Below the pieces are notes generated by a model. That model did no database searches. It was not told where the DNA came from and worked only from the letters and a program-made list of their open reading frames with translations. The position numbers and the translations under genes are program-made. Source: Kutzneria buriramensis (lineage in GTDB: Bacteria; Actinomycetota; Actinomycetes; Mycobacteriales; Pseudonocardiaceae). From it: a stretch of DNA of 64,000 nucleotides. The DNA is taken from NCBI RefSeq assembly GCF_003387475.1, contig NZ_QUNO01000027.1, forward strand, positions 1 through 64,000, given 5' to 3'. Shown one piece after another: positions 1 through 64,000 of the stretch. How positions within the stretch are numbered: position 1 is the stretch's first letter; every line of letters begins with the position of its first letter.

Positions 1-174
1 AACTGTTTCGACGGGATGCTGCACCATCGGATCGACGATGTGCGGGAGGCGTTGACGATCGATCAGTCGGTGCCGATCGTGACGTGTGACGCGCGCAACC
101 GGGAGTCGACCAAGCAGACGCTGATCACGCTGGTCGAGCACTCGATGCGCAAGTGGATGACCGTGCGCGCCTGA
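1..174 (+). CDS. C-terminal end of a conservon (CvnD-like) GTPase, partial
   Basis: The window opens inside this gene; frame 1 is open to a TGA at 172-174, leaving 57 residues. The tail reads FDG near its start, then VPIVTCDARNRES and TLITLVEHSM, a pattern I associate with the small ATP/GTP-binding proteins that end roadblock/DUF742 operons (CvnD type) in actinomycetes. These proteins work as Ras-like switches next to a membrane sensor kinase. The P-loop lies outside the window, so assignment rests only on the C-terminal signature. A gap of about 220 bases with no recognised gene separates it from murT. Confidence 0.6.
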   Translation, partial: NCFDGMLHHRIDDVREALTIDQSVPIVTCDARNRESTKQTLITLVEHSMRKWMTVRA

Positions 175-398
175 CCGGACACGGCCGGCCGGCGCGTGCG
201 CGCCGGGCTTCGCGGGGCTCGCATGGCACCATGTGCCGTACGGGCCCCGTGGTGTGTCCGGGGTCGCGATCCGTTGCCGGTGGCGCAACCCCGGCGGCGG
301 CATGGCGTCCTGACACACGTAGTCTGAGAAGTGCTTAAGATCTTCTTGACGAAGACTTGGCCGATGATGGGTGGCTGATGGATCCCAGGAACACCGGT

Positions 399-1655
399 AT
401 GGACGTGCCGTCCGGCCACCTCGACGGCGAGCTGCCGACCCGGACGGCCGCGGCGGTCGCCGCCGGCAATCTGGCGGCCCGGCTGTCCAAGGTCGCGGGC
501 GGCGCCGGCGGCATCATCGGCGGCCGCGTGACGCTGGCGCTGGACCCCAACGCGCTGGCCCGGCTGTGCAAGGACCGCACGGTCGCGCTGGTCACCGGCA
601 CCAACGGCAAGACCACCACGACCATGATGCTGGCCAAGGCGATGAGCGTGATCGCCCCGGTCGCCACCAACCACACCGGCGCCAACATGCCCGACGGCCT
701 GGTCGCGGCGCTGTCCACGGACCCGACCGCGCCCGTCGGCGTGCTGGAGATCGACGAGAACTACCTGCCGAAGATCTCCGACGCGGTGCAGCCGGCGGTG
801 ATCGTGCTGCTGAACCTGAGCCGCGATCAGATGGACCGGGTCGGCGAGGTCCGGCACACCGAGCGGCACCTGCGCACCGCGATCGCCCGCCTGCACAACA
901 CGACAGTCGTGGCCAACTGCGACGACGTGCTGGTCACCTCGGCGGCGTACGACGCGCCCCGGACGATCTGGGTCAGCGCCGGCGGCAACTGGCGCGGCGA
1001 CTCCACCTCGTGCCCGCGCTGCGGCATGCGGGTGCACGGCGGCGCGACCGACTGGTACTGCGACTGCGGCTTCGCCCGTCCGACGCCGACCTGGTCGGTC
1101 GTCGACGGCAAGATGACCAGCCCCACCGGCGAGTCCGTCGAGCTGCGGCTGCGCCTGCCCGGCAGCGCCAACGAGGCCGACGCCACCCTGGCGCTGGCCG
1201 CGTCCACGCACCTGGGCGTGCCGCTGCGGCCGGCGCTGGAACGGATCCGCACCATCACCGGCGTCGGCGGCCGGTACACCACGCTGGTCCGCAACGAGCG
1301 GGTCGTGCGGCTGCTGCTGGCCAAGAACCCGGCCGGCTGGGCCGAGACGCTGCCGCTGCTGGCCAAGAGCCCGGACCACCCGATCATCATCGCGATCAAC
1401 GGCCGGGAGGCCGACGGCCGCGACAAGTCGTGGCTGTGGGACGTGCCGTTCGAGCGGCTGGCCGGCCGGACGGTGATCGCCACCGGCGAGCGGTCGGCCG
1501 ACCTCGCGGTGCGGCTGACCTACGCGGACGTGGCCCACCAGCACGTGCCCGACCCGTACCAGGCGATCGACTCGCTGCCGCCCGGCGCCATCGAGCTCGT
1601 CGCCAACTACACCGCGTTCCGGGACCTGAAGTCGGGGTTGAGCAATGGTTCGTGA
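399..1655 (+). CDS. murT: MurT, Mur-ligase subunit of lipid II isoglutaminyl synthase
   Basis: MurT works with GatD to amidate the D-glutamate of lipid II to D-isoglutamine at the inner face of the membrane. Visible features are the Mur-ligase P-loop GTNGKTTT, an inserted Cys4 zinc ribbon (CPRCGMR then WYCDCGF) in the middle of the protein, and a C-terminal domain of the DUF1727 type. The frame is open from a TTG at 357, with ATGs at 378 and 399. I chose 399 because AGGA at 387-390 lies 8 bases upstream and because MurT proteins usually begin just before the LAARLSK helix. The 3' end overlaps gatD by 11 bases, so the two subunits are probably translationally coupled. Confidence 0.93.
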   Translation: MDVPSGHLDGELPTRTAAAVAAGNLAARLSKVAGGAGGIIGGRVTLALDPNALARLCKDRTVALVTGTNGKTTTTMMLAKAMSVIAPVATNHTGANMPDGLVAALSTDPTAPVGVLEIDENYLPKISDAVQPAVIVLLNLSRDQMDRVGEVRHTERHLRTAIARLHNTTVVANCDDVLVTSAAYDAPRTIWVSAGGNWRGDSTSCPRCGMRVHGGATDWYCDCGFARPTPTWSVVDGKMTSPTGESVELRLRLPGSANEADATLALAASTHLGVPLRPALERIRTITGVGGRYTTLVRNERVVRLLLAKNPAGWAETLPLLAKSPDHPIIIAINGREADGRDKSWLWDVPFERLAGRTVIATGERSADLAVRLTYADVAHQHVPDPYQAIDSLPPGAIELVANYTAFRDLKSGLSNGS

Positions 1656-2394
1656 CTCTGTCGTGCGCATCGGCCTGGTGCTGCCGGACGTGCTGGGCAC
1701 CTACGGCGACTCCGGCAACGCCACCGTGCTGCGCAAGCGCCTGGAGTGGCGGGGCTACCGCGCCGAGGTCGTCGACCTCGCGGTGGGCGAGCCGGTGCCC
1801 AGCTCGCTGGACTTCTACCTGCTCGGCGGCGGCGAGGACCGGGCGCAGACGCTGGCCGTCTCGCACCTGACCGCCAATCCGGGCATGCAGGCGGCGGCCG
1901 GCCGCGGCGCGGTCGTGCTGGCCATCTGCGCCGGCCTCCAGATCCTGGGCCACGACTTCACCGGCACCGACGGCGTCACGTACAGCGGCCTGGGCCTGCT
2001 GGACGTGCGGACCACGCCCGGCACCGGCGCGCGGGCCGTCGGCGAGCTGCTGACCACGCCGGACCCGGCGCTGCTGGCCACGTCCATGACCGGGTTCGAG
2101 AACCACCAGGGGCACACCCAGCTGGGCCCGAACGCCCGGCCGCTGTCCAAGGTCGTGTACGGCACGGGCAACGGCGACGGCGCGGACGGCGCGTACGCGG
2201 GGCACGTGGTCGGCACGTACATGCACGGCCCGGTGCTGGCGCGGAACCCGGAGTTCGCCGACCTGCTGCTGGGCTGGGCGATCGGCGCGCCGCTGGCGCC
2301 GCTGGAGATCCCGGTGATCGAGCAGCTGCGCGAGGAGCGGCGGCGGGCCGTGCAGGCCATGGCCAACCGGCGCAAGCGGTTGCTCAAGTTCTGA
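1645..2394 (+). CDS. gatD: GatD, glutamine amidotransferase subunit of lipid II isoglutaminyl synthase
   Basis: This is a class I glutamine amidotransferase of 249 residues that supplies ammonia to MurT. The N-terminus carries the GatD signature LPDVLGTYGDSGNATVL, and the nucleophile Cys sits in the motif LAICAGLQILG. A HGP segment near TYMHGP carries the expected catalytic histidine. The ATG at 1645 lies inside the last codons of murT, and the stop overlaps the next gene in an ATGA arrangement, so murT, gatD and the GntR regulator are likely one transcript. Gene order and motifs together make the call secure. Confidence 0.94.
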   Translation: MVRDSVVRIGLVLPDVLGTYGDSGNATVLRKRLEWRGYRAEVVDLAVGEPVPSSLDFYLLGGGEDRAQTLAVSHLTANPGMQAAAGRGAVVLAICAGLQILGHDFTGTDGVTYSGLGLLDVRTTPGTGARAVGELLTTPDPALLATSMTGFENHQGHTQLGPNARPLSKVVYGTGNGDGADGAYAGHVVGTYMHGPVLARNPEFADLLLGWAIGAPLAPLEIPVIEQLREERRRAVQAMANRRKRLLKF

Positions 2395-3092
2395 TGACGC
2401 TCGGGGACCCGCGGCCGGCGCTGCCGTCGCTCGGGCTGAGCCCGCTCAGCCCGGTGACGAGCCGCGCCGACCTGGTGGCCGAGGCGATCCGGACGGCGGT
2501 GCTGTCCGGCAAGATCCGGCCCGGGGACACGCTGGTGGAGCGGCGGCTGGCCGCGGAGCTGGGCGTGTCGAAGACGCCGGTCCGGGAGGCGTTGATCATG
2601 CTGGCGTCGAGCGGCCTGGTGGTGCTGACGCCGACCCGCGGCACGACGGTGCGGGTGCTGGACGCCGACGACCTACGCAAGATCCAGGAGGTCCGGCTGC
2701 TGCTCGAGCCGTGGGCGGTGGCCGCGACGACGCGGCTGGGGTCTCCCGATTCGGTGACCCGGGCGCGGGCGGCGCTGGCCCGGTCGGCGGCGCACCTGGA
2801 CACCGTGGATCACGGCGAGCTGAGCATGGCCAACCGGGACTTCCACCGGGCGCTGTATGCGGGCTGCGGCAACGAGTTCGTGGTGGCGAGCCTGGACGAG
2901 GTGCGGGACCTGGCCGCGCTGGCGGCGGTGAGCCTGCTGTGGCCGCACTGGCCGACGTGGCGGGCCGAACACGTGGAACACGAGGGCATCCTCAAGGCGG
3001 TGGCCGCCGGCGACGCCGAATCCGCGCAACGCCTGACCCGCCAGCACATTGAGTTGTCCGGCCACCGAGCCGCCGACGCCATGACCGGCTGA
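2394..3092 (+). CDS. GntR family (FadR/FCD subfamily) transcriptional regulator
   Basis: The 232-residue protein has an N-terminal winged helix (LVAEAIRTAVLSGKI, then ERRLAAELGVSKTPVREAL) and an all-helical FCD effector domain with the metal-ligand pattern typical of the family (ANRDFHRAL, then a C-terminal HxxxH-like segment). FCD regulators usually respond to small organic or sugar acids. It starts at an ATG overlapping the gatD stop. The facing aldolase gene at 3213-4118 has a perfect TGGTATACCA palindrome in its promoter, a typical operator for this subfamily, so local control of that gene is the likely job. Why it travels with murT-gatD is unclear. Confidence 0.85.
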   Translation: MTLGDPRPALPSLGLSPLSPVTSRADLVAEAIRTAVLSGKIRPGDTLVERRLAAELGVSKTPVREALIMLASSGLVVLTPTRGTTVRVLDADDLRKIQEVRLLLEPWAVAATTRLGSPDSVTRARAALARSAAHLDTVDHGELSMANRDFHRALYAGCGNEFVVASLDEVRDLAALAAVSLLWPHWPTWRAEHVEHEGILKAVAAGDAESAQRLTRQHIELSGHRAADAMTG

Positions 3093-3093
3093 A

Positions 3094-3212
3094 CCCCGCG
3101 AGTCGCGCTCAGCACCAGACCGAATGTGGGTTTCGGGCGAATCTGAGACCTGAAGCTCGTTTCTGCCTAAAACCGTATTTCGGTGTGTCTGTGAGCGTGA
3201 CTCGCGGGGGTT
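3094..3212. repeat. Palindromic intergenic element, copy 1
   Basis: The element fills the whole gap between the stop codons of two convergent genes. Its left end is CCCCGCGAGTCGCGCTC and its right end is GAGCGTGACTCGCGGGGG, nearly perfect inverted repeats. Inside each end is a motif like CACCGAATGTGGGTTTC, again in inverted orientation. Related copies lie at 38288-38452 and 47551-47717, with degenerate or half copies at 51755-51926 and 56356-56405. It may act as a two-way terminator. Confidence 0.75.
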
Positions 3213-4118
3213 TCACTCGGCCACGGACTTGAGCCAGGCGGTTACTTCGGCCTTGCCGGAGTCGGGGAGTTCGCTGATCGGCGGACGGACGGTACGGGTG
3301 CAGAGGTCGAGCTGCGCCAGCGCTTCCTTGACGACGGTGACGTTGTCGGCGCTGCCGTTCGCGGCGCGCAGATCCTCGAACGGCTTGAGCCGTTGCCACA
3401 GGTCACGGGCGCCGGGCCGGTCACCGGCGGACAGCGCCGCGAAGAATCGCAGCGACAGTTCCGGCGTGACATTGGCCAGGCCGGAGGTGAATCCCTCGGC
3501 GCCCACGGGCCAGAAGAACGGGGCCCAGGTCTCGGCGAGGCCGCACACCCAGACCAGGCGGTCCTCCTCGACGGCGGCGACCGCCGCGCCGAAGGCGACC
3601 GGGTCCGGCACGGCGTACTTGACGCCGACGAAGTTGGGGGCGACGCGGGCCAGCTCGGCCACCGCGCCGGCGGGGATGTGCGGGCTGCGCAGGTAGCAGA
3701 CGACGCCCAGTTCCGGGACGGCGTCCGCGACGGCCCGGTGGTAGTCGACCCAGCCCGCGGCCGACAGGTAGGGGTGCACCGGCTGGTGGACCATGATCGC
3801 GCCGGCGCCGGCACTGCGTGCGGTGCGCGCCGACGCCACGGCGGTCTGCACGTCGTATCCGACGCCGGCGACCACCAGCGCGCGGCCCGCGGCCTCCTCG
3901 ACGGTCAACTCCAGCGCCTGATCCCGCTCGACGGCGGTGAGCGAGTAGAACTCGCTGGTGTTGCCGTTCGGGGTGACCACGTCGATCCCCGCGTCCAGGG
4001 TCCGCCGCAGCACCGACCGATAGCCGGGGCCGTCGACCTGCCCGGCGCCGTCGAACGGGGTGACCGTGATCATCACCACTGAGCGCAGCGCCCGCTTGAC
4101 GTCCTCCAGCATCTCCAC
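3213..4118 (-). CDS. Dihydrodipicolinate synthase (DapA) family aldolase/lyase
   Basis: A 301-residue TIM-barrel class I aldolase of the DapA/N-acetylneuraminate lyase superfamily. It shows the substrate loop TPNGNTSEFYSLT (GNTxE in place of GTTGE), the conserved tyrosine in VCYLRSPH, and the Schiff-base lysine in FVGVKYAV. The exact substrate cannot be read; relatives act on pyruvate adducts of sugar acids or hydroxyproline breakdown products. GTG at 4118 is preferred over ATG at 4112 because AGGAGG sits 5 bases before it. It faces a GntR/FCD regulator and has a GntR-type palindrome 18-27 bases upstream of its start, which suggests substrate-induced catabolism. A housekeeping dapA is less likely given this context. 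Confidence 0.8.
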   Translation of the reverse strand: MEMLEDVKRALRSVVMITVTPFDGAGQVDGPGYRSVLRRTLDAGIDVVTPNGNTSEFYSLTAVERDQALELTVEEAAGRALVVAGVGYDVQTAVASARTARSAGAGAIMVHQPVHPYLSAAGWVDYHRAVADAVPELGVVCYLRSPHIPAGAVAELARVAPNFVGVKYAVPDPVAFGAAVAAVEEDRLVWVCGLAETWAPFFWPVGAEGFTSGLANVTPELSLRFFAALSAGDRPGARDLWQRLKPFEDLRAANGSADNVTVVKEALAQLDLCTRTVRPPISELPDSGKAEVTAWLKSVAE

Positions 4119-4135
4119 CCTCTCCTCCTGGTATC

Positions 4136-4145
4136 TGGTATACCA
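4136..4145. promoter_or_regulatory. Candidate GntR/FCD operator TGGTATACCA
   Basis: A perfect 10-base palindrome with the GTATAC core common to FadR/FCD operators lies just upstream of the aldolase ribosome-binding site. The convergent GntR gene at 2394-3092 is the natural candidate binder. The pairing is inferred. Confidence 0.5.
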
Positions 4146-4320
4146 ACATAGACGACCAGCTCATCGGCGGCAATAAGCGACGTCGAATGGCGCATTGCGG
4201 GACGCGTTCGGCGTGCACCTATCCGTGGTATTTCTCGCTTGGTCCGGCTCCGAAACCGGTGGCGATGCGATACGGTGGGAATGAGCTTGTGCTAATAGTC
4301 ATACGTCAGGTGGAGCAACC

Positions 4321-4653
4321 ATGGCACAGAAGACGATCGTCGAACTCGTCGACGATCTGGACGGCGGTGTTGCCGCGGAGAGCGTCGCATTCGGCCTCGA
4401 CGGCGTCGAGTACGCGATCGATCTGTCCACTGAGAACGCGAAACGCCTGCGCGATTCCCTGTCCGCGTATGTGGACAAGGCACGCAGGGTGGGCGGCCGC
4501 AAGCAGCGCGCGATCGGCCGGCCCGCCGGTCGCACCGGCGACAAGGCGCAGAACCAGGCCATCCGGGAATGGGCGCGCAGCCAGGGCGAGAAGATCTCGG
4601 ACCGCGGCCGCATCCCGTCCGAACTGGTGACGCGTTTCCAGGCCGCGCATTGA
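4321..4653 (+). CDS. lsr2: Lsr2, nucleoid-associated xenogeneic silencer
   Basis: A 110-residue Lsr2. The N-terminal oligomerisation domain begins MAQKTIVELVDDLDGG and continues through FGLDGVEYAIDLS. The C-terminal DNA-binding domain contains IREWARSQGEKISDRGRIP, with the RGR minor-groove hook. Lsr2 binds AT-rich DNA and silences acquired genes and secondary-metabolite clusters. It sits immediately left of the siderophore locus, but as a global protein this need not mean local control. GC-rich hairpins directly follow the stop codon and probably end its transcript. Confidence 0.95.
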   Translation: MAQKTIVELVDDLDGGVAAESVAFGLDGVEYAIDLSTENAKRLRDSLSAYVDKARRVGGRKQRAIGRPAGRTGDKAQNQAIREWARSQGEKISDRGRIPSELVTRFQAAH

Positions 4654-4676
4654 GCTCGTAGCTAGGGGTGAGGTGT

Positions 4677-4695
4677 GCCGGCGGAGAGCGCCGGC
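4677..4695 (+). terminator. GC hairpin after lsr2
   Basis: GCCGGCG (4677-4683) and CGCCGGC (4689-4695) form a 7-bp stem with loop GAGAG, 24 bases after the lsr2 stop. More GC hairpins, such as GGGGC-TCTC-GCCCC, follow in 4710-4800. No T-tract is present. The rest of 4654-4834 holds no recognisable gene. Confidence 0.5.
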
Positions 4696-4834
4696 CACAT
4701 CTCGCTCAATGTGTCTTGCGGGGCTCTCGCCCCACACCCCAAGCCAGGGCGGGCTTCGCCCCCCTGGACCCCCCTTCGGGCTCGCTTCGCTTCGCCCCTG
4801 CACCTCCAGGCCGTAGTGCCGCCCGCCGCCATAA

Positions 4835-4853
4835 TTAGTCTAGCCTTACCTTA
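4835..4853. promoter_or_regulatory. Iron box (IdeR/DtxR type) upstream of the ABC exporter
   Basis: TTAGTCTAGCCTTACCTTA matches the DtxR/IdeR consensus TTAGGTTAGGCTAACCTAA at 14 of 19 positions by hand count. It lies 27 bases before the start of the first exporter subunit, so iron-dependent repression is expected. Confidence 0.7.
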
Positions 4854-4879
4854 CTTGGGACTGGGTGAGGGAGGCTTGG

Positions 4880-6550
4880 GTGAGCACGACCGGACGGGAC
4901 GTCCTCCGCCGTTCGATCGCCGGGCAGGGGCGGTCGGTGGCGCTGGCATCGCTGCTGACGGCGGGCCACCAGGGCGGCGAGGCGCTGGTGCCGGTGGTGA
5001 TCGGCGTCGTGATCGACCAGGCCGTCGCGGGCGCCTCGGCGCTGACGCTGGTGGCCTGGCTCGCGGTGCTGGGCCTGCTGTTCGCCGCGCTGTCGACCAG
5101 CTACCGGCTGGGCGCGCGGTTCGCCGAACGCGCCGCCGAACGCGCCGCCCACGAGCTGCGCCTGGACATCGCGCGCCGCGTGCTGCACCCCGCCGGCGGC
5201 ACGGAGGCCGGCAACCTCGCCGGCGAACTGGTCAGCATCGGCACCTCGGACGCCAAACGGGTCGGCACCGTCAACAACGTGCTGCCGTTCGGTGTTGCCG
5301 GCATGGCCGGTCTGCTCGTGACGGCGATCGTGCTGCTGACCCGCTCAGTCCCGCTCGGACTGCTGGTCCTGCTCGGCACTCCCCCGCTGCTCTACCTCGC
5401 CCACCTGATCGGCAAGCCGCTGGAGCGCCGCAGCGAGGCCGAGCAGGAACGGTCGGCGTTCGCCTCCGGCGTCGCCGCCGACCTGGTCGCGGGGCTCCGG
5501 GTGCTCAAGGGCGTCGGGGCCGAGCGCGCCGCGATCGACCGGTACCGCCGGACCAGCCGGGATTCGCTGCGGGCAACACTGCGAGCCGCACGGGCCCAGG
5601 CGTGGCACGACGGTTCGCTGCTGGCGCTGACCGGGATCTTCATCGCGGTGGTCGCGCTCGTCGGCGGAAACCTCGCCGCGGCGGGACAGATCAGCATCGG
5701 CGACCTGGTCGCCGCGGTGGGCCTGGCGCAGTACCTGATCACGCCGTTCTCGATCTTCTCGTGGGTCAACGGCGAGCTCGCGCAGGGCCGGGCGTCGGCC
5801 GGGCGCATCGCCGACGTGTTGGCTGCGCCGCCCGCGGTTGGCACCGGCGCCCGTGCGCTGCCGGTGCCCTCGACCGGACACGTCCAGGTGCGGGGGTTGA
5901 GCCGCGGTGCCCTTCGCGACGTCGAGTTCGAGGCCAGGCCGGGCGAACTGCTGGGCGTCGTCGCCACCGATCCCGCCGCCGCGACCGACCTACTCGATTG
6001 TCTGGGGCGGGCGGCGGATCCCTTGTCCGGCAGCGTTTCCGTCGATTCGATCGATCTGTCCACCGTGGATTCTCAACGGGTTCGCGAAGTGGTGCTGGTC
6101 GCCGCGCATGACGCCGACCTGTTCGCCGGCACGATCGTCGAGAACGTCTCCACCGGGCCTCTGGTCGAGGACGCCCTGACCGCGGCCGCCGTGGACGAGG
6201 TCGCCAGCGCTTTGCCCGACGGCGTGCAGACTGCCGTCACCGAACGGGGGCGGTCGCTGTCCGGCGGCCAACGGCAACGCGTCGCGTTGGCTCGGGCGCT
6301 CGCCGCCGACGCTCCGGTGTTGGTGCTGCACGACCCGACCACCGCCGTAGACACCGTCACCGAGGCCCGGATCGCTGCCGGTCTCGCCTCGATGCGGCGC
6401 GGCCGTACAACGATCCTGGTCACCACCAGCCCCGCGCTGCTGTCCGCGACCGACCGGGTCGTGCTCCTCGACGACGGACGTGTTGTCGACCAGGGCAGTC
6501 ATGCCACGCTCGCCGTGCGGGCCGACTACCAGGCGGCGGTGCTGGCATGA
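4880..6550 (+). CDS. ABC exporter half-transporter with degenerate Walker sites, siderophore locus
   Basis: About 556 residues: six-helix exporter membrane domain (residues roughly 1-300), then a nucleotide-binding domain. The ABC signature LSGGQRQR is intact, but Walker A is lost (VVATDPAAATDLL has no GxxGxGK), and Walker B reads VLVLHDPTTAVD, with His for the Asp and Asp for the catalytic Glu. This half therefore supplies only a signature motif to the dimer. GTG at 4880 is preferred over GTG at 4865 because GGGAGG sits 5 bases before it. The stop overlaps the partner gene by 4 bases. Its iron box and neighbours suggest siderophore export, or import by IrtAB-like transport; direction cannot be read from sequence. 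Confidence 0.85.
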   Translation: MSTTGRDVLRRSIAGQGRSVALASLLTAGHQGGEALVPVVIGVVIDQAVAGASALTLVAWLAVLGLLFAALSTSYRLGARFAERAAERAAHELRLDIARRVLHPAGGTEAGNLAGELVSIGTSDAKRVGTVNNVLPFGVAGMAGLLVTAIVLLTRSVPLGLLVLLGTPPLLYLAHLIGKPLERRSEAEQERSAFASGVAADLVAGLRVLKGVGAERAAIDRYRRTSRDSLRATLRAARAQAWHDGSLLALTGIFIAVVALVGGNLAAAGQISIGDLVAAVGLAQYLITPFSIFSWVNGELAQGRASAGRIADVLAAPPAVGTGARALPVPSTGHVQVRGLSRGALRDVEFEARPGELLGVVATDPAAATDLLDCLGRAADPLSGSVSVDSIDLSTVDSQRVREVVLVAAHDADLFAGTIVENVSTGPLVEDALTAAAVDEVASALPDGVQTAVTERGRSLSGGQRQRVALARALAADAPVLVLHDPTTAVDTVTEARIAAGLASMRRGRTTILVTTSPALLSATDRVVLLDDGRVVDQGSHATLAVRADYQAAVLA

Positions 6551-8298
6551 GCCGTGAGCTGCTGCCCGTCGCCGACGGGCGTCGAATCCGTGCCGTCGTC
6601 GGCGAACTTCTCGGTCGCGCCAAGGGCCGCACCGTCGCCGCGTTCGCCATTCTCGTCGGGGCCACGGCGATCGGGCTGCTCACCGCCCGCCTGCTCGGTG
6701 GCGTGGTGGACCTGGTCGTGGCCCACCGGCCGGCCGCCGAACTGGTGCCGCCGGTGGTCGGACTCGTCGTGGTCGCCGTGACGCAGGCGGCCGCGGCCGC
6801 CGTCGGCGTGTCGCTGGTGGCACGGCTGGGCGAGACCATCCTCGCCGAGCTGCGTGAGCGATTCGTCGAACGGGCCCTGGGCCTGCCGCTCGACCAGCTC
6901 GAACGGGCCGGTTCCGGCGACCTCACCGCCCGTGTCACCAATGACGTCTCGGTCGTCGCCGACGCCGTCCGGCGGGCGATGCCCGAGCTGGGGCGATCGC
7001 TGCTGACCGTCGTGCTGACGTTCATGGCCCTGGCCGTGCTCGACTGGCGGTTCCTGCTGGCCGCGTTGGTGGCCGTGCCGATCCAGGTCTACACCGTGCG
7101 GTGGTACGTGCCGCTGGCCAAGCCGCTGTACGCCAGCCAGCGAGAAGCCGTCGGCAGTCAACAACAGCAGCTGCTCGACACCATCGGCGGCGCGCGGACC
7201 GTCCGCGCTTTCCGACTGGGTGATGCCCATCTGGACCTGGTCGGGCAACGTTCTTCGGTTGCCGTCGACTTGGCGCTGCGGGGCGTCCGGCTCGTGACCC
7301 GCTTCTACGCCCGCATCAACCTCGCCGAATTCGTCGGCCTGTCGTCGATCCTGGCCGTCGGTTTCCTGCTCGTCGGCGCCGGTTCGGTGAGCGTCGGCGT
7401 GGCGACGGCCGCGGCGCTGTACTTCCACAGCCTGTTCGGGCCCATCGGCACCGTGCTCGCCATGGTCGACGACGCCCAAGCGGCCGGCGCGTCGCTCGCC
7501 CGGATCGTCGGCGTCGCCGATCTGCCCGCGGCGGTCGAACCGGCTCGGGTTGCACGGCCGGTCGACACCTCCGTCAAGACTTCGGGGGTCGGTTTCGCCT
7601 ATGTGGACGGTCATCCCGTGCTTCGTGGCGTCGATCTGGAGGTCGCGGCCGGGGAGCGGGTGGCGCTGGTCGGTGCGAGCGGCGCCGGCAAGACGACGCT
7701 GGCGAAGTTGATCGCCGGAATCCACGAGCCGTCCGCCGGGTCGATCATGCTCGGCGGGGTTGCGTTGGAGGAACTGGGCGTCGCGGGCACCCGGCGGACG
7801 GTGGCGTTGATCAGCCAGGAGGTGCACGTCTTCGCCGGCTCGCTGGCGGACGATCTGCGACTGGCGCGGCCTTCGGCCACCGAGGACGAAATGCTTGCCG
7901 CGCTGGAGAAAGTCGGCGCATTGTCCTGGGTGGACAGTTTGCCGGACGGCCTGGCGACGGTTGTCGGCGAGGGCGGGCATCAGCTCACCGTCACACAGGC
8001 TCAGCAGCTGGCGCTGGTTCGTTTGGTGCTGGCCGATCCGCCCGTGGCCATTCTCGACGAGGCCACCGCCGACGCCGGCAGCGCCGGCGCCCGGGTGCTG
8101 GAATCCGCCGCGTCGGCGGCCTTGGCGGGGCGGACCGCTTTGGTTGTCGCACACCGGCTCACGCAGGCGGTGGCGTCGGATCGCGTTGTGGTGCTGGACG
8201 CCGGGGCGGTGGTGGAATCCGGAACGCATGAGGAGCTGGTTGCTGCCGGCGGGCAGTACGCGAGGCTCTGGGCGGCCTGGTCGGGGCAGCGGGGATAG
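6547..8298 (+). CDS. ABC exporter half-transporter, catalytic partner of the preceding gene
   Basis: A 583-residue half-transporter with an exporter-type membrane domain (residues about 20-320) and a nucleotide-binding domain. Walker A is canonical (LVGASGAGKTTLAKL) and so is Walker B (VAILDEATAD), with catalytic Glu. The signature is degenerate: LTVTQ replaces LSGGQ. Together with the previous subunit, one ATP site is complete (this Walker A/B with that LSGGQ) and the other is dead on both faces, as in asymmetric heterodimeric exporters. It starts at an ATGA overlap. A strong hairpin follows the stop. Confidence 0.88.
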   Translation: MSRELLPVADGRRIRAVVGELLGRAKGRTVAAFAILVGATAIGLLTARLLGGVVDLVVAHRPAAELVPPVVGLVVVAVTQAAAAAVGVSLVARLGETILAELRERFVERALGLPLDQLERAGSGDLTARVTNDVSVVADAVRRAMPELGRSLLTVVLTFMALAVLDWRFLLAALVAVPIQVYTVRWYVPLAKPLYASQREAVGSQQQQLLDTIGGARTVRAFRLGDAHLDLVGQRSSVAVDLALRGVRLVTRFYARINLAEFVGLSSILAVGFLLVGAGSVSVGVATAAALYFHSLFGPIGTVLAMVDDAQAAGASLARIVGVADLPAAVEPARVARPVDTSVKTSGVGFAYVDGHPVLRGVDLEVAAGERVALVGASGAGKTTLAKLIAGIHEPSAGSIMLGGVALEELGVAGTRRTVALISQEVHVFAGSLADDLRLARPSATEDEMLAALEKVGALSWVDSLPDGLATVVGEGGHQLTVTQAQQLALVRLVLADPPVAILDEATADAGSAGARVLESAASAALAGRTALVVAHRLTQAVASDRVVVLDAGAVVESGTHEELVAAGGQYARLWAAWSGQRG

Positions 8299-8300
8299 CA

Positions 8301-8338
8301 ACAGCCCGCCGGGAGCCCCAGATCTCCCGGCGGGCTGT
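8301..8338. terminator. Bidirectional hairpin terminator
   Basis: A perfect 15-bp stem (8301-8315 with 8324-8338, arms beginning ACAGCCCGCC) with an 8-base loop lies between the convergent exporter and MbtH genes, 2 bases after the exporter stop. It can serve both strands. Confidence 0.85.
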
Positions 8339-8352
8339 CTGGCCAGACGGCT

Positions 8353-8562
8353 TCAGCGGTCCATGGCGTCGGCCAGGGACTTGGGACGCATGTCGGTCCA
8401 GTTCGCCTCGACGTGGTCCAGGCACGCCTGTCGGGCGTCCGGGCCGTGGGCGACGCGCCAGCCGGCGGGCACGTCGATCGCGGCCGGCCACAGGCTGTGC
8501 TGGTTCTCGTCGTTGACCAGCACCAGGTATGTGCCGTCCTGGTCCTCGAACGGGTTGGTCAC
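8353..8562 (-). CDS. MbtH-like protein, NRPS adenylation-domain partner
   Basis: A 69-residue MbtH family protein with all hallmarks: N-terminal [19 protein letters not shown], the SLWP segment, the GW pair in PAGWRV, and the C-terminal WTDMRPKSL. MbtH proteins bind and stabilise adenylation domains of NRPSs. It is the last gene of the minus-strand run from the NRPS and follows the binding-protein gene by 10 bases, so it is probably co-transcribed with it from the iron box at 9597-9615. Confidence 0.96.
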
Positions 8563-8572
8563 AAGAGCCTCC

Positions 8573-9577
8573 TCAGGACACGATGTCGGTGCGGGCGGAC
8601 TTGACCACGTCGACGACCTTCTGGATCACCGGGGCGGCCAGCACGGGGTTGAAGCGCGGCTCGGTGGACCAGTCGGCGACCTGGCCGGCCTTCACGGCGG
8701 GCAGCTGCGCCCAGGTCGGGATCTGCGCCAGCTGCTGGCGGGACAGCGCGAAGGTCCGGGCGTCGCTGAGGATCAGGTCGGCGGGGTACTTGGCGGCCTG
8801 CTCCCAGCTGAGCGTCTCGAAGTAGTCGTCGCTGCCGGCACCGCTGACGATGTCCATGCCGAGATCGCGGTAGTAGGACAGGTCCGCGAAGAACTCGGGC
8901 TTGCAGACGTACAGGTTGTCCTTGTCGCTGGAGACGACGAGCACCTTGAGCCCCGGCCTGGCCTTGATCGCGGCCTTCAGATCGTCGGACGCCTGCTGGA
9001 AGTCGGCCTTGGCCTTGGTGATGGCGGCGGACTTGGCGTCGCCGCCGAGCGCGACGGCCAGGTCCTCGTAGCGGGCCATGACCTTGGGCCACGTGACCTT
9101 GTACTCGGACAGGGCGACGACGGGCGCGATCTGCTGCACCTTGGTCGCGAGGTCGTCCTTGATCACCCACAGGTCGGCCGGCTTGGCCCCGGTCAGGCCG
9201 GTGACGACCAGATCCGGCTTCAGGGCGGCGAACTTCTCCATGCTGAAGTCGTCCCACGCGTTGCCGATGGACGTCTCGGCGGCCAGGTCGACGTTGCCGA
9301 CCTGGACCTCCTTCTTGCCGTCGGCGGTCTTCTGCGGACCGAAGACGCCGACCGCGTGCACGCCGTAGTCCCACAGCGCCGCGGCCGAGCTGGCGTAGGC
9401 CACGACCCGGGTCGGACGCTGGTCGCGGGCGGCCTTCTGGCCACGGTCGTCGGTGAACGACCACGGGCCGGTCGCCGCGGCCGCCGGCTTGTCGCCGGCG
9501 CCGCACGCGGCGAGCGCCGTCACGGCCGCGAGGCCGCCGGCCCCGATCAGGAATCCACGCCTGCTCAACACGGACAT
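8573..9577 (-). CDS. Iron-siderophore ABC transporter substrate-binding lipoprotein
   Basis: A 334-residue FepB/TroA-type periplasmic-binding-fold protein. The N-terminus has a twin-arginine motif (SRRGF at residues 5-9), a hydrophobic stretch, and a lipobox LAAC with Cys25, so it is likely Tat-exported and lipid-anchored. The mature part contains the usual RPTRVVAY and late [17 protein letters not shown] segments of class III binding proteins. It would capture ferric siderophore for the FecCD permeases at 28080-30118. An iron box lies 19 bases upstream of its start, overlapping the end of panD. Confidence 0.9.
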
Positions 9578-9596
9578 GCGAACCTCTCGCCACTTC

Positions 9597-9615
9597 TTAG
9601 GGTAGGCATACCTTA
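9597..9615. promoter_or_regulatory. Iron box upstream of binding protein, overlapping panD stop
   Basis: TTAGGGTAGGCATACCTTA matches the DtxR/IdeR consensus at 15 of 19 positions by hand count. The last three bases are the panD stop codon on the minus strand. It allows the binding-protein/mbtH pair its own iron-controlled promoter. Confidence 0.75.
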
Positions 9616-10047
9616 GTTACCGATCGAGCCGACGGCAACAGCCCGGCCGGTCAGCTGGGCCGGCGCGCCCGGAACGGGCTCGGCGGGGTCGTGTCCGATG
9701 TGGACCTGGCGGTTGTCGGCGTCCACATGCACCACCCGCGGCCGGTGCGCGGCGCGCTCGGCCTCCTCGACCTGGGCGTAGGTGATGATGATCACGAGGT
9801 CGCCGGGGTGGACCAGGTGCGCCGCCGCGCCGTTGACGCCGATCACGCCGGAGCCGGCGTCGCCGGTGATGGCGTAGGTCTCCAACCGCGCGCCATTGGT
9901 GATGTCGACCACCTGAACCCTCTCCCCCTCGACGATGTCGGCCGCCGCCATCAGGTCCGCGTCGATCGTCAGCGACCCCACGTAGTGCAGGTCGGCCTGG
10001 GTGACCGTGGCCCGGTGGATCTTGCCGTTCATCAGGGTGCGGTGCAT
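9613..10047 (-). CDS. panD: Aspartate 1-decarboxylase inside the NRPS operon, likely beta-alanine supplier
   Basis: A 144-residue pyruvoyl-dependent PanD that converts L-aspartate to beta-alanine. The self-cleavage pair Gly24-Ser25 lies in HYVGSLTID, which would give the alpha-subunit pyruvoyl group. Other conserved segments are [17 protein letters not shown], the [12 protein letters not shown] strand, and [13 protein letters not shown]. It starts 3 bases after the NRPS stop, so it is almost certainly co-transcribed and coupled with it. Normally panD sits with pantothenate genes; none are here. Module 4 of the NRPS carries a beta-alanine-like code, so a dedicated precursor role is the simplest reading. 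The tail after residue 115 is longer than in E. coli PanD. Confidence 0.95.
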
Positions 10048-10050
10048 CGA

Positions 10051-13000
10051 CTACCTCGCGTCTCGGGTCAGCAGCGCGGCGAGTCCGGCCGCGGTGGGGG
10101 TACGGAAGAACTCGGCGATCGGGATCTGGCGCCCCAGCCGCTCGGCGATCCGGTTGCGCAGGACCACGAGCAGCATGGAATGACCGCCGAGCGTGAACAG
10201 GTCGTCGTCGGCGCCGACGGCGCCGACCTGTAGCACCTCGGCGAACACCTCGCAGAGGGTCTTCTCCAGCGGGGTCTCGGGTACACGGCCACGGGTAGCG
10301 AGATCGGGCACCGGCAGCGCGGCCTTGTCGAGCTTTCCGTTACGGGTCAAGGGTAATGCCGCGAGTGGCACGATCGCGACCGGCACCATGTACTCCGGCA
10401 GCGCGCGGGCCAGGTGCGTCCGAAGCTCCTGCGGGTCGGCGGTTTCCGGTGCGGTGTAGGCGATCAGGCGCTTGTCGCCGGGGCGGTCCTCCCGGACGAC
10501 GACCAATGCCTGGTCCACGTCTTCGTGCCGGGCCAGCACGTTCTCGATCTCGCCGGGTTCGATGCGGAAGCCGCGGATCTTCACCTGGTCGTCGCCGCGG
10601 CCGAGATATTCCAACTGGCCGTCGGGGGTCCACCGCGCGAGGTCACCGGTGCGGTACATGCGTTCCCCGGGCGGCCCAAAGGGATCGGCGACGAAGCGTT
10701 CGGCGGTGAGCTCGGGACGGCCGTGGTAACCACGAGCCAGGCCGGCCCCTGCCAGGTAGAGCTCGCCGCGTACGCCGGCCGGAACGGGGTTCAGCCGATC
10801 GTCGAGGACATAGGCACGGGCGTTGTGCACGGGCCGGCCGACGACCGGGCGGTCGGAGTCGCGGACCCGGCCGACCAGCGCGTCCACGGTGGCCTCGGTG
10901 GGACCGTAGAGGTTGTAGGACTCGGTGCCGGGCAAGGACTTCAGCGTCTCCCACAGCTGTTGGGGCACGGCCTCGCCGCCGACGCCGACCACGGCGAGCG
11001 CGCACTTGCCGTCCTTGATCAGGCCGGCGGCGGCGAGCTGGGCGAAGTGCGACGGCGTCAGCTCGATGAAGTCGAGCCGGCGGTCCCGCACCACTGCGGC
11101 GAGGCGGTCGGGGTCGCGGCGGGTGTCGTCGTCGATGACGTGCACCTCGTGCCCGTCCAGCATCCACAGCTGCGGCTGCCAGGAGGCGTCGAACGCGAAC
11201 GCCCACGCGTGCCCGATCCGCAGTTGCCCAGTGCGGGCAGCGGGGCGGTGGAGGGTCTCGCGGTGACTGTGGAACAGGTTCACCAGACCGGAATGTGGGA
11301 TCACCACGCCCTTGGGCTTGCCGGTCGAGCCGGACGTGTACAGCACGTACGCCGGATTCGCCGGCGACGGCGGGGTGAGCACGGCATTGGTGTCCACAAC
11401 GTCCTCGACGTAAAGCCCGTTGAGGCCAAGAGACTTTGTCGTCAGTACCAGCGTGGCGCCTTCCAATACTGCGGCGATGCGGTCGGCCGGTTGGTCCGGA
11501 TCCACCGGCAGGTAGGCCGCACCCGTCTTGAACACGCCGAAGATCGCCTCGATGAACGCCGCGGATCGCGGCAACACCAGTGCCACCACGGCTTCGGGTC
11601 CGGCGCCGTGGGTGGTCAGCCAGCGGGCCAGCCGGTCGGTGCGGGCCGCGAACTCGGCGAAGGTGACGCTGGTGTTCGCGTCGCTCACCGCGATGGCGTT
11701 CGGAGTTGCCGCCGCTTGTGCGGCCAGGCGGTCCACGACGGTCGGAGCCGTCATGGTGAGCGGTTGTCCGGTGCCCCACTCGTACAGGATCCTTTGCCGC
11801 TCACGCGGTTCGAGGACGTCGATGCGACTGAGCGGCCGGTCCGGCTCGGCGACGACGGCGACCATGAGCCGCACCAGGCGCTCGGTGAGAGTCCGAGCGG
11901 TGGTCTCGTCGAAGAGATCGAGACTGAACTCCAGCTCGCCGTCGATGCCGTCCGGCGTCTCGACCAGGTCGAAGGACAGGTCGAACTTCGCCCGCCGCAG
12001 GCCGGTGTCCCGATAGGACGCCGGCAGGCCCAGAAGCCTCTCCTCCACAGCACTCGAGTGGTACACCGCGAGCATGACCTGGAACAGCGGGTGCCTGGCC
12101 AGCGAGCGGGGCGGGTTGAGCAGCTCGACGAGGTGCTCGAACGGCAGGTCCTGGTGTGCGTACGCGGCGAGGTCGGCTTCGCGAACCCGCGCCAGCAGTT
12201 GCCGGAACGTCGGATCGCCGGCGGTGTCGGTGCGCAGCACCACCGTGTTGACGAAGAACCCGGCGAGGTCCTCCAGAGCATGATCCGTGCGGCCGGCGAC
12301 CGGGGTGCCGACCGGAATGTCGGTACCCGCGCCGAGACGCGTCAGCAGCGCCGCAAGCGCCGCCTGCAACACCATGAAGGTGCTGGTGTTGCAGCGAGAG
12401 GCCAGATCGCGCAGGCCCTGGTGCACCTCGGCTGGCGCGGTGAACGGGACCGCGCCGCCCCGGTTGGTCGACCGTGCCGGGCGCGGGCGGTCGGCCGGTA
12501 GCGCAAGCTCGTCGGGGATGCCGGCGAGGGCGTCTCGCCAGAACGCCGCCTGTCGCCCGAGCAGGCTTTCCGGGTCGTCGGCGCGACCGAACACCTCTCG
12601 TTGCCACAACGTGTAGTCGACGTACTGCACCGGCAGCGGGATCCATTGTGGATTCTCGCCGCGAAGGCGGGCCGTGTAGGCGGCATCGAGATCGCGCTTC
12701 AGCGGCGGCAACGACCAGCCGTCGCCGGCGATGTGGTGCACCAGCAGCACAAGCACGTGGCGCCCCGGGTTCACCGAGATCAGCGTCGCCCGCAGGGGAA
12801 TCTCGGTGTTGAGCCGGAAGCAGTGACCCGCCGCGGCGGCGACACGATTCGCGAAGTTCGCTTCGGCGACGGTCTCGGTGGCCAGCACCGGCCGGGCCTC
12901 CGGTAGCACGACCTGATGCGGTGTGCCGTTCTCCTCGACGATCACCGTGCGCAGAACCTCGTGTCGGGCAACAACATCGGCCAGCGCCAACGCCAACGCG

Positions 13001-13161
13001 GCGGTGTCGATCCGGCCGGCGAGCTCCCACGCCCAGGGGATGTTGTACGTGGGGTTGAGGCCGTCGAGGCGGTCCAGAAACCAGAGTCGCTGCTGCGCAT
13101 AGGAAAGCGGCAGCACCTCCGGCCGTTCCGCGCGAGTCAGCGCCGGCCGGGTGCCGCGGCC
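10051..13161 (-). other. NRPS module 5: C, A (possibly ornithine-like), T, no thioesterase
   Basis: Residues about 4936-5971. Condensation motif [11 protein letters not shown] is intact. The code D-A-Q-E-G-G-L-V-D-K has Glu at position 278, as in ornithine codes (D-V-G-E-I-G-S-I-D-K), so a basic side chain such as ornithine or N5-hydroxyornithine is plausible but unproven. The protein ends about 40 residues after the carrier serine, with no TE, reductase or extra C domain. Confidence 0.72.
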
Positions 13162-16100
13162 AGGATCGAGGAGCTCGGCCAGCCGGGCCGGGGTCGGGGC
13201 GTCGAACACCGCCCGGATCGGCACCTCGACGCCCAGTAGCGCGCGAATCCGGCTCACCAGCCGGGTCGCGAGCAACGAATGTCCGCCAAGGGTGAAGAAT
13301 CCGTCGTCCGGGCCGACCGCCGCGATGCCCAGGACGTCCGCGAACAGTTCGCACAGCGCCTGCTCGACTGGCGTCCGGGCGACCCGGTCGGAGGTGTGGA
13401 CCTCCGGGGCGGGCAGGGCGCGGCGGTCGAGCTTGCCGCTGGCGTTCACCGGGAATTCCGGCAGCACGACAATGGCGGACGGCACCATGTGTTCGGGCAG
13501 CTTCTCCCGGAGCAGGGCCCGCAGCGCGACGGGGTCGCCGCCGGTCACGTAGGCGACCAGCCGGTCGTCGCGGGCGATCACGACCGCCCGCGCCACCGAC
13601 GGATCGGCCGTCAGCACGGCCTCCACCTCGCCGGGTTCAACCCGGAAGCCGCGAATCTTGATCTGCTGGTCGGCGCGGCCGAGGAAGTCGATCGAGCCGT
13701 CGGCGCGGCGACGGACGAGGTCGCCGGTGCGGTACATCCGCTCCCCCGACGCACCGAACGGATCCGCGAGGAACCGCTCCGCCGTCAGCGCCGGCCGGCC
13801 GAGGTAGCCGCGGGCGAGACCCGCGCCGGCCAGGTACAGCTCGCCCCGCACGCCCGGTGGCACCGGCTTCAGGCGCTCGTCGAGGACGTAGGCGCGGGTG
13901 TTGGCGATGGGCCGGCCGATGGCAATGTCGCCGTCCACCACGTGCATCAGGCTGTCGCCGGCGACCTCGGAGCAGCCGTACAGGTTGATCAGCTTTGCCC
14001 CGGGCCAGCGGCTGGCCACCCGTTCCGCCAAGGTGGAGGAAAGCGCTTCGCCGCTGGTGATCCACGTCGTCACGGTGTCGAACGCCCCGGCCGGGGTGTC
14101 GTCGGCGAAGCTCGCCAGCAGGCTCGGCACGACCGTCAGCACCTGCGCGCCGGTGCGGCGCACCAGGTCGGCGAGGGCGAGCGGATCGGTGGCGGTCGCG
14201 TCGTCGGCCAGGATCACGGGGTCGCCCGCGGTCAGGCCGCCGAGCAGCTCGGTGGAGCCGTCGATGAAGGTCAGGGCGCTCTTGGCGATCCGCACGCCCT
14301 CGACGGCGTCCCAGTGCAGGCGGTTGGCCAGCGCGCGCTGGGTGCCGGCGACGGGCTTGGGCCGGCCGGTCGAGCCGGACGTGAAGATCACGTACGACGG
14401 GTGATCCGGGCGCACGGTCGGCCAGACCGCCGGCTCCGGGCCGGTTTCGTCGGGGCGGACGAGCCGGTCGCCGAAGCCGTCCGCCGCGATGACCAGGTGC
14501 GCAGCGGCGTCGGCGAGCATCAGCTCGACGCGTTCGGCGGGGTGGTTCAGGTCCAGCGGAAGGTAGGCGGCTCCGGTCTTGAGGACCGCCAGGATCGCGG
14601 TCACCAGCTCGACCGACCGCGGCAGCGCGATCGCCACCGTCCGCTCCGGGCCTGCTCCCCTGGCCACCAGCCCTCGCGCCAACGACGACGCACGGGCGTC
14701 GAGCTCGGCGTAGGTGAGCGTTTGCGCGCCGATGATCAGCGCGGTGGCGTCCGGGGTCCGGGCCACCTGGGCGGCGAACAGCTCGGCGACGGTTTCCGCC
14801 GGCAGCTCGGTCGCGGTGACGTCGACGAGCAGGTCACGTTCGGCATCGGCCAGGAGGTCGATCTCGCCGATCCGAGTGTCCGGGTCGGCGACGGCGGCGC
14901 GGAGCAGTTCCCGCAGCCGGGCGAGGATCGTCTCGACGTCGGCCCGGTCGAAGACGTCGCTGTTGTACTCGGCGGTGCCGCGGATCCCGCCCTGGTCGCC
15001 GACGAAGAACACCAGGTCGGCGCGGGCGGTGCCGGTGCTGACCGGCTCCTCCTCGACGGTCAGGCCCGGCAGCCGGAGGTCGGCGACGGCGTTGTTCTGC
15101 CAGGCCAGCATCGTCTGGAACAGCGGGTGATAGGCCAGCGACCGCGCCGGGTTCAACGCCTCGACCAGCCGCTCGAACGGCACGTCCTGATGGGCGTAGG
15201 CGTCGAGGCTGCGGTCGCGGACGCGGGCCACCATGTCGCGGAAGCTCGGGTCGCCTTGGGTGTTCACGCGCAGCACCAACGTGTTCACGAAGAACCCGAC
15301 CAGATCGTCCAGTGCCTGATCGGTCCGGCCGGCGATGGAGGTGCCGATCGGGATGTCCGTGCCGCCGCCCAGCCTCGACAGCAACGCCGTCAAACCGGCG
15401 TGCACCACCATGAAAACGCTTGCGCCACAGGCACGGGCCAGCTCGACGATGCCGCCGTGGAGCTCGGCGTCCCAAGCGAAGGAGAACTGCTCGCCACGGT
15501 AGGAGGACTCGGCCGGGTGCGGTCGGGTCGTGGGCAGCTCGATCCGCTCGGGGAGGCCGGCCAGGGCTTCGCGCCAGTACGCCAGCTGCGGCTCGATCAC
15601 CGCCTCGCCGAGTGCTTCACGCTGCCACAACGTGTAGTCGGCGTACTGAACGGGCAGCTGCGTCCACTGTGGAGTGCCACTGTTACGGCGAGCGGTGTAG
15701 GCGGTGGCGAGGTCACGCCAGAGCGGGGCCGTCGACCAGCCGTCGGAGGCGATGTGGTGGAACACCAGCACCAGGACGTGTTCGCGGGAGTTGAGACTGA
15801 ACAGAGCCGCCCGGAGCGGGATGTCCGACTCCAGTTCGAACGGCGTGTTCGCCACCTCGGACACCGCGTCGGCGAGCGTCGCGGCGGTGACGGCCTTGAT
15901 GGGCAGCGACATCTTTGCGACGTCAAGGACAACCTGCCGGGACTCGCCCCCGACCTCGGGGAACACCGTGCGCAGCGCCTCGTGGCGGGTGAGCACATCG
16001 TTCAGCGCCGCCTTGAGTGCCTCGATGTCAAGGTCACCGGTCAGCCGGACGGCGCTGGGCATGTTGTACGTCGCCGAAGGGCCTTCCAGCCGGTGCAGGA

Positions 16101-19100
16101 ACCACAGCCGCTGCTGCGCAAACGATAGCGGCAGCACCTCCGGCCGCGGTTCGACGCGTACCAGCGGTGGGCGGGCCGTCTCCGATTCCACCGTGGCCAG
16201 CCGCGCCGCCAGGCCGGCGACGGTCGGCGCTTCGAACACCGATCGCACCTGCAACTCGACGCCGAACACCGCCCGCAGCCGCGCCACCAGGCGCGTCGCC
16301 ATCAGCGAATGCCCACCGAGAGCGAAGAAATCGTCGTCGATCCCGACCGAGCCGGCGTCCAGCACCTCGGCGAACAGCCCGCACAGGACCTCCTCCACGG
16401 GCGTCCGTGGGGCACGACCGGTGGTCGCCTCCTGACGATCCGGGCTCGGCAACGCGCGACGGTCCACCTTGCCGGAGGCCAGCAGCGGCAGGCGATCCAG
16501 CATGACAAACGCCGACGGCACCATGTACTGCGGCAACAGGTCCCGGACATGCGCCCGCAGCGAGGTCACCAGCGCGCTGGTGTCGCGCTGCCCGACGGGG
16601 TTGTTGCCCAGCGCGTTCAGGTCGGCGCGAACCGGCCGGCCACGGTAGATCCCCACCGGCTCGCCGGTCGTGAACACGACCTCCAAAAAGCCCGGATCGG
16701 CCGTGACAGTGGCGTACATCCGACAACCCAGCCGGGCCGCAAGCGTTTGCAGGGCCTCCGGGTCCACTCCGGACGACCGGTCGTCCAAAGCGGACAGTGC
16801 GGCGTCGGCATCGTCGGCCAATGCCGCAACGGCCGCGAGCTCACCGGAGAGACGGGCGTTCGGCACGCCGGTCACCCGCAGTCGCGCCGGCCGCTCCTCC
16901 AACCGCATGTCCTCGAACGCGACGACCTGTTCCACGACTTCGGGCTTGGGGGCCTTGCGCAGCACCACGTCGTAGCGGTGCCGGGTCAGCTCGTTGTGCG
17001 CCTCGCCACGCTTGACCAGGATGTCGACATCCTCGAAGCCGTCGAGTTCGCGGGCCAGCACGGTGAAGAAGTCCGGATCGAGCACGAGCTCGCCCTCGCG
17101 GGCGATCGCCTGATCCACCGCCGCTGTGCTCCGCCGGCCGTGGCGCAGCTCGGTCGCGGTGCGGAAGGCACGCAGCGACCGCAGGTTCCGGATGTCGCCC
17201 AGGAAGATCACGCCGCCCGGGTTGACCCGCGCGGCGGCGGTTCGGATCACCTCGGCGAGGTAGTCGACGCTCGGGAAGTACTGCGCGACGGAGTTGATGA
17301 TCACCGTGTCGAACGTCGGCAGCTCGCCGAGATCGTGCGCCGGCCGCGCCGCCAGCCGCACCTTGCCCGCCAGCTCCGGCCGCTCGGCGAGTTCCCGCTG
17401 CAGGTTGGCGACCGCCCGCTCGGACAGGTCGACGCCCCAGTACTCCTCGGCGTCCGGCGCGATCCTGGACAGGATCAGACCACTGCCGACACCGATCTCC
17501 AGCACACGTCTGGGCCGTAGCTGGGCAATCCGGTCGATCGTCGCCGCATGCCACTCCCGCATCTCGTCGACCGGAATGGCGGTGCCGTCGTAGCTGGAGT
17601 TCCAGCCGGCGAAGTTCTCCTCCATGCCGCCGGCCTCGGCGTCGGCGAACACGTTCTCGTGCAGCTCGTGCCACTCGCCGACGTGATCGAGTTCGGATTC
17701 CTCGTCGCGCCGGCCGGTCGGCACCACATACGCGATCAGCCGGCCGTCCTGCGCGGTCACCACCGACTGGCCGACCCGCTCGTGCCCGACCAGCGCCGAT
17801 TCGATCTCGCCGAGCTCGATCCGGTAGCCACGGATCTTGACCTGGTCATCGGCCCGGCCGAGGAACACCAGGCGGCCATCGGGCAGCCATCGCACCAGGT
17901 CGCCGGTGCGATACAGCCGCCCGCCGTCGCCGAACGGATCCGCCACGAACCGTTCGGACGTCAGGGCAGCCCGTCCGAGGTAGCCCCGGGCGAGGCCGGA
18001 ACCAGCCAGGTACAACTGGCCCACCACACCGGGCGGCACCGGCCGCAGGCCCGCGTCCAGCACATATGCGCGGGTACCCGGGTCGGGTATGCCGATCGGC
18101 ACGATCGAACTCGCCGGATCCGTGAGGCCCAGCGTGGAGTTGGTGGTGGCTTCCGTAGGCCCGTAGGCGTTGAACATCCGCCGACCCGGAGCCCACCGGC
18201 GCACCAACTCCGGCGAGACACGCTCCGTCCCGGCGAGCAGAACGCTGTCACGCGGCAGATCCAGGTCGTCGGGCATCTCCGCCAGCAGCGCCGGCGGCAG
18301 GATCATGAAGTTCACGTCGTGCTCGAATGCGTAGTCGACGAGCCCAGCGCCCGGAAACCGCAGCTCAGAAGGCACGACCACCAGCCGCCCACCGGACAAG
18401 AGGCCCAGGCACAGATCCCAGAACGCCACGTCGAAACTCGGCGACGCGAACTGCAACACCCGGCTCTGCGGCCCCACCCCGAACCTCTCCACCTGCGTCG
18501 CCACCAGCTTGGCGACGCCGGAGTGTTGGAGGACAACGCCCTTGGGCCGGCCGGACGAGCCGGAGGTGTAGATCACGTACGCGGCGTTCTCCGGGTGGAT
18601 CACCATTTCCGGGTCCATTGTGGACATCTCGGCGATCGCCGGGTCGTCCAACAGGACCCGCGGCAGGTCGGCCACGCCGTCGAACTCGCGGGTCGTCACG
18701 ACGCAGACCGGGGCCGTGTCCTCGACCATGAACGCGATGCGGTCGGCCGGGTAGTCGGTGTCGAGCGGCAGGTAGGCCGCGCCGGCCTTGAGCACCGCCA
18801 ACTCCGCGATGATCATCTCCAACGACCGCGGCACCGCCAGCGCGACCACCCGCTCCGGACCGGCACCATGCTCGATCAGCAGGTGGGCCAACTGGTTCGC
18901 CGAGGCGTTGAGTTCGGCGTAGGTCAACTCCCGGTCCTCGAACACGAGTGCCACGGCATCCGGTGTCTCGCGGACTCGGACCGCGAACATCCCCGGGAAC
19001 GTCTCGGTGCCGGCCGGTTCGAGGCTGCCCGCCCAGTCCGTCAGCACCCGTTCGCGCTCGTCGCCGGCCAGCAGGTCCAGCGCCGCGACCGGGCAGTCGG

Positions 19101-22100
19101 GCGCGGCCAGTGCCGCCCGCAGCAACACCTCCAGGCGGCGCAGGATCGCGTCGGCGCCGGCGTGGTCGAACACGTCCGCGTTGAACTCCAGCACGCCCGC
19201 GATGCCGGCATCGTGCTCGGTCAGGGAGATCGAGAGATCGAACTTCGAGGTGCCGGTGGTCACCGGGACCTCGGTGACGGTCAGCCCGGGCAATGCCACC
19301 TCGGCGCGGGCGTTGTTCTGGCCGGCGATCATCACCTGGAACAGCGGGTGGTACGACAGCGACCGGGTCGGGTTCAGCACCTCGACGAGCCGCTCGAACG
19401 GCACGTCCTGGTGCGCGTACGCGTCGAGGTTGCGCTCCCGCACCCGCCCGATGAGCACGCGGAACGACGGCTCGCCCGCGGTGTCGACGCGCAGCACCAG
19501 CGTGTTGACGAAGAACCCGACCAGGTCGTCCAGTGCCTGATCGGTGCGGCCGGCGATGGGCGAACCGATCGGCACGTCGGTGCCCGCGCCCAGACGCGTG
19601 AGCAGCGCGGCGAGGGCGGCGTGCACGACCATGAACGCACTCGCGCCGCACTCGCGGGCCAGCGCGGACAGTCCCGCGTGCAAGCCGGCATCCCAGTCGA
19701 ATGTGTGCAGCTCGCCCTTGAAGGTGGCGGTCGTCGGGTGCGGCCGGTCCAGCGGCAGCTCGATCCGATCTGGTAGGCCGTCGAGGGTTTCGCGCCAGTA
19801 GTCCAGCTGCTGGGACAGCACGCTGTTCGGATCGTCCTCAGCGCCGAGCAGTTCCTCCTGCCACAGCGTGTAATCCGCGTACTGCACCGGCAGCTCGGTC
19901 CACTGTGGAGCTTTGCCTTCGCGGCGAGCGGTGTAGGCGGTGCCGATGTCACGCCACAGCGGCGCCATCGACCAGCCATCGGAGGCGATGTGGTGGAACA
20001 CCAGCGCCAGCACGTGCTCACGCTCGCCGATTTTCAGCAGCTCGGCGCGCATCGGCGCGTGCTCTTCCAGATCGAACGGGCCACGCACCGACTCGGTCAG
20101 CAACTCGTCGAGGTTGGTGACGTCCCGCACGCGCAGGCTGACGTCGGCGTCGCTCAGCACGTCCTGGTAGGGAATGCCGTCACGCTGCGGGAACCGGGTG
20201 CGCAGGGACTCGTGTCGACCGACCACATCGGACAGTGCGGTGGCTAGCGCCTCGACGTCGAGGTCGCCCTCCAGTCGCATGATCAGCGGCACGTTGTAGG
20301 TAGCGGACGGCCCTTCGAGGTGGTGCAGGAACCAGAGTCGCCGCTGCGCACCGGAAAGTGGCACCAGGGCCGGGCGTTCCCGCCTGGTCAGCGGCGGCCG
20401 GGCGGCCGATGCGCCGGTGTCGACGAGGCCGGCCAGTCCGGCAGCGGTCGGCGTCTCGAACACCGACCTGACCGCCAACTCCACGCCCATCGCGGTCCGG
20501 ATCCGGGCGATCAGGCGCGTGGCCAGCAGCGAATGGCCGCCAAGGTCGAAGAAGCTGTCGTCGGGACCGACCTTCGGCAGGCCCAAGACGTCCGCGAACA
20601 GCTCGCACAGCTGCCGCTCGGCGGGCGTCGCCGGCGCGCGGTCGGAGGTCGGGGCAATCGGGTCCGGCGACGGCAACGCCCGGCGGTCGAGCTTGCCGTT
20701 GGCCGTCACCGGCAGGGTATCCAGCACGACGATCGCCGACGGCACCATGTGCTCGGGCAGCCGATCCGCCGCCAATGCGCGCAGTTCCCTGGTGAGGGCG
20801 GCGATCCGGCGGAAGCGGCCGGGATTGCCCGTGTAGGCCAACAGCTGTTCGGTGCCGGCACGGAAGGCATCGACCGGAAACCGGTCGTCGGCGGCGAAGA
20901 CGACGTCGACCGAGCCGTCGCCGGTCGCGGACCAGGTGACCGTGGTCCGACGCCCCAGGCGGGCACCGAGCTGGTACCAGTCTTCGGGGTCGACGCCATC
21001 GTCCGAGGTCCGGGCGTTGGGCACGCCGTCGATCCGGAGCTCCTCGTCGCCGCCGAGCATCGCGGCCACCTGGTGCACAGTGGACACATCGGCGCCCCAC
21101 GCCAGACCGGTGGACCGTACAGCGCAGACGTTTGCGGGAGCGGTGTGGAGAACGACGTCGTAGCGGTACTGGGTCAGCTCGTTGACCGCCCGCCCTCGCT
21201 TCACCCGGATGTCGGCGCCGGCGATCCCGTCGATGCCGGCGAAGAACTCCGGTGCGACAAGGAGTTCCTTCTCCCGCAGCAGGCGCTGCTCGGTCAGGCG
21301 CTCGTCGTCACCAGCCACCGCGGCGTGGAAAGCGCGGACCTGGCGCAGGTCCCGGACGTCGCCGACGACCACCGCGCCGCCGGGTGCGAGCAGATCCAGC
21401 GCGCCGCGCAGCACGTTGAGGAGGTAGGTGCCGCTCGGGAAGTACTGAACGACGGAGTTGAGCACAATGGTGTCAAAGAACCCTCGAGGCAGGCCGTCAA
21501 GATCGGCAGCGTCGGCGGTGCGGAGTTCGACACGCGCGGCCAGCGCGGGGTCGGCCGCGACCCGCCGGCGCAGCGAGGTGATCACCTCGGCGGAAAAGTC
21601 CGTCCCCCAATAGCTTTCGCACTCCGGGGCCAGCTCGGTCAGCAAGAGACCGGTGCCGACGCCGAGCTCCAACACCCGGCGCGGTGCCAGTTCGCGGATG
21701 CGGGTCACGATGGCATCGCGCCATTCGTGCATCTCGACCAGCGGGATCGGCTCGCCGGTGTAGCTGGAGTTCCAGCCGGTGAAATCGTCGCCGTCCTCGG
21801 CCGGCGCGGCGTACATGGCGTCATAGAGCTCGCGCCACTCGCCGACCTGCTCGCTCTGGTCGTCACCATCTTCCGCAGCGGGCACGACATAGCCGACGAG
21901 CCGGACACCGCCCGGTCGGTCCTCGCGTGGGATCACGACGGCGTTCGCCACGCCGTCGTGCTGGGCGAGGGTCGCGGCGATCTCCCCGGGCTCGATGCGG
22001 AAGCCGCGGATCTTGACCTGCTCGTCGCCACGGCCGAGGAACTCCAGCACGCCGTCGGCCCGGAACCGGGCCAGGTCACCGGTGCGGTACATGCGATCGC

Positions 22101-25100
22101 CCGGCGCGCCGAACGGATCGGCGACGAACCGCTCCGAGGTCAGCGCGGCCCGGCCGAGGTAGCCACGCGCCAACTGGACGCCGGCCAGGTACAACTCACC
22201 GGGCGTGCCCGGCGGCACCGGGTTCAACGCGGCGTCGAGGACATAGGTCCGGGTGTTCCACACCGGGCGGCCGATCGGGGCGGTCTCGTCGACGATGTGC
22301 CAGGACGTCACATCGACGGAGGCCTCGGTGGGGCCGTAGAGGTTGTGGAGCTCGGCGTTCGAGGTCCGGCCGAACCGCGCGACCGCCTCGAGCGGCAGCG
22401 CCTCGCCGCTGCACAGGACCCTGCGCAGGCTCGTGCACTGCGCGGCGGCCGGTTCCTGCAGGAAGACCTGGAGCATCGACGGGACGAAGTGGACGGTGGT
22501 GATGTGTTCGTCGCGGATCAGGCGCGCGAGGTAGGCGGGGTCCCTGTGACCGTCCGGGCGGGCCACGACCTCGGTGGCGCCGGTGATCAGCGGCCAGAGG
22601 AACTCCCAGACCGAGACGTCGAAGCTGGACGGGGTCTTCTGGAGCACCCTGTCGCCGGGGCCGAGCCCGTACTCGTCCTGCATCCACAGCAGGCGGTTGA
22701 CGATGCCGGCGTGTGGCACGACAACGCCCTTGGGCCGCCCCGTCGAACCGGAGGTGTAGATCACGTACGCGGGGTTTCCGCTGCGCAGCGAGACGTTCGG
22801 CGGCTCGGCGTTGTCGCTGGGAACGAGGTTCTCCGGCGTCAGGGTCAGGACGGGCCGGGCGTCGTCCAGCATGAACGCGACGCGGTCCGCCGGGTAGCCG
22901 GGGTCGATGGGCAGGTAGGCGGCGCCCGTCTTGAGCACGGCGAGGATCGCCGTCACCAGCTCGATCGAGCGTGGCAGGACGAGTGCGACCACCTGCTCCG
23001 GCCCGGCGCCGCGTTCGATGAGCGCGTGGGCGAGGCGGTTCGAGGCGGCGTCCAGCTCGGCGTAGGTGAGCTGCTCACCCTCGAAGACCAGGGCCGGGTG
23101 GTTGGGTGAGCGCTGTGCCTGGGCTTGGAAAAGGTCGGGCACCGTGACCGACGGAAGGTGCTGCGTGGCACCGGACCAGGTGGTTTCGAGCCGGTCGCGC
23201 TCTGCGGTGGTGAGCACGTCCAGGGCGCTGAGCCGGCGCTCGGGGTCGGCGACGGCCTGGCGCAGCAGGATAACCAGCCGGGCCAGGACGGCGTTCACTG
23301 TGGCGCGGTCGAAGACCTCCGCGTTGAACTCGGTCTGGCCGTGGATGCCGTCGGGGCGTTCGGTCAGCGAGATCCACAGGTCGAACTTGGCCGTGCCGGT
23401 GCCGACCGGCCGCTCGGTGACGGTCAGCCCCGGTAGCTCGACCTCGGAGCCGGGAGTGTTCTGCCAGGCCAACATCGTCTGGAACAACGGGTGATACGCC
23501 AGCGATCGAACCGGGTTCAGGACCTCGACGAGCCGTTCGAACGGCACGTCCTGGTGCGCGTACGCGTCAAGGCTGCGCTCGCGGACCCGCGCGACGAGAT
23601 CCCGAAAGCTCGGGTCGCCTTCGGTGGTGACCCGCAGCACCAGCGTGTTCACGAAGAACCCGACCAGATCGTCGAGGGCCTGGTCGGTCCGCCCGGCGAT
23701 CGGGGTGCCGATCGGGATGTCCGGGCCGCCGCCGAGCCGGGACAGCAACGCGGTCAAACCGGCGTGCACCACCATGAAAACGCTTGCGCCGCAGGCACGA
23801 GCCAGGTCGCCGAGGCCGGCCTGGAGATCGGCGTCCCAGACGAAGGTGAAGTGCTCGCCCCGGTAGGAGGACACCGATGGGTGCGGGCGGTCCACCGGGA
23901 GCGCGATGCGCTCGGGCAGGCCGTCGAGGGCCTTGCGCCAGTACGCCAGCTGGGCAGGCTCCTCGCTGGCGAGCAGATCCCGCTGCCAGAGGGTGTAGTC
24001 CGCGTACTGGACCGGCAGCTCGGTCCAGTGTGGAGCATCGTTGCGGCTGCGCGCGGCGTACGCGACGGCGAGGTCGCGCCGGAGCGGGGCCAGGGACCAG
24101 CCGTCGGCGGCGATGTGGTGCACCACCAGCACGAACACGTGTCGACGCTGGTCGATCGTGAGCAGCTCGGCGCGGAGAGCGGGTCCGGTGCCGAGATCGA
24201 AGACCGACCGCACGAGCTCATCGATTGCGGGGTCCACTTCGGACTCGGTGACGGGCCTCGTGGCCAGCTCGATCTCCATTGCCGGCAGGACGTGCTGGTA
24301 CGGAACGCCATCCTCGGTCGGGAAGACGGTCCTGAGCGCCTCATGACGGGCGACCACGTCGTTCAACGCGGCCCGCAGCGCCGCCACGTCCGGCTCGCCG
24401 GTCAACGCCATGACCAGCGGAATGTTGTAGGTCGCGGAGCCGCCCTCAAGGCCGTGCAGGAACCACAACCGTTGCTGGGCAAAGGACAACGGGCACCGGT
24501 CGGGCCTGGCGGCGACGCTGGTGAGCGGCTGGCGCTCGCTGCTCGACACGGCTCCGGCGAGCAGGTCGGCCAGGGCGGCGGCGGTCGGCGCGTCGAACAC
24601 GGCCCGTACCGGCACTTCCGCCCCGACCGCCGCGCGGATGCGTTGGATGAGGCGAGTCGCGGTGAGCGAATGCCCGCCGAGGTCGAAGAAGTCATCGTCC
24701 GGGCCGACCCGCGGCACGTCGAGGACGTCCGCGAACAGCTCGCACAGCAGCTGCTCGACGGGGTTGCGTGCGGCCCGCCCCGGACCGGTGGTGACGCGTT
24801 CCGGGCTGGGCAGGGCATTGCGGTCCAGCTTGCCCGAGGCCAGCACCGGCAGCCGGTCCAGCACGACAAACGCCGACGGCACCATGTACTGCGGCAGCCG
24901 ATCCCGCACATGCGCGCGCAGCGACGATGCCAGCGTGGCGGTCCGCCGGCGCGCGGAGGGGTTGTTGGCGAGGGTGTTCTGAGTCTGGGCAGACCGGTAG
25001 GCCGGCCCGGCCTCCCCCTTCGTGAAGACGGCCTCCAGCCGGCCGACTTCGGCCGCGAGCGTGACGGCCACCCGGTAGCCGGCTCGCTCGCCGAGGCGGT

Positions 25101-27966
25101 ACAAGTCTTCCGGTTCGGTCCCCGCCCGGCCGTCGAGCGCACGCAGCGCTGCCACCGGATCGCCCTCGTCGAGGGCCGTCACAGCGGCGAGTTCCCCGGA
25201 CAACCGCGCGTCCGGGATCCCGATCACCCGCAGCCTTGCCGGCTGTTCCTCCAACCGCATGTCCTCGAACGCGACAACCTGCTCCTCGACGATCGGAGTC
25301 AGGGTCTTGCGCAGGATCACGTCGTAACGGTGCCGGGTCAGCTCGTTGTGTGCCGCCCCGCGCTTGACCAGCACCTCCACGTGCCCGAAGCCGAGCTCCG
25401 TGAAGAAGTCGGGTTCGAGCACGAGCTCGCCCTCGCGGGCAATCGCCTGCTCCACGGCTTGGCGGCCGTGCCGCAGCTCGGTGGCGGTGCGGAAAGCCTT
25501 CAGTGACCGCAAGTTCCGGATGTCGCCGAGGAAGATCGCGCCGTCCGGGGTGAGGTGATCGGCGACGGTCCGTACGACGTCGGCAAGGTAGTCCGCGCTG
25601 GGAAAATACTGCGCGACGGAGTTGATGATCACCGTGTCGAACGTCGGCAGCTCGCCGAGGTCGTGCGCCGGTCGCGCCGCGAGGTGCACATTGTCCGGCA
25701 CCGGCAACAGATTGGCGATCGCCCGCTCGGAAACGTCTACGCCCCAGTACTCCTCGACGTCCGGCGCGATCTTGGACAGGATCAGGCCGGTGCCGACACC
25801 GATCTCCAGGACCCGCCTGGGATGCAGCTCGGCGATGCGGTCGATCGTCGCCGCGTGCCACTCCGCCATCTCGTTCCGACGAATCGGCGAGCCGTCGTAG
25901 CTGGAGTTCCAGCCGACGAACCGCTTCCCGTCGGCGGCGCCGTGCATTTCCTCGTGCACGGCACGCCATTCGTCCAGGTGCGCCCGCTCGGCTTCCTCGT
26001 CCCGGCCGGCCACCGGCACCACGTAGGCGTTCAGGCGACCGTCCTGGGCCACCACCACGGTCTGAGCGACCTGTGAGTGCTCCAGTAACACGGACTCGAT
26101 CTCGCCGAGCTCGATCCGGTAGCCACGGATCTTCACCTGGTCATCAGCCCGACCGAGGAACACCAGGCGGCCATCGGGCAGCCACCGCACCAGGTCACCG
26201 GTGCGATACAGCCGCCCGCCGTCGCCGAACGGATCCGCCACGAAACGCTCGGACGTCAGCGCCGCGCGACCCAGATAGCCCCGGGCGAGACCGGAACCGG
26301 CCAGGTACAACTCCCCCACCACACCGGGCGGCACCGGCCGCAGACCCGCGTCCAGCACATATGCGCGAGTACCCGGGTCGGGTATGCCGATCGGCACGAT
26401 CGGACTCGCCGGATCCGTGAGCCCGAGGGTGGAGTTCGTGGTCGCCTCGGTCGGGCCGTAGGCGTTGAACATCCGCCGGCCCGGAGCCCACCGGCGCACC
26501 AACTCGGGCGAAACCCGTTCGGTGCCGGCCAGCAGCACACTGTCCCGAGGGAGATCGACGTCCTCGGGAAACTCCGCCAGCAGGGCAGGCGGGAGGATCA
26601 TGAAGTTCACGTCGTGCTTGAACGCGTAGTCCGCCAGGCCGGCGCCGGGGAAGCGAAGCTCGGACGGCACGACGACAAGCCGTCCGCCGGACAGCAAACC
26701 CAGGCACAGGTCCCAGAACGCCACGTCGAAACTCGGCGACGCGAACTGCAACACCCGGCTCTGCGGCCCCACCCCGAACCTCTCCACCTGCGTCGCCACC
26801 AGCTTGGCCACGCCGGAGTGGGACACCACAACGCCCTTGGGACGCCCGGTGGAGCCGGAGGTGTAGATCACGTACGCGGCGTTCGCCGGCACGATCGGCG
26901 CGCCGGGGTCGGTGGCCGGCGCGCCGTCCAGCGACAGCTCGTCGAGCAGCACGACATCGCCGTCGAAGCGGTCGGCCAGCTCGCGCGTGGTCACCACGCA
27001 GACCGGCCGGGCATCGGACACCATGAACGCGATGCGATCGGCCGGATAGTCCTGGTCCAGGGGCAGATAGGCGGCGCCGGCCTTGAGCACCGCCAACTCC
27101 GCGATGATCGTCTCCAGCGAACGCGGCACCGCCAGCGCGACCACTCGCTCCGGACCCGCACCGTGCTCGATCAGGACGTGCGCGAGGCGGTTCGCCCAGG
27201 CGTCCAGCTCCGTGTAGGTCAGCTCCCGGTCACCGAACACAAGCGCCACCGCGTCCGGCGTCGCCGCGACCCGTGCGGCGAACAGCTCGGGAAAGGTGGC
27301 CGGCGGCGCGTCGAGGTCGGTGTCGTTCCACTCGACCAGCAGCTGCCGCAATTCCGGCTCCGACAACAGGCGAAGGTGTCCGACCGGACACTGTGGACGC
27401 TCCAGCGCATCCGTCAGCAGCTGCTCGAAGTGCCGCAGCATCTGATCCACGGTGGACACATCGAGGACGTCCTCGCGGTAGCGCGCCTCGAGAACGCCGC
27501 CGGCCGCGGACAAATTCAGATCCAGCGGGAGGTCCGTCTCCGCGGCGAAGCCGATGTTCACCAGCGCGACACCGCCGCGGCCGCGCTCGGGCTGCAACTC
27601 GCCGACCAGCTCGTCGAACGGGATCTGGTGCGCCAGGGCCGCGGCGTGGGCACCCCGGACCCGCGTGACGACCTCGGCGAACCCCGGCGCGCCGGCGAGG
27701 TCGACGCGAATCGGGAGGAGCGAGCCGGTGCCGAAGACGATGTCGGCGGTGCCAGCGTAGCGGTGCAGCAGGACGACGAACGCCGCCATCAGCGTCGCGT
27801 CGTCCAGGTCGAACGGCAGCGCTCGGGTCGCCCGACCGCGCGGCGGGGCGGGCTCGGCCGGGTGCGGCCGGTCCACCGGCAGCAGGAGTTCCTTCGGCGC
27901 CGTGGCGAGCCGATCAAGCCAGAACCCGAGGTCCGCGACCTGCCGCACAGCGTCACCGTTGCTCAC
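10051..27966 (-). CDS. Five-module non-ribosomal peptide synthetase, putative peptide siderophore synthetase
   Basis: A single 5971-residue NRPS. Order: half C-A-MT-T / C-A-MT-T / C-A-MT-T / C-A-T / C-A-T, with no epimerase and no thioesterase. Carrier serines (LGGHSL/M) fall near residues 1100, 2479, 3886, 4895 and 5929. Active HHxxxDG motifs fall near 1281, 2656, 4068 and 5075. Three N-methyltransferase inserts carry SAM motif I ([10 protein letters not shown] type) near 718, 2096 and 3487. Start is a GTG, with AGGAGG about 11 bases upstream. The product would be a pentapeptide with three N-methylated residues. Siderophore identity is inferred from iron boxes, FecCD transport and the N-monooxygenase. 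Cyclising or external release is needed because the last domain is a bare carrier. Confidence 0.93.
13162..16176 (-). other. NRPS module 4: C, A (beta-alanine-like), T
   Basis: Residues about 3931-4935. Condensation motif [11 protein letters not shown] is intact. The adenylation core departs from the alpha-amino-acid pattern: the first two code positions are Ile-Asp instead of Asp-X, giving I-D-T-T-I-S-L-G-D-K. Moving the aspartate to the second position is the recognised hallmark of beta-alanine pockets (V-D-x-V-I-S-x-x-D-K). The region around A5 reads LYGCSE instead of LYGPTE. The panD gene at the end of the operon fits this prediction. Confidence 0.78.
16177..20406 (-). other. NRPS module 3: C, A, N-MT, T (twin of module 1)
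   Basis: Residues about 2521-3930. Condensation motif [11 protein letters not shown] is intact. The adenylation code is identical to module 1 (D-V-W-I-L-A-A-T-N-K), and the methyltransferase ([12 protein letters not shown]) is also a close copy. Residues 1 and 3 of the peptide should be the same N-methyl amino acid. Confidence 0.8.
20407..24546 (-). other. NRPS module 2: C, A (serine), N-MT, T
   Basis: Residues about 1141-2520. The condensation domain is complete ([11 protein letters not shown]). The code D-V-W-H-L-S-L-V-D-K is essentially the known serine code (EntF D-V-W-H-F-S-L-V-D-K). The N-methyltransferase ([12 protein letters not shown]) differs clearly from those of modules 1 and 3, so N-methylserine is predicted. 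Confidence 0.82.
24547..27966 (-). other. NRPS module 1: truncated C, A, N-MT, T
   Basis: Residues about 1-1140. The first ~205 residues match only the C-terminal half of a condensation domain (FDELVGEL near residue 120 corresponds to PFERLVE of full domains) and lack the HHxxxDG site, so this is a non-catalytic remnant at an initiation module. The adenylation code read against GrsA is D-V-W-I-L-A-A-T-N-K, which I cannot assign. An N-methyltransferase is inserted after core A8. DNA of this A-MT unit is nearly identical to module 3 over long stretches. Confidence 0.8.
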
Positions 27967-28002
27967 CGGTACCCCAGCCTCCTGCCCTGATCGAACCCAA
28001 AC

Positions 28003-28056
28003 TTAGGCGACCCTAACAAAGGATAGGCTCAGGTACCATCGGTTAGCCTTACCTAA
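28003..28056. promoter_or_regulatory. Divergent iron-regulated promoter region between NRPS and FecCD genes
   Basis: The best box is 28038-28056, matching the DtxR/IdeR consensus at 15 of 19 positions by hand count, centred about 33 bases before the FecCD start. A weaker palindromic site at 28003-28021 (CTTAGGCGACCCTAA core, 11 of 19) lies nearer the NRPS start at 27966. Together they could repress both divergent transcripts when iron is plentiful. Confidence 0.7.
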
Positions 28057-28079
28057 ATCGACGAGCACCCGGAGGGCGC

Positions 28080-29099
28080 ATGGGACCCGAGCGACGTCCG
28101 CCACACCAGGTGGCCCGGGCGCTCGGTCTGCTGGCCGCCGTTGCCGCGCTGGGCCTGCTCTGCCTGCTGAGCGTGTGGCTCGGCTCCAAGGAGATCGCCT
28201 TCGACGACGTCTGGCATGTGCTGCTGCACAACGACGGCTCGGCCGACGCCGTGATCATCCACAGTGTCCGGCTGCCCCGCACCGCGCTCGCGGTGCTCGT
28301 CGGCGCCGCGCTGGGCCTGGCCGGCACCGTCATGCAGGCACTCACCCGCAACCCGCTGGCCGACCCGGGGCTGTTCGGCGTGAGCGCCGGCGCGGCGTTC
28401 GCGATCGTCTTCTCGATCGCGGTGTTGGGCGTCAGTTCGCTCTACGGCTACATCTGGTTCGCCTTCGCCGGCGCGCTGGCCGCCACCGCCGTCGTCTACT
28501 TCCTGGGCACGCGCGGCAATGCCGGGTCGAGCCCGGTCAAACTCACCCTCGCCGGCGCGGCGGTCACTGCGCTGCTCGGCTCGTTCACCAGCGCGATGGT
28601 CCTGACGGATCCGGTGGCGCTCAACCGCTTCCGGTTCTGGTCGGCCGGCTCGCTGTCGAGCGTGGACGGCGGCTCCCTGGCGCGCGTGCTGCCGTTCATG
28701 CTGGTCGGCATGGTGCTGGCGATCGCCAGCGGGCCGGCGCTGAACAGCCTCGCCCTCGGCGACGACGTCGCGATCTCGCTGGGCCGCCGGCTGGGTCCGC
28801 TGCGGCTGCGCGGCGCCCTGGCGATCACGCTGCTCACCGGCGCGGCCGTGGCCGTCGCCGGGCCGATCGTGTTCCTCGGGCTGATCGTCCCGCACGCGGT
28901 GCGGTTCGTGCTCGGGACGGATCATCGCTGGCTGCTGCCGTATTCCGCCGTGCTGGCGCCGTGTCTGCTGCTGGCGGCGGACATCCTCGGCCGGATCATG
29001 GCACGGCCCATGGAGATCCGGGCCGGCGTGATCGTCGCGTTCCTCGGCGCGCCGTTCTTCATCTACCTGGTCCGCCGGCGCAAGCAGCTGGAGTCGTGA
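28080..29099 (+). CDS. FecCD/BtuC-family siderophore permease, subunit 1
   Basis: A 339-residue, highly hydrophobic protein of the FecCD family with about ten predicted membrane segments. Family marks include RLPRTALAVLVGAALGLAG followed by TRNPLADPGLFG and a later GLIVPHAVR segment. It pairs with the next gene to form the ferric-siderophore channel, powered by the ATPase at 30125-30934 and fed by the lipoprotein at 8573-9577. The stop overlaps the next start (ATGA). It is the first gene of a plus-strand iron-controlled operon diverging from the NRPS. Confidence 0.92.
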   Translation: MGPERRPPHQVARALGLLAAVAALGLLCLLSVWLGSKEIAFDDVWHVLLHNDGSADAVIIHSVRLPRTALAVLVGAALGLAGTVMQALTRNPLADPGLFGVSAGAAFAIVFSIAVLGVSSLYGYIWFAFAGALAATAVVYFLGTRGNAGSSPVKLTLAGAAVTALLGSFTSAMVLTDPVALNRFRFWSAGSLSSVDGGSLARVLPFMLVGMVLAIASGPALNSLALGDDVAISLGRRLGPLRLRGALAITLLTGAAVAVAGPIVFLGLIVPHAVRFVLGTDHRWLLPYSAVLAPCLLLAADILGRIMARPMEIRAGVIVAFLGAPFFIYLVRRRKQLES

Positions 29100-30118
29100 T
29101 GCTGACGGTCCGTCTCGCCACTCCACCCGTGTCCTGGCGGCTGCGGCCGCGGCTGGTGGCCGTCGGCCTGACGCTGTTCGTGCTGGTGTTCCTGCTGTTC
29201 TGCCTGGGCATGACCATCGGGGACGTCCCCCTCGGCCTTTCGGACGTGTTGTCGGGTCTGGCCGGTGTCGGGGACGCCGGAGCCGCGTACATCGTGCAGG
29301 ATCTGCGGATGCCCCGGGCGCTGACCGGGCTGCTGGCCGGGCTCGCGTTCGGCGCGTCCGGCGCGGTGTTCCAGACCATCACCCGCAACCCGCTGGCCAG
29401 CCCGGACATGATCGGCATCAACGCCGGCGCGGCGACCGCGGTGGTCGCCGGCATCGGGGTCGGCTTCGGCGGCGGGCTCGGCACCACGACCCTCGGCCTG
29501 TTCGGCGGCCTGGCAACCGGGCTGCTGGTGTATGCGCTGGCATGGCGGCGCGGCACGACCGGGTACCGGATTCTGTTGGTGGGTATCGGCATCTACGCGA
29601 TGTGCACCAGCCTGACCGACTACCTGCTCAGCCGGGCCCAGATCACCGACGCGCAGGCGTCGATCGGTTGGCTGGTCGGCAACCTCGCCAATCGTGGCTG
29701 GGAAAACGTTGTGCCGTTGGCGCTTTCGCTGGCCGTGCTGTTCCCGGTCGTGCTGGGGCTGGCGCGATGGATGGGCACGCTCCAGCTCGGCGACGAGGTC
29801 GCCGCCGGGCTCGGCACGCCGGTGCAGCCGGTGCGTCTGGGCCTGCTGCTGGCTGGTGCCGGATTGGTCGCGTTCGCGACGGCCTCGGCTGGCCCGATCG
29901 CCTTCGTCGCATTGACCGCCCCGCAGATCGCGCAGCGCCTGGCCCGTTTGTCCGCGCCGCCGATCGTCACGTCCGCCCTGACCGGGGCGGTCATCGTGCT
30001 GGGCAGCGACATCCTGGCTCGTGTGGTCGTCGAGCTGCCGGTGGGCATCGTCACCGGCGCGCTCGGCGCCCCGATCCTGCTCTGGCTGCTGGCCAGGGCC
30101 AACCGTTCCGGAGGCTGA
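29099..30118 (+). CDS. FecCD/BtuC-family siderophore permease, subunit 2
   Basis: A 339-residue paralogue of the preceding permease. It shows LRMPRALTGLLAGLAFG, TRNPLASPDMIGINAGAA, and the late FVALTAPQIAQRL segment in the position where FecCD proteins carry GLxxPH. Start ATG at 29099 overlaps the stop of subunit 1 and the gap to the ATPase gene is 6 bases, so the three form one operon. Two different permease subunits are usual for ferric hydroxamate and catecholate importers. Confidence 0.92.
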   Translation: MLTVRLATPPVSWRLRPRLVAVGLTLFVLVFLLFCLGMTIGDVPLGLSDVLSGLAGVGDAGAAYIVQDLRMPRALTGLLAGLAFGASGAVFQTITRNPLASPDMIGINAGAATAVVAGIGVGFGGGLGTTTLGLFGGLATGLLVYALAWRRGTTGYRILLVGIGIYAMCTSLTDYLLSRAQITDAQASIGWLVGNLANRGWENVVPLALSLAVLFPVVLGLARWMGTLQLGDEVAAGLGTPVQPVRLGLLLAGAGLVAFATASAGPIAFVALTAPQIAQRLARLSAPPIVTSALTGAVIVLGSDILARVVVELPVGIVTGALGAPILLWLLARANRSGG

Positions 30119-30124
30119 CACACC

Positions 30125-30934
30125 ATGACATCGGACGCGCCATCGCTGCGGGTGGAGCAGCTGCGGGTCGCCTACGACGACCGGGTTGTCATCGACGGGC
30201 TCGACCTCGACATCCCACCCGGGCGGATCACCGCGATCGTCGGCGCGAACGCCTGCGGCAAATCCACGCTGCTACGTACCCTCGCCCGTCTGATCACGCC
30301 GCGCGCCGGTACGGTTCACCTTGACGGACGGTCGATCCACGACCTTCCCACCCGTCAAGTGGCGCAGCGGCTGGGCATCCTGCCGCAGTCGCCGGTGACA
30401 CCGGAGGGCATGACCGTCGCGGATCTGGTGAGCCGGGGCCGTGCCCCGCACCAGACCTGGTGGCGTCAGTGGTCCACTTCGGACGAAGAGGCCGTGCGAG
30501 ATGCGTTGCTGGCGACCACGATGATTGACCTCGCCGAACGGCCCGTGGACCAACTCTCCGGCGGCCAGCGGCAGCGGGCCTGGATCGCCATGGCGGTCGC
30601 GCAGGGCACGCCGGTGCTGCTGCTGGACGAGCCGACGACCTACCTCGATCTGGCGCACCAGATCGACGTGCTGGACCTGGTCGTCGACCTGAACCGGCTG
30701 GAGGGGCGGACGGTGGTGATGGTGCTGCACGATCTGCCGCAGGCCTGCCGCTACGCCGACCACGTGATCGCGATGAAGGCCGGCAAGATCGTGGCTTCCG
30801 GGCGTCCTAGCGAGGTGATCACCGAGGAGCTGGTGGAGCTGGTGTTCGGCGTGCGGTGCCAGGTGGCGCCGGATCCCGTAAGCGGGACACCGATGGTGAT
30901 CCCGATCGGGCGGCACCACCCGGGGCCGGCGTAG
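30125..30934 (+). CDS. FecE/FhuC-type ferric siderophore ABC transporter ATPase
   Basis: A 269-residue ATPase with Walker A GANACGKST, Q-loop LGILPQSPVTPEGMTV, signature LSGGQRQRAWIAMA, Walker B VLLLDEPTTYLD, and the switch His in VLHDLPQA. The TYLDLAHQ stretch after Walker B is typical of iron-siderophore importers. It is the third gene of the uptake operon. Its stop abuts the stop of the convergent N-monooxygenase gene at 30935 with no space, so no separate terminator fits between them. Confidence 0.94.
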   Translation: MTSDAPSLRVEQLRVAYDDRVVIDGLDLDIPPGRITAIVGANACGKSTLLRTLARLITPRAGTVHLDGRSIHDLPTRQVAQRLGILPQSPVTPEGMTVADLVSRGRAPHQTWWRQWSTSDEEAVRDALLATTMIDLAERPVDQLSGGQRQRAWIAMAVAQGTPVLLLDEPTTYLDLAHQIDVLDLVVDLNRLEGRTVVMVLHDLPQACRYADHVIAMKAGKIVASGRPSEVITEELVELVFGVRCQVAPDPVSGTPMVIPIGRHHPGPA

Positions 30935-32254
30935 CTAGCGGGCGCTGACCGCGTATTCGACAGCCGGGTTCGGCACGGCGCGGCGGTCCACAATGGATCC
31001 CAGGATCTCGCCGACCCGTACGGCGGTGTTCGACAGCAGCGAGGACGTGATGCCGTGCGTGTGCTCGGTGCCGCCCTGAAGGTAGATTCCGCCGCGCACA
31101 ACGGTGTCCGTGGTGATCCGGTAGTCGCGCTCCACCCGCAGCCGACCCTCCTCGTCGCGTGCACACCGCGGGCCGAGGTCGCCGAGCAGCGACGTCGGGT
31201 CGGCGGGACGGTAGCCGGTGGCGTAGACGACCGCGTCGGCGTCGAGGATCGTGCGCTCGCCGGTGGTGAGCGACTCGACGGCCGCCGTGACCGCGCTCCC
31301 GGTGTCCACCACCTCGACCGGGCGGGACACGTTGAACAGCCGAAGCCGTTGCACGCCAAGCACCTGCTCGCGATAGACGCGCCGGTACAGCTCGTCGATC
31401 AGGTCGACGTCGACGGCGGAGTAGTTGGTCGCGCCGTGGTAGCGCATCAGGCGGTCCTTGACCGGCTCGCCCGCCCGGTAGAACTGATCGACGGCGTCCG
31501 GGTCGAAGATCCGGTTCGCGAACGAGCTGTCGTCGGCCGGGCTGTAGCCGTAGCGGGCGAACACCGCGCAGACCTCCGCGCGCGGGAACTCGTCGTGCAG
31601 CAGCGCCGCGACCTCCGCCGCGCTCTGCCCCGCGCCGACCACCACGAACCGGCGCGGATCGGCGGTGCGCAGGCGTTCCATGCGGAAGAGCAGCTCGCTG
31701 TTGTGCCAGATACGGGAGCCGGCGGTGACGCCGTCGGGCAGCTGCGGGCGCAGACCCGTGCCCATCACCAGGTTCCGGGCGCGCAGGGTGGTGCCGTCCG
31801 AGGCCTCGACGTCGAAGAACGCGATCTCGTCGCCGTCGTGGACCGGCCGCACCGAGACGACCTCGACGCCGTAGGAGACGACGTCGTCGACCTTGGCCGC
31901 TGCCCACTCGAAGTAGTCGTGGAACTCGACCCGCAGCGGGAACAGGTTCTTGTGGTTGATGAAGTCGACCAGGCGGCCGGCGCCGTGCAGGTAGTTCACG
32001 AAGCTGAACTCGCTGGTCGGGTTGCGCATGGTGACCAGGTCCTTGAGGAAGGACACCTGCATGGTGGCGGTGTCGATCAGCATGCCCCGGTGCCAGCCGA
32101 AACGTGGCTGCCGCTCCAGGAAGTGCGCCGTCACCGGCTCCCCCGCACCCGCGTTGTGTTCGGCGAACGCGATCGCCAGGGCCAGGTTCGACGGCCCGAA
32201 CCCGACCCCGACGACGTCGTAGATCGGGACCTGTTCGCCGGCCACAGCACTCAT
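30935..32254 (-). CDS. L-ornithine N5- / L-lysine N6-monooxygenase for hydroxamate siderophore
   Basis: A 439-residue flavin N-monooxygenase that hydroxylates the side-chain amine of ornithine or lysine with NADPH and oxygen. Seen: FAD motif GVGFGPSNLAL at residues ~17-27, the FGWHRGM segment, NADPH motif VVVGAGQSAAE near 203, and the late ATGYRP motif. The choice between ornithine and lysine is not readable by eye; the ornithine-like code of NRPS module 5 favours ornithine. Start ATG has GGGGAG 5-7 bases upstream. Two adjacent iron boxes lie 29-67 bases before it. No partner acyl- or formyltransferase is present in the window. Confidence 0.93.
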   Translation of the reverse strand: MSAVAGEQVPIYDVVGVGFGPSNLALAIAFAEHNAGAGEPVTAHFLERQPRFGWHRGMLIDTATMQVSFLKDLVTMRNPTSEFSFVNYLHGAGRLVDFINHKNLFPLRVEFHDYFEWAAAKVDDVVSYGVEVVSVRPVHDGDEIAFFDVEASDGTTLRARNLVMGTGLRPQLPDGVTAGSRIWHNSELLFRMERLRTADPRRFVVVGAGQSAAEVAALLHDEFPRAEVCAVFARYGYSPADDSSFANRIFDPDAVDQFYRAGEPVKDRLMRYHGATNYSAVDVDLIDELYRRVYREQVLGVQRLRLFNVSRPVEVVDTGSAVTAAVESLTTGERTILDADAVVYATGYRPADPTSLLGDLGPRCARDEEGRLRVERDYRITTDTVVRGGIYLQGGTEHTHGITSSLLSNTAVRVGEILGSIVDRRAVPNPAVEYAVSAR

Positions 32255-32282
32255 GTCGCTCCCCTGGACGGTCCTGCGTTAT

Positions 32283-32321
32283 TGAGGGCACCCTAACCTA
32301 ACTTAGGCTAGCCTACCCTAG
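32283..32321. promoter_or_regulatory. Two adjacent iron boxes upstream of the N-monooxygenase
   Basis: Box 1 (32283-32301, minus strand) begins with a perfect TTAGGTTAGG half and matches 14 of 19 consensus positions. Box 2 (32303-32321, plus strand) is TTAGGCTAGCCTACCCTAG, 15 of 19. They are separated by 1 base, an arrangement also known at strongly iron-controlled mycobacterial promoters. Confidence 0.78.
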
Positions 32322-32459
32322 TACGTTCGCGGTGATGTTCGTCCCGCGATCACCCGGGGGAGCGCTTTCCCGGACGCGGCTCGTCAAGAGTTAAGACGGC
32401 GCGGCGCGCGTCCGGCAGCGCAGAATCGGAAGCGGACGACAGCCGCCAATGGGAGTACC

Positions 32460-32966
32460 GTGCCGACGATTCCCGCCCCGAGAACCACCTGCGACCCGCT
32501 CGACGCCGCCGACGCCTTCATCGTCTCGCTGCACACCGTCGTCCACGCGCCCCGGCAGACCGCGCGCACCCGCGTGGTGCTGCGGGCCCGCCGCGACGGC
32601 GTGGACCGGTACGCGCCGGGCCTCGAACTGGGATCACGGGTGATCGACACCCGGAACTGCCGGGCCGTCAACGGGATTCTCCTGTTCGACAACGCCCTGC
32701 TGGCCGGCGAGACGTGCATTGTGGAGTACGAGGTGTGCCGGGCCCCGTCGGACCACTGGGAGCACGTGCTGGCCACGTCCGCCTGGGACCTGGTGATCCA
32801 GGTCCGGTTCCACCCGGCCGCGCCGCCGGCACGATGCCTGGGGTATCAGGGAAACGACGGCCGGCTGGTGGAGTCGCCGGTGACGTTGACCGGCGGCATG
32901 TCGGCGCACACCGTCACGCTGGACGCCCGCCCCGGGGTGCACGGGATCCGGTGGGAGTGGACGTGA
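32460..32966 (+). CDS. Orphan protein resembling the C-terminal domain of XRE-type regulators
   Basis: A 168-residue protein starting at GTG 32460. Stretches such as DAADAFIVSLHTVVHAP, RRDGVDRY and the ending PGVHGIRWEW resemble, from memory, the conserved C-terminal region found after an HTH in many actinomycete XRE-family proteins. Here the HTH is absent and no in-frame upstream extension offers one. The function of that domain is unknown. It follows the iron-box region of the divergent monooxygenase, so it could share that control, but it has no obvious siderophore role. It ends 35 bases from a convergent aminotransferase. Confidence 0.6.
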   Translation: MPTIPAPRTTCDPLDAADAFIVSLHTVVHAPRQTARTRVVLRARRDGVDRYAPGLELGSRVIDTRNCRAVNGILLFDNALLAGETCIVEYEVCRAPSDHWEHVLATSAWDLVIQVRFHPAAPPARCLGYQGNDGRLVESPVTLTGGMSAHTVTLDARPGVHGIRWEWT

Positions 32967-33001
32967 ATCCCGTTCGTACATTCGGGGTGTCTGACGGTGT
33001 T

Positions 33002-34171
33002 TCATTTGTGGGCGAACTCGCCGGGGTGCAGGGCGGCGGCGAGGGTGGCGAGGTGGGCGGCTATCCAGGGGAGGGATTCGGGGGTGTCGCTGGTGAGGGC
33101 CGCTAGCTTCTGGGCGTCGGTGTCGCCGTAGAGGAGGCTGGTGGCGACGCGGATCCGGCAGGCGGCGGGGTCGTCGCCGAACTCGGAGCCGGGGAGCACG
33201 ACAACTCCGTTGCTGGCCAACAGGTGTTCGGCGACCTGCCGGTCGGTGTCGAAGCCGGGCACGTGCGGGTACAGGTAGAACGCGCCGTCGGGCGGCGGGG
33301 TGTCGAAGAGGGCTGCGACGGCGGCCCCGACCCGCAGGTGCAGGTTTCGGCTCTGCGCAACGCGTTCCACCAGGGCCGGCGGCTCGGAGAATGCCAAGGC
33401 GGCAGCGTGCTGCACGGGCTGGGCGGGCGCCGACCAGACCTCGCTGGCCATGTCGATCACGGCGTCGCGCAGGGCGTCATCGCCGAACCGGGCGACTCCC
33501 AGCCGCCAGCCGCCGAGGGCGAGGCTCTTGCTCAGCCCGGACGTGACCACGACCCGGTGCGGCACAACGGAGGCCGGGCTCAGCAACTCCATTTCGGTCA
33601 GGTCGCGGTAGATCTCGTCGGAGACGATCAGCAGGTCGTGCCGCTCGGCGACCTCGCACAGCTCGCGGATCACCGGCGGCGGCGCCAACCGACCGGTCGG
33701 GTTGTCGGGCAGCGTCACGACCACCGTGGACAGCCGACCTTCCCGTGCCACGGCGTCGAGTTCGACGGGATCGGGCACGCCGCCGACGCTACGAACCCGC
33801 ACCACGGGAAGCCCGTGCATGGCGGACTGGGCGGCGTAGCTCACCCAGCTCGGACGAGGCAGCGCGACGCCACCGCCCCGCGCGCCGAGGATCGCCCACA
33901 GCAGCGGCTTGCTGCCCGGTGCGGCGACCACCTGCGATGCCTCGGTCGGCAGTCCGCGCCGCGACCAGTACCCGGCGGCCGCGTCCCGTAAGGCGGGAAT
34001 CCCGGCGACCGGACCGTAGCCGGCGAACCCGGCCGCGTCGGAGAGCGCTTTCGCGAGCAGGGGATGCACGGGCAGGCCGGCCTCGCCGAAGCCGAGCGGC
34101 ACCACCGGCAAGCCCTGGGCCCTGCGGCGGGCGATCGCGTCATTGGCGGCGAGCGTTGCGGAGACTGGCAT
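33002..34171 (-). CDS. Class I/II PLP-dependent aminotransferase
   Basis: A 389-residue fold-type I aminotransferase. Visible motifs: LGFGEAGLPVHP near the N-terminus, YGPVAGIPALRDAAA, the PLP-contacting DNPTGR and SDEIYRDL segments, the Schiff-base lysine in SGLSKSLALGGWRLG, and the carboxylate-binding Arg near ACRIRVA. The substrate cannot be told. ATG at 34171 was preferred to GTG at 34201 because it opens at the first conserved region and leaves a 70-base gap to the divergent LysR gene, as expected for such a regulated pair. Confidence 0.85.
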   Translation of the reverse strand: MPVSATLAANDAIARRRAQGLPVVPLGFGEAGLPVHPLLAKALSDAAGFAGYGPVAGIPALRDAAAGYWSRRGLPTEASQVVAAPGSKPLLWAILGARGGGVALPRPSWVSYAAQSAMHGLPVVRVRSVGGVPDPVELDAVAREGRLSTVVVTLPDNPTGRLAPPPVIRELCEVAERHDLLIVSDEIYRDLTEMELLSPASVVPHRVVVTSGLSKSLALGGWRLGVARFGDDALRDAVIDMASEVWSAPAQPVQHAAALAFSEPPALVERVAQSRNLHLRVGAAVAALFDTPPPDGAFYLYPHVPGFDTDRQVAEHLLASNGVVVLPGSEFGDDPAACRIRVATSLLYGDTDAQKLAALTSDTPESLPWIAAHLATLAAALHPGEFAHK

Positions 34172-34241
34172 GCCACCACCGTGCCCGCCGTCGAGCAACA
34201 CGTAAAGCGCGAATCTTCGACGGCGAGCATAAGCTAACCCG

Positions 34242-35054
34242 ATGCTCGAACTCCGCCGCCTGGCCCTGCTGCATCAGTTCGCCGCCCTCGGCAGCATCGC
34301 CGCGGTCGCCGCCGCCACCGGCTACTCCGCCTCGGCCGTGTCCCAGCAGCTCGCGGTCCTCGAACGGGAGGCCGGCGTCGCCCTGCTCGAACGCTCCGCC
34401 CGCAGCGCCGCCCTCACCGAAGCGGGCCACCGCCTGGCCAAACACGCCGCCACGGTCCTGGACGCCGTCGAGGCGGCGGAGTCCGACCTCGCCGACGCCG
34501 CCGGCGACACCACCGGCCGCGTCGTCGTCAGCACCATCCCGACCGTCGCGGTCGCCGTCGCTCCCCACCTGGTCCTCATCGACGGCCCGCAGGTGGTGCT
34601 CCGCCAGTACGTGGACGACGAGGCCCTGGAGCGGCTGCGCACCCGCGAGGTCGACATCGCCATCGTGGACGTGTGGGACGACGCCCCACCGGAACCCGGC
34701 CTGGTCCGCACCACGCTGATGAACGATCCGCTGGTCATCGCCGGCCTCCTCGACCACCCGACCTGGCTCGTCGCGCCAGCCGACCAGCCGTCACGGCGCG
34801 TCGCCGAGGAGGTGATGACCGAGCTGGGCGTGCAACCCGACTCCCGCTGGGAGTTCATGGGCCTGGCCACCATCGCCAGCCTGGTCGCCGCCGGCGTCGG
34901 CGCCGCTGTCCTCCCCCAGCTGGCGCTGCTGCACGTCGACGTGCCCACCACGCCCACTGGCCGGTCCCGGCGGATCGACGCCGTCATCCGCGCCGGATCC
35001 CAGGTCCGCCCGGCCGTCCGAGCCGTCATCGGCGCGCTTCAGGAGCTGGCGTGA
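34242..35054 (+). CDS. LysR family transcriptional regulator
   Basis: A 270-residue LysR protein with an N-terminal HTH (LALLHQFAALGSIAAVAAATGYSASAVS split as usual across helices, then QQLAVLEREAGVALLER) and a shortened periplasmic-binding effector domain ending in a GVGAAVLPQLAL segment. LysR proteins average about 300 residues, so the effector domain is compact. It is divergent from the aminotransferase gene with 70 bases between starts, and control of that gene is the natural inference. Confidence 0.88.
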   Translation: MLELRRLALLHQFAALGSIAAVAAATGYSASAVSQQLAVLEREAGVALLERSARSAALTEAGHRLAKHAATVLDAVEAAESDLADAAGDTTGRVVVSTIPTVAVAVAPHLVLIDGPQVVLRQYVDDEALERLRTREVDIAIVDVWDDAPPEPGLVRTTLMNDPLVIAGLLDHPTWLVAPADQPSRRVAEEVMTELGVQPDSRWEFMGLATIASLVAAGVGAAVLPQLALLHVDVPTTPTGRSRRIDAVIRAGSQVRPAVRAVIGALQELA

Positions 35055-35093
35055 CTACCGCACCGCGCTTCGCCCACGTCGCCATCGGCGTGA

Positions 35094-35183
35094 TCACCGG
35101 CGGCCGCCGGCCGGGCCGCCCGTCAGGATCGTGACCACGATCATCGACAGCGCCGCACCGACCCTGGCGAGCCGAACTCTCAT
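35094..35183 (-). CDS. Possible 29-residue hydrophobic peptide
   Basis: ATG at 35183 is preceded by GGGAG at 8 bases and opens a frame for 29 residues: MRVRLARVG, a hydrophobic run AALSMIVVTILTGG, and a basic end AGGRR. It looks like a signal-peptide or single-helix membrane peptide. It lies between LysR and a divergent NB-ARC/TPR regulator, in a stretch that otherwise holds nothing. Only the ribosome-binding site and composition support it. Confidence 0.3.
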   Translation of the reverse strand: MRVRLARVGAALSMIVVTILTGGPAGGRR

Positions 35184-35349
35184 CGCTGGTGCTCCCTTGA
35201 TGTTCGCGAATACGTGCGACGGCATCGTGGTCGGCGGCCGCGCCCGGCGGCGCCGATCCCGAACATCGGCGAACAAGGCCGAACAGACCTGTCGACGGCC
35301 GGTTCGACGGCGATAGCCTTCGGCGACACCGAGACTGGGGCGGGCACAG

Positions 35350-37629
35350 GTGACCGAGCTGGACACCGCCGGCGCGGACACGCTGGCAGACCTGGCGGAA
35401 CTGCTGCGCACGCTGCGTCGGCGACACGCCCGCACCAGCCGGGACAGCGAGTTGACGTATCGCGAGCTCGCGGCGAAGACCGGCTGGTCGCTGACGGCGG
35501 TGGCGGAGTACTTCACGGGAAAGACCCTGCCGCCGACCGATCGGTTCGACGCGCTGGTGGTTCTGCTCGGCGCCACGCCGGCCGAGCTGGGCGCGCTGGC
35601 GACGGCGCGGGACCGGGTGGCCGAGCTGCGCAGGACCGATCGCGCGCCGGCGCCGAACTCCGTGCCACGACAACTACCCGCCTCGGTGCGGCGATTCACC
35701 GGCCGTGCCACCGAGTTGGCGGCGTTGGCCGAGCTCCTGGACGAGCCGGTCACGCCCGGCGCGGTCCGCGTCGCGGCGATCAGCGGCGCGGCGGGCATCG
35801 GCAAGACGACTCTGGCCGTGCAGTGGGCGCACCAGATGGCACACCGCTTCCCGGACGGCCAGCTGTATGTGAACCTGCGCGGATTCGACGCCGGCGCGAC
35901 GGTCAGCCCGCCCGCGGCGATCAGGAGTTTTCTCGATGCCCTGCACGTGAATCAGGCGCCAGAAAGCCCGGACGCACAGGCCGCCCTGTACCGCAGCCTG
36001 TTGGCCGATCGGCGGATGCTGATCCTGCTGGACAACGCCCGCGACACCGCGCAGGTGCGGCCGTTGTTGCCGGGCGCGCCCGGCTGTCTGGTGCTGGTCA
36101 CGAGTCGCAATCAGCTCAAGGGTTTGGTCGCGACGGACGGCGCGGAGCCGATCACGCTGGACGTGCTCAGCGCCGACGAGGCCCGCGAACTGCTGGCCCG
36201 TGCCGTCGGCGCCGAGCGGGCGGCGGCGGCTCCCGGTGCGGTGGACGAACTCGTCGCGCACTGCGCGCGGTTGCCGCTGGCGCTGGCGATCGTGGCCGCG
36301 CGGGCGGCGGTCAACCCGCGGGTTCCGCTGCCGGACCTCGTACGCGAGCTGGACGAGAGCCGGCTGAGCGCCTTCGCCGGCGACGATCCGGCGACCGACC
36401 TGCGGGCGGTGTTCTCCTGGTCGTACCACGCGTTGGAGGCCGAGGCCGCGAGGGCGTTCGGACTGCTGGGGCTGGCGCCGGGCCCGGACATCGACCTGTC
36501 GGCCGCCGCGAGCCTCGTCGGACGTCCACTCCAACAGACCCGAGTCCTGTTGCACGGCCTGGAATCCGCGTCGCTGATCCAGCAGTGGGCACCCGGCCGC
36601 TATCGGATGCACGACCTGATCCGCTTGTACGCCAAGGATCAGGCCGCGGACCCGGCAGCGCTCCAGCGGCTGACGGACTTCTATGTGCACACGGCCTTCG
36701 GCGCCGAGCGTCTGCTCCAGCCCTTGCTGCCGCCGATCCCGCTCGACCCGCCGGCCGACGGCTGCACCCCCAAAGTGATCACCGACCAGGCGGGCGCGCT
36801 GGCGTGGTTCGCCGCCGAGCACCGGAATCTCCAAGCGGCGCAATGCCTTGCCGCCGATCGTGACGTCTGGCGGCTGGCCTGGACGCTGACCACGTTCCTG
36901 TACCGGCAGGGTCGGTTCCACGACGCGCTCGCGGTCTGGCGGGCCGGCGAGGCGGCGGCCGCCAAGCTCGACGATCCGATGATCCGCACCGGCACGCACC
37001 AGCTGCTGGGCGCAATCTACGGCGAGCTCGGCCGACACGAGGAAGCTTTGCGGCACTTGAACATCGCCGCCGGGGCCGGCGACACGCCCGGCCAGGCGTA
37101 CACCCATCACGCCCTCGGCTGGCTCTGGTCGCTCCGCGGCGATCACCAACGGGCCCTGCGGCACGCCGCCGAGTCGCTGCGGCGGTACCGCGCGCTGGGC
37201 ATGCCGGCAGGCGAGGCACGTGAGCTGACAGTGATGGGCTGGTACCGCGCGCTGTCGGGAGACTTCGAACGCGCCCGCTGCGACGGCGAGGCCGCCCTGG
37301 CCACGGCGCGTCGGCACGCGCTCGCCGAGGACGAGGCGCTCAGCACCAGCGTGCTCGGCTTCATCGCCTTCAACACCGGCTTCCACGTCGCCGCGCGCAG
37401 CCACCTGGAGCGGGCGGACACGTTGCTGTACAACGTCGGCAACCTCTACTACCAGGCGACGGTGCTCGACTACCTGGGGCGTACGCACGAGGCCCTGGAC
37501 GACCCCGCCGAGGCCTCCTGCTGTTGGCGCAAGGCCCTTGCGCTGTACCGGGAACAGCACCGCGCCGCCGAGGCCGATGACCTCGAACGACGCATGGCGG
37601 ACACTCGCGTCACCGCGCCGAGAGGGTGA
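35350..37629 (+). CDS. HTH - NB-ARC ATPase - TPR regulator (AfsR/SARP-like without BTAD)
   Basis: A 759-residue STAND-type regulator. Residues ~15-90 form an XRE-like helix-turn-helix (TYRELAAKTGWSLTAVAEYF). An NB-ARC ATPase follows with P-loop GAAGIGKTTLAVQWA near 147, RMLILLDNARD as Walker B, and LPLALAIVAAR near 307. From about residue 520 the protein is helical with TPR-like repeats (tetratricopeptide spacing around HHALGWLWSLRGDHQRAL and similar). Such proteins switch on nearby secondary-metabolite or stress genes after ATP-driven assembly. The start is a GTG. No dedicated target operon is obvious; the secreted Cys-repeat gene follows directly. Confidence 0.88.
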   Translation: MTELDTAGADTLADLAELLRTLRRRHARTSRDSELTYRELAAKTGWSLTAVAEYFTGKTLPPTDRFDALVVLLGATPAELGALATARDRVAELRRTDRAPAPNSVPRQLPASVRRFTGRATELAALAELLDEPVTPGAVRVAAISGAAGIGKTTLAVQWAHQMAHRFPDGQLYVNLRGFDAGATVSPPAAIRSFLDALHVNQAPESPDAQAALYRSLLADRRMLILLDNARDTAQVRPLLPGAPGCLVLVTSRNQLKGLVATDGAEPITLDVLSADEARELLARAVGAERAAAAPGAVDELVAHCARLPLALAIVAARAAVNPRVPLPDLVRELDESRLSAFAGDDPATDLRAVFSWSYHALEAEAARAFGLLGLAPGPDIDLSAAASLVGRPLQQTRVLLHGLESASLIQQWAPGRYRMHDLIRLYAKDQAADPAALQRLTDFYVHTAFGAERLLQPLLPPIPLDPPADGCTPKVITDQAGALAWFAAEHRNLQAAQCLAADRDVWRLAWTLTTFLYRQGRFHDALAVWRAGEAAAAKLDDPMIRTGTHQLLGAIYGELGRHEEALRHLNIAAGAGDTPGQAYTHHALGWLWSLRGDHQRALRHAAESLRRYRALGMPAGEARELTVMGWYRALSGDFERARCDGEAALATARRHALAEDEALSTSVLGFIAFNTGFHVAARSHLERADTLLYNVGNLYYQATVLDYLGRTHEALDDPAEASCCWRKALALYREQHRAAEADDLERRMADTRVTAPRG

Positions 37630-37632
37630 CGC

Positions 37633-37653
37633 TTTCCCGGCCTGGCCGGGAAA
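37633..37653. promoter_or_regulatory. Perfect 10+1+10 palindrome
   Basis: TTTCCCGGCC, one T, GGCCGGGAAA. It begins 3 bases after the stop of the NB-ARC/TPR gene and ends 9 bases before the first possible start of the secreted Cys-repeat gene. It can be a terminator stem or an operator for the downstream gene. Confidence 0.45.
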
Positions 37654-37719
37654 AGTGCCCGCATGAGCATGAATGCATTCCCTGCCGGCTGGGGGCGGCC
37701 GGGCGCGAACCTGACCACC

Positions 37720-38280
37720 ATGACGGACACCCATGACGTGACCGGTCGCCGGGCTTTCCTCAGCACGGCGGTCAAAATCGCCACCGGCGTGGCCGCGGCC
37801 GCCGCGCTGCCCACCCTGCTCTCCGGCGCCGCGTCCGCGGCCCCGCTGAGCACGCAGAACCAGTGGCGGTTCTGCCAGAAGTGCTACGGCCTGTTCTTCT
37901 GGGGCTATCCGACCAACGGCGTCTGTCCGGCGGGCGCGGACCACAGCGCCCAGGGCTTCAACTTCACGCTGTCCTACGACGTCGCGCCGAACGCCAACGC
38001 GCAGGACAACTGGCACTTCTGCCAGAAGTGCTTCGGCATGTTCTTCCGCGGCTACCCCACGGACGGGGTCTGCCCGGCCGGCGGCGGACACGACGCCCAG
38101 GGCTTCAACTTCGTGCTCACCCATGACGTCGCGCCGACCGGCACCGCCCAGAACCAGTGGCGGTTCTGCCAGAAGTGCTTCGGGCAGTTCTACTGGGGCT
38201 ACCCCGGCAACGGTGTCTGCCCCGCCGGCGCCGACCACAGCGCCCAGGGCTACAACTTCGTCCTCTCCCACTTCAGCTGA
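37720..38280 (+). CDS. Tat-exported protein with three Cys-rich repeats
   Basis: About 186 residues: Tat signal (GRRAFL, hydrophobic run, AASA cleavage region), then three ~45-residue repeats of the pattern WRFCQKCxGxFxxGYPxxGVCPAGxxHxAQG. Each repeat carries a CxxC pair, a single Cys and a His, suitable for one metal ion, though disulfides are possible outside the cell. I have seen similar repeats appended to actinomycete hydrolases; here they stand alone. ATG 37720 places the twin arginines ten residues in; ATG 37663 (205 residues) is an alternative. A palindromic element follows 7 bases after the stop. Confidence 0.7.
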   Translation: MTDTHDVTGRRAFLSTAVKIATGVAAAAALPTLLSGAASAAPLSTQNQWRFCQKCYGLFFWGYPTNGVCPAGADHSAQGFNFTLSYDVAPNANAQDNWHFCQKCFGMFFRGYPTDGVCPAGGGHDAQGFNFVLTHDVAPTGTAQNQWRFCQKCFGQFYWGYPGNGVCPAGADHSAQGYNFVLSHFS

Positions 38281-38287
38281 GTCCCAA

Positions 38288-38452
38288 CCCCCGCGAGTCG
38301 CGCTCACAGACACACCGAATGTAGGTTTCAGGCAGAAACGAGCCTCGGTCTCGGATCTGCCCGACACCGCATTTCGGTGTGACGCTGGGCGGGACTCGCC
38401 GGGTCTGCCTGAGACCTACATTCGCTCTGTCCCAGAGCGCGACTCGCGGGGG
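38288..38452. repeat. Palindromic intergenic element, copy 2 (longest)
   Basis: The ends CCCCGCGAGTCGCGCTC and GAGCGCGACTCGCGGGGG are exact inverted repeats. Inner blocks CACCGAATGTAGGTTTC and GAGACCTACATTCG are also inverted. A further nested CACACCGAA-like block (ATTTCGGTGTG) sits in the middle. The right end touches the stop codon of the LLM oxidoreductase. The genes on both sides converge. Confidence 0.8.
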
Positions 38453-39289
38453 TCAGTGGAGGCGGGAGCCCATTTTGGAGAGGTAGGCCAGGGCGGTGGG
38501 CTCGTCGCCGTCGGGGACGCCGATGACGATCTCGTCCACGCCGAGACCCGCCAGGTGCTCGATGCGCTCGGGGGTCGCCCGGTCCAGCGCCACGATGTAC
38601 GGCTTGCCGGCGCGACCGGCTTTCGCCCAACGCTCCAGCAGCAGCCGGACGCTGCCGTCGACGTCGCCCTCCCCCGGCGTGGTGATCCACCCGTCGGCAT
38701 GCGCGGCGATCCAGTCGAAGGTCCGCTCCGTGCCGCCCGCGCCCACGAGCACCGGCAGCGACGCCTGCACCGGCTTGGGGTACGCCCAGCTGTCCCCGAA
38801 CGACACGAACTTCCCCTGGTACGACGCCACATCGCAGGTCCACAGGGCCCGCATCGCCTCCAGGTACTCCCGCAGCGCGGTGTACCGGTACCGGCCGGGG
38901 ATGCCGTGATCGGCGAGTTCGTCGGTGTTCCACCCGAAGCCGGCCCCCAGCGTGACCCGCCCGCCGGACAGGAAGTCCAGGGTGGCGATGGTCTTGGCCA
39001 GGGTGATCGGGTCGGACTCCACGGGCAGCGCGACCGCCGTGGCCAGCCGGATCGTCGACGTCACGGCGGCCGCCGCGCCGAGGCACACCCACGGGTCCAG
39101 CGTCCGCAGGTACCGGTCGTCGGGCAGCTCCGCGCCGCCAGTGCGCGGGTGCGCCGCGTCCCGCCGCACGGGGATGTGCGTGTGCTCGGGGACGTAGAAC
39201 GAGTGGAAGCCGGCGTCCTCGGCCGCCTTCGCGCACACCGCGGGCCGGATGCCCCGGTCGCTGCTGAACAGCACCACCCCGAACCTCAT
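38453..39289 (-). CDS. LLM-class (F420-dependent type) oxidoreductase
   Basis: A 278-residue luciferase-like TIM-barrel protein. It starts MRFGVVLFSSDRGI and shows AEDAGFHSFYVPEHTH, TIATLDFLSGGRVTLGAGFGW and PVLVGAGG, all typical of LLM oxidoreductases in actinobacteria, most of which use coenzyme F420. The closest family I recall is the Rv2161c/Rv3520c-like group (TIGR03619). The frame extends upstream, but the ATG at 39289 is the first position compatible with the family start. A KstR-like palindrome lies 12-31 bases upstream, which suggests a role in steroid or related lipid metabolism. Confidence 0.88.
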   Translation of the reverse strand: MRFGVVLFSSDRGIRPAVCAKAAEDAGFHSFYVPEHTHIPVRRDAAHPRTGGAELPDDRYLRTLDPWVCLGAAAAVTSTIRLATAVALPVESDPITLAKTIATLDFLSGGRVTLGAGFGWNTDELADHGIPGRYRYTALREYLEAMRALWTCDVASYQGKFVSFGDSWAYPKPVQASLPVLVGAGGTERTFDWIAAHADGWITTPGEGDVDGSVRLLLERWAKAGRAGKPYIVALDRATPERIEHLAGLGVDEIVIGVPDGDEPTALAYLSKMGSRLH

Positions 39290-39300
39290 GACACCTCGCA

Positions 39301-39320
39301 AACTAGAACGTGTTCTAGTT
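39301..39320. promoter_or_regulatory. KstR-like operator
   Basis: AACTAGAAC-GT-GTTCTAGTT is a perfect 9+2+9 palindrome. Its core TAGAACGTGTTCTA fits the KstR motif TnnAACnnGTTnnA known from mycobacterial cholesterol-catabolism genes. It lies between the LLM oxidoreductase start (39289) and the divergent DUF4360 gene (39384). Confidence 0.65.
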
Positions 39321-39383
39321 GCAAGATAGCAGCCGCCGGTCGGCGGTGTCTCCTGCACGGATGCCACCGCTAGGTTGCACCGC

Positions 39384-39953
39384 ATGCTCACCGCGCTGTC
39401 CGTTGCCGTGCTCGCGCTGGCCACCGTCACGCCGCCGGGCCCGGTCACCATCGACCTGGTCTCGGCCACCGGCACCGGCTGCCAGTCGGGCACCACGGCG
39501 GTCTCGATCTCCCCCGACAAGCAGGCGTTCACGGTGACCTACAGCGATTTCACCGTGCAGGGCCACGGCCAGACGGCACACAAGGACTGCACCCTCACGG
39601 TCCAGGTGAACCCGCCAGCCGGCTTCACCTACGGCATCGACGAGACGGACTTCCGCGGCTTCGCGCACCTTGACGCCGGCGCCCGCGGCGTCGTCACGTC
39701 CACGTACCACTTCACCGGCCTGCCGACCAGGCACGCCACGCAGACCTTCGCCGGTCCCGTGGACGACGACTGGCAGTTCACCGACATGCCCGACGCCGGG
39801 TCGGTGGTGCACGGGCCGTGCAAGGAACACAAGCCGCTCACCATCACCGCCGACCTGAAGCTGGACGGACAGTCCGCGGCCAGCTTCATGACCATGGACT
39901 CGACCGACGGCGAGGTCAGCCTGCGGTACCACCTGTCCTGGTTGCAGTGCTGA
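39384..39953 (+). CDS. Secreted DUF4360-type protein, paralogue A
   Basis: A 189-residue secreted protein: short signal sequence (MLTALSVAVLALATVTPPG), then the family motifs GTGCQSGTTAVSISPD, AFTVTYSDF, KDCTLTVQV, PPAGFTYGIDETDFRGF, and an end MTMDSTDGEVSLRYHLSW. Four to five conserved cysteines imply disulfides. Function is unknown. It is the most diverged of three copies here (see 46837-47466 and 62603-63229) and lacks the leader shared by the other two. Its 3' end overlaps the convergent phosphopantetheinyl transferase gene by 38 bases. Confidence 0.85.
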   Translation: MLTALSVAVLALATVTPPGPVTIDLVSATGTGCQSGTTAVSISPDKQAFTVTYSDFTVQGHGQTAHKDCTLTVQVNPPAGFTYGIDETDFRGFAHLDAGARGVVTSTYHFTGLPTRHATQTFAGPVDDDWQFTDMPDAGSVVHGPCKEHKPLTITADLKLDGQSAASFMTMDSTDGEVSLRYHLSWLQC

Positions 39954-40575
39954 CGGCGATCGCCGTCAGAACGAAGCCGTCGCGGACCAGGAACCGGCCC
40001 TCGAAACCCGGCACCGGCAGGTCGTCGACCAGCAGCTCCACCGAGAACGTGTTCTCGCCGGGGTGGAAGGTCAGCCGGGCGTCGCCGAAACCGAGCCACC
40101 GCTGGGTCAGCGGGAACCACGCCTTGTAGACGCTTTCCTTTGCGCTGAACAGGATCCGGTCCCAGTGCAACCCCGCCGGCAGCCCGGCGAGCATCGCCCG
40201 CTCCTCGGGCAGGGTGACCACGTCGAGCACCCCGTTGGGCAGTTCCGCGTCCGTCTCCGCGTCGATGCCGACGGTCAGCACCTCGGCGGACCGCGCCACC
40301 GCCGCCGCGCAGTAGCCGCGGGTGTGGGTGATGCTGCCGACGATGCCGTCCGGCCACAGCGGCTGCCGCTTGGGTCCACGCAGGATCGGGACCTCGGGCA
40401 CGCCGAGCTTGCCCAGCGCCCGGCGCGCACAGCTGCGGGCGATCGTGTACTCCCGCACCCGCTTCTCCACGGCGCGAGCGATCTCCGGCTCCTCCTCCGG
40501 CAGCAGCCGCGCGTCGGGGTCGTCCCCGACCACGTCGGCGGAGACCACCTCGGCGGGCAGCAGGTCCTCGATCAC
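39916..40575 (-). CDS. 4'-phosphopantetheinyl transferase (EntD/Sfp type)
   Basis: A 219-residue PPTase with the substrate and Mg motifs SITHTRGYCAAAVA, VGIDAETD and FSAKESVYKAWFPL. It transfers phosphopantetheine from CoA to carrier-protein serines and could activate the five carrier domains of the NRPS, 12 kb away, as well as others. GTG at 40575 is preferred to the frame opening at 40620, since PPTases of this group start with (M/V)IEDLLP. It sits just downstream of the AarF gene on the same strand with an 11-base gap. Confidence 0.92.
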   Translation of the reverse strand: MIEDLLPAEVVSADVVGDDPDARLLPEEEPEIARAVEKRVREYTIARSCARRALGKLGVPEVPILRGPKRQPLWPDGIVGSITHTRGYCAAAVARSAEVLTVGIDAETDAELPNGVLDVVTLPEERAMLAGLPAGLHWDRILFSAKESVYKAWFPLTQRWLGFGDARLTFHPGENTFSVELLVDDLPVPGFEGRFLVRDGFVLTAIAVSTATRTGGTAG

Positions 40576-40585
40576 GGGGCCGACG

Positions 40586-42523
40586 TTACCGGTCGCGCCG
40601 GAAGATGAGGGCCAGCACACGCAGCACCAGCACGGCGCTGATGATCAGCAGGCTGTAGCCGCACAACTGGAGCAGGGTGATCTGCGGCGCGGCGCTGTCG
40701 GCTGCGAGCAGGATCACCGCCATCACGCCGGCGGTCGCGCCCAGCACGGTCAGCAGCACCTGGTGCAGCAGTTCCGTCACGTACTGGCGGTCGCGCCGGT
40801 CGGCCCACAGCCGGATGTTGAGCCCCAGTCGCCCGTTCTCCAGGGCGCCGGCGATCCGCTCGACCCGCCGCGGCAGCCGTCGCAGCATCGGCACGAGCGT
40901 CACCAACTCGTCCATCGCGGTTTGCCGCAACGCCTCCGGGTCCATGCCCTGCTGCACGTAGCCGGCGGCGACGCCGCGCGCCTCGGCGACCAGGTCGAAG
41001 CCAGGGGACAGCTGCGTGAGGCCGCCTTCCAACGTCGCGAGCGCCCGGAACACCGCCGCCACCTCGGGCGGCACCGACAGGCCGAAGTCGGCGACGATCT
41101 TGAACAGGTCGGCGAACATGCGCACCCCGGCGGGCGCGCCGGCACTCAGGTGCCGGGCCAGGAACTGGCCGATCGCCCGCTCCAGCTGCACCTGGTCGAT
41201 CTCGTCCGGCCGCCGCACCACCTCCAGCAGCGCGTCGGCCATGCCGAGCACGTCCGCCTTGTCCATGGCCAGCAGCAGGCGTTGCAGGGCCTCGCGCAGC
41301 GCGCCGTCCAGCCGGCCGACCGAGCCGAAGTCGATCATGCCGAGGCCGCCGCCGGCGAGCAGCAACACGTTGCCGGGATGGGGATCGGCGTGGAAGACGC
41401 CGTCCAGCATCACCTGGCGCAGCATGGTGTCCAGCAGCGTGCGGGCCAGCCCCTCACGGTCCGGAGTCTCCGGCCCGGCCGCGCTCAGCGCCACGCCGTC
41501 CAGCCGCTCCATGACCAGCACCCGCTTGCCGGACAACGACTCGTACGGCTTGGGATAGTGCACGTCGGTGCGGCTGCCGGCCGCGACGGCCACCATGTTC
41601 GCCGTCTCGACGCGGAAGTCGAGCTCCTCCCGCATGGCGTCGGCGAAACCCGCGGCCAGATCGCGCACGCCGATCGTGCGGCCCCAGCGGGTCCGGGCAT
41701 GCAGGGTGGCGGCCAGCCGCGCCACGATGTCCAGATCGCGCTCCACCACCGAGCCGATGCCGGGCCGCTGCACCTTCACCACCACCCGCTCCCCCGACTT
41801 CAGCGTCGCCGCGTGCACCTGCGCGACCGACGCCGCCGCCAGCGGCTGGGGCGAGAACTCCGCGAACACCTCGGTCACCGGCCCGCCGAGTTCCTGGGCC
41901 AGCACCCGCTCCACCTCGGGCCACGGCACCGGCGCGACCCGGTCCCGCAGCCGGCTCAGCTCGTCCACGAACTCGGGCGGCAGCAGGTCCCTGCGGGTGG
42001 ACAGGATCTGCCCCAGCTTCACGAACGTCACGCCGGCCTCGTCCAGCGCGGTCGCAAGCGACGCCGCCAGCCGCGACCGGCCGTTGGGCAGCGTCAGGTC
42101 GGCCCGCCGCCGGCCGGTCAGGTACGGCCCGAGGCCGTGCCGGACGGCGATGCGGGTGATCCTCGAGTACCGCCGGGCCCGCGCCGCCTGGCCGCGCAGG
42201 CCGCGGACCAGGTCCACCGGGTGCGGCACCGAGCCGGTCGGCACCAGCACCTCGGCCAGCACCAGGCAGATCATCGCGCCGAGCACCGCCGCGGCCAGGC
42301 CCAGCACGGTGAGGAACAGCTGCGCGCCGCCGCCGGCGGCCAGGATCGTCGTGCGCATCCCGTTCAGGATCGGGTCGAACAGGGCGACCGCGATCAGGCC
42401 GGCGGCCAGCCGCCGCCACAGCCCGAAGTTCAGGCCCAGCAGCCGCGACATCATGCCCGCGAACAGCAGCCCGGTCACCACCGTGAACACCGCGAGCAGG
42501 ACGAAGTTCGCCACGTTCCCCAT
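40586..42523 (-). CDS. AarF/ABC1/UbiB-family atypical kinase with membrane segments
   Basis: About 645 residues. Hydrophobic helices at the N-terminus (first ~110 residues) and a pair at the C-terminus (LLHQVLLTVLGATAGVMAVI and beyond) flank an ABC1 domain with the hallmark KxGQ motif (TFVKLGQILSTR), AAASVAQVHAA, VVVKVQRP, the HADPHPGN loop and MIDFGSVG. Family members are linked to ubiquinone/isoprenoid lipid metabolism and have ATPase activity. ATG 42523 (MGNVANF) is preferred to GTG 42598 because it leaves a 92-base promoter gap to the divergent chitinase. Confidence 0.9.
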   Translation of the reverse strand: MGNVANFVLLAVFTVVTGLLFAGMMSRLLGLNFGLWRRLAAGLIAVALFDPILNGMRTTILAAGGGAQLFLTVLGLAAAVLGAMICLVLAEVLVPTGSVPHPVDLVRGLRGQAARARRYSRITRIAVRHGLGPYLTGRRRADLTLPNGRSRLAASLATALDEAGVTFVKLGQILSTRRDLLPPEFVDELSRLRDRVAPVPWPEVERVLAQELGGPVTEVFAEFSPQPLAAASVAQVHAATLKSGERVVVKVQRPGIGSVVERDLDIVARLAATLHARTRWGRTIGVRDLAAGFADAMREELDFRVETANMVAVAAGSRTDVHYPKPYESLSGKRVLVMERLDGVALSAAGPETPDREGLARTLLDTMLRQVMLDGVFHADPHPGNVLLLAGGGLGMIDFGSVGRLDGALREALQRLLLAMDKADVLGMADALLEVVRRPDEIDQVQLERAIGQFLARHLSAGAPAGVRMFADLFKIVADFGLSVPPEVAAVFRALATLEGGLTQLSPGFDLVAEARGVAAGYVQQGMDPEALRQTAMDELVTLVPMLRRLPRRVERIAGALENGRLGLNIRLWADRRDRQYVTELLHQVLLTVLGATAGVMAVILLAADSAAPQITLLQLCGYSLLIISAVLVLRVLALIFRRDR

Positions 42524-42615
42524 GATCGTGCAGGCTACGGCGAACGGACCTAGCGCGAGGGACGAACGGTCCCGCACGATGTGCTCGGCTGCCACCATCC
42601 GACTGGAGCAGCCTC

Positions 42616-44187
42616 ATGTTCAGACGCCTCACCCTGCCGGTGGCCGCCGCGCTGGCGCTCGCAGCCATCACCGCGGTTCCCGTCACCGCAGCCACGCCCG
42701 GCGCCGTCAGCGCCGACTTCGCCCAGACGTCGGTCTGGGGCGGCGGATACCAGGGCCAGTACACGATCGACAACCAGAGCAACCACGGCATCACCAGCTG
42801 GAAGGTCGAGTTCGACCTGCCCGCCGGGACCACCGTGTCGTCATCCTGGGACGCCACCGAGACGGTCAGCGGCAGCCACTACACGTTCACCAACAAGAGC
42901 TACAACGGCACCGTCGCCGCCGGGGCCACCGCGGCGTTCGGCTTCGTCGCCGCCGGCTCCGCCGCGCCGACGAACTGCCTGCTCAACGGGGCGACCTGCG
43001 CCGGCGTGGTGGACAAGACGCCGCCGTCCGCGCCGACCAACCTCAAGGCCGGCACGATCACCACCACCGGCGTCGCGCTGAGCTGGTCGGCGTCCACGGA
43101 CAACATCGGCGTCACGGGCTACGACGTCTACAAGGGATCGACGAAGGCGTTGACCATCGCCGGCACCTCGGCGACCGTCACCGGCCTCGCGCCGTCCACG
43201 CAGTACACGTTCACGGTCAAGGCGCACGACCTGGCCGGCAACCAGTCGGCGGCGTCCAATGCCATCACGGTGACCACGCAGGCCGGCTCCGGCAGCGGCA
43301 GCACCTGGCCGCTGAAGGTGGCGCCGTACGTGGACATGGGCTCGTGGCCGACGCCGGTGCTGACCGACACGTCGAACGCCTCCGGGCTGCAGAACTTCAC
43401 GCTGGCTTTCATCACCGGCAACGGCTGCAAGGCGACGTGGTTCAACGCGTACGACCCGACCACCGGGTGGGATCGGGACGACATCGACGCGCTGCGGGCC
43501 CAGGGCGGCGACGTGACGATCTCGTTCGGCGGCGAGGCCGGCACGGAGCTGGCCGGGTCGTGCACGGACCAGACCGCGATCCAGCAGCAGTACCAGGCCA
43601 TTGTCACGGCGTATTCGGCGAGTCGGATCGATTTCGACATCGAGGGCGCGGCGGTCGTCGACCACACCGCGGTGGACCGGCGCAATGCGGTGCTGGCGAA
43701 GTTGCAGGCGGCGAATCCGGGCCTTCAGGTCTCGTACACGCTGCCGGTCATGCCGTACGGATTGACGTCCGACGGCACGTACATCGTGCAGTCGGCGGCG
43801 AATCACGGCGTCAACGTCAGCCTGGTGAATGTGATGGCGATGGATTACGGCCAGGGCGACGGCATCGACATGGGCCTGAAGGCGCAGCAGGCCGCGCAGG
43901 CGACGCACGACCAGTTGAAGACGATCTACCCGGCGAAGACGGACTCGCAGCTGTGGGGCATGATCGGCGTGACGCCGATGCTGGGCGTGAACGACGACGG
44001 CACCACGTTCTCGCTGGCCGACGCGTCGGCGCTGGTCAGCTACGCCAACGGCAAGCACCTGGGCGAGCTGGCGTTCTGGGAGGTCACCCGCGACCGGAAC
44101 GCGTGCAACGGCAGCCTGACCAACTGCACGAACGTCGCGCAGCAGCCGTACGACTTCAGCAAGCGATTCGAGGGATTCATGGGCTGA
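42616..44187 (+). CDS. Secreted chitinase: CBM2 - FnIII - GH18
   Basis: A 523-residue exported enzyme. Order: signal peptide (residues 1-26), cellulose/chitin-binding CBM2 (about 30-132), fibronectin type III (about 136-228), a short GSGSGS linker, and a GH18 domain. The catalytic motif is DFDIEG (Asp-x-Asp-x-Glu, residues 339-343), with Glu343 as acid. It matches short bacterial exochitinases of the ChiC/ChiD kind that yield small oligomers. It diverges from the AarF gene; a strong hairpin follows the stop. Confidence 0.93.
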   Translation: MFRRLTLPVAAALALAAITAVPVTAATPGAVSADFAQTSVWGGGYQGQYTIDNQSNHGITSWKVEFDLPAGTTVSSSWDATETVSGSHYTFTNKSYNGTVAAGATAAFGFVAAGSAAPTNCLLNGATCAGVVDKTPPSAPTNLKAGTITTTGVALSWSASTDNIGVTGYDVYKGSTKALTIAGTSATVTGLAPSTQYTFTVKAHDLAGNQSAASNAITVTTQAGSGSGSTWPLKVAPYVDMGSWPTPVLTDTSNASGLQNFTLAFITGNGCKATWFNAYDPTTGWDRDDIDALRAQGGDVTISFGGEAGTELAGSCTDQTAIQQQYQAIVTAYSASRIDFDIEGAAVVDHTAVDRRNAVLAKLQAANPGLQVSYTLPVMPYGLTSDGTYIVQSAANHGVNVSLVNVMAMDYGQGDGIDMGLKAQQAAQATHDQLKTIYPAKTDSQLWGMIGVTPMLGVNDDGTTFSLADASALVSYANGKHLGELAFWEVTRDRNACNGSLTNCTNVAQQPYDFSKRFEGFMG

Positions 44188-44194
44188 GGTGATT

Positions 44195-44224
44195 CGGGTC
44201 GGGGTCTTTTGAGGCCCCGACCCG
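44195..44224. terminator. Bidirectional hairpin terminator
   Basis: CGGGTCGGGG (44195-44204) pairs with CCCCGACCCG (44215-44224); the loop contains TCTTTTGAGG. It lies between the convergent chitinase and kinase stops. Confidence 0.85.
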
Positions 44225-44225
44225 G

Positions 44226-45749
44226 TCAGCTCTGACGGGTGTCGCCGTCGATGAGCAACTGGCCGTTGTACCGGATCACCCTGATGACCTTGTGCTGGAT
44301 GACCGGCGGCTGCCCGTTCTTCGTGTACGTGACGTCGACCGGCACATTGTCCGAGCCGTCGGGATTCGCGGTCACGCCCTGGGCATTGTTGCCGACGACA
44401 TTGCTGTACTGACCCCAGTAGGCGCTGAAAGCGGCCTGGCTGCCGAACTGCGCCTGCGCGTTCGGCGACAGCATCGCCCAGTTCCCGCCGGGGCCGTTGC
44501 CCTGGTCGTAGTAGTTGATCACCAGCTGGCCGGCCTGGCCGAAGTCGATCGGGCCGCCGGTCGGGTCGTTGGTGACGCTGGACGGCGCCGTCGTCGTGGT
44601 GGTCGTGGTGGTGGTCGTCGTGCTGCTGCCGGTCGTCGAGGTGGCGCTCTTGCCGGTGGTGGTGCCGTTGGTGCCCGGCTGCTGCGGCGCGGTGGTGGGC
44701 GCCGGCGTGGTCGTCGAGCTGTTCACCACGGGCGGCGGGCTGTTGTAGTCGTTGATCACCGTGATGATGATCAGCCCGGCCGCGATGACCAGCACCACGA
44801 TCACCGCGCCGATGATGATCGCCCGCCGCGACGCGGGCTGGTCGTCCGGCGGGCCGGTGAGGTCCTGGGCGGTGGACTGCTCCGTCGGCAGCGTCGCGGT
44901 GGCGAGAAACAGGGACGGCGGCTCCGGCGCCTCGGCGGCCATCACCGCCGTCTTCTGCGACGGCGTCCAAGCCGCGGGACGCCCGGCGCCGACCTCGGTC
45001 AGCGCGTCGGCGGCCTCCCGCATGGTGGGACGCGCCGCCGGTTCGGCGTCCAGCATGCCCATCAGCAGCGTGGTGACGGCGCCGGCCTGCTTCGGCGGCG
45101 GGATCGTGCCGGTGGCGACGGCGTGCAGCAGCGCGAGGGGGTTCTGGCTGGTGCCGAAGGGCGGCCGGCCCTCGACCGCGTTGTACAGCGTCGCGCCGAG
45201 CGAGAAGACGTCGGCGGCGGGGCTCGGGTCGTGGCCGCGGGCCACCTCGGGCGCCAGGTAGGCGGGCGTGCCGGCGGAGATGCCGGTCTGCGTCACGGTG
45301 ACGTCGCCGACCGCGCGGGAGATGCCGAAGTCGGTGATCTTGGCGGTGCCGTTCTCGGTGAGCAGGATGTTGGCCGGCTTCACGTCCCGGTGCACGATGC
45401 CGGCGTTGTGCGCGGCGGACAGCGCCGACGCCACCTGGCCGCAGATCTTCGCGGCCTCCTCCGGCGACAGCGTGCCGCGCTCGGCCAGCACCGAGGACAG
45501 GCTGCGGGACGGCAGGAACTCCATCACCAGGCAGGGCTCGCCGTCGTTCTCGGCGACGTCGAACACAGTGATCGCGTTGGGGTGCTGGAGCCGCGCGGCG
45601 ATGCGGGCCTCGCGCATGGCGCGCCGGCGCGCCTCGTCCGACTCCTGCTCGGACAGGCCCGGCTGGAGCACGAGCTGCTTGATCGCGACCATGCGCTCGA
45701 GACGCTCGTCCCTGGCCTGCCAGACGACGCCCATGGCGCCGCTGCCCAC
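44226..45749 (-). CDS. Transmembrane Ser/Thr protein kinase (PknB type), canonical start missing
   Basis: The kinase core shows GSGAMGVVW, VAIKQL, HRDVKPAN, ITDFGISRAVG and GTPAYLAPE. One membrane helix (AIIIGAVIVVLVIAAGLIII) precedes a poly-Thr linker and an extracellular ~100-residue domain that looks NTF2/SnoaL-like. The listed GTG start at 45749 falls inside the Gly-rich loop. In frame upstream are IDTGQLIGGHYRLVERVG, the expected N-terminus, back to a TAA at 45804-45806, with no ATG, GTG or TTG. GAGGAG at 45807-45812 would place initiation at ATC 45797 or GTC 45800, so the true protein is probably about 16 residues longer. Confidence 0.88.
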   Translation of the reverse strand: MGSGAMGVVWQARDERLERMVAIKQLVLQPGLSEQESDEARRRAMREARIAARLQHPNAITVFDVAENDGEPCLVMEFLPSRSLSSVLAERGTLSPEEAAKICGQVASALSAAHNAGIVHRDVKPANILLTENGTAKITDFGISRAVGDVTVTQTGISAGTPAYLAPEVARGHDPSPAADVFSLGATLYNAVEGRPPFGTSQNPLALLHAVATGTIPPPKQAGAVTTLLMGMLDAEPAARPTMREAADALTEVGAGRPAAWTPSQKTAVMAAEAPEPPSLFLATATLPTEQSTAQDLTGPPDDQPASRRAIIIGAVIVVLVIAAGLIIITVINDYNSPPPVVNSSTTTPAPTTAPQQPGTNGTTTGKSATSTTGSSTTTTTTTTTTTAPSSVTNDPTGGPIDFGQAGQLVINYYDQGNGPGGNWAMLSPNAQAQFGSQAAFSAYWGQYSNVVGNNAQGVTANPDGSDNVPVDVTYTKNGQPPVIQHKVIRVIRYNGQLLIDGDTRQS

Positions 45750-45939
45750 GCGTTCGACCAGCCGGTAGTGCCCGCCGATCAGCTGCCCCGTGTCGATGAC
45801 CGATTACTCCTCGTGAACACCCCGACCCGCACGTCCCTCGATGGGTCACACAATAGCGACCTTGTATTACTACGGGCAGTAGGTGTACGCCACACCCGCA
45901 CGACGTCCACTATGGACGCCCGAAGGTACGTTGACCAGC

Positions 45940-46674
45940 ATGAGGACAGCAATCGTGACCGGCGCGGGCGCCGGCATCGGGGCGGCCACGGCGGTGGCCC
46001 TGCTGGACGCGGGATGGCACGTCGCGCTGGCCGGACGGCGGGAGGCGACGCTGCGGGAGACGGCCGGCGACCGGGAGAACACGCTGGTCGTGCCCACCGA
46101 CGTGGCCGTCGAGGAACAGGTGGACACCCTGTTCGACACGGTCGAGAGCACCTGGGGCCGGCTCGACCTGCTCGTCAACAACGCCGGCACCGGCGGGCGC
46201 GCCGCGCCCGTGGCGGAGATGTCGCTGGCGTCGTGGCGGAAGGTTGTGGACACCAACCTCACAGGGTCGTTCCTGTGCGCCCGTGCCGCCTTTCGGGTGA
46301 TGCAGCGGCAGCGGCCGAGGGGCGGGCGGGTCATCAACAACGGCTCGTTGTCCGCGCACGTGCCGCGGCCGTACTCGGCCGCGTACACCGCCAGCAAGCA
46401 CGCCGTGACCGGGCTGACCAGGGTGTTGTCGTTGGAGGGAAGGGCTTACGACATCGCGTGCGGCCAGATCGACGTCGGCAACGCCGAGACGGCGATGACC
46501 GCCCGAATGGCCGACGGCGTGCCGCAGGCCGACGGCTCCATTCGGCCGGAACCGCGGATGGACGTCTCCGCGGTTTCCGACGCGGTGCTCTACATGGCCG
46601 GACTGCCGCTGTCCGCCAACGTGCAGTTCATGACGGTGATGGCGACAACGATGCCATTCATCGGTCGCGGTTGA
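45940..46674 (+). CDS. Short-chain dehydrogenase/reductase (SDR)
   Basis: A 244-residue classical SDR with cofactor motif TGAGAGIG (residues 7-14), DVAVEEQV, the NNAG motif, the catalytic Ser in NNGSLSAH and the YTASK active-site pair. The R-R after the second strand (AGRREAT) favours NADP. The substrate is unknown. ATG 45940 begins the family-typical [10 protein letters not shown] and is preferred over the frame opening at 45883. It is divergent from the kinase gene. Confidence 0.88.
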
Positions 46675-46836
46675 TCCCATTGCCGCCGCTCATGGGACCA
46701 TCCGATCGTGCCCTGTCAGGACGAAGGTGAATACGCCTCAAGTTGTTACTCCGTTCAGAGGGCTACATTTTTCACAATTTGCGGCTACCGTGTGTCTCAC
46801 CCGCCCCCCAGTCGTGGAGTATTGGGAAGGACACCC

Positions 46837-47466
46837 ATGCTGAAAACGCTGGCCGCAATCGGTGTGGTTACCTCACTGCTGCAAACGCCGTTTGCGTGGA
46901 CCAACCCGCCGCCGCCCGACAAGATTGTCATCGACGTCGCGACGGTGAACGGCTCAGGGTGCCCGGCCGGCACGGCCGCCGTCGCCGTGGCCCCCGACAA
47001 CACGGCGTTCACCGTGACCTACAGCAACTACACGGCCCAGGTCGGCGTCGGCGCGCAGCCCACCGACCTGCGGAAGAACTGCCAGCTGGACCTCCGGGTT
47101 CACGTGCCGCAGGGATTCACCTACGCGATCGCCGAGGCCGATTACCGCGGCTTCGGCCATCTGGAGAAGGGTGCCTCCGGACAGGAGCGCGCGAACTACT
47201 ACTTCCAGGGGAACGCACCGACTGCGTTTGTCTCGCACCCCATCAACGGCCCGTTCGACGACGACTGGCAGAACACCGATACGACGGATATCGGATCGCT
47301 GGTCTGGGAGCCGTGCGGCCAGGAACGCGACTTCAACATTAACACCGAGCTTCGGGTCGCCGCCGGAACGTCCAACACGAAGACGACGACCAGCTTCCTG
47401 AGCATGGACTCGACGGACGCCAGCATTACCACCATTTACCACTTCGCCTGGAAGACCTGCCCCTGA
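46837..47466 (+). CDS. Secreted DUF4360-type protein, paralogue B
   Basis: A 209-residue secreted protein. After a signal sequence (MLKTLAAIGVVTSLLQ) come GSGCPAGTAAVAVAPDNTAF, VTYSNYTAQ, PTDLRKNCQL, VHVPQGFTYAIAEADYRGF and the ending FLSMDSTDASITTIYHFAW. It is about two-thirds identical by eye to paralogue C at 62603-63229. Both are preceded by the same context GTATTGGGAAGGAxACCCATGCT (start codon inside), which shows a shared, recently duplicated leader. A strong terminator follows. Role unknown; it may bind cell wall or act as an extracellular stress protein. Confidence 0.88.
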   Translation: MLKTLAAIGVVTSLLQTPFAWTNPPPPDKIVIDVATVNGSGCPAGTAAVAVAPDNTAFTVTYSNYTAQVGVGAQPTDLRKNCQLDLRVHVPQGFTYAIAEADYRGFGHLEKGASGQERANYYFQGNAPTAFVSHPINGPFDDDWQNTDTTDIGSLVWEPCGQERDFNINTELRVAAGTSNTKTTTSFLSMDSTDASITTIYHFAWKTCP

Positions 47467-47501
47467 CGCCCAGGGACAGAAACTGACGGCGCGGCAAGAT
47501 T

Positions 47502-47539
47502 GCGATACCCCGGGCGCCCCCCATCGCCCGGGGTATCGC
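47502..47539. terminator. Hairpin terminator after DUF4360 paralogue B
   Basis: A perfect 15-bp stem (47502-47516 with 47525-47539, arm core GATACCCCGGGCG) with an 8-base loop starts 36 bases after the stop codon. The repeat element begins 12 bases further on. Confidence 0.85.
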
Positions 47540-47550
47540 TACGCCACAAA

Positions 47551-47717
47551 CCCCCGCGAGTCGCGCTCTCGGACACACCGAATGCGCGTCTCGGACACAC
47601 CTTGGCGAGTCCCGCCCGGCGTCACACCGAACTGCGGTTTCCGGCAGAGACGAGCAGCGGGTCTCAGATCTGCCCGAAACCTGCATTCGGTGTGCCTGAG
47701 AGCGCGACTCGCGGGGG
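47551..47717. repeat. Palindromic intergenic element, copy 3
   Basis: Ends CCCCGCGAGTCGCGCTC and GAGCGCGACTCGCGGGGG are inverted repeats, and inner CACCGAATG blocks repeat on both sides. The right end touches the HxlR gene stop at 47718. Here the element sits behind a separate strong terminator, so terminating DuF4360 B is not its only possible role. Confidence 0.8.
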
Positions 47718-48362
47718 TTACACCAGGTCGAGGAGGCGGCGGCAGCGTTGGACGGCGTCGTCGGGGCCGCTCATGGTGAGCTCGCCGGCGGCCAGGGCGT
47801 CGGCCGCGGACATCTGCCCGGCGCCTAATCGCACCAGCGTCACCGCGTCCGCCGTCGCCACCACGGTGGCCTCGCCGGCCCGGCCGGCGGCGGCCTGCAC
47901 GCGGCCGTCCCGCACCTCGAACCGGAAGACCTCGTCGTCGACGTGGAACTCGTAGTCCTCGTCCACATCGCCGGCCAGCTCGGCGCGCAGCCGGGTCTCC
48001 GCGGCGAGGAAGCCCCAGCGCGGCCGCACGGCGTCCATAGTGGACTTTTCCGGCGTGAAGCCGAAGCCCCACCGGGTGAGGTCCAGCACCACCGGCCGCA
48101 GCAGCGCGCCGGCATCGGTCAGCTCGTAGGCCGGCCGGCTCGGGCACTGCCGGATGACGCCCCGGTCGACCAGGAACTTCAGCCGGTCGGCGAGCAGGTT
48201 GGTGCCCAGGCCGGGCAGGTCGGCCAGCAGGTCGCTGTACCGGCGCGGCCCCAGCAGCAGCTCCCGCACGATGAGCAGCGTCCACCGCTCCCCCAGCACG
48301 TCCAGCGCGACCGCGAGGCCGCAGTACTGGTGATAGGCACGCTTGATGTTCAAGATCCTCAC
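47718..48362 (-). CDS. HxlR family regulator with C-terminal SCP2-like domain
   Basis: A 214-residue protein. The first ~105 residues form the HxlR winged helix (YCGLAVALDVLGERWTLLI, LLLGPRRYSDLLADLPGLG, TNLLADRLKFL), including the Cys before the helix that can sense electrophiles in this family. The rest (about 115-214) resembles an SCP2 sterol-carrier-like domain, as in a known subgroup of actinobacterial HxlR proteins. The target is not evident; the GH4 gene lies 60 bases upstream on the same strand. Confidence 0.85.
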   Translation of the reverse strand: MRILNIKRAYHQYCGLAVALDVLGERWTLLIVRELLLGPRRYSDLLADLPGLGTNLLADRLKFLVDRGVIRQCPSRPAYELTDAGALLRPVVLDLTRWGFGFTPEKSTMDAVRPRWGFLAAETRLRAELAGDVDEDYEFHVDDEVFRFEVRDGRVQAAAGRAGEATVVATADAVTLVRLGAGQMSAADALAAGELTMSGPDDAVQRCRRLLDLV

Positions 48363-48422
48363 CTCCCCCGGGACGCCACTCTAGCCGAAAGTTTGCTGAT
48401 ACAACCTTATCGCCGGGAACGG

Positions 48423-49727
48423 TCACGGGCGGCGGAATGCACCCAGCTCCGGGTGTTCTTCCACGTATCGATCCAAGAGCCGGCCGGCGACCGTGACCGA
48501 ATCGACCAAGGGGTGGACGGCGAACGCCCGCAGCGCCGCGTCCCGCGAGCCGGTCCGAGCGGCCTCGATCACGGCCCGCTCAACGGCTTTCACCGCCGTC
48601 ACGAGCGCCAGCGCATGACCGGGCAGCGGCGCCGTCGCCAGCGGCCGCGCCCCGTTCGCACCCACCAGGCACGGCAGCTCCACGACCGCCTCGGCGTCCA
48701 CGCCGGGCAGCGCCCCGCGGCCGCGCACGTTGAGGATCTGCGTCGACCGCTCGTCCCCGGCGATCGCCCGCATCAATGACAGCGCGATCCGCTCATAGCC
48801 GCCGCCGTCGAGATCGTCGGCGGCCCGCTCCCCCGCACCGGCGCTCTTCCGGTTCTCCGCCATGTACGTGGCCTCGCGCTCCAGCCGGGTCCGCTCCCAG
48901 CTCGCCAGCGACCCGCCGCCGTCGTAGAACCGCTGCTGCTGCTCGAGCAGGAACGCCCCTCGGCTCTGCCCGGCGCGCACGGCCTCCCGCGCGAAGTAGT
49001 AGAAGTGCAGGTACTCGTTGGGGATCGCGCCCAGCGCGCGCAGCCAGGGCGCGCCGAACAGCTTGCCCTCCTCGAACGACTCCAGCCGCGCGTCGTCGGC
49101 GAGCAGCCGCGGCAGCACATCCTCGCCGTCCACGACGACGGCTCGCAGCCAGCCCAGGTGGTTCAGGCCGGCGTAGTCCAGGAACGCCCGCTCCACGCCC
49201 AGCGCCTTCATGACGCGTTTGCCCAGGCCGGCGGGCGAATCGCAGATGCCGATGACGCGATCGCCGAGGTGCTCGGCCATCGCCTCGGTGACCATGCCGG
49301 CCGGGTTCGTGAAGTTGATGACCCACGCCTTCGGCGCGACCTCGGCGACCGTCCGCGCGATGTCCAGGGCCACCGGCACCGTCCGCAGCCCGTACGCGAT
49401 GCCGCCCGCGCCGACCGTCTCCTGGCCGATGACGCCCTCTTCCACGGCGATCCGCTCGTCGACGGCCCGTCCGCGCAGGCCGCCGACCCGGATCGCGGAG
49501 AACACGAAGTCGGTGCCGGCCAAGGCCTTGCGCAGGTCCGTGGTGACGGTGATCTCCGGCGGCTTCGACGCGGTATGAGCCTGCTCGGCGAGCACCGTGC
49601 CGATCGCCGCCAGCCGCTGCGGGTCCAGGTCGTGCAGCACGAGCGAGGTGACGGCGCCGTCGGTCAGCAGCGCCCTGTGCACCAACGGGACCCGGAATCC
49701 GCCGCCGCCCAGGATCGTCAGCCTCAT
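48423..49727 (-). CDS. Family 4 glycoside hydrolase (6-phospho-beta-glucosidase type)
   Basis: A 434-residue NAD- and metal-dependent GH4 enzyme: N-terminal dinucleotide site LTILGGGGFRVPLV, FSAIRVGGLRGRAVDE, VINFTNPAGMVTEA, the metal Cys in GICDSPAGLG and the metal His in GLNHLGWLR. GH4 enzymes cleave (phospho)glycosides by oxidation at C3 and elimination. Actinomycete members of this branch are often annotated as 6-phospho-beta-glucosidases, but activity on unphosphorylated sugars is possible. The regulator immediately upstream (ROK) supports a sugar-use role. ATG 49727 is preferred over GTG 49748. Confidence 0.9.
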   Translation of the reverse strand: MRLTILGGGGFRVPLVHRALLTDGAVTSLVLHDLDPQRLAAIGTVLAEQAHTASKPPEITVTTDLRKALAGTDFVFSAIRVGGLRGRAVDERIAVEEGVIGQETVGAGGIAYGLRTVPVALDIARTVAEVAPKAWVINFTNPAGMVTEAMAEHLGDRVIGICDSPAGLGKRVMKALGVERAFLDYAGLNHLGWLRAVVVDGEDVLPRLLADDARLESFEEGKLFGAPWLRALGAIPNEYLHFYYFAREAVRAGQSRGAFLLEQQQRFYDGGGSLASWERTRLEREATYMAENRKSAGAGERAADDLDGGGYERIALSLMRAIAGDERSTQILNVRGRGALPGVDAEAVVELPCLVGANGARPLATAPLPGHALALVTAVKAVERAVIEAARTGSRDAALRAFAVHPLVDSVTVAGRLLDRYVEEHPELGAFRRP

Positions 49728-49760
49728 GCCGACGACCCTAACCGCCACCGCCCAAATCGG

Positions 49761-50978
49761 TCAGGCGGTGCGACGCATGTGATCGGCGGGATGCTGCACG
49801 ATCCGGTTGATCACGGAGCCGGCCGCGCCGCGGACCGCCGCCTCCCAGCCGAGCCGGGACACCTCCACCCGCGGCTCCGTCCACCGGGCACCGAGCACGC
49901 GCGCCGACAGCTCGGCCTCCACCGGCTCCCGCAGCCACGGGGCCAGCAACGCGAACATGCCGCCGAGCAGCACGGCGTCCAGGTCGAACAGGTTGACCAT
50001 GCCGGCCAGCGCCACGCCGAGGGCCTCGCCCGCCGCCTCGACGGCGTCGACCGCCCGCTCGTCGCCGGCCTCGGCCCGCTCCACCAGCCGCGCCAGCGGG
50101 CCGGCGGGGGTGGCCAGCGTCGTGCCGGTCCGCGGCGGGAGGCCCGCCGCGCGCAGGATCGCCTCCTGGCCGGCGATCGCCTCCAGGCAGCCGCGCGCGC
50201 CGCAGCCGCAGACGGGTCCCTCGGGCCGGACCGTGACGTGGCCGAGCTCGCCGGCGAAGCCGTTGCGGCCGCGGAACAGCTCGCCGCCGACGACCACGCC
50301 CGCGCCGATGCCGATCTCGCCGGAGACGTGGATGAAGTCCGTACGGGGCGGGGCGCCGAACCACAGCTCCCCCAGCGCCGCCAGGTTCGCCTCGTTCTCC
50401 ACGCTCACCGGCGGCCAGCCGCGCCGGGTCAGCTCCGCCACCAGCGGCACCTGCGTCCAGCCGAGGTTCGGGGCCGACGCCAGCAGCCCTTCGGACGTAC
50501 GGACCAGGCCCGGCACCGCCGCCACGACGCCCGCCACCGGCAGACCGGCGGAGCGCGCGCCGTCCAACGCCGTGTCGACCAGGTCGGCGGCCTCGGCCAG
50601 CACCTCGGCGGTGGGGCGGCCCCGGTTGTCCGCCAGCGACACCGCCTGGTGCCGGGGCCGTCCGGACAGGTCCAGCACGCAGCACGCCAGATAGTCGACG
50701 TTGATCTCCACGCCGACGCCGACCGGGCCGTCCGGGTTGAGCCGCAGCGCCTGCCCCGGCCGGCCGACGCTGTTGCCGGCCGGGCCGGCCTCGACGATCA
50801 GCCCGTGCCGGGTCAGCTCGTCGACCAGGCTGGAGACGGTGGCCTTGGTCAGGCCGGTCGCCGCCGCCACCTCGGCGCGGGAGACGCCCTCGCCGTCGGC
50901 GACGCTGCGCAGCACCACGCCCAGGTTGTGGTCGCGCATCCCCTGCTGGCGGACGGGAACGCCGGCCGTTTCACTCAC
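49761..50978 (-). CDS. ROK family transcriptional regulator
   Basis: A 405-residue regulator: winged helix near residues 20-75 (VSRAEVAAATGLTKATVSSLVDEL) and a ROK sugar-kinase-like domain with GEIGIGAGVVVGG, RGRNGFAGELGHV and the zinc motif CGCGARGCLEAI. ROK regulators usually repress sugar-uptake and glycosidase genes until their sugar is present. GTG 50978 is chosen because it precedes the family-typical RQQGMRDHNLG; the frame itself stays open to 51161. It lies 33 bases upstream of the GH4 gene on the same strand, so the two are probably one operon. Confidence 0.88.
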   Translation of the reverse strand: MSETAGVPVRQQGMRDHNLGVVLRSVADGEGVSRAEVAAATGLTKATVSSLVDELTRHGLIVEAGPAGNSVGRPGQALRLNPDGPVGVGVEINVDYLACCVLDLSGRPRHQAVSLADNRGRPTAEVLAEAADLVDTALDGARSAGLPVAGVVAAVPGLVRTSEGLLASAPNLGWTQVPLVAELTRRGWPPVSVENEANLAALGELWFGAPPRTDFIHVSGEIGIGAGVVVGGELFRGRNGFAGELGHVTVRPEGPVCGCGARGCLEAIAGQEAILRAAGLPPRTGTTLATPAGPLARLVERAEAGDERAVDAVEAAGEALGVALAGMVNLFDLDAVLLGGMFALLAPWLREPVEAELSARVLGARWTEPRVEVSRLGWEAAVRGAAGSVINRIVQHPADHMRRTA

Positions 50979-51094
50979 GCCGTGAAGTGTACGGAACGGT
51001 TCCGCGTCGGCCTGGCCGAAGGGACTTTGAGCCGAACGTACCAACCTTGCGCGCGGACCGTAATCGGTTGGCTGCCGGCTCCGATGAGGCGGGC

Positions 51095-51751
51095 ATGACG
51101 ATCGCGCGCAGGATCCAGCAGCGGCTGACGAACTCGAACGATCCCCGGTCGTTGTCGGCACGCGCGCGGGCCAAGCGGTGGGACGAGCTGATGCGCCGGT
51201 TCCCGGCGCTGGACTCGATGCGGGTGCTCGACCTGGGCGGCATGCCGGACTTCTGGCGCAAGTCCACCGTGCGCCCGGCCCACGTCACCACGGTGAACCT
51301 GCTGACCGCCGACACCGAGGAAGCCTGGATGGAGCACGTCGTCAGCGACGCCTGCGCGCCGGAGGGCCTGTCCGACGAGAAGTTCGACCTGGTGGTGTCC
51401 AACAGCCTGCTGGAGCACGTCGGCGGCTACGCGCGGCGGCGGCAGCTCGCGGAGGTCATCCACGGGTACGCGGAACGGCACTGGGTGCAGACGCCGTACC
51501 GGTACTTCCCGATCGAGCCGCACTGGGCGTTCCCCGGGCTCCAGTTCCTGCCGGTGTCGGCGCGGGCGGCGGCGGTGCGGAAGTGGCCGCTGGGCCACGC
51601 GGCGATCAAGGGCAAGGACGAGTCGACGGACGCGGTGCTCGCGACGGAACTGTTGTCGCTGACCGAGATGCGCCTGCTGTTCCCGTCCTCGGACATCTGG
51701 CACGAGCGGGCCGCCGGCCTCACCAAGTCCCTGGTCGCCGTGCGGAGTTGA
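51095..51751 (+). CDS. Class I SAM-dependent methyltransferase
   Basis: A 218-residue Rossmann-type methyltransferase with motif I MRVLDLGGMPDFW, acidic strand-2 region, and FDLVVSNSLLEHVGGYARR as motif II/III. LDLGG is followed by Met instead of the usual Gly-x-Gly. The later HWVQTPYRYFPIEPHW is shared by sugar- or lipid-associated methyltransferases. Substrate unknown. ATG at 51095 (MTIARRIQQ) is preferred to the ATG at 50987. It converges on the LuxR/TrmB regulator. Confidence 0.8.
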   Translation: MTIARRIQQRLTNSNDPRSLSARARAKRWDELMRRFPALDSMRVLDLGGMPDFWRKSTVRPAHVTTVNLLTADTEEAWMEHVVSDACAPEGLSDEKFDLVVSNSLLEHVGGYARRRQLAEVIHGYAERHWVQTPYRYFPIEPHWAFPGLQFLPVSARAAAVRKWPLGHAAIKGKDESTDAVLATELLSLTEMRLLFPSSDIWHERAAGLTKSLVAVRS

Positions 51752-51754
51752 TCT

Positions 51755-51926
51755 ACCCCAAACCCACATTCGGTGTGTCTGTGCTTGTGCCGCGCGTTCC
51801 GCGCGGGGCGAGGTCGCTGAAGATCCGACCTCTTTCCTTGTCTCAGCTCGATCGATGAACAGACTCGATCGAGCTGAGCCTGCGGTCCAGAGGCCGGCGC
51901 GACCTCGCGCGCTCCCGCGGGGGTTG
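51755..51926. repeat. Degenerate palindromic element with inserted hairpins, copy 4
   Basis: The left side has CACATTCGGTGTGTCTGTG, the inner block of the element in reverse orientation, and the right end has GCTCCCGCGGGGGTT just before the next stop. Between them lie GAGGTCG-(9)-CGACCTC at 51810-51832 and a 14-bp hairpin at 51842-51878. It again separates convergent genes. Confidence 0.55.
51842..51878. terminator. Strong AT/GC-mixed hairpin
   Basis: CTCAGCTCGATCGA (51842-51855) pairs perfectly with TCGATCGAGCTGAG (51865-51878) across a 9-base loop. It has lower GC than other terminators in the window and no T-tract. A two-way terminator role is likely from its position between convergent genes. 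Confidence 0.55.
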
Positions 51927-52910
51927 TCAGATCCAGCCGTTGCGTTTGGCGTGCAGGGCCAGCTGGAAGCGGTTGGCGGCGCCGGTGCGGGACATCAGGC
52001 CCTCCAGGTGCCGGAACAGGGTCCGGCGGCTGATGCCCAGCGTCCGGGCCACCTGCTCGTCGCCCAGACCGGCCGCCAGCAGGCCGAGCAGGCGACGCTC
52101 GCTCGGTTGCAGGTACGGCCCGGTGTCCTGCTCCCCCAGCGCCAGCGGCAGCGCGGCCCGCCAGCACACCTCGAACAGCCCGGTCAGCGCGGCCAGCAGG
52201 CTCGACGGCCGGATCAGCAGCGCCGCGCCCTCGCCGTTGTCGATCTCGGCCAACGACAGCGACAGCAGCGCGCAGTCCGTGTCGAATATCAACAGTTTCA
52301 CCGGCACCTCGGGCAGCGTGCGGGCCTCCTCGCCGGCCTTGACGCACGGAACCACGTTGTCCGTCAGGTATTCCGACCGCTCCAGCGCCGTCTTCGCATA
52401 CACCGCGCGGTAGCGGATGCCGGCGGCGAGATTGTCCAGCTCGGTCTGGTTGACGTCCGCGCCGGTGTAGTACGGCGGCGAGTCCAGGCCGCGGACCTCG
52501 CTGCGCACCGACTGCTCCAACTGCCGGATCCGGTCCTGCACGGCGGGTCCCCTGATGACCTCGAGCAGGTTCTCGACGCCCTCGACGACTCCCTGCCGCA
52601 GCGCGCGAAACGTGTCCGCCGCGGCCACCCGCGCCGCCGCCAGCTCCGCCTCTCTTCGGCGGGTCAACAGGTCCAGCGCCGGGCCGGGCGGCATCGCCAC
52701 GAACTGCCCGCGGTCCGGGCCCGCCCGACCGGCCAGCCCCACCTGGATCAGTTCCTCGACGCCGCAACGGATCTCGTCCGGCCGATGCCCCACGACCTCG
52801 GCGAGCTGGTCCAATGTGGACGTTCCGAGGGCCACCAGCGCGAGGTAGGTCCGCGCGGCCTGTTCGCCGAGTCCGAGGGTGACGAGGTGACCGGTGTCCG
52901 CCGAACCCAT
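51927..52910 (-). CDS. TrmB-like / LuxR-type HTH regulator
   Basis: A 327-residue regulator. The N-terminus ([27 protein letters not shown]) is a TrmB-like winged helix. A middle helical segment ([20 protein letters not shown]) leads to an effector domain, and the C-terminus is a LuxR HTH ([38 protein letters not shown]). This fused layout is common in actinomycetes. The start at 52910 has GAGGGG 6 bases upstream. It is divergent from the S53 protease with 127 bases between starts, so it may control it. Confidence 0.85.
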
Positions 52911-53037
52911 TGGCATCCCCCTCGGGCAGGTGCGTTTCGGCACATTAGTGCCACTGACACCCGTGCGCCACCGGGGCGGCCCGTGGCGGAGTACACAACG
53001 GAGCACGGCTTTCCCTCTACCCTGCCATGGAGGAAAC

Positions 53038-54987
53038 GTGCGCAGTCCCAGACGATGGTTGGCCGCCCTCACCGGAATGGCCGCAATCGCGCTCACCGCC
53101 GGATCGGCGATGGCCTCGGCGACCCCGGCGCCCGCCGCCCCGACCAACCACCCCGTCACCCACGTCTGCGACCAACACCCGAAGCCGGGCTTCGCGGCCT
53201 GCTTCGCCCTGCGCAGAACGGATGTCACCGCGTCGCCGAACACGCCGTCGCTGCCCAGCGGCTACGGCCCGAGCGACCTGCGCAGCGCCTACAACCTGAC
53301 CGCCGGCGGCAGCGCGTCGGCGACCGTCGCCATCGTCGACTCGAACGACGACCCCAACGCCGAGTCGGACCTGTCCACCTACCGCTCGACCTACGGCCTG
53401 CCGGCGTGCACCACCGCCAACGGCTGTTTCAAGAAGGTCAACGAGAACGGCCAGACCAGCCCGCTGCCCACCGCCGACACCGGGTGGGCCGGCGAGATCT
53501 CGCTGGACGTGGACATGGTTTCGGCGATCTGCCCGAACTGTCACATTCTTCTGGTCGAGGCGAACCAGCCGTCCATGAGCGACCTGGGCACCGCCGTGAA
53601 CACCGCGGTGAGCTTGGGCGCGAAGTACGTCTCCAACAGCTACGGCGGCTCCGAGGACGGCACGGAGAACTCCTCGGACTCCAGCTACTTCAACCACCCG
53701 GGCGTCGCGATCACCGCCAGCACCGGTGACTCCGGCTACGGCATCAGCTACCCGTCCTCCTCCGCGTACGTGACCGCGGTCGGCGGCACGTCGCTGAGCC
53801 GGGCCAGCAACAGCCGCGGCTGGACCGAATCCGCGTGGAGCGGCGCGGGTTCCGGCTGCTCCAGCGACGTCGCGAAGCCGTCGTTCCAGGGCAGCGTGAA
53901 CACCGGCTGCTCCAACCGCGCCGACGCCGACGTGTCCGCGGTCGCCGACCCGAACACCGGCCTGGCCGTGTACCAGACCTACGGCGGCAGCGGCTGGGCC
54001 GTCTACGGCGGCACCAGCGCGTCCTCGCCGATCATCGCCTCGGTGTACGCCCTCGCCGGCACCCCCGGTTCCAGCGACCGCCCGGCCTCCTACCCGTACG
54101 CCAACACCGGCTCCCTCTACGACGTGACCTCGGGCAGCAACGGCAGCTGTTCGCCGTCCGTGCAGTGCAACGCGGGCGCCGGCTGGGACGGCCCGACCGG
54201 CCTCGGCACCCCGAACGGCACCGCGGCGTTCACCGCCGGCGGCACCCCGCCGCCGCCCGGCTCGCCCAGCGTCACCAACCCCGGCAGCCAGTCCGGCACC
54301 GTCGGCACCGCGGCCAGCCTCCAGCTCTCGGCCACCGGCGGCACCACGCCGTACACGTGGAGCGCCACCGGCCTGCCGGCCGGCCTGTCGATCTCCTCGT
54401 CCGGCCTGATCTCCGGCACACCCAGCACGGCCGGCACCTCCTCGGTGACCGCCACCGTGACCGACGCCGCCGGCAAGACCGGCAGCGCCACGTTCTCGTG
54501 GACGATCAACCCGCAGGGCGGCGGCGGCTGCTCCAGCACCGGCCAGAAGCTCGGCAACCCCGGCTTCGAGTCGGGCACCGCGCCGTGGACCACCACCGCC
54601 GGCGTGATCAACGCCAACGGCGCCGGTGAGACCGCCCACGGCGGCACGCACTACGCCTGGCTGGACGGCTACGGCACCACGCACACCGACTCCGCCACCC
54701 AGTCGGTCGCCATCCCGGCGGGCTGCCACGCGACGCTGTCGTTCTGGCTGCACATCGACACCGCGGAGACGACCACGACGACGCAGTACGACAAGCTGAC
54801 CGTCAAGGTCGGCTCGACCACCGTGGCCACCTTCTCCAACCTCAACGCGGCCACCGGTTACGTTCAGCACTCGTACGACGTTTCGTCGCTGGCCGGCCAG
54901 ACCGTGACCGTCTCGTTCAGCGGGACCGAGGATTCCTCACTCCAGACGTCCTTCGTCCTCGACGACACGGCGCTCACGTTGAGCTGA
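53038..54987 (+). CDS. Secreted S53 (sedolisin-like) serine-carboxyl peptidase
   Basis: A 649-residue exported protease. GTG 53038 with GGAGG 5 bases upstream opens a signal peptide ([10 protein letters not shown] to AMASA). The S53 catalytic domain covers about 60-400, with Glu and Asp in [12 protein letters not shown] and nucleophile Ser in [10 protein letters not shown] pro-rich linker leads to an Ig-like putative He_PIG domain ([20 protein letters not shown]) near 415-495 and a C-terminal ~140-residue jelly-roll-like binding domain ([11 protein letters not shown]). The large N-terminal prodomain usual in sedolisins is missing, as in a known short actinomycete group. A strong terminator follows. 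Confidence 0.9.
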
Positions 54988-55003
54988 AACGCTTTTCTAC
55001 ACA

Positions 55004-55035
55004 GGGGGCGGAGCACGTCGCGGTGCTCCGCCCCC
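55004..55035 (+). terminator. Intrinsic terminator after the S53 protease
   Basis: GGGGGCGGAGCAC (55004-55016) pairs with GTGCTCCGCCCCC (55023-55035), 13 bp with a 6-base loop, followed by GCTTTTGTC. This is the clearest Rho-independent terminator in the window. Confidence 0.92.
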
Positions 55036-55152
55036 GCTTTTGTCATGATCGTGACTATGTCACTGTCACGACGGTGACGATTACTGACCGGAGTCAAAAC
55101 CTGGTGCCGTGTGGCAGAATCGCCGAACACCGACAGTTCTGGGGATGAAGCC

Positions 55153-56355
55153 ATGAGAACGACCGCCGAACGGCTGCCCAGGGAATTGGCGACACTGATC
55201 AGACCTCAGCTGCCACCGCTGGCCGAGGAGATCATCCACACCATCCGGGCCACCATCCCGGAATACGCGAAACCGCTGGACGGCTGCTACGGGCAGGCCA
55301 TCCGGCTGGGTGTCAACCAGGCGCTGACGCAGTTCGTGGACCGCATCGCCGAGCCCGACCGATCCCGTGCCGACTTCGCCGAGGTGTACCGCCAGCTCGG
55401 CCGGCTGGAGGCCAGCGAGGGCCGCAGCCTCGACTCGTTGCAGAAGGCGTACCGACTGGGCACGCGCGTGGCGTGGCGGCACCTGATTCGGTTCAGACAG
55501 CGCAGCGGGCTGCCCACGCAGATGATGTGGACGCTCGGCGAGGCCACCCTGGCCTACGCCGACGAGCTGATCGCGCTGTCCGTCGAGGGATACGCCGACA
55601 TGCAGGCCCGCAGCGCGCAGGGTCTCCAGCGGCGGCGCAAGCGGCTGGTCCGGCTGCTGCTCAGCGAGGAGGACCGGGACCGCGCCGAGGCCGTCGAGCT
55701 CGCCCCGGTCGCGCGCTGGCCGCTGCCCGCGCAGCTGTGCGTGGTGATGCTGGATCGTGTCAGCGGGGACGGTGTGCCCGAGCTGCCCGACGACATGCTC
55801 GTCGACGTCCAGGGCGCCCAGGCGTGTGTGCTGGTGCCCGATCCCGACGCCGCCGACTGGTGGGCGCGGTGCGGCGCCAAGCTGGCCGACTGGCGCGTCG
55901 TGATCGGCCCCACGGTGGCGCTCACCGACTCCGCCAAGTCGTTCAAGCACGCCCAGCTCGCGCGGGATCTGGTGCGGCGCAACACCATCGACGGCACCTC
56001 GCCCGTCCGCTGCGTCGACCACCTGTCCACGCTGTGGCTGCTCACCGACGAGTTCCTGGTGGAGCAGCTCATCCGCAAGCGCCTGGCCCCGCTCGCGCCG
56101 CTCACCGACAAGCAGCACAAGCGGCTCGGCGAGACGCTGCTGGCGTGGCTCGAGACCCGCGGCGGCGCCCCCGAGATCGCCGCCCGCCTTCGGGTTCACC
56201 CCCAGACCGTGCGGTACCGCATGCGTCAGGTCGAACGCCTCTTCGGCGACCAACTCCGCTGCCCCGACGCCCGCTTCGAGCTGGAGGTCGCCCTCCGCGC
56301 CGCCTCCCTCACCGAAGCCCCGGCGCCCCCCGTCCAAGAGGAGGAAGCCGGCTGA
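55153..56355 (+). CDS. PucR/CdaR-type transcriptional regulator
   Basis: A 400-residue protein. The N-terminal ~170 residues are helical (an RsbR/antiterminator-like sensory region including QLGRLEASEGRSLDSLQKAY), the middle is a GGDEF-related fold, and the C-terminus is the PucR HTH (ETLLAWLETRGGAPEIAARL, RVHPQTVRYRMRQVERLFG). These proteins activate nearby metabolic genes in many actinomycetes; no partner operon is obvious here. ATG 55153 follows GGGGA at 9 bases; GTG 55111 is an alternative. Confidence 0.85.
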   Translation: MRTTAERLPRELATLIRPQLPPLAEEIIHTIRATIPEYAKPLDGCYGQAIRLGVNQALTQFVDRIAEPDRSRADFAEVYRQLGRLEASEGRSLDSLQKAYRLGTRVAWRHLIRFRQRSGLPTQMMWTLGEATLAYADELIALSVEGYADMQARSAQGLQRRRKRLVRLLLSEEDRDRAEAVELAPVARWPLPAQLCVVMLDRVSGDGVPELPDDMLVDVQGAQACVLVPDPDAADWWARCGAKLADWRVVIGPTVALTDSAKSFKHAQLARDLVRRNTIDGTSPVRCVDHLSTLWLLTDEFLVEQLIRKRLAPLAPLTDKQHKRLGETLLAWLETRGGAPEIAARLRVHPQTVRYRMRQVERLFGDQLRCPDARFELEVALRAASLTEAPAPPVQEEEAG

Positions 56356-56405
56356 CCCCCGCGAGTCGCGCTCACGGACACACCGAATGTAGGTTTCACG
56401 CAGAA
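56356..56405. repeat. Half of the palindromic intergenic element, copy 5
   Basis: CCCCGCGAGTCGCGCTC, then CACCGAATGTAGGTTTC, starts on the base after the PucR stop, exactly like the left half of copy 2. The right half is missing. Flanking genes are in tandem here, not convergent. Confidence 0.75.
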
Positions 56406-56500
56406 GATCGAAACCGCCGGTCCCTGGCGGCGGAACGCCGTCCGCGCCGCCAGGACCTCGCCTGACGTAACGGCCCCGGGCGGGCGGCGATGCATGCGTC

Positions 56501-57133
56501 GTGACCGATTTCCGCCTGCCTGACTGGGCCGTTCCGTCGGAACCGCGGGCAACAAAGGTCGTCAATCAAAAGATCGACATTCGCGATCAGTGGTGGTCGG
56601 CGGAAATCAACCGGCTCGGGCTCGACGGCACGCCGCCGGCGTCACCGTCGCTCACCCGCGCCGAGGTCTGGTCTCCCGACGACGACGTGTTCTCCCTCCT
56701 GTGGCGGGCCCTCGCGTGGGGATCGGGTCCTCACCTCCGAAACAACAAGCGCCGCCTGGACAGCATCGCTGCGGACCCGGACGGAGCGAGGAAACTCCTC
56801 GAGGCCGCACGGGAAGAGGCGCGGCGCGACCCCGAAGGCGCATACCAGCTGCTGATGCCCAACGGCCGGGCCGCGATCAAGTACCTGGGCCCGGCTTTCT
56901 TCACCAAGTTCCTGTACTTCGCGGGCGGCGGCGATCCACTTCACCGCTGCCTGATTCTCGACGAGCGGGTCGCGACCTCCGTATGCGATCACTGCGGCGC
57001 GACCTGGTTCCCGATCAGGGGCTGGTATCCGGAGACCTACGCGTGGTACTGCGACCAACTGGCTCAGGAGGCCAAGACCCGCGACCGCGCCGCCGACGAG
57101 ATCGAACTCCTCCTGTTCAAGGGGCACGAATGA
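56501..57133 (+). CDS. Uncharacterised protein, possible OGG-fold (8-oxoguanine glycosylase-like)
   Basis: A 210-residue protein. The stretch IKYLGPAFFTKFLYFAGG resembles the helix-hairpin-helix region of a family described as 8-oxoguanine DNA glycosylase OGG-fold proteins in actinobacteria; this recall is moderate and no catalytic Lys-Asp pair can be confirmed by eye. A CDHCG motif follows further on (ATSVCDHCGATWFP), possibly half of a metal site. Start GTG 56501. It overlaps the next small gene by 4 bases (ATGA), so the two are co-translated. Confidence 0.6.
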   Translation: MTDFRLPDWAVPSEPRATKVVNQKIDIRDQWWSAEINRLGLDGTPPASPSLTRAEVWSPDDDVFSLLWRALAWGSGPHLRNNKRRLDSIAADPDGARKLLEAAREEARRDPEGAYQLLMPNGRAAIKYLGPAFFTKFLYFAGGGDPLHRCLILDERVATSVCDHCGATWFPIRGWYPETYAWYCDQLAQEAKTRDRAADEIELLLFKGHE

Positions 57134-57273
57134 CCACCAATGACGTGCACGAGGGCATCACCGACGATCTGCTCGATCCGCTGACCGACTGCGTCGAACC
57201 CGGCGAGACCTACTGGGCCAGACCCGAGCGGTCGACGCCCGGCCGTTGGACGTGGGCCGAATACTGCGCGTAG
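57130..57273 (+). CDS. Small 47-residue protein coupled to the preceding gene
   Basis: ATG at 57130 overlaps the previous stop by 4 bases and opens 47 acidic residues (MTTNDVHEGITDDLLDPLTD, then WARPERSTPGRWTWAEYCA). No family recognised. The tight coupling and clean stop favour a real gene, perhaps a partner subunit of the OGG-fold-like protein. Confidence 0.55.
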   Translation: MTTNDVHEGITDDLLDPLTDCVEPGETYWARPERSTPGRWTWAEYCA

Positions 57274-57326
57274 ATCGGCCGCTCCCCGGAGTGGACGGCG
57301 AAGGATCGGAACCTGGAGATATAGGT

Positions 57327-57355
57327 GACCCCCGGACATGGCCAGTCCGGGGGTC
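57327..57355. terminator. Hairpin between the small gene and the tRNA-like RNAs
   Basis: GACCCCCGGAC (57327-57337) pairs with GTCCGGGGGTC (57345-57355), 11 bp with a 7-base loop. It can end both the plus-strand small-gene transcript and the minus-strand RNA 2. Confidence 0.8.
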
Positions 57356-57362
57356 GAGAGGT

Positions 57363-57519
57363 CCGCCCAATTGGCACACCGGCACGTTTAAGGGGACGGG
57401 TCACGCTCAGGTCGCCGCGCTCTTCCGTTGAGCTACGGCCGCAGGTGGCTCGGCCGGCGGGATTTGAACCCGCACCTCGGCGAGGCTCGCCCGTCCCCGG
57501 GCGATCCGGTGTTCGGCGG
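57363..57519 (-). ncRNA. tRNA-like RNA 2, YrlA/Y-RNA-type, with Ro60-motif-like end
   Basis: Read 5' to 3' on the minus strand. End stem: CCGCC (57519-57515) with GGCGG (57367-57363); then GAA opposite TTG; CACCGG (57511-57506) with CCGGTG (57382-57377); GGGGACGGG (57498-57490) with CCCGTCCCC (57400-57392). Inside is a tRNA core in permuted order: anticodon-type stem CGCCG/CGGCG (57482-57478, 57417-57413), T-arm GCGGG-TTCAAAT-CCCGC, acceptor CGGCCG/CGGCCG closed by loop AGCCACCTG, TA at 8-9, and D-arm GCTC-AACGGAA-GAGC. GCCGAA (57517-57512) fits the GNCGAA Ro60-binding motif of bacterial Y RNAs. No normal tRNA can be made because the ends lie at the anticodon side. Confidence 0.75.
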
Positions 57520-57525
57520 CAATGC

Positions 57526-57666
57526 TGAAGCTGGAGCGAGAGTCTGAGGTTGATACCCGGGCTGCCTCTGCCGGTTGGGCTACCCCGGCTCGGTGGTGCC
57601 GGGAGGAGGACTCGAACCTCCACTGTGACCGGGTGTGGTCAGGCTGACGACTCAGTTTCAGCTTCA
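57526..57666 (-). ncRNA. tRNA-like RNA 1, permuted tRNA fold of YrlA type
   Basis: Minus strand. End stem TGAAGCTG (57666-57659) with CAGCTTCA (57533-57526); GAGTC (57653-57649) with GACTC (57544-57540); inner stem ACCCGG (57634-57629) with CCGGGT (57560-57555). The tRNA core follows: T-arm GGAGG-TTCGAGT-CCTCC (57621-57605), acceptor 3' strand TCCCGGC (57604-57598), closing loop ACCACCGA holding ACCA, acceptor 5' strand GCCGGGG (57589-57583, one G-U pair), TA, and D-arm GCC...GGC with GG in its loop. It lacks an obvious GNCGAA motif. It starts right behind two GC hairpins that follow the protein gene at 57718-58452 and may be processed from that transcript. Confidence 0.72.
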
Positions 57667-57706
57667 CGCCCCGGTGTCGGGGCGCGCCCCCGCGCTCCAG
57701 CGGGGG
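57667..57706 (-). terminator. Two consecutive GC hairpins after the 244-residue protein gene
   Basis: Hairpin 1: CCCCCGC (57706-57700) with GCGGGGG (57693-57687). Hairpin 2: CGCCCC (57684-57679) with GGGGCG (57672-57667). They start 12 bases after the stop at 57718 and end on the base before RNA 1. They may terminate the mRNA, or mark a processing boundary if the RNAs are co-transcribed. Confidence 0.6.
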
Positions 57707-57717
57707 AGTCTCGAAGG

Positions 57718-58452
57718 CTACCCGAACAGGTAGCCGAACACGGCGTCGCCGACGCGCTGGTCGGTGACCTCGAGGGCGTTGGCCTCCTCGCGGGCGAACT
57801 TCACCGCCTGCTGGAGCTTCTCGACGCGGTCGACGAGCTCGTTGACGCGCCGCGCGGGCAGCGCGCCGGAGAACTTGACGGTGGTCCAGTAGCCGACGGG
57901 CACGTCCTCGTAGTAGACCTCGACCTGAGCCGGGTGCTTCTCGGTGGCCTCGGCCTTGACGTGGTTGCGCGGCACCTTCTTGGTGCGGATGGTCCGCACC
58001 TGCTCGGTGCGCCAGTAGTCGGCGGACTCCTCGAAGCTCCAGGACTCGGCGGCGTCGAGCAGCGGCAGCTTCTTGACGAAGGTGTGCAGATCGACCAGCT
58101 GCTTCTCGAGGAACAGCAGGTAGGCCACGGGCACGTCGGACAGCAGCGTGCGGCCGTCGACGACGACGTCGGCCTTGGCCACGCAGTTGGCCCAGTCCTT
58201 GGTCGCGGTGACGTCGAACAGCCGCGTCAGCACGGACGCTGTCCGCCGCAGCACGTCCTCGGTCTTGACCTGGACCCGCGTGGACTCGGGCGGCAGCACC
58301 TCGCCGTCCTCGTCCTTCGGCTGGTAGGTGCGGGAGATGCCGGCGAGCAGCGCCGGCTTCTGCAGGGCGTGGTGCGCGTCGGTGAGGTCCCGCAGCGCGC
58401 CGCTCTTGACGCCCTTCTCGACCGCGATGATCTGGTTCAGCTTCGTCGTCAT
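57718..58452 (-). CDS. Uncharacterised 244-residue protein encoded beside the tRNA-like RNAs
   Basis: Start MTTKLNQIIAVEKGVKSG; the protein is mostly helical and mixed-charge, with LLSDVPVAYLLFLEKQLVDL in the middle, a VEVYYEDVPVGYWTTVKFSG strand pair, and a helical end. No catalytic motif, signal peptide or membrane segment is visible. I believe similar proteins occur in actinobacteria and their phages as a DUF family, but cannot name it with certainty. Its position directly upstream of two Y-RNA-like RNAs on the same strand raises a link to RNA repair or RNA quality control; this is inference from context only. Confidence 0.7.
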   Translation of the reverse strand: MTTKLNQIIAVEKGVKSGALRDLTDAHHALQKPALLAGISRTYQPKDEDGEVLPPESTRVQVKTEDVLRRTASVLTRLFDVTATKDWANCVAKADVVVDGRTLLSDVPVAYLLFLEKQLVDLHTFVKKLPLLDAAESWSFEESADYWRTEQVRTIRTKKVPRNHVKAEATEKHPAQVEVYYEDVPVGYWTTVKFSGALPARRVNELVDRVEKLQQAVKFAREEANALEVTDQRVGDAVFGYLFG

Positions 58453-58543
58453 GATGGCGGAAAGGGTAGCGGCGCGCTGATCACCACCGCAGCCGAATTA
58501 GTCCACAACAGGTTCCTGACATCGCGCGCCTACCGTGCGCGAC

Positions 58544-59527
58544 ATGCTGAGCACACTGGGCATCGGAATTCTCCTGGCCGGCACGGTTCTCGCGCCGCCG
58601 GCCGACACCGTGGCCACGCACGACCTGACGGTGTCGGCGGCGGACCGGCAGGCGGTGTTGGCGTACTGGACACCGGAGCGGATCAGGGCGCTGATCGTGC
58701 CGTCCACTGTGGACAATCCGCCGAAGTCGGGTCCGGACGGCGCGCCGTGGACGGGCGGGCTCCCGACGGTCGGACGGCTGTTCTTCACGGATCACGGCGA
58801 GGACGCGAGCTGCACGGCGACGGTGGTGGACAGCGCCAATCGCAGCACGATCGTCACCGCCGGGCACTGCGTCGACGACACGGATCTGCTGGGCGACAAC
58901 AACGCCTGGAACGCCGACGTGCTGTTCATCCCCGGCTATCACGACGGCCAGGCCCCGTACGGGAAGTTCGTCGGCCGACTCGGCGTGGCCGACAAGACGT
59001 GGCTGCTGAACGATCAGCAGAACGGCGCGAAGTTCGACGCTTTCGATCAGGCCTTTGTGGTCGTGAGCCCGAACGAGCACGGCCGGCGCGTGCAGGACGC
59101 GGTCGGCGGGGCGCAGCGCATCGGCTTCGACCGGCCGGGCGAAACCGTCGAATTCCAGTTCGGCTACCCGCGGGCCAGCAGTGACCCGGCGCGCGAGAAT
59201 CTGCCGGAGTACACCGGGGAGGAACTGGCCTACTGCCACGGCGTCGCCAAGCAGTACCCCGGCACTCCCGACTATCCGGACTCGCCCGACCAGTGGGGTC
59301 CGGCCTGCACGATGGGCGGCGGCTCCAGCGGCGGCCCGCGGATCGCCGACTTCCACCACGGCGTCGGCACGGTCGTCGGCGACAACACCCACGCCGGCTT
59401 CTTCACCACCGGAACGAACGACGTCTGTACCACGCAGGATCACACGGGGTGCACGCGATACCTGGTCGGTCCCCAATTCGACAGCAAGATCACCAAGCCG
59501 CTGTACGACCGCGCCGCGCATTCCTGA
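58544..59527 (+). CDS. Secreted trypsin-like (S1/V8-type) serine protease
   Basis: A 327-residue exported protease. A short signal sequence (MLSTLGIGILLAGTVLAPP) is followed by a propeptide-like region and the chymotrypsin-fold domain: His in VTAGHCVDD, Asp in KFDAFDQAF (to be confirmed), and Ser in MGGGSSGGP. The conserved SCTATVVDS strand before the His and CTMGGGSSGG pattern are usual in actinomycete glutamyl-endopeptidase-like proteins. ATG 58544 is preferred; GTG 58535 adds three residues. It is divergent from the 244-residue gene. Confidence 0.88.
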   Translation: MLSTLGIGILLAGTVLAPPADTVATHDLTVSAADRQAVLAYWTPERIRALIVPSTVDNPPKSGPDGAPWTGGLPTVGRLFFTDHGEDASCTATVVDSANRSTIVTAGHCVDDTDLLGDNNAWNADVLFIPGYHDGQAPYGKFVGRLGVADKTWLLNDQQNGAKFDAFDQAFVVVSPNEHGRRVQDAVGGAQRIGFDRPGETVEFQFGYPRASSDPARENLPEYTGEELAYCHGVAKQYPGTPDYPDSPDQWGPACTMGGGSSGGPRIADFHHGVGTVVGDNTHAGFFTTGTNDVCTTQDHTGCTRYLVGPQFDSKITKPLYDRAAHS

Positions 59528-59565
59528 GCCGCCACCACACCGAGCGCGAGGCCCCGCCGACGCTT

Positions 59566-59649
59566 GGCCCGGTTGCTGGATTTTCAAGCACCGCCACCCG
59601 ACGCACACTCCACTCAGCCGACGCGGTGCTTGAAAATCCGGCAAGGGCC
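59566..59649. repeat. Long inverted repeat (~26-bp arms)
   Basis: Left arm 59566-59593 and right arm 59624-59649 share GGATTTTCAAGCACCG and flanking TTGC and GGCCC blocks, with one 2-base bulge and one mismatch, around a 30-base spacer. Smaller hairpins (CGGCCCC-ACAA-GGGGCCG at 59656-59673) follow. It lies in the gap between the protease stop and the GH5 gene; the rest of 59528-59780 shows no gene. Confidence 0.75.
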
Positions 59650-59780
59650 AGGTACCGGCCCCACAAGGGGCCGAGCCGCGCGCGGAACGCGCGCCAACAA
59701 CACGAACGGACCATTGACCGGGGGTCGTGACCGTCACTAGCGTCAGCCGCGAATTTTTTTCATGTTTCCCGGGGAGCGTG

Positions 59781-61523
59781 ATGAGGGCACTGATCGCGGT
59801 GCTCGCGGCGGCGACGGCGGTGCTGGGCACGGCCCCCGCGGCGGTGGCGGACGACGTCCGGGCGCACGGCCTGACCGTCCAGAACGGCACCTTTGTGGAC
59901 GGTTACGGGCGCGAGGTGGTGCTGCGGGGCTTCAACATCTCGGGCGAGGTGAAGCTCGCGGAGAACGGCTTCCTGCCGTTCGCGAGCACCGCCGACGCCC
60001 AGGCCACGGCGCAGGCGATGCGTCGGCTGACGGGCGCGAACGCGGTGCGCTTCCTGATCTCCTGGGCCGGCGCGGAGCCGACCCGCGGCCAGCTCGACAC
60101 CACGTATCTGGCCAAGCTGGCCGACCAGATGAAGGCCTTCCTGGACGCCGGCTTCGAGGTGCTGCCGGACTACCACCAGGACCTCTACTCCCGCTACCTG
60201 TTCAACACCGGCAGCTGGTACAGCGGCGACGGCGCGCCGAAGTGGGTGATCGACGCCGGCCACTATCCACAGGAGAGCTGCGGGGCGTGTGTCCACTGGG
60301 GACAGAACGTCACATCGAACGCCGCGGTGAAGGACGCCACCAGCGACTTCTGGCACAACGCCAACGGCGTGCAGGACGAGTTCGTCAACCAGGCCACGCA
60401 GACCATGCAGTACCTGCACGACCGCCTGACGTCCGACGAGTTCGCGGGCATCGCCGGCCTGGACCCGTGGAACGAGCCCTACGCCGGCAACTACGACAGC
60501 AACCAGAACAGCCAGTCGTGGGAGCAGAACGTGCTGTGGCCGTTCTTCCAGCGTTTCCGCCAGGCCATGGACACCGCCGGCTGGCAGGCGAAGCCGGCGT
60601 TCATCGAGCCGAACATGTTCTGGAACGCCAACATCTCCTTCGAGAAGCAGACCGGCGGTTTCCTCGACACCGGCGCGATCGGCTCCCGCTACGTCTTCAA
60701 CACGCACTTCTACGACGAGCTGGCGCAGTCTGGCGTCCTCATGCCGGGCAAGGCCGGCGACGGCCAGTACTCCAACGACTTCGGCACCATCCGGGACCGC
60801 GCGGGAGCTCTCGGCACGGCGGCGATCGTCACCGAGTTCGGTCATCCGATGAGCGGATACACCTCGGACAAGACGCCCACCGTGGACAAGGCGATGTACC
60901 AGGGCCTCGATTCCCGGCTCTCCGGCGCGAACTGGTGGAGCCACCCGGCGCAGTCCGGCCCGGTGCTGTCGGGCACGCAGTGGCACTGGGACGTCTACAG
61001 CGGCCAGCACCACGAGCTGATGAATGACAATCCGGACAAGGTGCAGACCACCGCCGACGGCTGGAACGGCGAGGACTACTCCGCGGTCCAGAACGGACAA
61101 CTGCGGCAGGATTCCCGGCTGCTGGACCGCCTCTACCCGGCGGCGGTCGCCGGCCACACGCTGGCGTTCACGTACGAGGACCGTTCCCGCGACGGCAGCC
61201 AGGTGCTGACCTGGAACCCGGTGCCGAGCTCCATGCCCGCGACGTCGGCGATCGTCGGCAGCGGCCGCTACGGCGTGCTGGTGTGGCAGGGCAGCGCCGG
61301 CGACGCGCCGACGGAACTGCACGTGCCGGCGGACCTGAACGCCACCGTGATCTCCGACGTGACAGCGTCCAGAGCAGGCGATCGCCTGCTGCTGGCGGCT
61401 TCCCCCGGCCTGCACTTCGCGCTCGTCGCGGAGCCGGCGGCGTCGCCTTCGGACAGTCAGCTCACCGCCGCCCGCGCCGAACTCGCCCGTTGGGCGCCGT
61501 CAGCCACCGCGGGGGCGTCCTAG
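59781..61523 (+). CDS. Secreted GH5 glycoside hydrolase (endoglycoceramidase-like)
   Basis: A 580-residue exported enzyme: signal peptide (MRALIAVLAAATAVLGTAPA), then a GH5 barrel with GREVVLRGFNISGEVK, YHQDLYSRY, acid/base Glu in DPWNEPYAGN, and nucleophile Glu in IVTEFGHPMSG. The YHQDxYS and TEFG patterns and a C-terminal beta-rich domain (after about 440) match endoglycoceramidase/sphingolipid-glycosidase-type GH5 members better than plain cellulases. ATG 59781 has GGGGAG 5 bases upstream. It is read toward the small DUF3052-like gene 9 bases downstream. Confidence 0.88.
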   Translation: MRALIAVLAAATAVLGTAPAAVADDVRAHGLTVQNGTFVDGYGREVVLRGFNISGEVKLAENGFLPFASTADAQATAQAMRRLTGANAVRFLISWAGAEPTRGQLDTTYLAKLADQMKAFLDAGFEVLPDYHQDLYSRYLFNTGSWYSGDGAPKWVIDAGHYPQESCGACVHWGQNVTSNAAVKDATSDFWHNANGVQDEFVNQATQTMQYLHDRLTSDEFAGIAGLDPWNEPYAGNYDSNQNSQSWEQNVLWPFFQRFRQAMDTAGWQAKPAFIEPNMFWNANISFEKQTGGFLDTGAIGSRYVFNTHFYDELAQSGVLMPGKAGDGQYSNDFGTIRDRAGALGTAAIVTEFGHPMSGYTSDKTPTVDKAMYQGLDSRLSGANWWSHPAQSGPVLSGTQWHWDVYSGQHHELMNDNPDKVQTTADGWNGEDYSAVQNGQLRQDSRLLDRLYPAAVAGHTLAFTYEDRSRDGSQVLTWNPVPSSMPATSAIVGSGRYGVLVWQGSAGDAPTELHVPADLNATVISDVTASRAGDRLLLAASPGLHFALVAEPAASPSDSQLTAARAELARWAPSATAGAS

Positions 61524-61532
61524 AATCGCCGG

Positions 61533-61916
61533 ATGGTCGAGGGCACGCCGCTGGTCCGCAAGCTCGGCATCAGGCCGGGCCACCTGGTGACGCTGCGGCA
61601 CGCCCCGCCCGGCTGGACGTTCCCTGACGTGGAGTTGGTCGAGGACGACATCACCGGGGCAGATGTCGTCCTCGCCTTCTACCGCCGCCACGCCGACCTC
61701 GGCGACGACGTCACCGCCCTTGCGTCGGGACTGGCGGTGGCGTCGTCGCTGTGGGTCTGCTGGCCCCGCCGCGCGGGCGGGCACCGCAGCGACATCACCG
61801 ACAACGTGCTGCGCGAACTCCTGCTGCCCACCGGTCTCGTCGACGTCAAGGTGGCGGCGCTGTCCGAGGACTGGTCGGGGCTGAAGTTCGTGTGGCGCAA
61901 GGAACTCAGGGGGTGA
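61533..61916 (+). CDS. DUF3052-like small cytoplasmic protein
   Basis: A 127-residue soluble protein: VRKLGIRPGHLVTLRHAPPGW, ADVVLAFYRRHADLGDDV, SSLWVCWPRRAGGHRSDI, and the ending DWSGLKFVWRK. The end pattern DWSGxKFV and the alternating strands match DUF3052-type proteins of unknown function. It starts 9 bases after the GH5 stop and its 3' end overlaps a convergent membrane-protein gene by 11 bases. Confidence 0.78.
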   Translation: MVEGTPLVRKLGIRPGHLVTLRHAPPGWTFPDVELVEDDITGADVVLAFYRRHADLGDDVTALASGLAVASSLWVCWPRRAGGHRSDITDNVLRELLLPTGLVDVKVAALSEDWSGLKFVWRKELRG

Positions 61917-62283
61917 CCTCGCGGTCGCCGTGGCGACCGAACACCGTGGTCCGCTCCTGCTCCCGCTCGGTGATCTCCTGCTGGGTGCTCAACTGCTCGG
62001 CGAGCCGGTCGCGCTCGCGGCTGGCATCCGCCGCCTCGCGACGCGCCGCCCGGTATTCGGCGTTACGCGCACGACGACGCCGCCCGCCCATGGCGACCAT
62101 CCACACGCCCAGGCAGAACACCAGTCCGAGCACGATGCCGCCGACGAAGATCTGCGTCTCGTTGGCGTTGGTCACGTGCTGCCCGAACGCGGTGATCTCA
62201 TGGGTCGAGCCGGCGCCGTTGAACGCCACCGCCGCCACCGCGGCGGCGACCGCCAACACGATCAGCACGAGTCCGACGATCAT
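61906..62283 (-). CDS. Small membrane protein with two TM helices and a coiled coil
   Basis: A 125-residue protein: TM helix 1 (IVGLVLIVLAVAAAVAAVAF), a ~20-residue loop, TM helix 2 (IFVGGIVLGLVFCLGVWMVA), then a basic patch GGRRRRARN and a charged helix (REAADASRERDRLAEQLSTQ) that should form a coiled coil in the cytoplasm. The layout is that of LapA/DUF1049-like small membrane proteins. Function unknown. Diverges from DUF4360 paralogue C. Confidence 0.78.
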   Translation of the reverse strand: MIVGLVLIVLAVAAAVAAVAFNGAGSTHEITAFGQHVTNANETQIFVGGIVLGLVFCLGVWMVAMGGRRRRARNAEYRAARREAADASRERDRLAEQLSTQQEITEREQERTTVFGRHGDREVTP

Positions 62284-62602
62284 GGCCGTTCACCTCCACT
62301 GGGGCCCGTCCGGCCCGATGCCGGCGGTTACCCGCTGCGCGGCGACTCAAACGTGTGCGCCGAACGGAGCCATCGCGTATACGCGGTCGCAGCATTGGCG
62401 AGCGCTTAGGCCGATAGCCCGTACGCGCTAAATCCAAGAAAGCCGGTTTCCGCCGCGTAAAGCACGCGAGGTCAATTCATCCCACCATCGGACAACGGGC
62501 CGTTTTCATGTTCCACCGTTCAGTGGGTGCTCCGTTGTTACGCCTGCGCTACGGTGAGCCACGCGTGCGATCCTGTCGTGAAAAGTATTGGGAAGGAAAC
62601 CC
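62284..62602. promoter_or_regulatory. 319-base divergent promoter region before DUF4360 paralogue C
   Basis: No gene is seen. GC content is lower than surroundings in 62410-62530. The segment next to paralogue C shares with the region before paralogue B the leader GTATTGGGAAGGA ahead of the start, and TTGTTAC blocks further up (TCCGTTGTTACGCC here, AAGTTGTTACTCCG there). These may be common promoter elements. Confidence 0.5.
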
Positions 62603-63229
62603 ATGCTTACTACGATGGCGGCCACCGGTCTGGCATTATCGATGATCACTGCCGGTGTTTCCGCTCCCGCTGACGCTCCCCCCTCGGGCCCCGTCACGGT
62701 CGGCGTCGTCACGGTCAACGGATCCGGGTGCCCCGCCGGAACCACCGCCGTGGACGTGTCCTCCGACAATACCGCGTTCACCGTCACCTACAGCAACTAC
62801 CTGGCCCAGACCGGGCCCCAGTCGGCCCCGACCGACATCCGGAAGAACTGCCAGCTGGCCCTCAAGGTCCACGTGCCGCAGGGCTTCACCTTCGCGATCG
62901 CCGAGGCCGATTACCGCGGCTTCGCCGATCTTGCCTCGGGCGCTACCGGCATGGAACAGGCTAACTATTATTTCCAGGGCACGGCGCCGACCGCGCGTGT
63001 GCCGCACAAGTTCTCGGGCCCGTTCGAGAACGACTGGGAGACGGTCGACGCGACCGATGTGGCGTCATTGGTGTTCGCGCCCTGCGGCATCGACCGGCTG
63101 CTCAATGTCAACACCGAGCTGCGTGTGGCCGCCGGCAGTTCGGACCCCTCCAGCACGAGTTTCATGACGATGGACTCCACCGACGGAAGTGTGCACACCA
63201 CTTATCACTTCGCGTGGAAGCAGTGTTGA
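62603..63229 (+). CDS. Secreted DUF4360-type protein, paralogue C
   Basis: A 208-residue secreted protein: signal sequence (MLTTMAATGLALSMITAG), GSGCPAGTTAVDVSSDNTAF, VTYSNYLAQ, PTDIRKNCQLALKVHVPQGF, AIAEADYRGF, FAPCGIDRLLNVNTELRVAA, and ending MTMDSTDGSVHTTYHFAW. It is close to paralogue B across its length, including cysteine positions, and shares its ribosome-binding leader. It is preceded by a long divergent promoter region and followed by a hairpin. Function unknown. Confidence 0.88.
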   Translation: MLTTMAATGLALSMITAGVSAPADAPPSGPVTVGVVTVNGSGCPAGTTAVDVSSDNTAFTVTYSNYLAQTGPQSAPTDIRKNCQLALKVHVPQGFTFAIAEADYRGFADLASGATGMEQANYYFQGTAPTARVPHKFSGPFENDWETVDATDVASLVFAPCGIDRLLNVNTELRVAAGSSDPSSTSFMTMDSTDGSVHTTYHFAWKQC

Positions 63230-63250
63230 CCCCGTCATGACGAGCCGGGC

Positions 63251-63276
63251 CGGTGGCGTCCCACCCGGCGCCACCG
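63251..63276. terminator. Hairpin between paralogue C and the GNAT gene
   Basis: CGGTGGCG (63251-63258) pairs with CGCCACCG (63269-63276) between two convergent stop codons. Confidence 0.6.
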
Positions 63277-63283
63277 TCCCACC

Positions 63284-64000
63284 TCACCTCAGATAGTCCA
63301 CGCTGCGCGCATACGGGGCGAACCCCAGCGCCTCGTACAGCGGCAGCGCGGCCGGATGCCGGGAATCGCCGGCAACCGGGTAGACGACGGCCTCGCGGGC
63401 GCCTTCCGCACGCAGCGCCCTCAGGGCCGCCAGGCACACCGACCGCCCCAGACCCAGCCGCCGGAACCGGGCGTCGGTGCCCACCGGTTCGAGCAGACCG
63501 ACGCCGTTGGCCTCGTCGAACCAGACCAGGCAGCTCGCGGCGAAGGAGCCGTCCGGCGCGACCACGACCCAGTCGAGGCCCGCGCGGTACGGCCACGCCG
63601 CCGTCACCGCGCGATAGCTCTGCTCGTTCACCCGCGTCGCCGGCCAGGCGGCCTGGTGCACCGCGACCCGGTGCACCAGGTCGTCCGCGGTCACCGACCG
63701 CACCGTGAAGCCCTTCGGCAGCATCGGTTCCGGCAGACCGGTGAGCGCGCGCGTGAGGTAGGCCAGGTACGGTCCGTCCGATCGGACGTATCCGTTGCGC
63801 CGCAGAGCGTCCAACACGTGCGTCGCCCGGTCCAGGGTGGTGACTGTTTTCGGTCCGAAGTGGACCAGCACCTCGTCCGCCAGCTCCGGGTGCGCCGGGT
63901 CGACGTAGAGCTGGAGGTCGCCCGGCGCCTGTGACCAGCCCCAGGCACGGACCTCGCCGTCGACCTCCCACAGCCGCGTCGACCACTCGTCCTCGCGGCC
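63284..64000 (-). CDS. GNAT family N-acetyltransferase, 5' end outside the window
   Basis: A GTG at 63871 would open 195 residues, but the frame stays open and coding-like to the window edge (LWEVDGEVRAWGW, then LYVDPAHPELADEVL), so the gene continues past 64000. The C-terminal half is a GNAT domain: VGLLEPVGTDARFRRLGLGR with the acetyl-CoA loop RxxGLGR, then LYEALGF and a terminal YLR. The N-terminal half looks like a second, degenerate GNAT-like unit. The substrate is unknown. Confidence 0.85.
   Translation of the reverse strand, partial: GREDEWSTRLWEVDGEVRAWGWSQAPGDLQLYVDPAHPELADEVLVHFGPKTVTTLDRATHVLDALRRNGYVRSDGPYLAYLTRALTGLPEPMLPKGFTVRSVTADDLVHRVAVHQAAWPATRVNEQSYRAVTAAWPYRAGLDWVVVAPDGSFAASCLVWFDEANGVGLLEPVGTDARFRRLGLGRSVCLAALRALRAEGAREAVVYPVAGDSRHPAALPLYEALGFAPYARSVDYLR

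Follow-up and report, generated by a model that had tools for sequence, protein, structure and literature searches.

Two RNAs with tRNA-like parts lie in tandem on the minus strand (57362-57669) of the window, the whole stretch of 64,000 nucleotides from Kutzneria buriramensis that was analysed, and a DUF7873 protein gene lies just upstream of them. What kind of RNA are they, and with which protein do they work? The initial annotation proposed circularly permuted tRNA-like RNAs of the YrlA type as Y RNAs of Ro60 (Rsr), and raised another protein as the alternative partner. This alternative fits our results best. On the minus strand, the order is DUF7873 gene, 5′ hairpin, RNA1, RNA2, and 3′ hairpin, with the following parts:

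57718..58452, minus strand: DUF7873 protein gene, 244 aa (Pfam PF25283, E 2e-120), the proposed RNA partner
57687..57708, minus strand: 5′ hairpin, loop CUGGAGCG complementary to CGCUCCAG in the RNA1 3′ tail (suggestive only)
~57524..57669, minus strand: RNA1, permuted tRNA-like with basal stem (covariation, n = 28; Rfam YrlA 22.1 bits)
57605..57621, minus strand: RNA1 T-arm, perfect 5-bp stem
57583..57604, minus strand: RNA1 acceptor hairpin (3′ strand 57598-57604, ACCA, loop, 5′ strand 57583-57589)
57564..57580, minus strand: RNA1 D-arm, loop with GG (alignment)
57362..57520, minus strand: RNA2, YrlA-type permuted tRNA-like with three basal stems (covariation, n = 11; covariance model R1)
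57457..57473, minus strand: RNA2 T-arm (alignment)
57436..57456, minus strand: RNA2 acceptor hairpin (3′ strand 57450-57456, 5′ strand 57436-57442)
57419..57433, minus strand: RNA2 D-arm (covariation)
57383..57392, minus strand: RNA2 basal stem, internal loop, conserved side CUUAAACGUG (motif counts over loci)
57327..57355, minus strand: 3′ hairpin, apical loop UGGCCAU with the conserved GGNYA (loop counts)

A putative 8-oxoguanine glycosylase-like gene (PF21790; plus strand, 56501-57133) lies downstream of the RNA locus and is convergent with it.

Structure of RNA1 and RNA2

Each RNA is composed of a T-arm, the acceptor 3′ strand, a short loop, the acceptor 5′ strand, two bases, and a D-arm. 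The order is that of a circularly permuted tRNA, and the two ends of each RNA pair in the place normally taken by the anticodon loop. Both RNAs lie where they were first annotated and are slightly longer than described there; the 9-bp stem (GGGGACGGG/CCCGUCCCC) and the 6-bp stem (CACCGG/CCGGUG) assigned to RNA2 are present. Two open frames (86 and 137 aa) overlap the RNA1/RNA2 region, and the coding reading was rejected, as neither frame has a Pfam match. The RNA1 tails contain KLKL-like codons, but their spacing shifts the frame between loci (L136, L160, and L164), and they were set aside.

Folding energy fails to separate the two RNAs from shuffled sequences (z-scores of 0.18 and -1.22), and minimum free energy was rejected as proof of structure. 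The structures rest on covariation, which the initial annotation had called for and which is present in both RNAs. In an alignment of 11 RNA2 sequences differing by more than 20%, 28 of the 47 pairs have changes on both sides and 90.6% of cells are paired. The covariation score is 0.477, compared with 0.203 (sd 0.018) for shuffled and at most 0.133 for slid alignments, and none of 500 shuffles reached any of the measures, with the structure being derived in part from the alignment that was scored. Double changes occur in all seven acceptor pairs. The ends of RNA2 pair in a basal stem, of which helices 1-3 are paired in 91-96% of cells; the anticodon-like helix is paired in only 61% of the alignment. 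For RNA1, 28 sequences with a detectable first T-arm were used, leaving out 2 of the 30 prepared. Here 17 of 25 pairs (not counting the anticodon-like helix) show double changes, 90.2% of cells are paired, and the covariation score is 0.399 versus 0.148. The acceptor again has double changes in 7/7 pairs. The basal helix of RNA1 is 76% paired, and one basal pair is open in 22 of the 28 sequences.

The same arrangement recurs at other DUF7873 loci. A script requiring a T-arm, a downstream acceptor, and a D-arm finds at least one permuted unit in 93/93 bacterial loci (two in 65, one in 28; some genomes are counted twice, via two collections) and in 73/94 viral loci (two in 34, one in 39, and none in 21). 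The controls give 0/187 for opposite strands and 0/935 for shuffles, the latter being a mild control because shuffles seldom keep any T-arm. For relatives, a contig scan with the DUF7873 protein gave at least 546 hits, of which the best 80 were kept. The viral scans gave 86 loci; loci L234-L313 of the second viral scan are outside all counts. Together with covariation of the T-arm, acceptor, and D-arm, the unit test bears out permuted tRNA-like RNAs with YrlA architecture. Because 28 of the 93 bacterial loci have one unit only under this strict test, two heads may not always be needed. Some Streptomyces (e.g., L038) have kept the RNA1 tails and lost the head.

The basal parts and flanking hairpins carry conserved motifs as well. 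The CUUAAACG-type motif in the internal loop of RNA2 is found in 79/93 bacterial and 57/94 viral loci, compared with 2/93 and 13/94 on the opposite strand and 1 bacterial and 7 viral in the next 650 bases. The AUCGAC side of this loop was seen in alignments and not counted. Among stretches after RNA2 that hold a stem of at least 8 bp, the 3′ hairpin has GGNYA in its loop in 92 of 98 distinct cases (64/64 bacterial, 28/34 viral), compared with 34/588 other hairpins; the stem sequences vary. In addition, the 5′ element contains a stretch complementary to the RNA1 3′ tail (UCGCUCC). At several loci the two vary together (GAGC/GCUC, GGAC/GUCC, and GGGC/GCCC), which suggests that they pair over a long range as a pseudoknot. 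The longest complement averages 5.52 nt compared with 4.31 (sd 0.14) in 200 mononucleotide shuffles, over the 104 of 187 loci in which the tail motif was found, related Streptomyces included.

Linkage to DUF7873 and spread of the cassette

The RNAs are tightly linked to DUF7873. R1, a covariance model built from RNA2, scores 151.7 bits at this locus by construction. In a search of 296 class genomes with R1, all 24 RNA2 hits of at least 73 bits lie directly downstream of DUF7873, on the same strand, with ~155-430 nt between the end of its match and RNA2. Strict filters and a limit of nine scored candidates per genome mean that this search may have passed over weaker or lower-ranked RNA2 copies. 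Conversely, DUF7873 matched 25 genomes, and 24 of them have a strong RNA2 hit. The exception (G253:C27:2942-3232) has two DUF7873 fragments and no RNA2 hit, a possible joint decay of gene and RNA. At two other loci the arrangement differs: in L143 the two RNAs and DUF7873 are on opposite strands, and in L194 the RNA pair comes before DUF7873 and ends in its own hairpin. The RNAs can thus be transcribed separately from the gene and act in trans.

The best predicted structure of DUF7873 is locally confident (mean pLDDT 92.1, pTM 0.68; the five models range from 65.5 to 92.1) and has long helices and a long β-hairpin arm. The fold search of the model against the PDB gave no match at E ≤ 0.001, so RNA binding is not supported by the fold. 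A single viral fold match (E 3.7e-4, TM 0.21) was judged meaningless. Sequence searches of PHROGs, NCBIfam, and the PDB returned nothing useful for DUF7873.

DUF7873 is present in 6 of 60 nearer relatives and 25 of 296 class genomes, and among 100 phylum genomes only the centre genome itself matched; the distribution is thus patchy. The cassette occurs in Kutzneria and in many Streptomyces and Lentzea genomes. DUF7873 is also found in four plasmid records, including one of 11.9 Mb.

Phages of Arthrobacter, Gordonia, and Rhodococcus carry the cassette too, as do, with weaker matches, phages of cyanobacteria and Klebsiella. By tblastn, DUF7873 was found in 73 phage records. In Mimi, Phendrix, NiceHouse, and Ziko, it lies among or beside tRNA genes, and the RNA cassette accounts for the unannotated gaps of ~410-530 bases after DUF7873 in the first three. 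One or more tRNA or tmRNA genes lie within 32 of 60 IMG/VR loci, as a raw count. R1 matches at E ≤ 1e-6 in 73/85 viral DUF7873 loci; 12/85 are without such a match. Weaker R1 matches were obtained for cyanophage Pam2 (43 bits) and Klebsiella phage KpLz-2_45 (31 bits, E 3e-4). In Vibrio phage D505, R1 found nothing; the unit script detected a single T-arm followed by a 7-bp acceptor, and no D-arm fitting its pattern.

Some viral loci have features of their own. ARAGORN predicts tmRNAs adjoining DUF7873 in L198 (1485-1882) and L200 (6026-6428). In L185 (IMG/VR, 3001-3732), the DUF7873 frame has one in-frame stop under table 11, a decayed or recoded copy. In L144 (IMG/VR, 3001-6629), DUF7873 and its RNA are followed by a TROVE match ~2.7 kb downstream of DUF7873, the two systems being side by side; weaker R1 matches (5083-5602, at most 46 bits), one of which overlaps a predicted tRNA-Pro, lie between the DUF7873 RNA and TROVE.

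Relation to Rsr, YrlA, and tRNA genes

The assignment to the YrlA class stands as far as architecture goes, and the Rfam YrlA model aligns end to end with both RNAs, but the scores (32.2 bits for RNA2, 22.1 bits for RNA1) are below the cut-off of 69 bits. At the gathering score, Rfam has no match anywhere in the window. As first noted, the window has no TROVE gene; the genome-wide search that had been suggested gave one match, a 497-aa open frame on another contig (contig 10). Just upstream of this Rsr gene is a YrlA-like RNA that is also under the Rfam cut-off, at 50.3 bits. Rsr has its own adjoining YrlA-like RNA, indicating that the Rsr-linked Y RNA lies elsewhere in the genome.

RNA1 and RNA2 might still be ordinary Y RNAs that serve the unlinked Rsr in trans, for example by tethering it to PNPase, with DUF7873 as an accessory. 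The YrlA architecture and the Rsr gene of this genome agree with that reading, as does co-occurrence: among the 296 class genomes, TROVE matched 37 and DUF7873 25, and 17 have both compared with 3.1 expected, indicating, by a statistic that ignores phylogeny, that DUF7873 and Rsr are associated. Likewise, among 14 named control genomes, Deinobacterium chartae alone has either gene, and it carries the two together. However, ten of 29 genomes with intact DUF7873 (seven class genomes plus G004, G006, and G047) have no detectable Rsr by TROVE, and a search of these ten with the Rsr protein of this genome found none either. TROVE is also missing from all seven phage genomes searched whole; it was found in 6 of 48 virus records with DUF7873. 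The CCGA/UUG near the end stem resembles the Ro60 site, and the initial annotation read GCCGAA/UUG in this way. However, one of the genomes without detectable Rsr (G006, locus L002) still has both RNAs in full, with the CCGAA/AAUUG end motif, so the motif says little for Ro60. The basal stems differ as well: the best R1 match in 30 Rsr loci has 49.3 bits, and of 43 matches, 32 are confined to the middle (head) part. We therefore consider service to Rsr unlikely. The view of RNA1 and RNA2 as Y RNAs of Rsr is unsupported, since they are linked to DUF7873 and persist without detectable Rsr.

A different possibility is that the units are permuted tRNA genes, whose transcripts would be cut and joined at the anticodon into functional tRNAs with DUF7873 as the processing enzyme. 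The permuted order, the 7-bp acceptors, the D- and T-arms, and the position among phage tRNA genes are in accordance with this, and CCA is encoded in 88 of 267 units (it could also be added after processing). However, CCA is not general, the stem continues beyond the anticodon position, and basal stems and loops are conserved in their own right. In addition, among units with a 5-bp anticodon-like stem, U is found at position 33 in just 22 of 173, an approximate test, since it takes the best-fitting stem register. Decoding tRNAs are thus unlikely, and processing into tRNAs is improbable. Ordinary tRNA genes, an alternative raised in the initial annotation, were not found by ARAGORN on either strand of the window. 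The RNAs might also be a cis-acting 3′ UTR that stabilises or autoregulates the DUF7873 mRNA, consistent with their usual place past DUF7873 on the same strand in 24 genomes and with the strong 3′ hairpin. The pair on the other strand in L143 and ahead of the gene in L194, together with conserved tRNA-like heads that a UTR would not need, make this quite improbable. A functionless relic of tandem tRNA genes stripped of their outer halves is very improbable, given the strong covariation, including basal stems foreign to tRNA, and the 24/24 linkage to one protein. Tandem tRNA-Asn genes do give the same middle arrangement, with R1 matches of 52-57 bits (L324, L325, and L326, the three Streptomyces-group cases inspected of 14), which calls for caution in searches and offers a plausible origin of such RNAs; as an evolutionary origin, a relic of this kind may apply.

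In each of these three loci, two identical tRNA-Asn genes lie ~2.5 kb in, with the permuted arrangement between them. A third Y-RNA family in Streptomyces, considered on the basis of 14 weak full-length R1 hits (48-57 bits), was rejected, the three inspected being tandem tRNA-Asn.

YrlA/Y RNA (RF02553) with Rsr resembles the present system in its permuted head, its end-paired basal stem, and its tandem copies. The two differ in that RNA1 and RNA2 partner DUF7873 instead of rsr, that RNA2 has a three-part basal stem with the AUCGAC/CUUAAACG loop, that an RNA1-RNA2 pair is followed by a GGNYA-loop hairpin, and that the RNAs are present without detectable Rsr and under the Rfam cut-off. Two such RNAs in a row had been called unusual. 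Tandem Y-type RNAs are, however, known from the Salmonella rsr-yrlBA-rtcBA operon (available text of PMC7790460), and several Rsr genes (L111, L112, L119, L121, and L123) have at least two YrlA-like matches nearby, the number being four at both L111 and L112.

Permuted tRNA genes of red algae and archaea likewise place the 3′ half before the 5′ half, joined via the acceptor end; the units described here differ in mostly lacking U33, in having extended stems for an anticodon loop, and in CCA not being general. tmRNA also combines a noncoding RNA having a tRNA-like part with a small partner protein, and carries a tag reading frame. In contrast, the present heads are closed, without a free 3′ end, and there are two. 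GOLLD RNA, another structured RNA of actinobacteria, is also found in phages. Its architecture differs from that of RNA1 and RNA2, and Rfam scans of the window and 14 DUF7873 loci gave no GOLLD match. For mycobacteria, the available text of PMC9569102 names GOLLD, and yrlA as a possibly acquired RNA in some of them.

A proposed particle of DUF7873 and the paired RNA

The locus probably encodes a ribonucleoprotein of DUF7873 and a paired noncoding RNA that works by tRNA mimicry. DUF7873 would act with the paired RNA, each half of which is a permuted tRNA-shaped head on a basal stem. In YrlA, as described in the available part of PMC8394870, the basal stem tethers Rsr, and the tRNA-like head is a binding site for PNPase and a target of tRNA-modifying enzymes. 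By analogy, DUF7873, or a multimer of it, may hold the conserved basal parts, namely the internal loop of RNA2 (AUCGAC/CUUAAACG), the repeat-rich RNA1 tails, and the terminal hairpins. The heads, which have no anticodon loop and a closed acceptor end, may dock on proteins that recognise tRNA elbows and acceptor stems, serving as tether or decoy. We infer both the binding of DUF7873 to the RNA and the docking of the heads from this parallel. Such a particle would resemble the Ro60-Y RNA complex, with an unrelated protein replacing Rsr.

A precedent for the tether exists in a Y RNA and PNPase (PMC8394870 and PMC8058203, as far as available), and inhibition of a tRNA nuclease by the YrlA head is an idea raised in PMC7790460. 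Phage tRNAs have been proposed to counter host defences that deplete tRNA (PMC10264068, available text). Given its position among phage tRNA genes, the cassette is an attractive candidate for a decoy, sensor, or tether in this conflict, and DUF7873 and its RNAs may have a role in tRNA-directed stress or phage-host conflict. A bolder and more doubtful proposal is that RNA1, RNA2, and the two hairpins form a single two-headed mimic of ~380 nt, which with DUF7873 would be a new class of ribonucleoprotein, traded between actinobacteria and large phages and used in tRNA-directed conflict as decoy, sensor, or shield against tRNA-cleaving factors.

In the open-access literature we found no paper on DUF7873, and the literature matches listed contain no description of the DUF7873-RNA pair; earlier notice in key Y RNA papers is possible. 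The literature covered presents the tRNA-mimic Y RNAs of bacteria in connection with one protein, Rsr. If the proposal of a DUF7873 ribonucleoprotein is true, a second protein lineage has its own pair of permuted tRNA mimics, and tRNA mimicry by permuted RNAs would be a recurrent and mobile strategy. DUF7873, a family of unknown function, gains a testable RNA partner.
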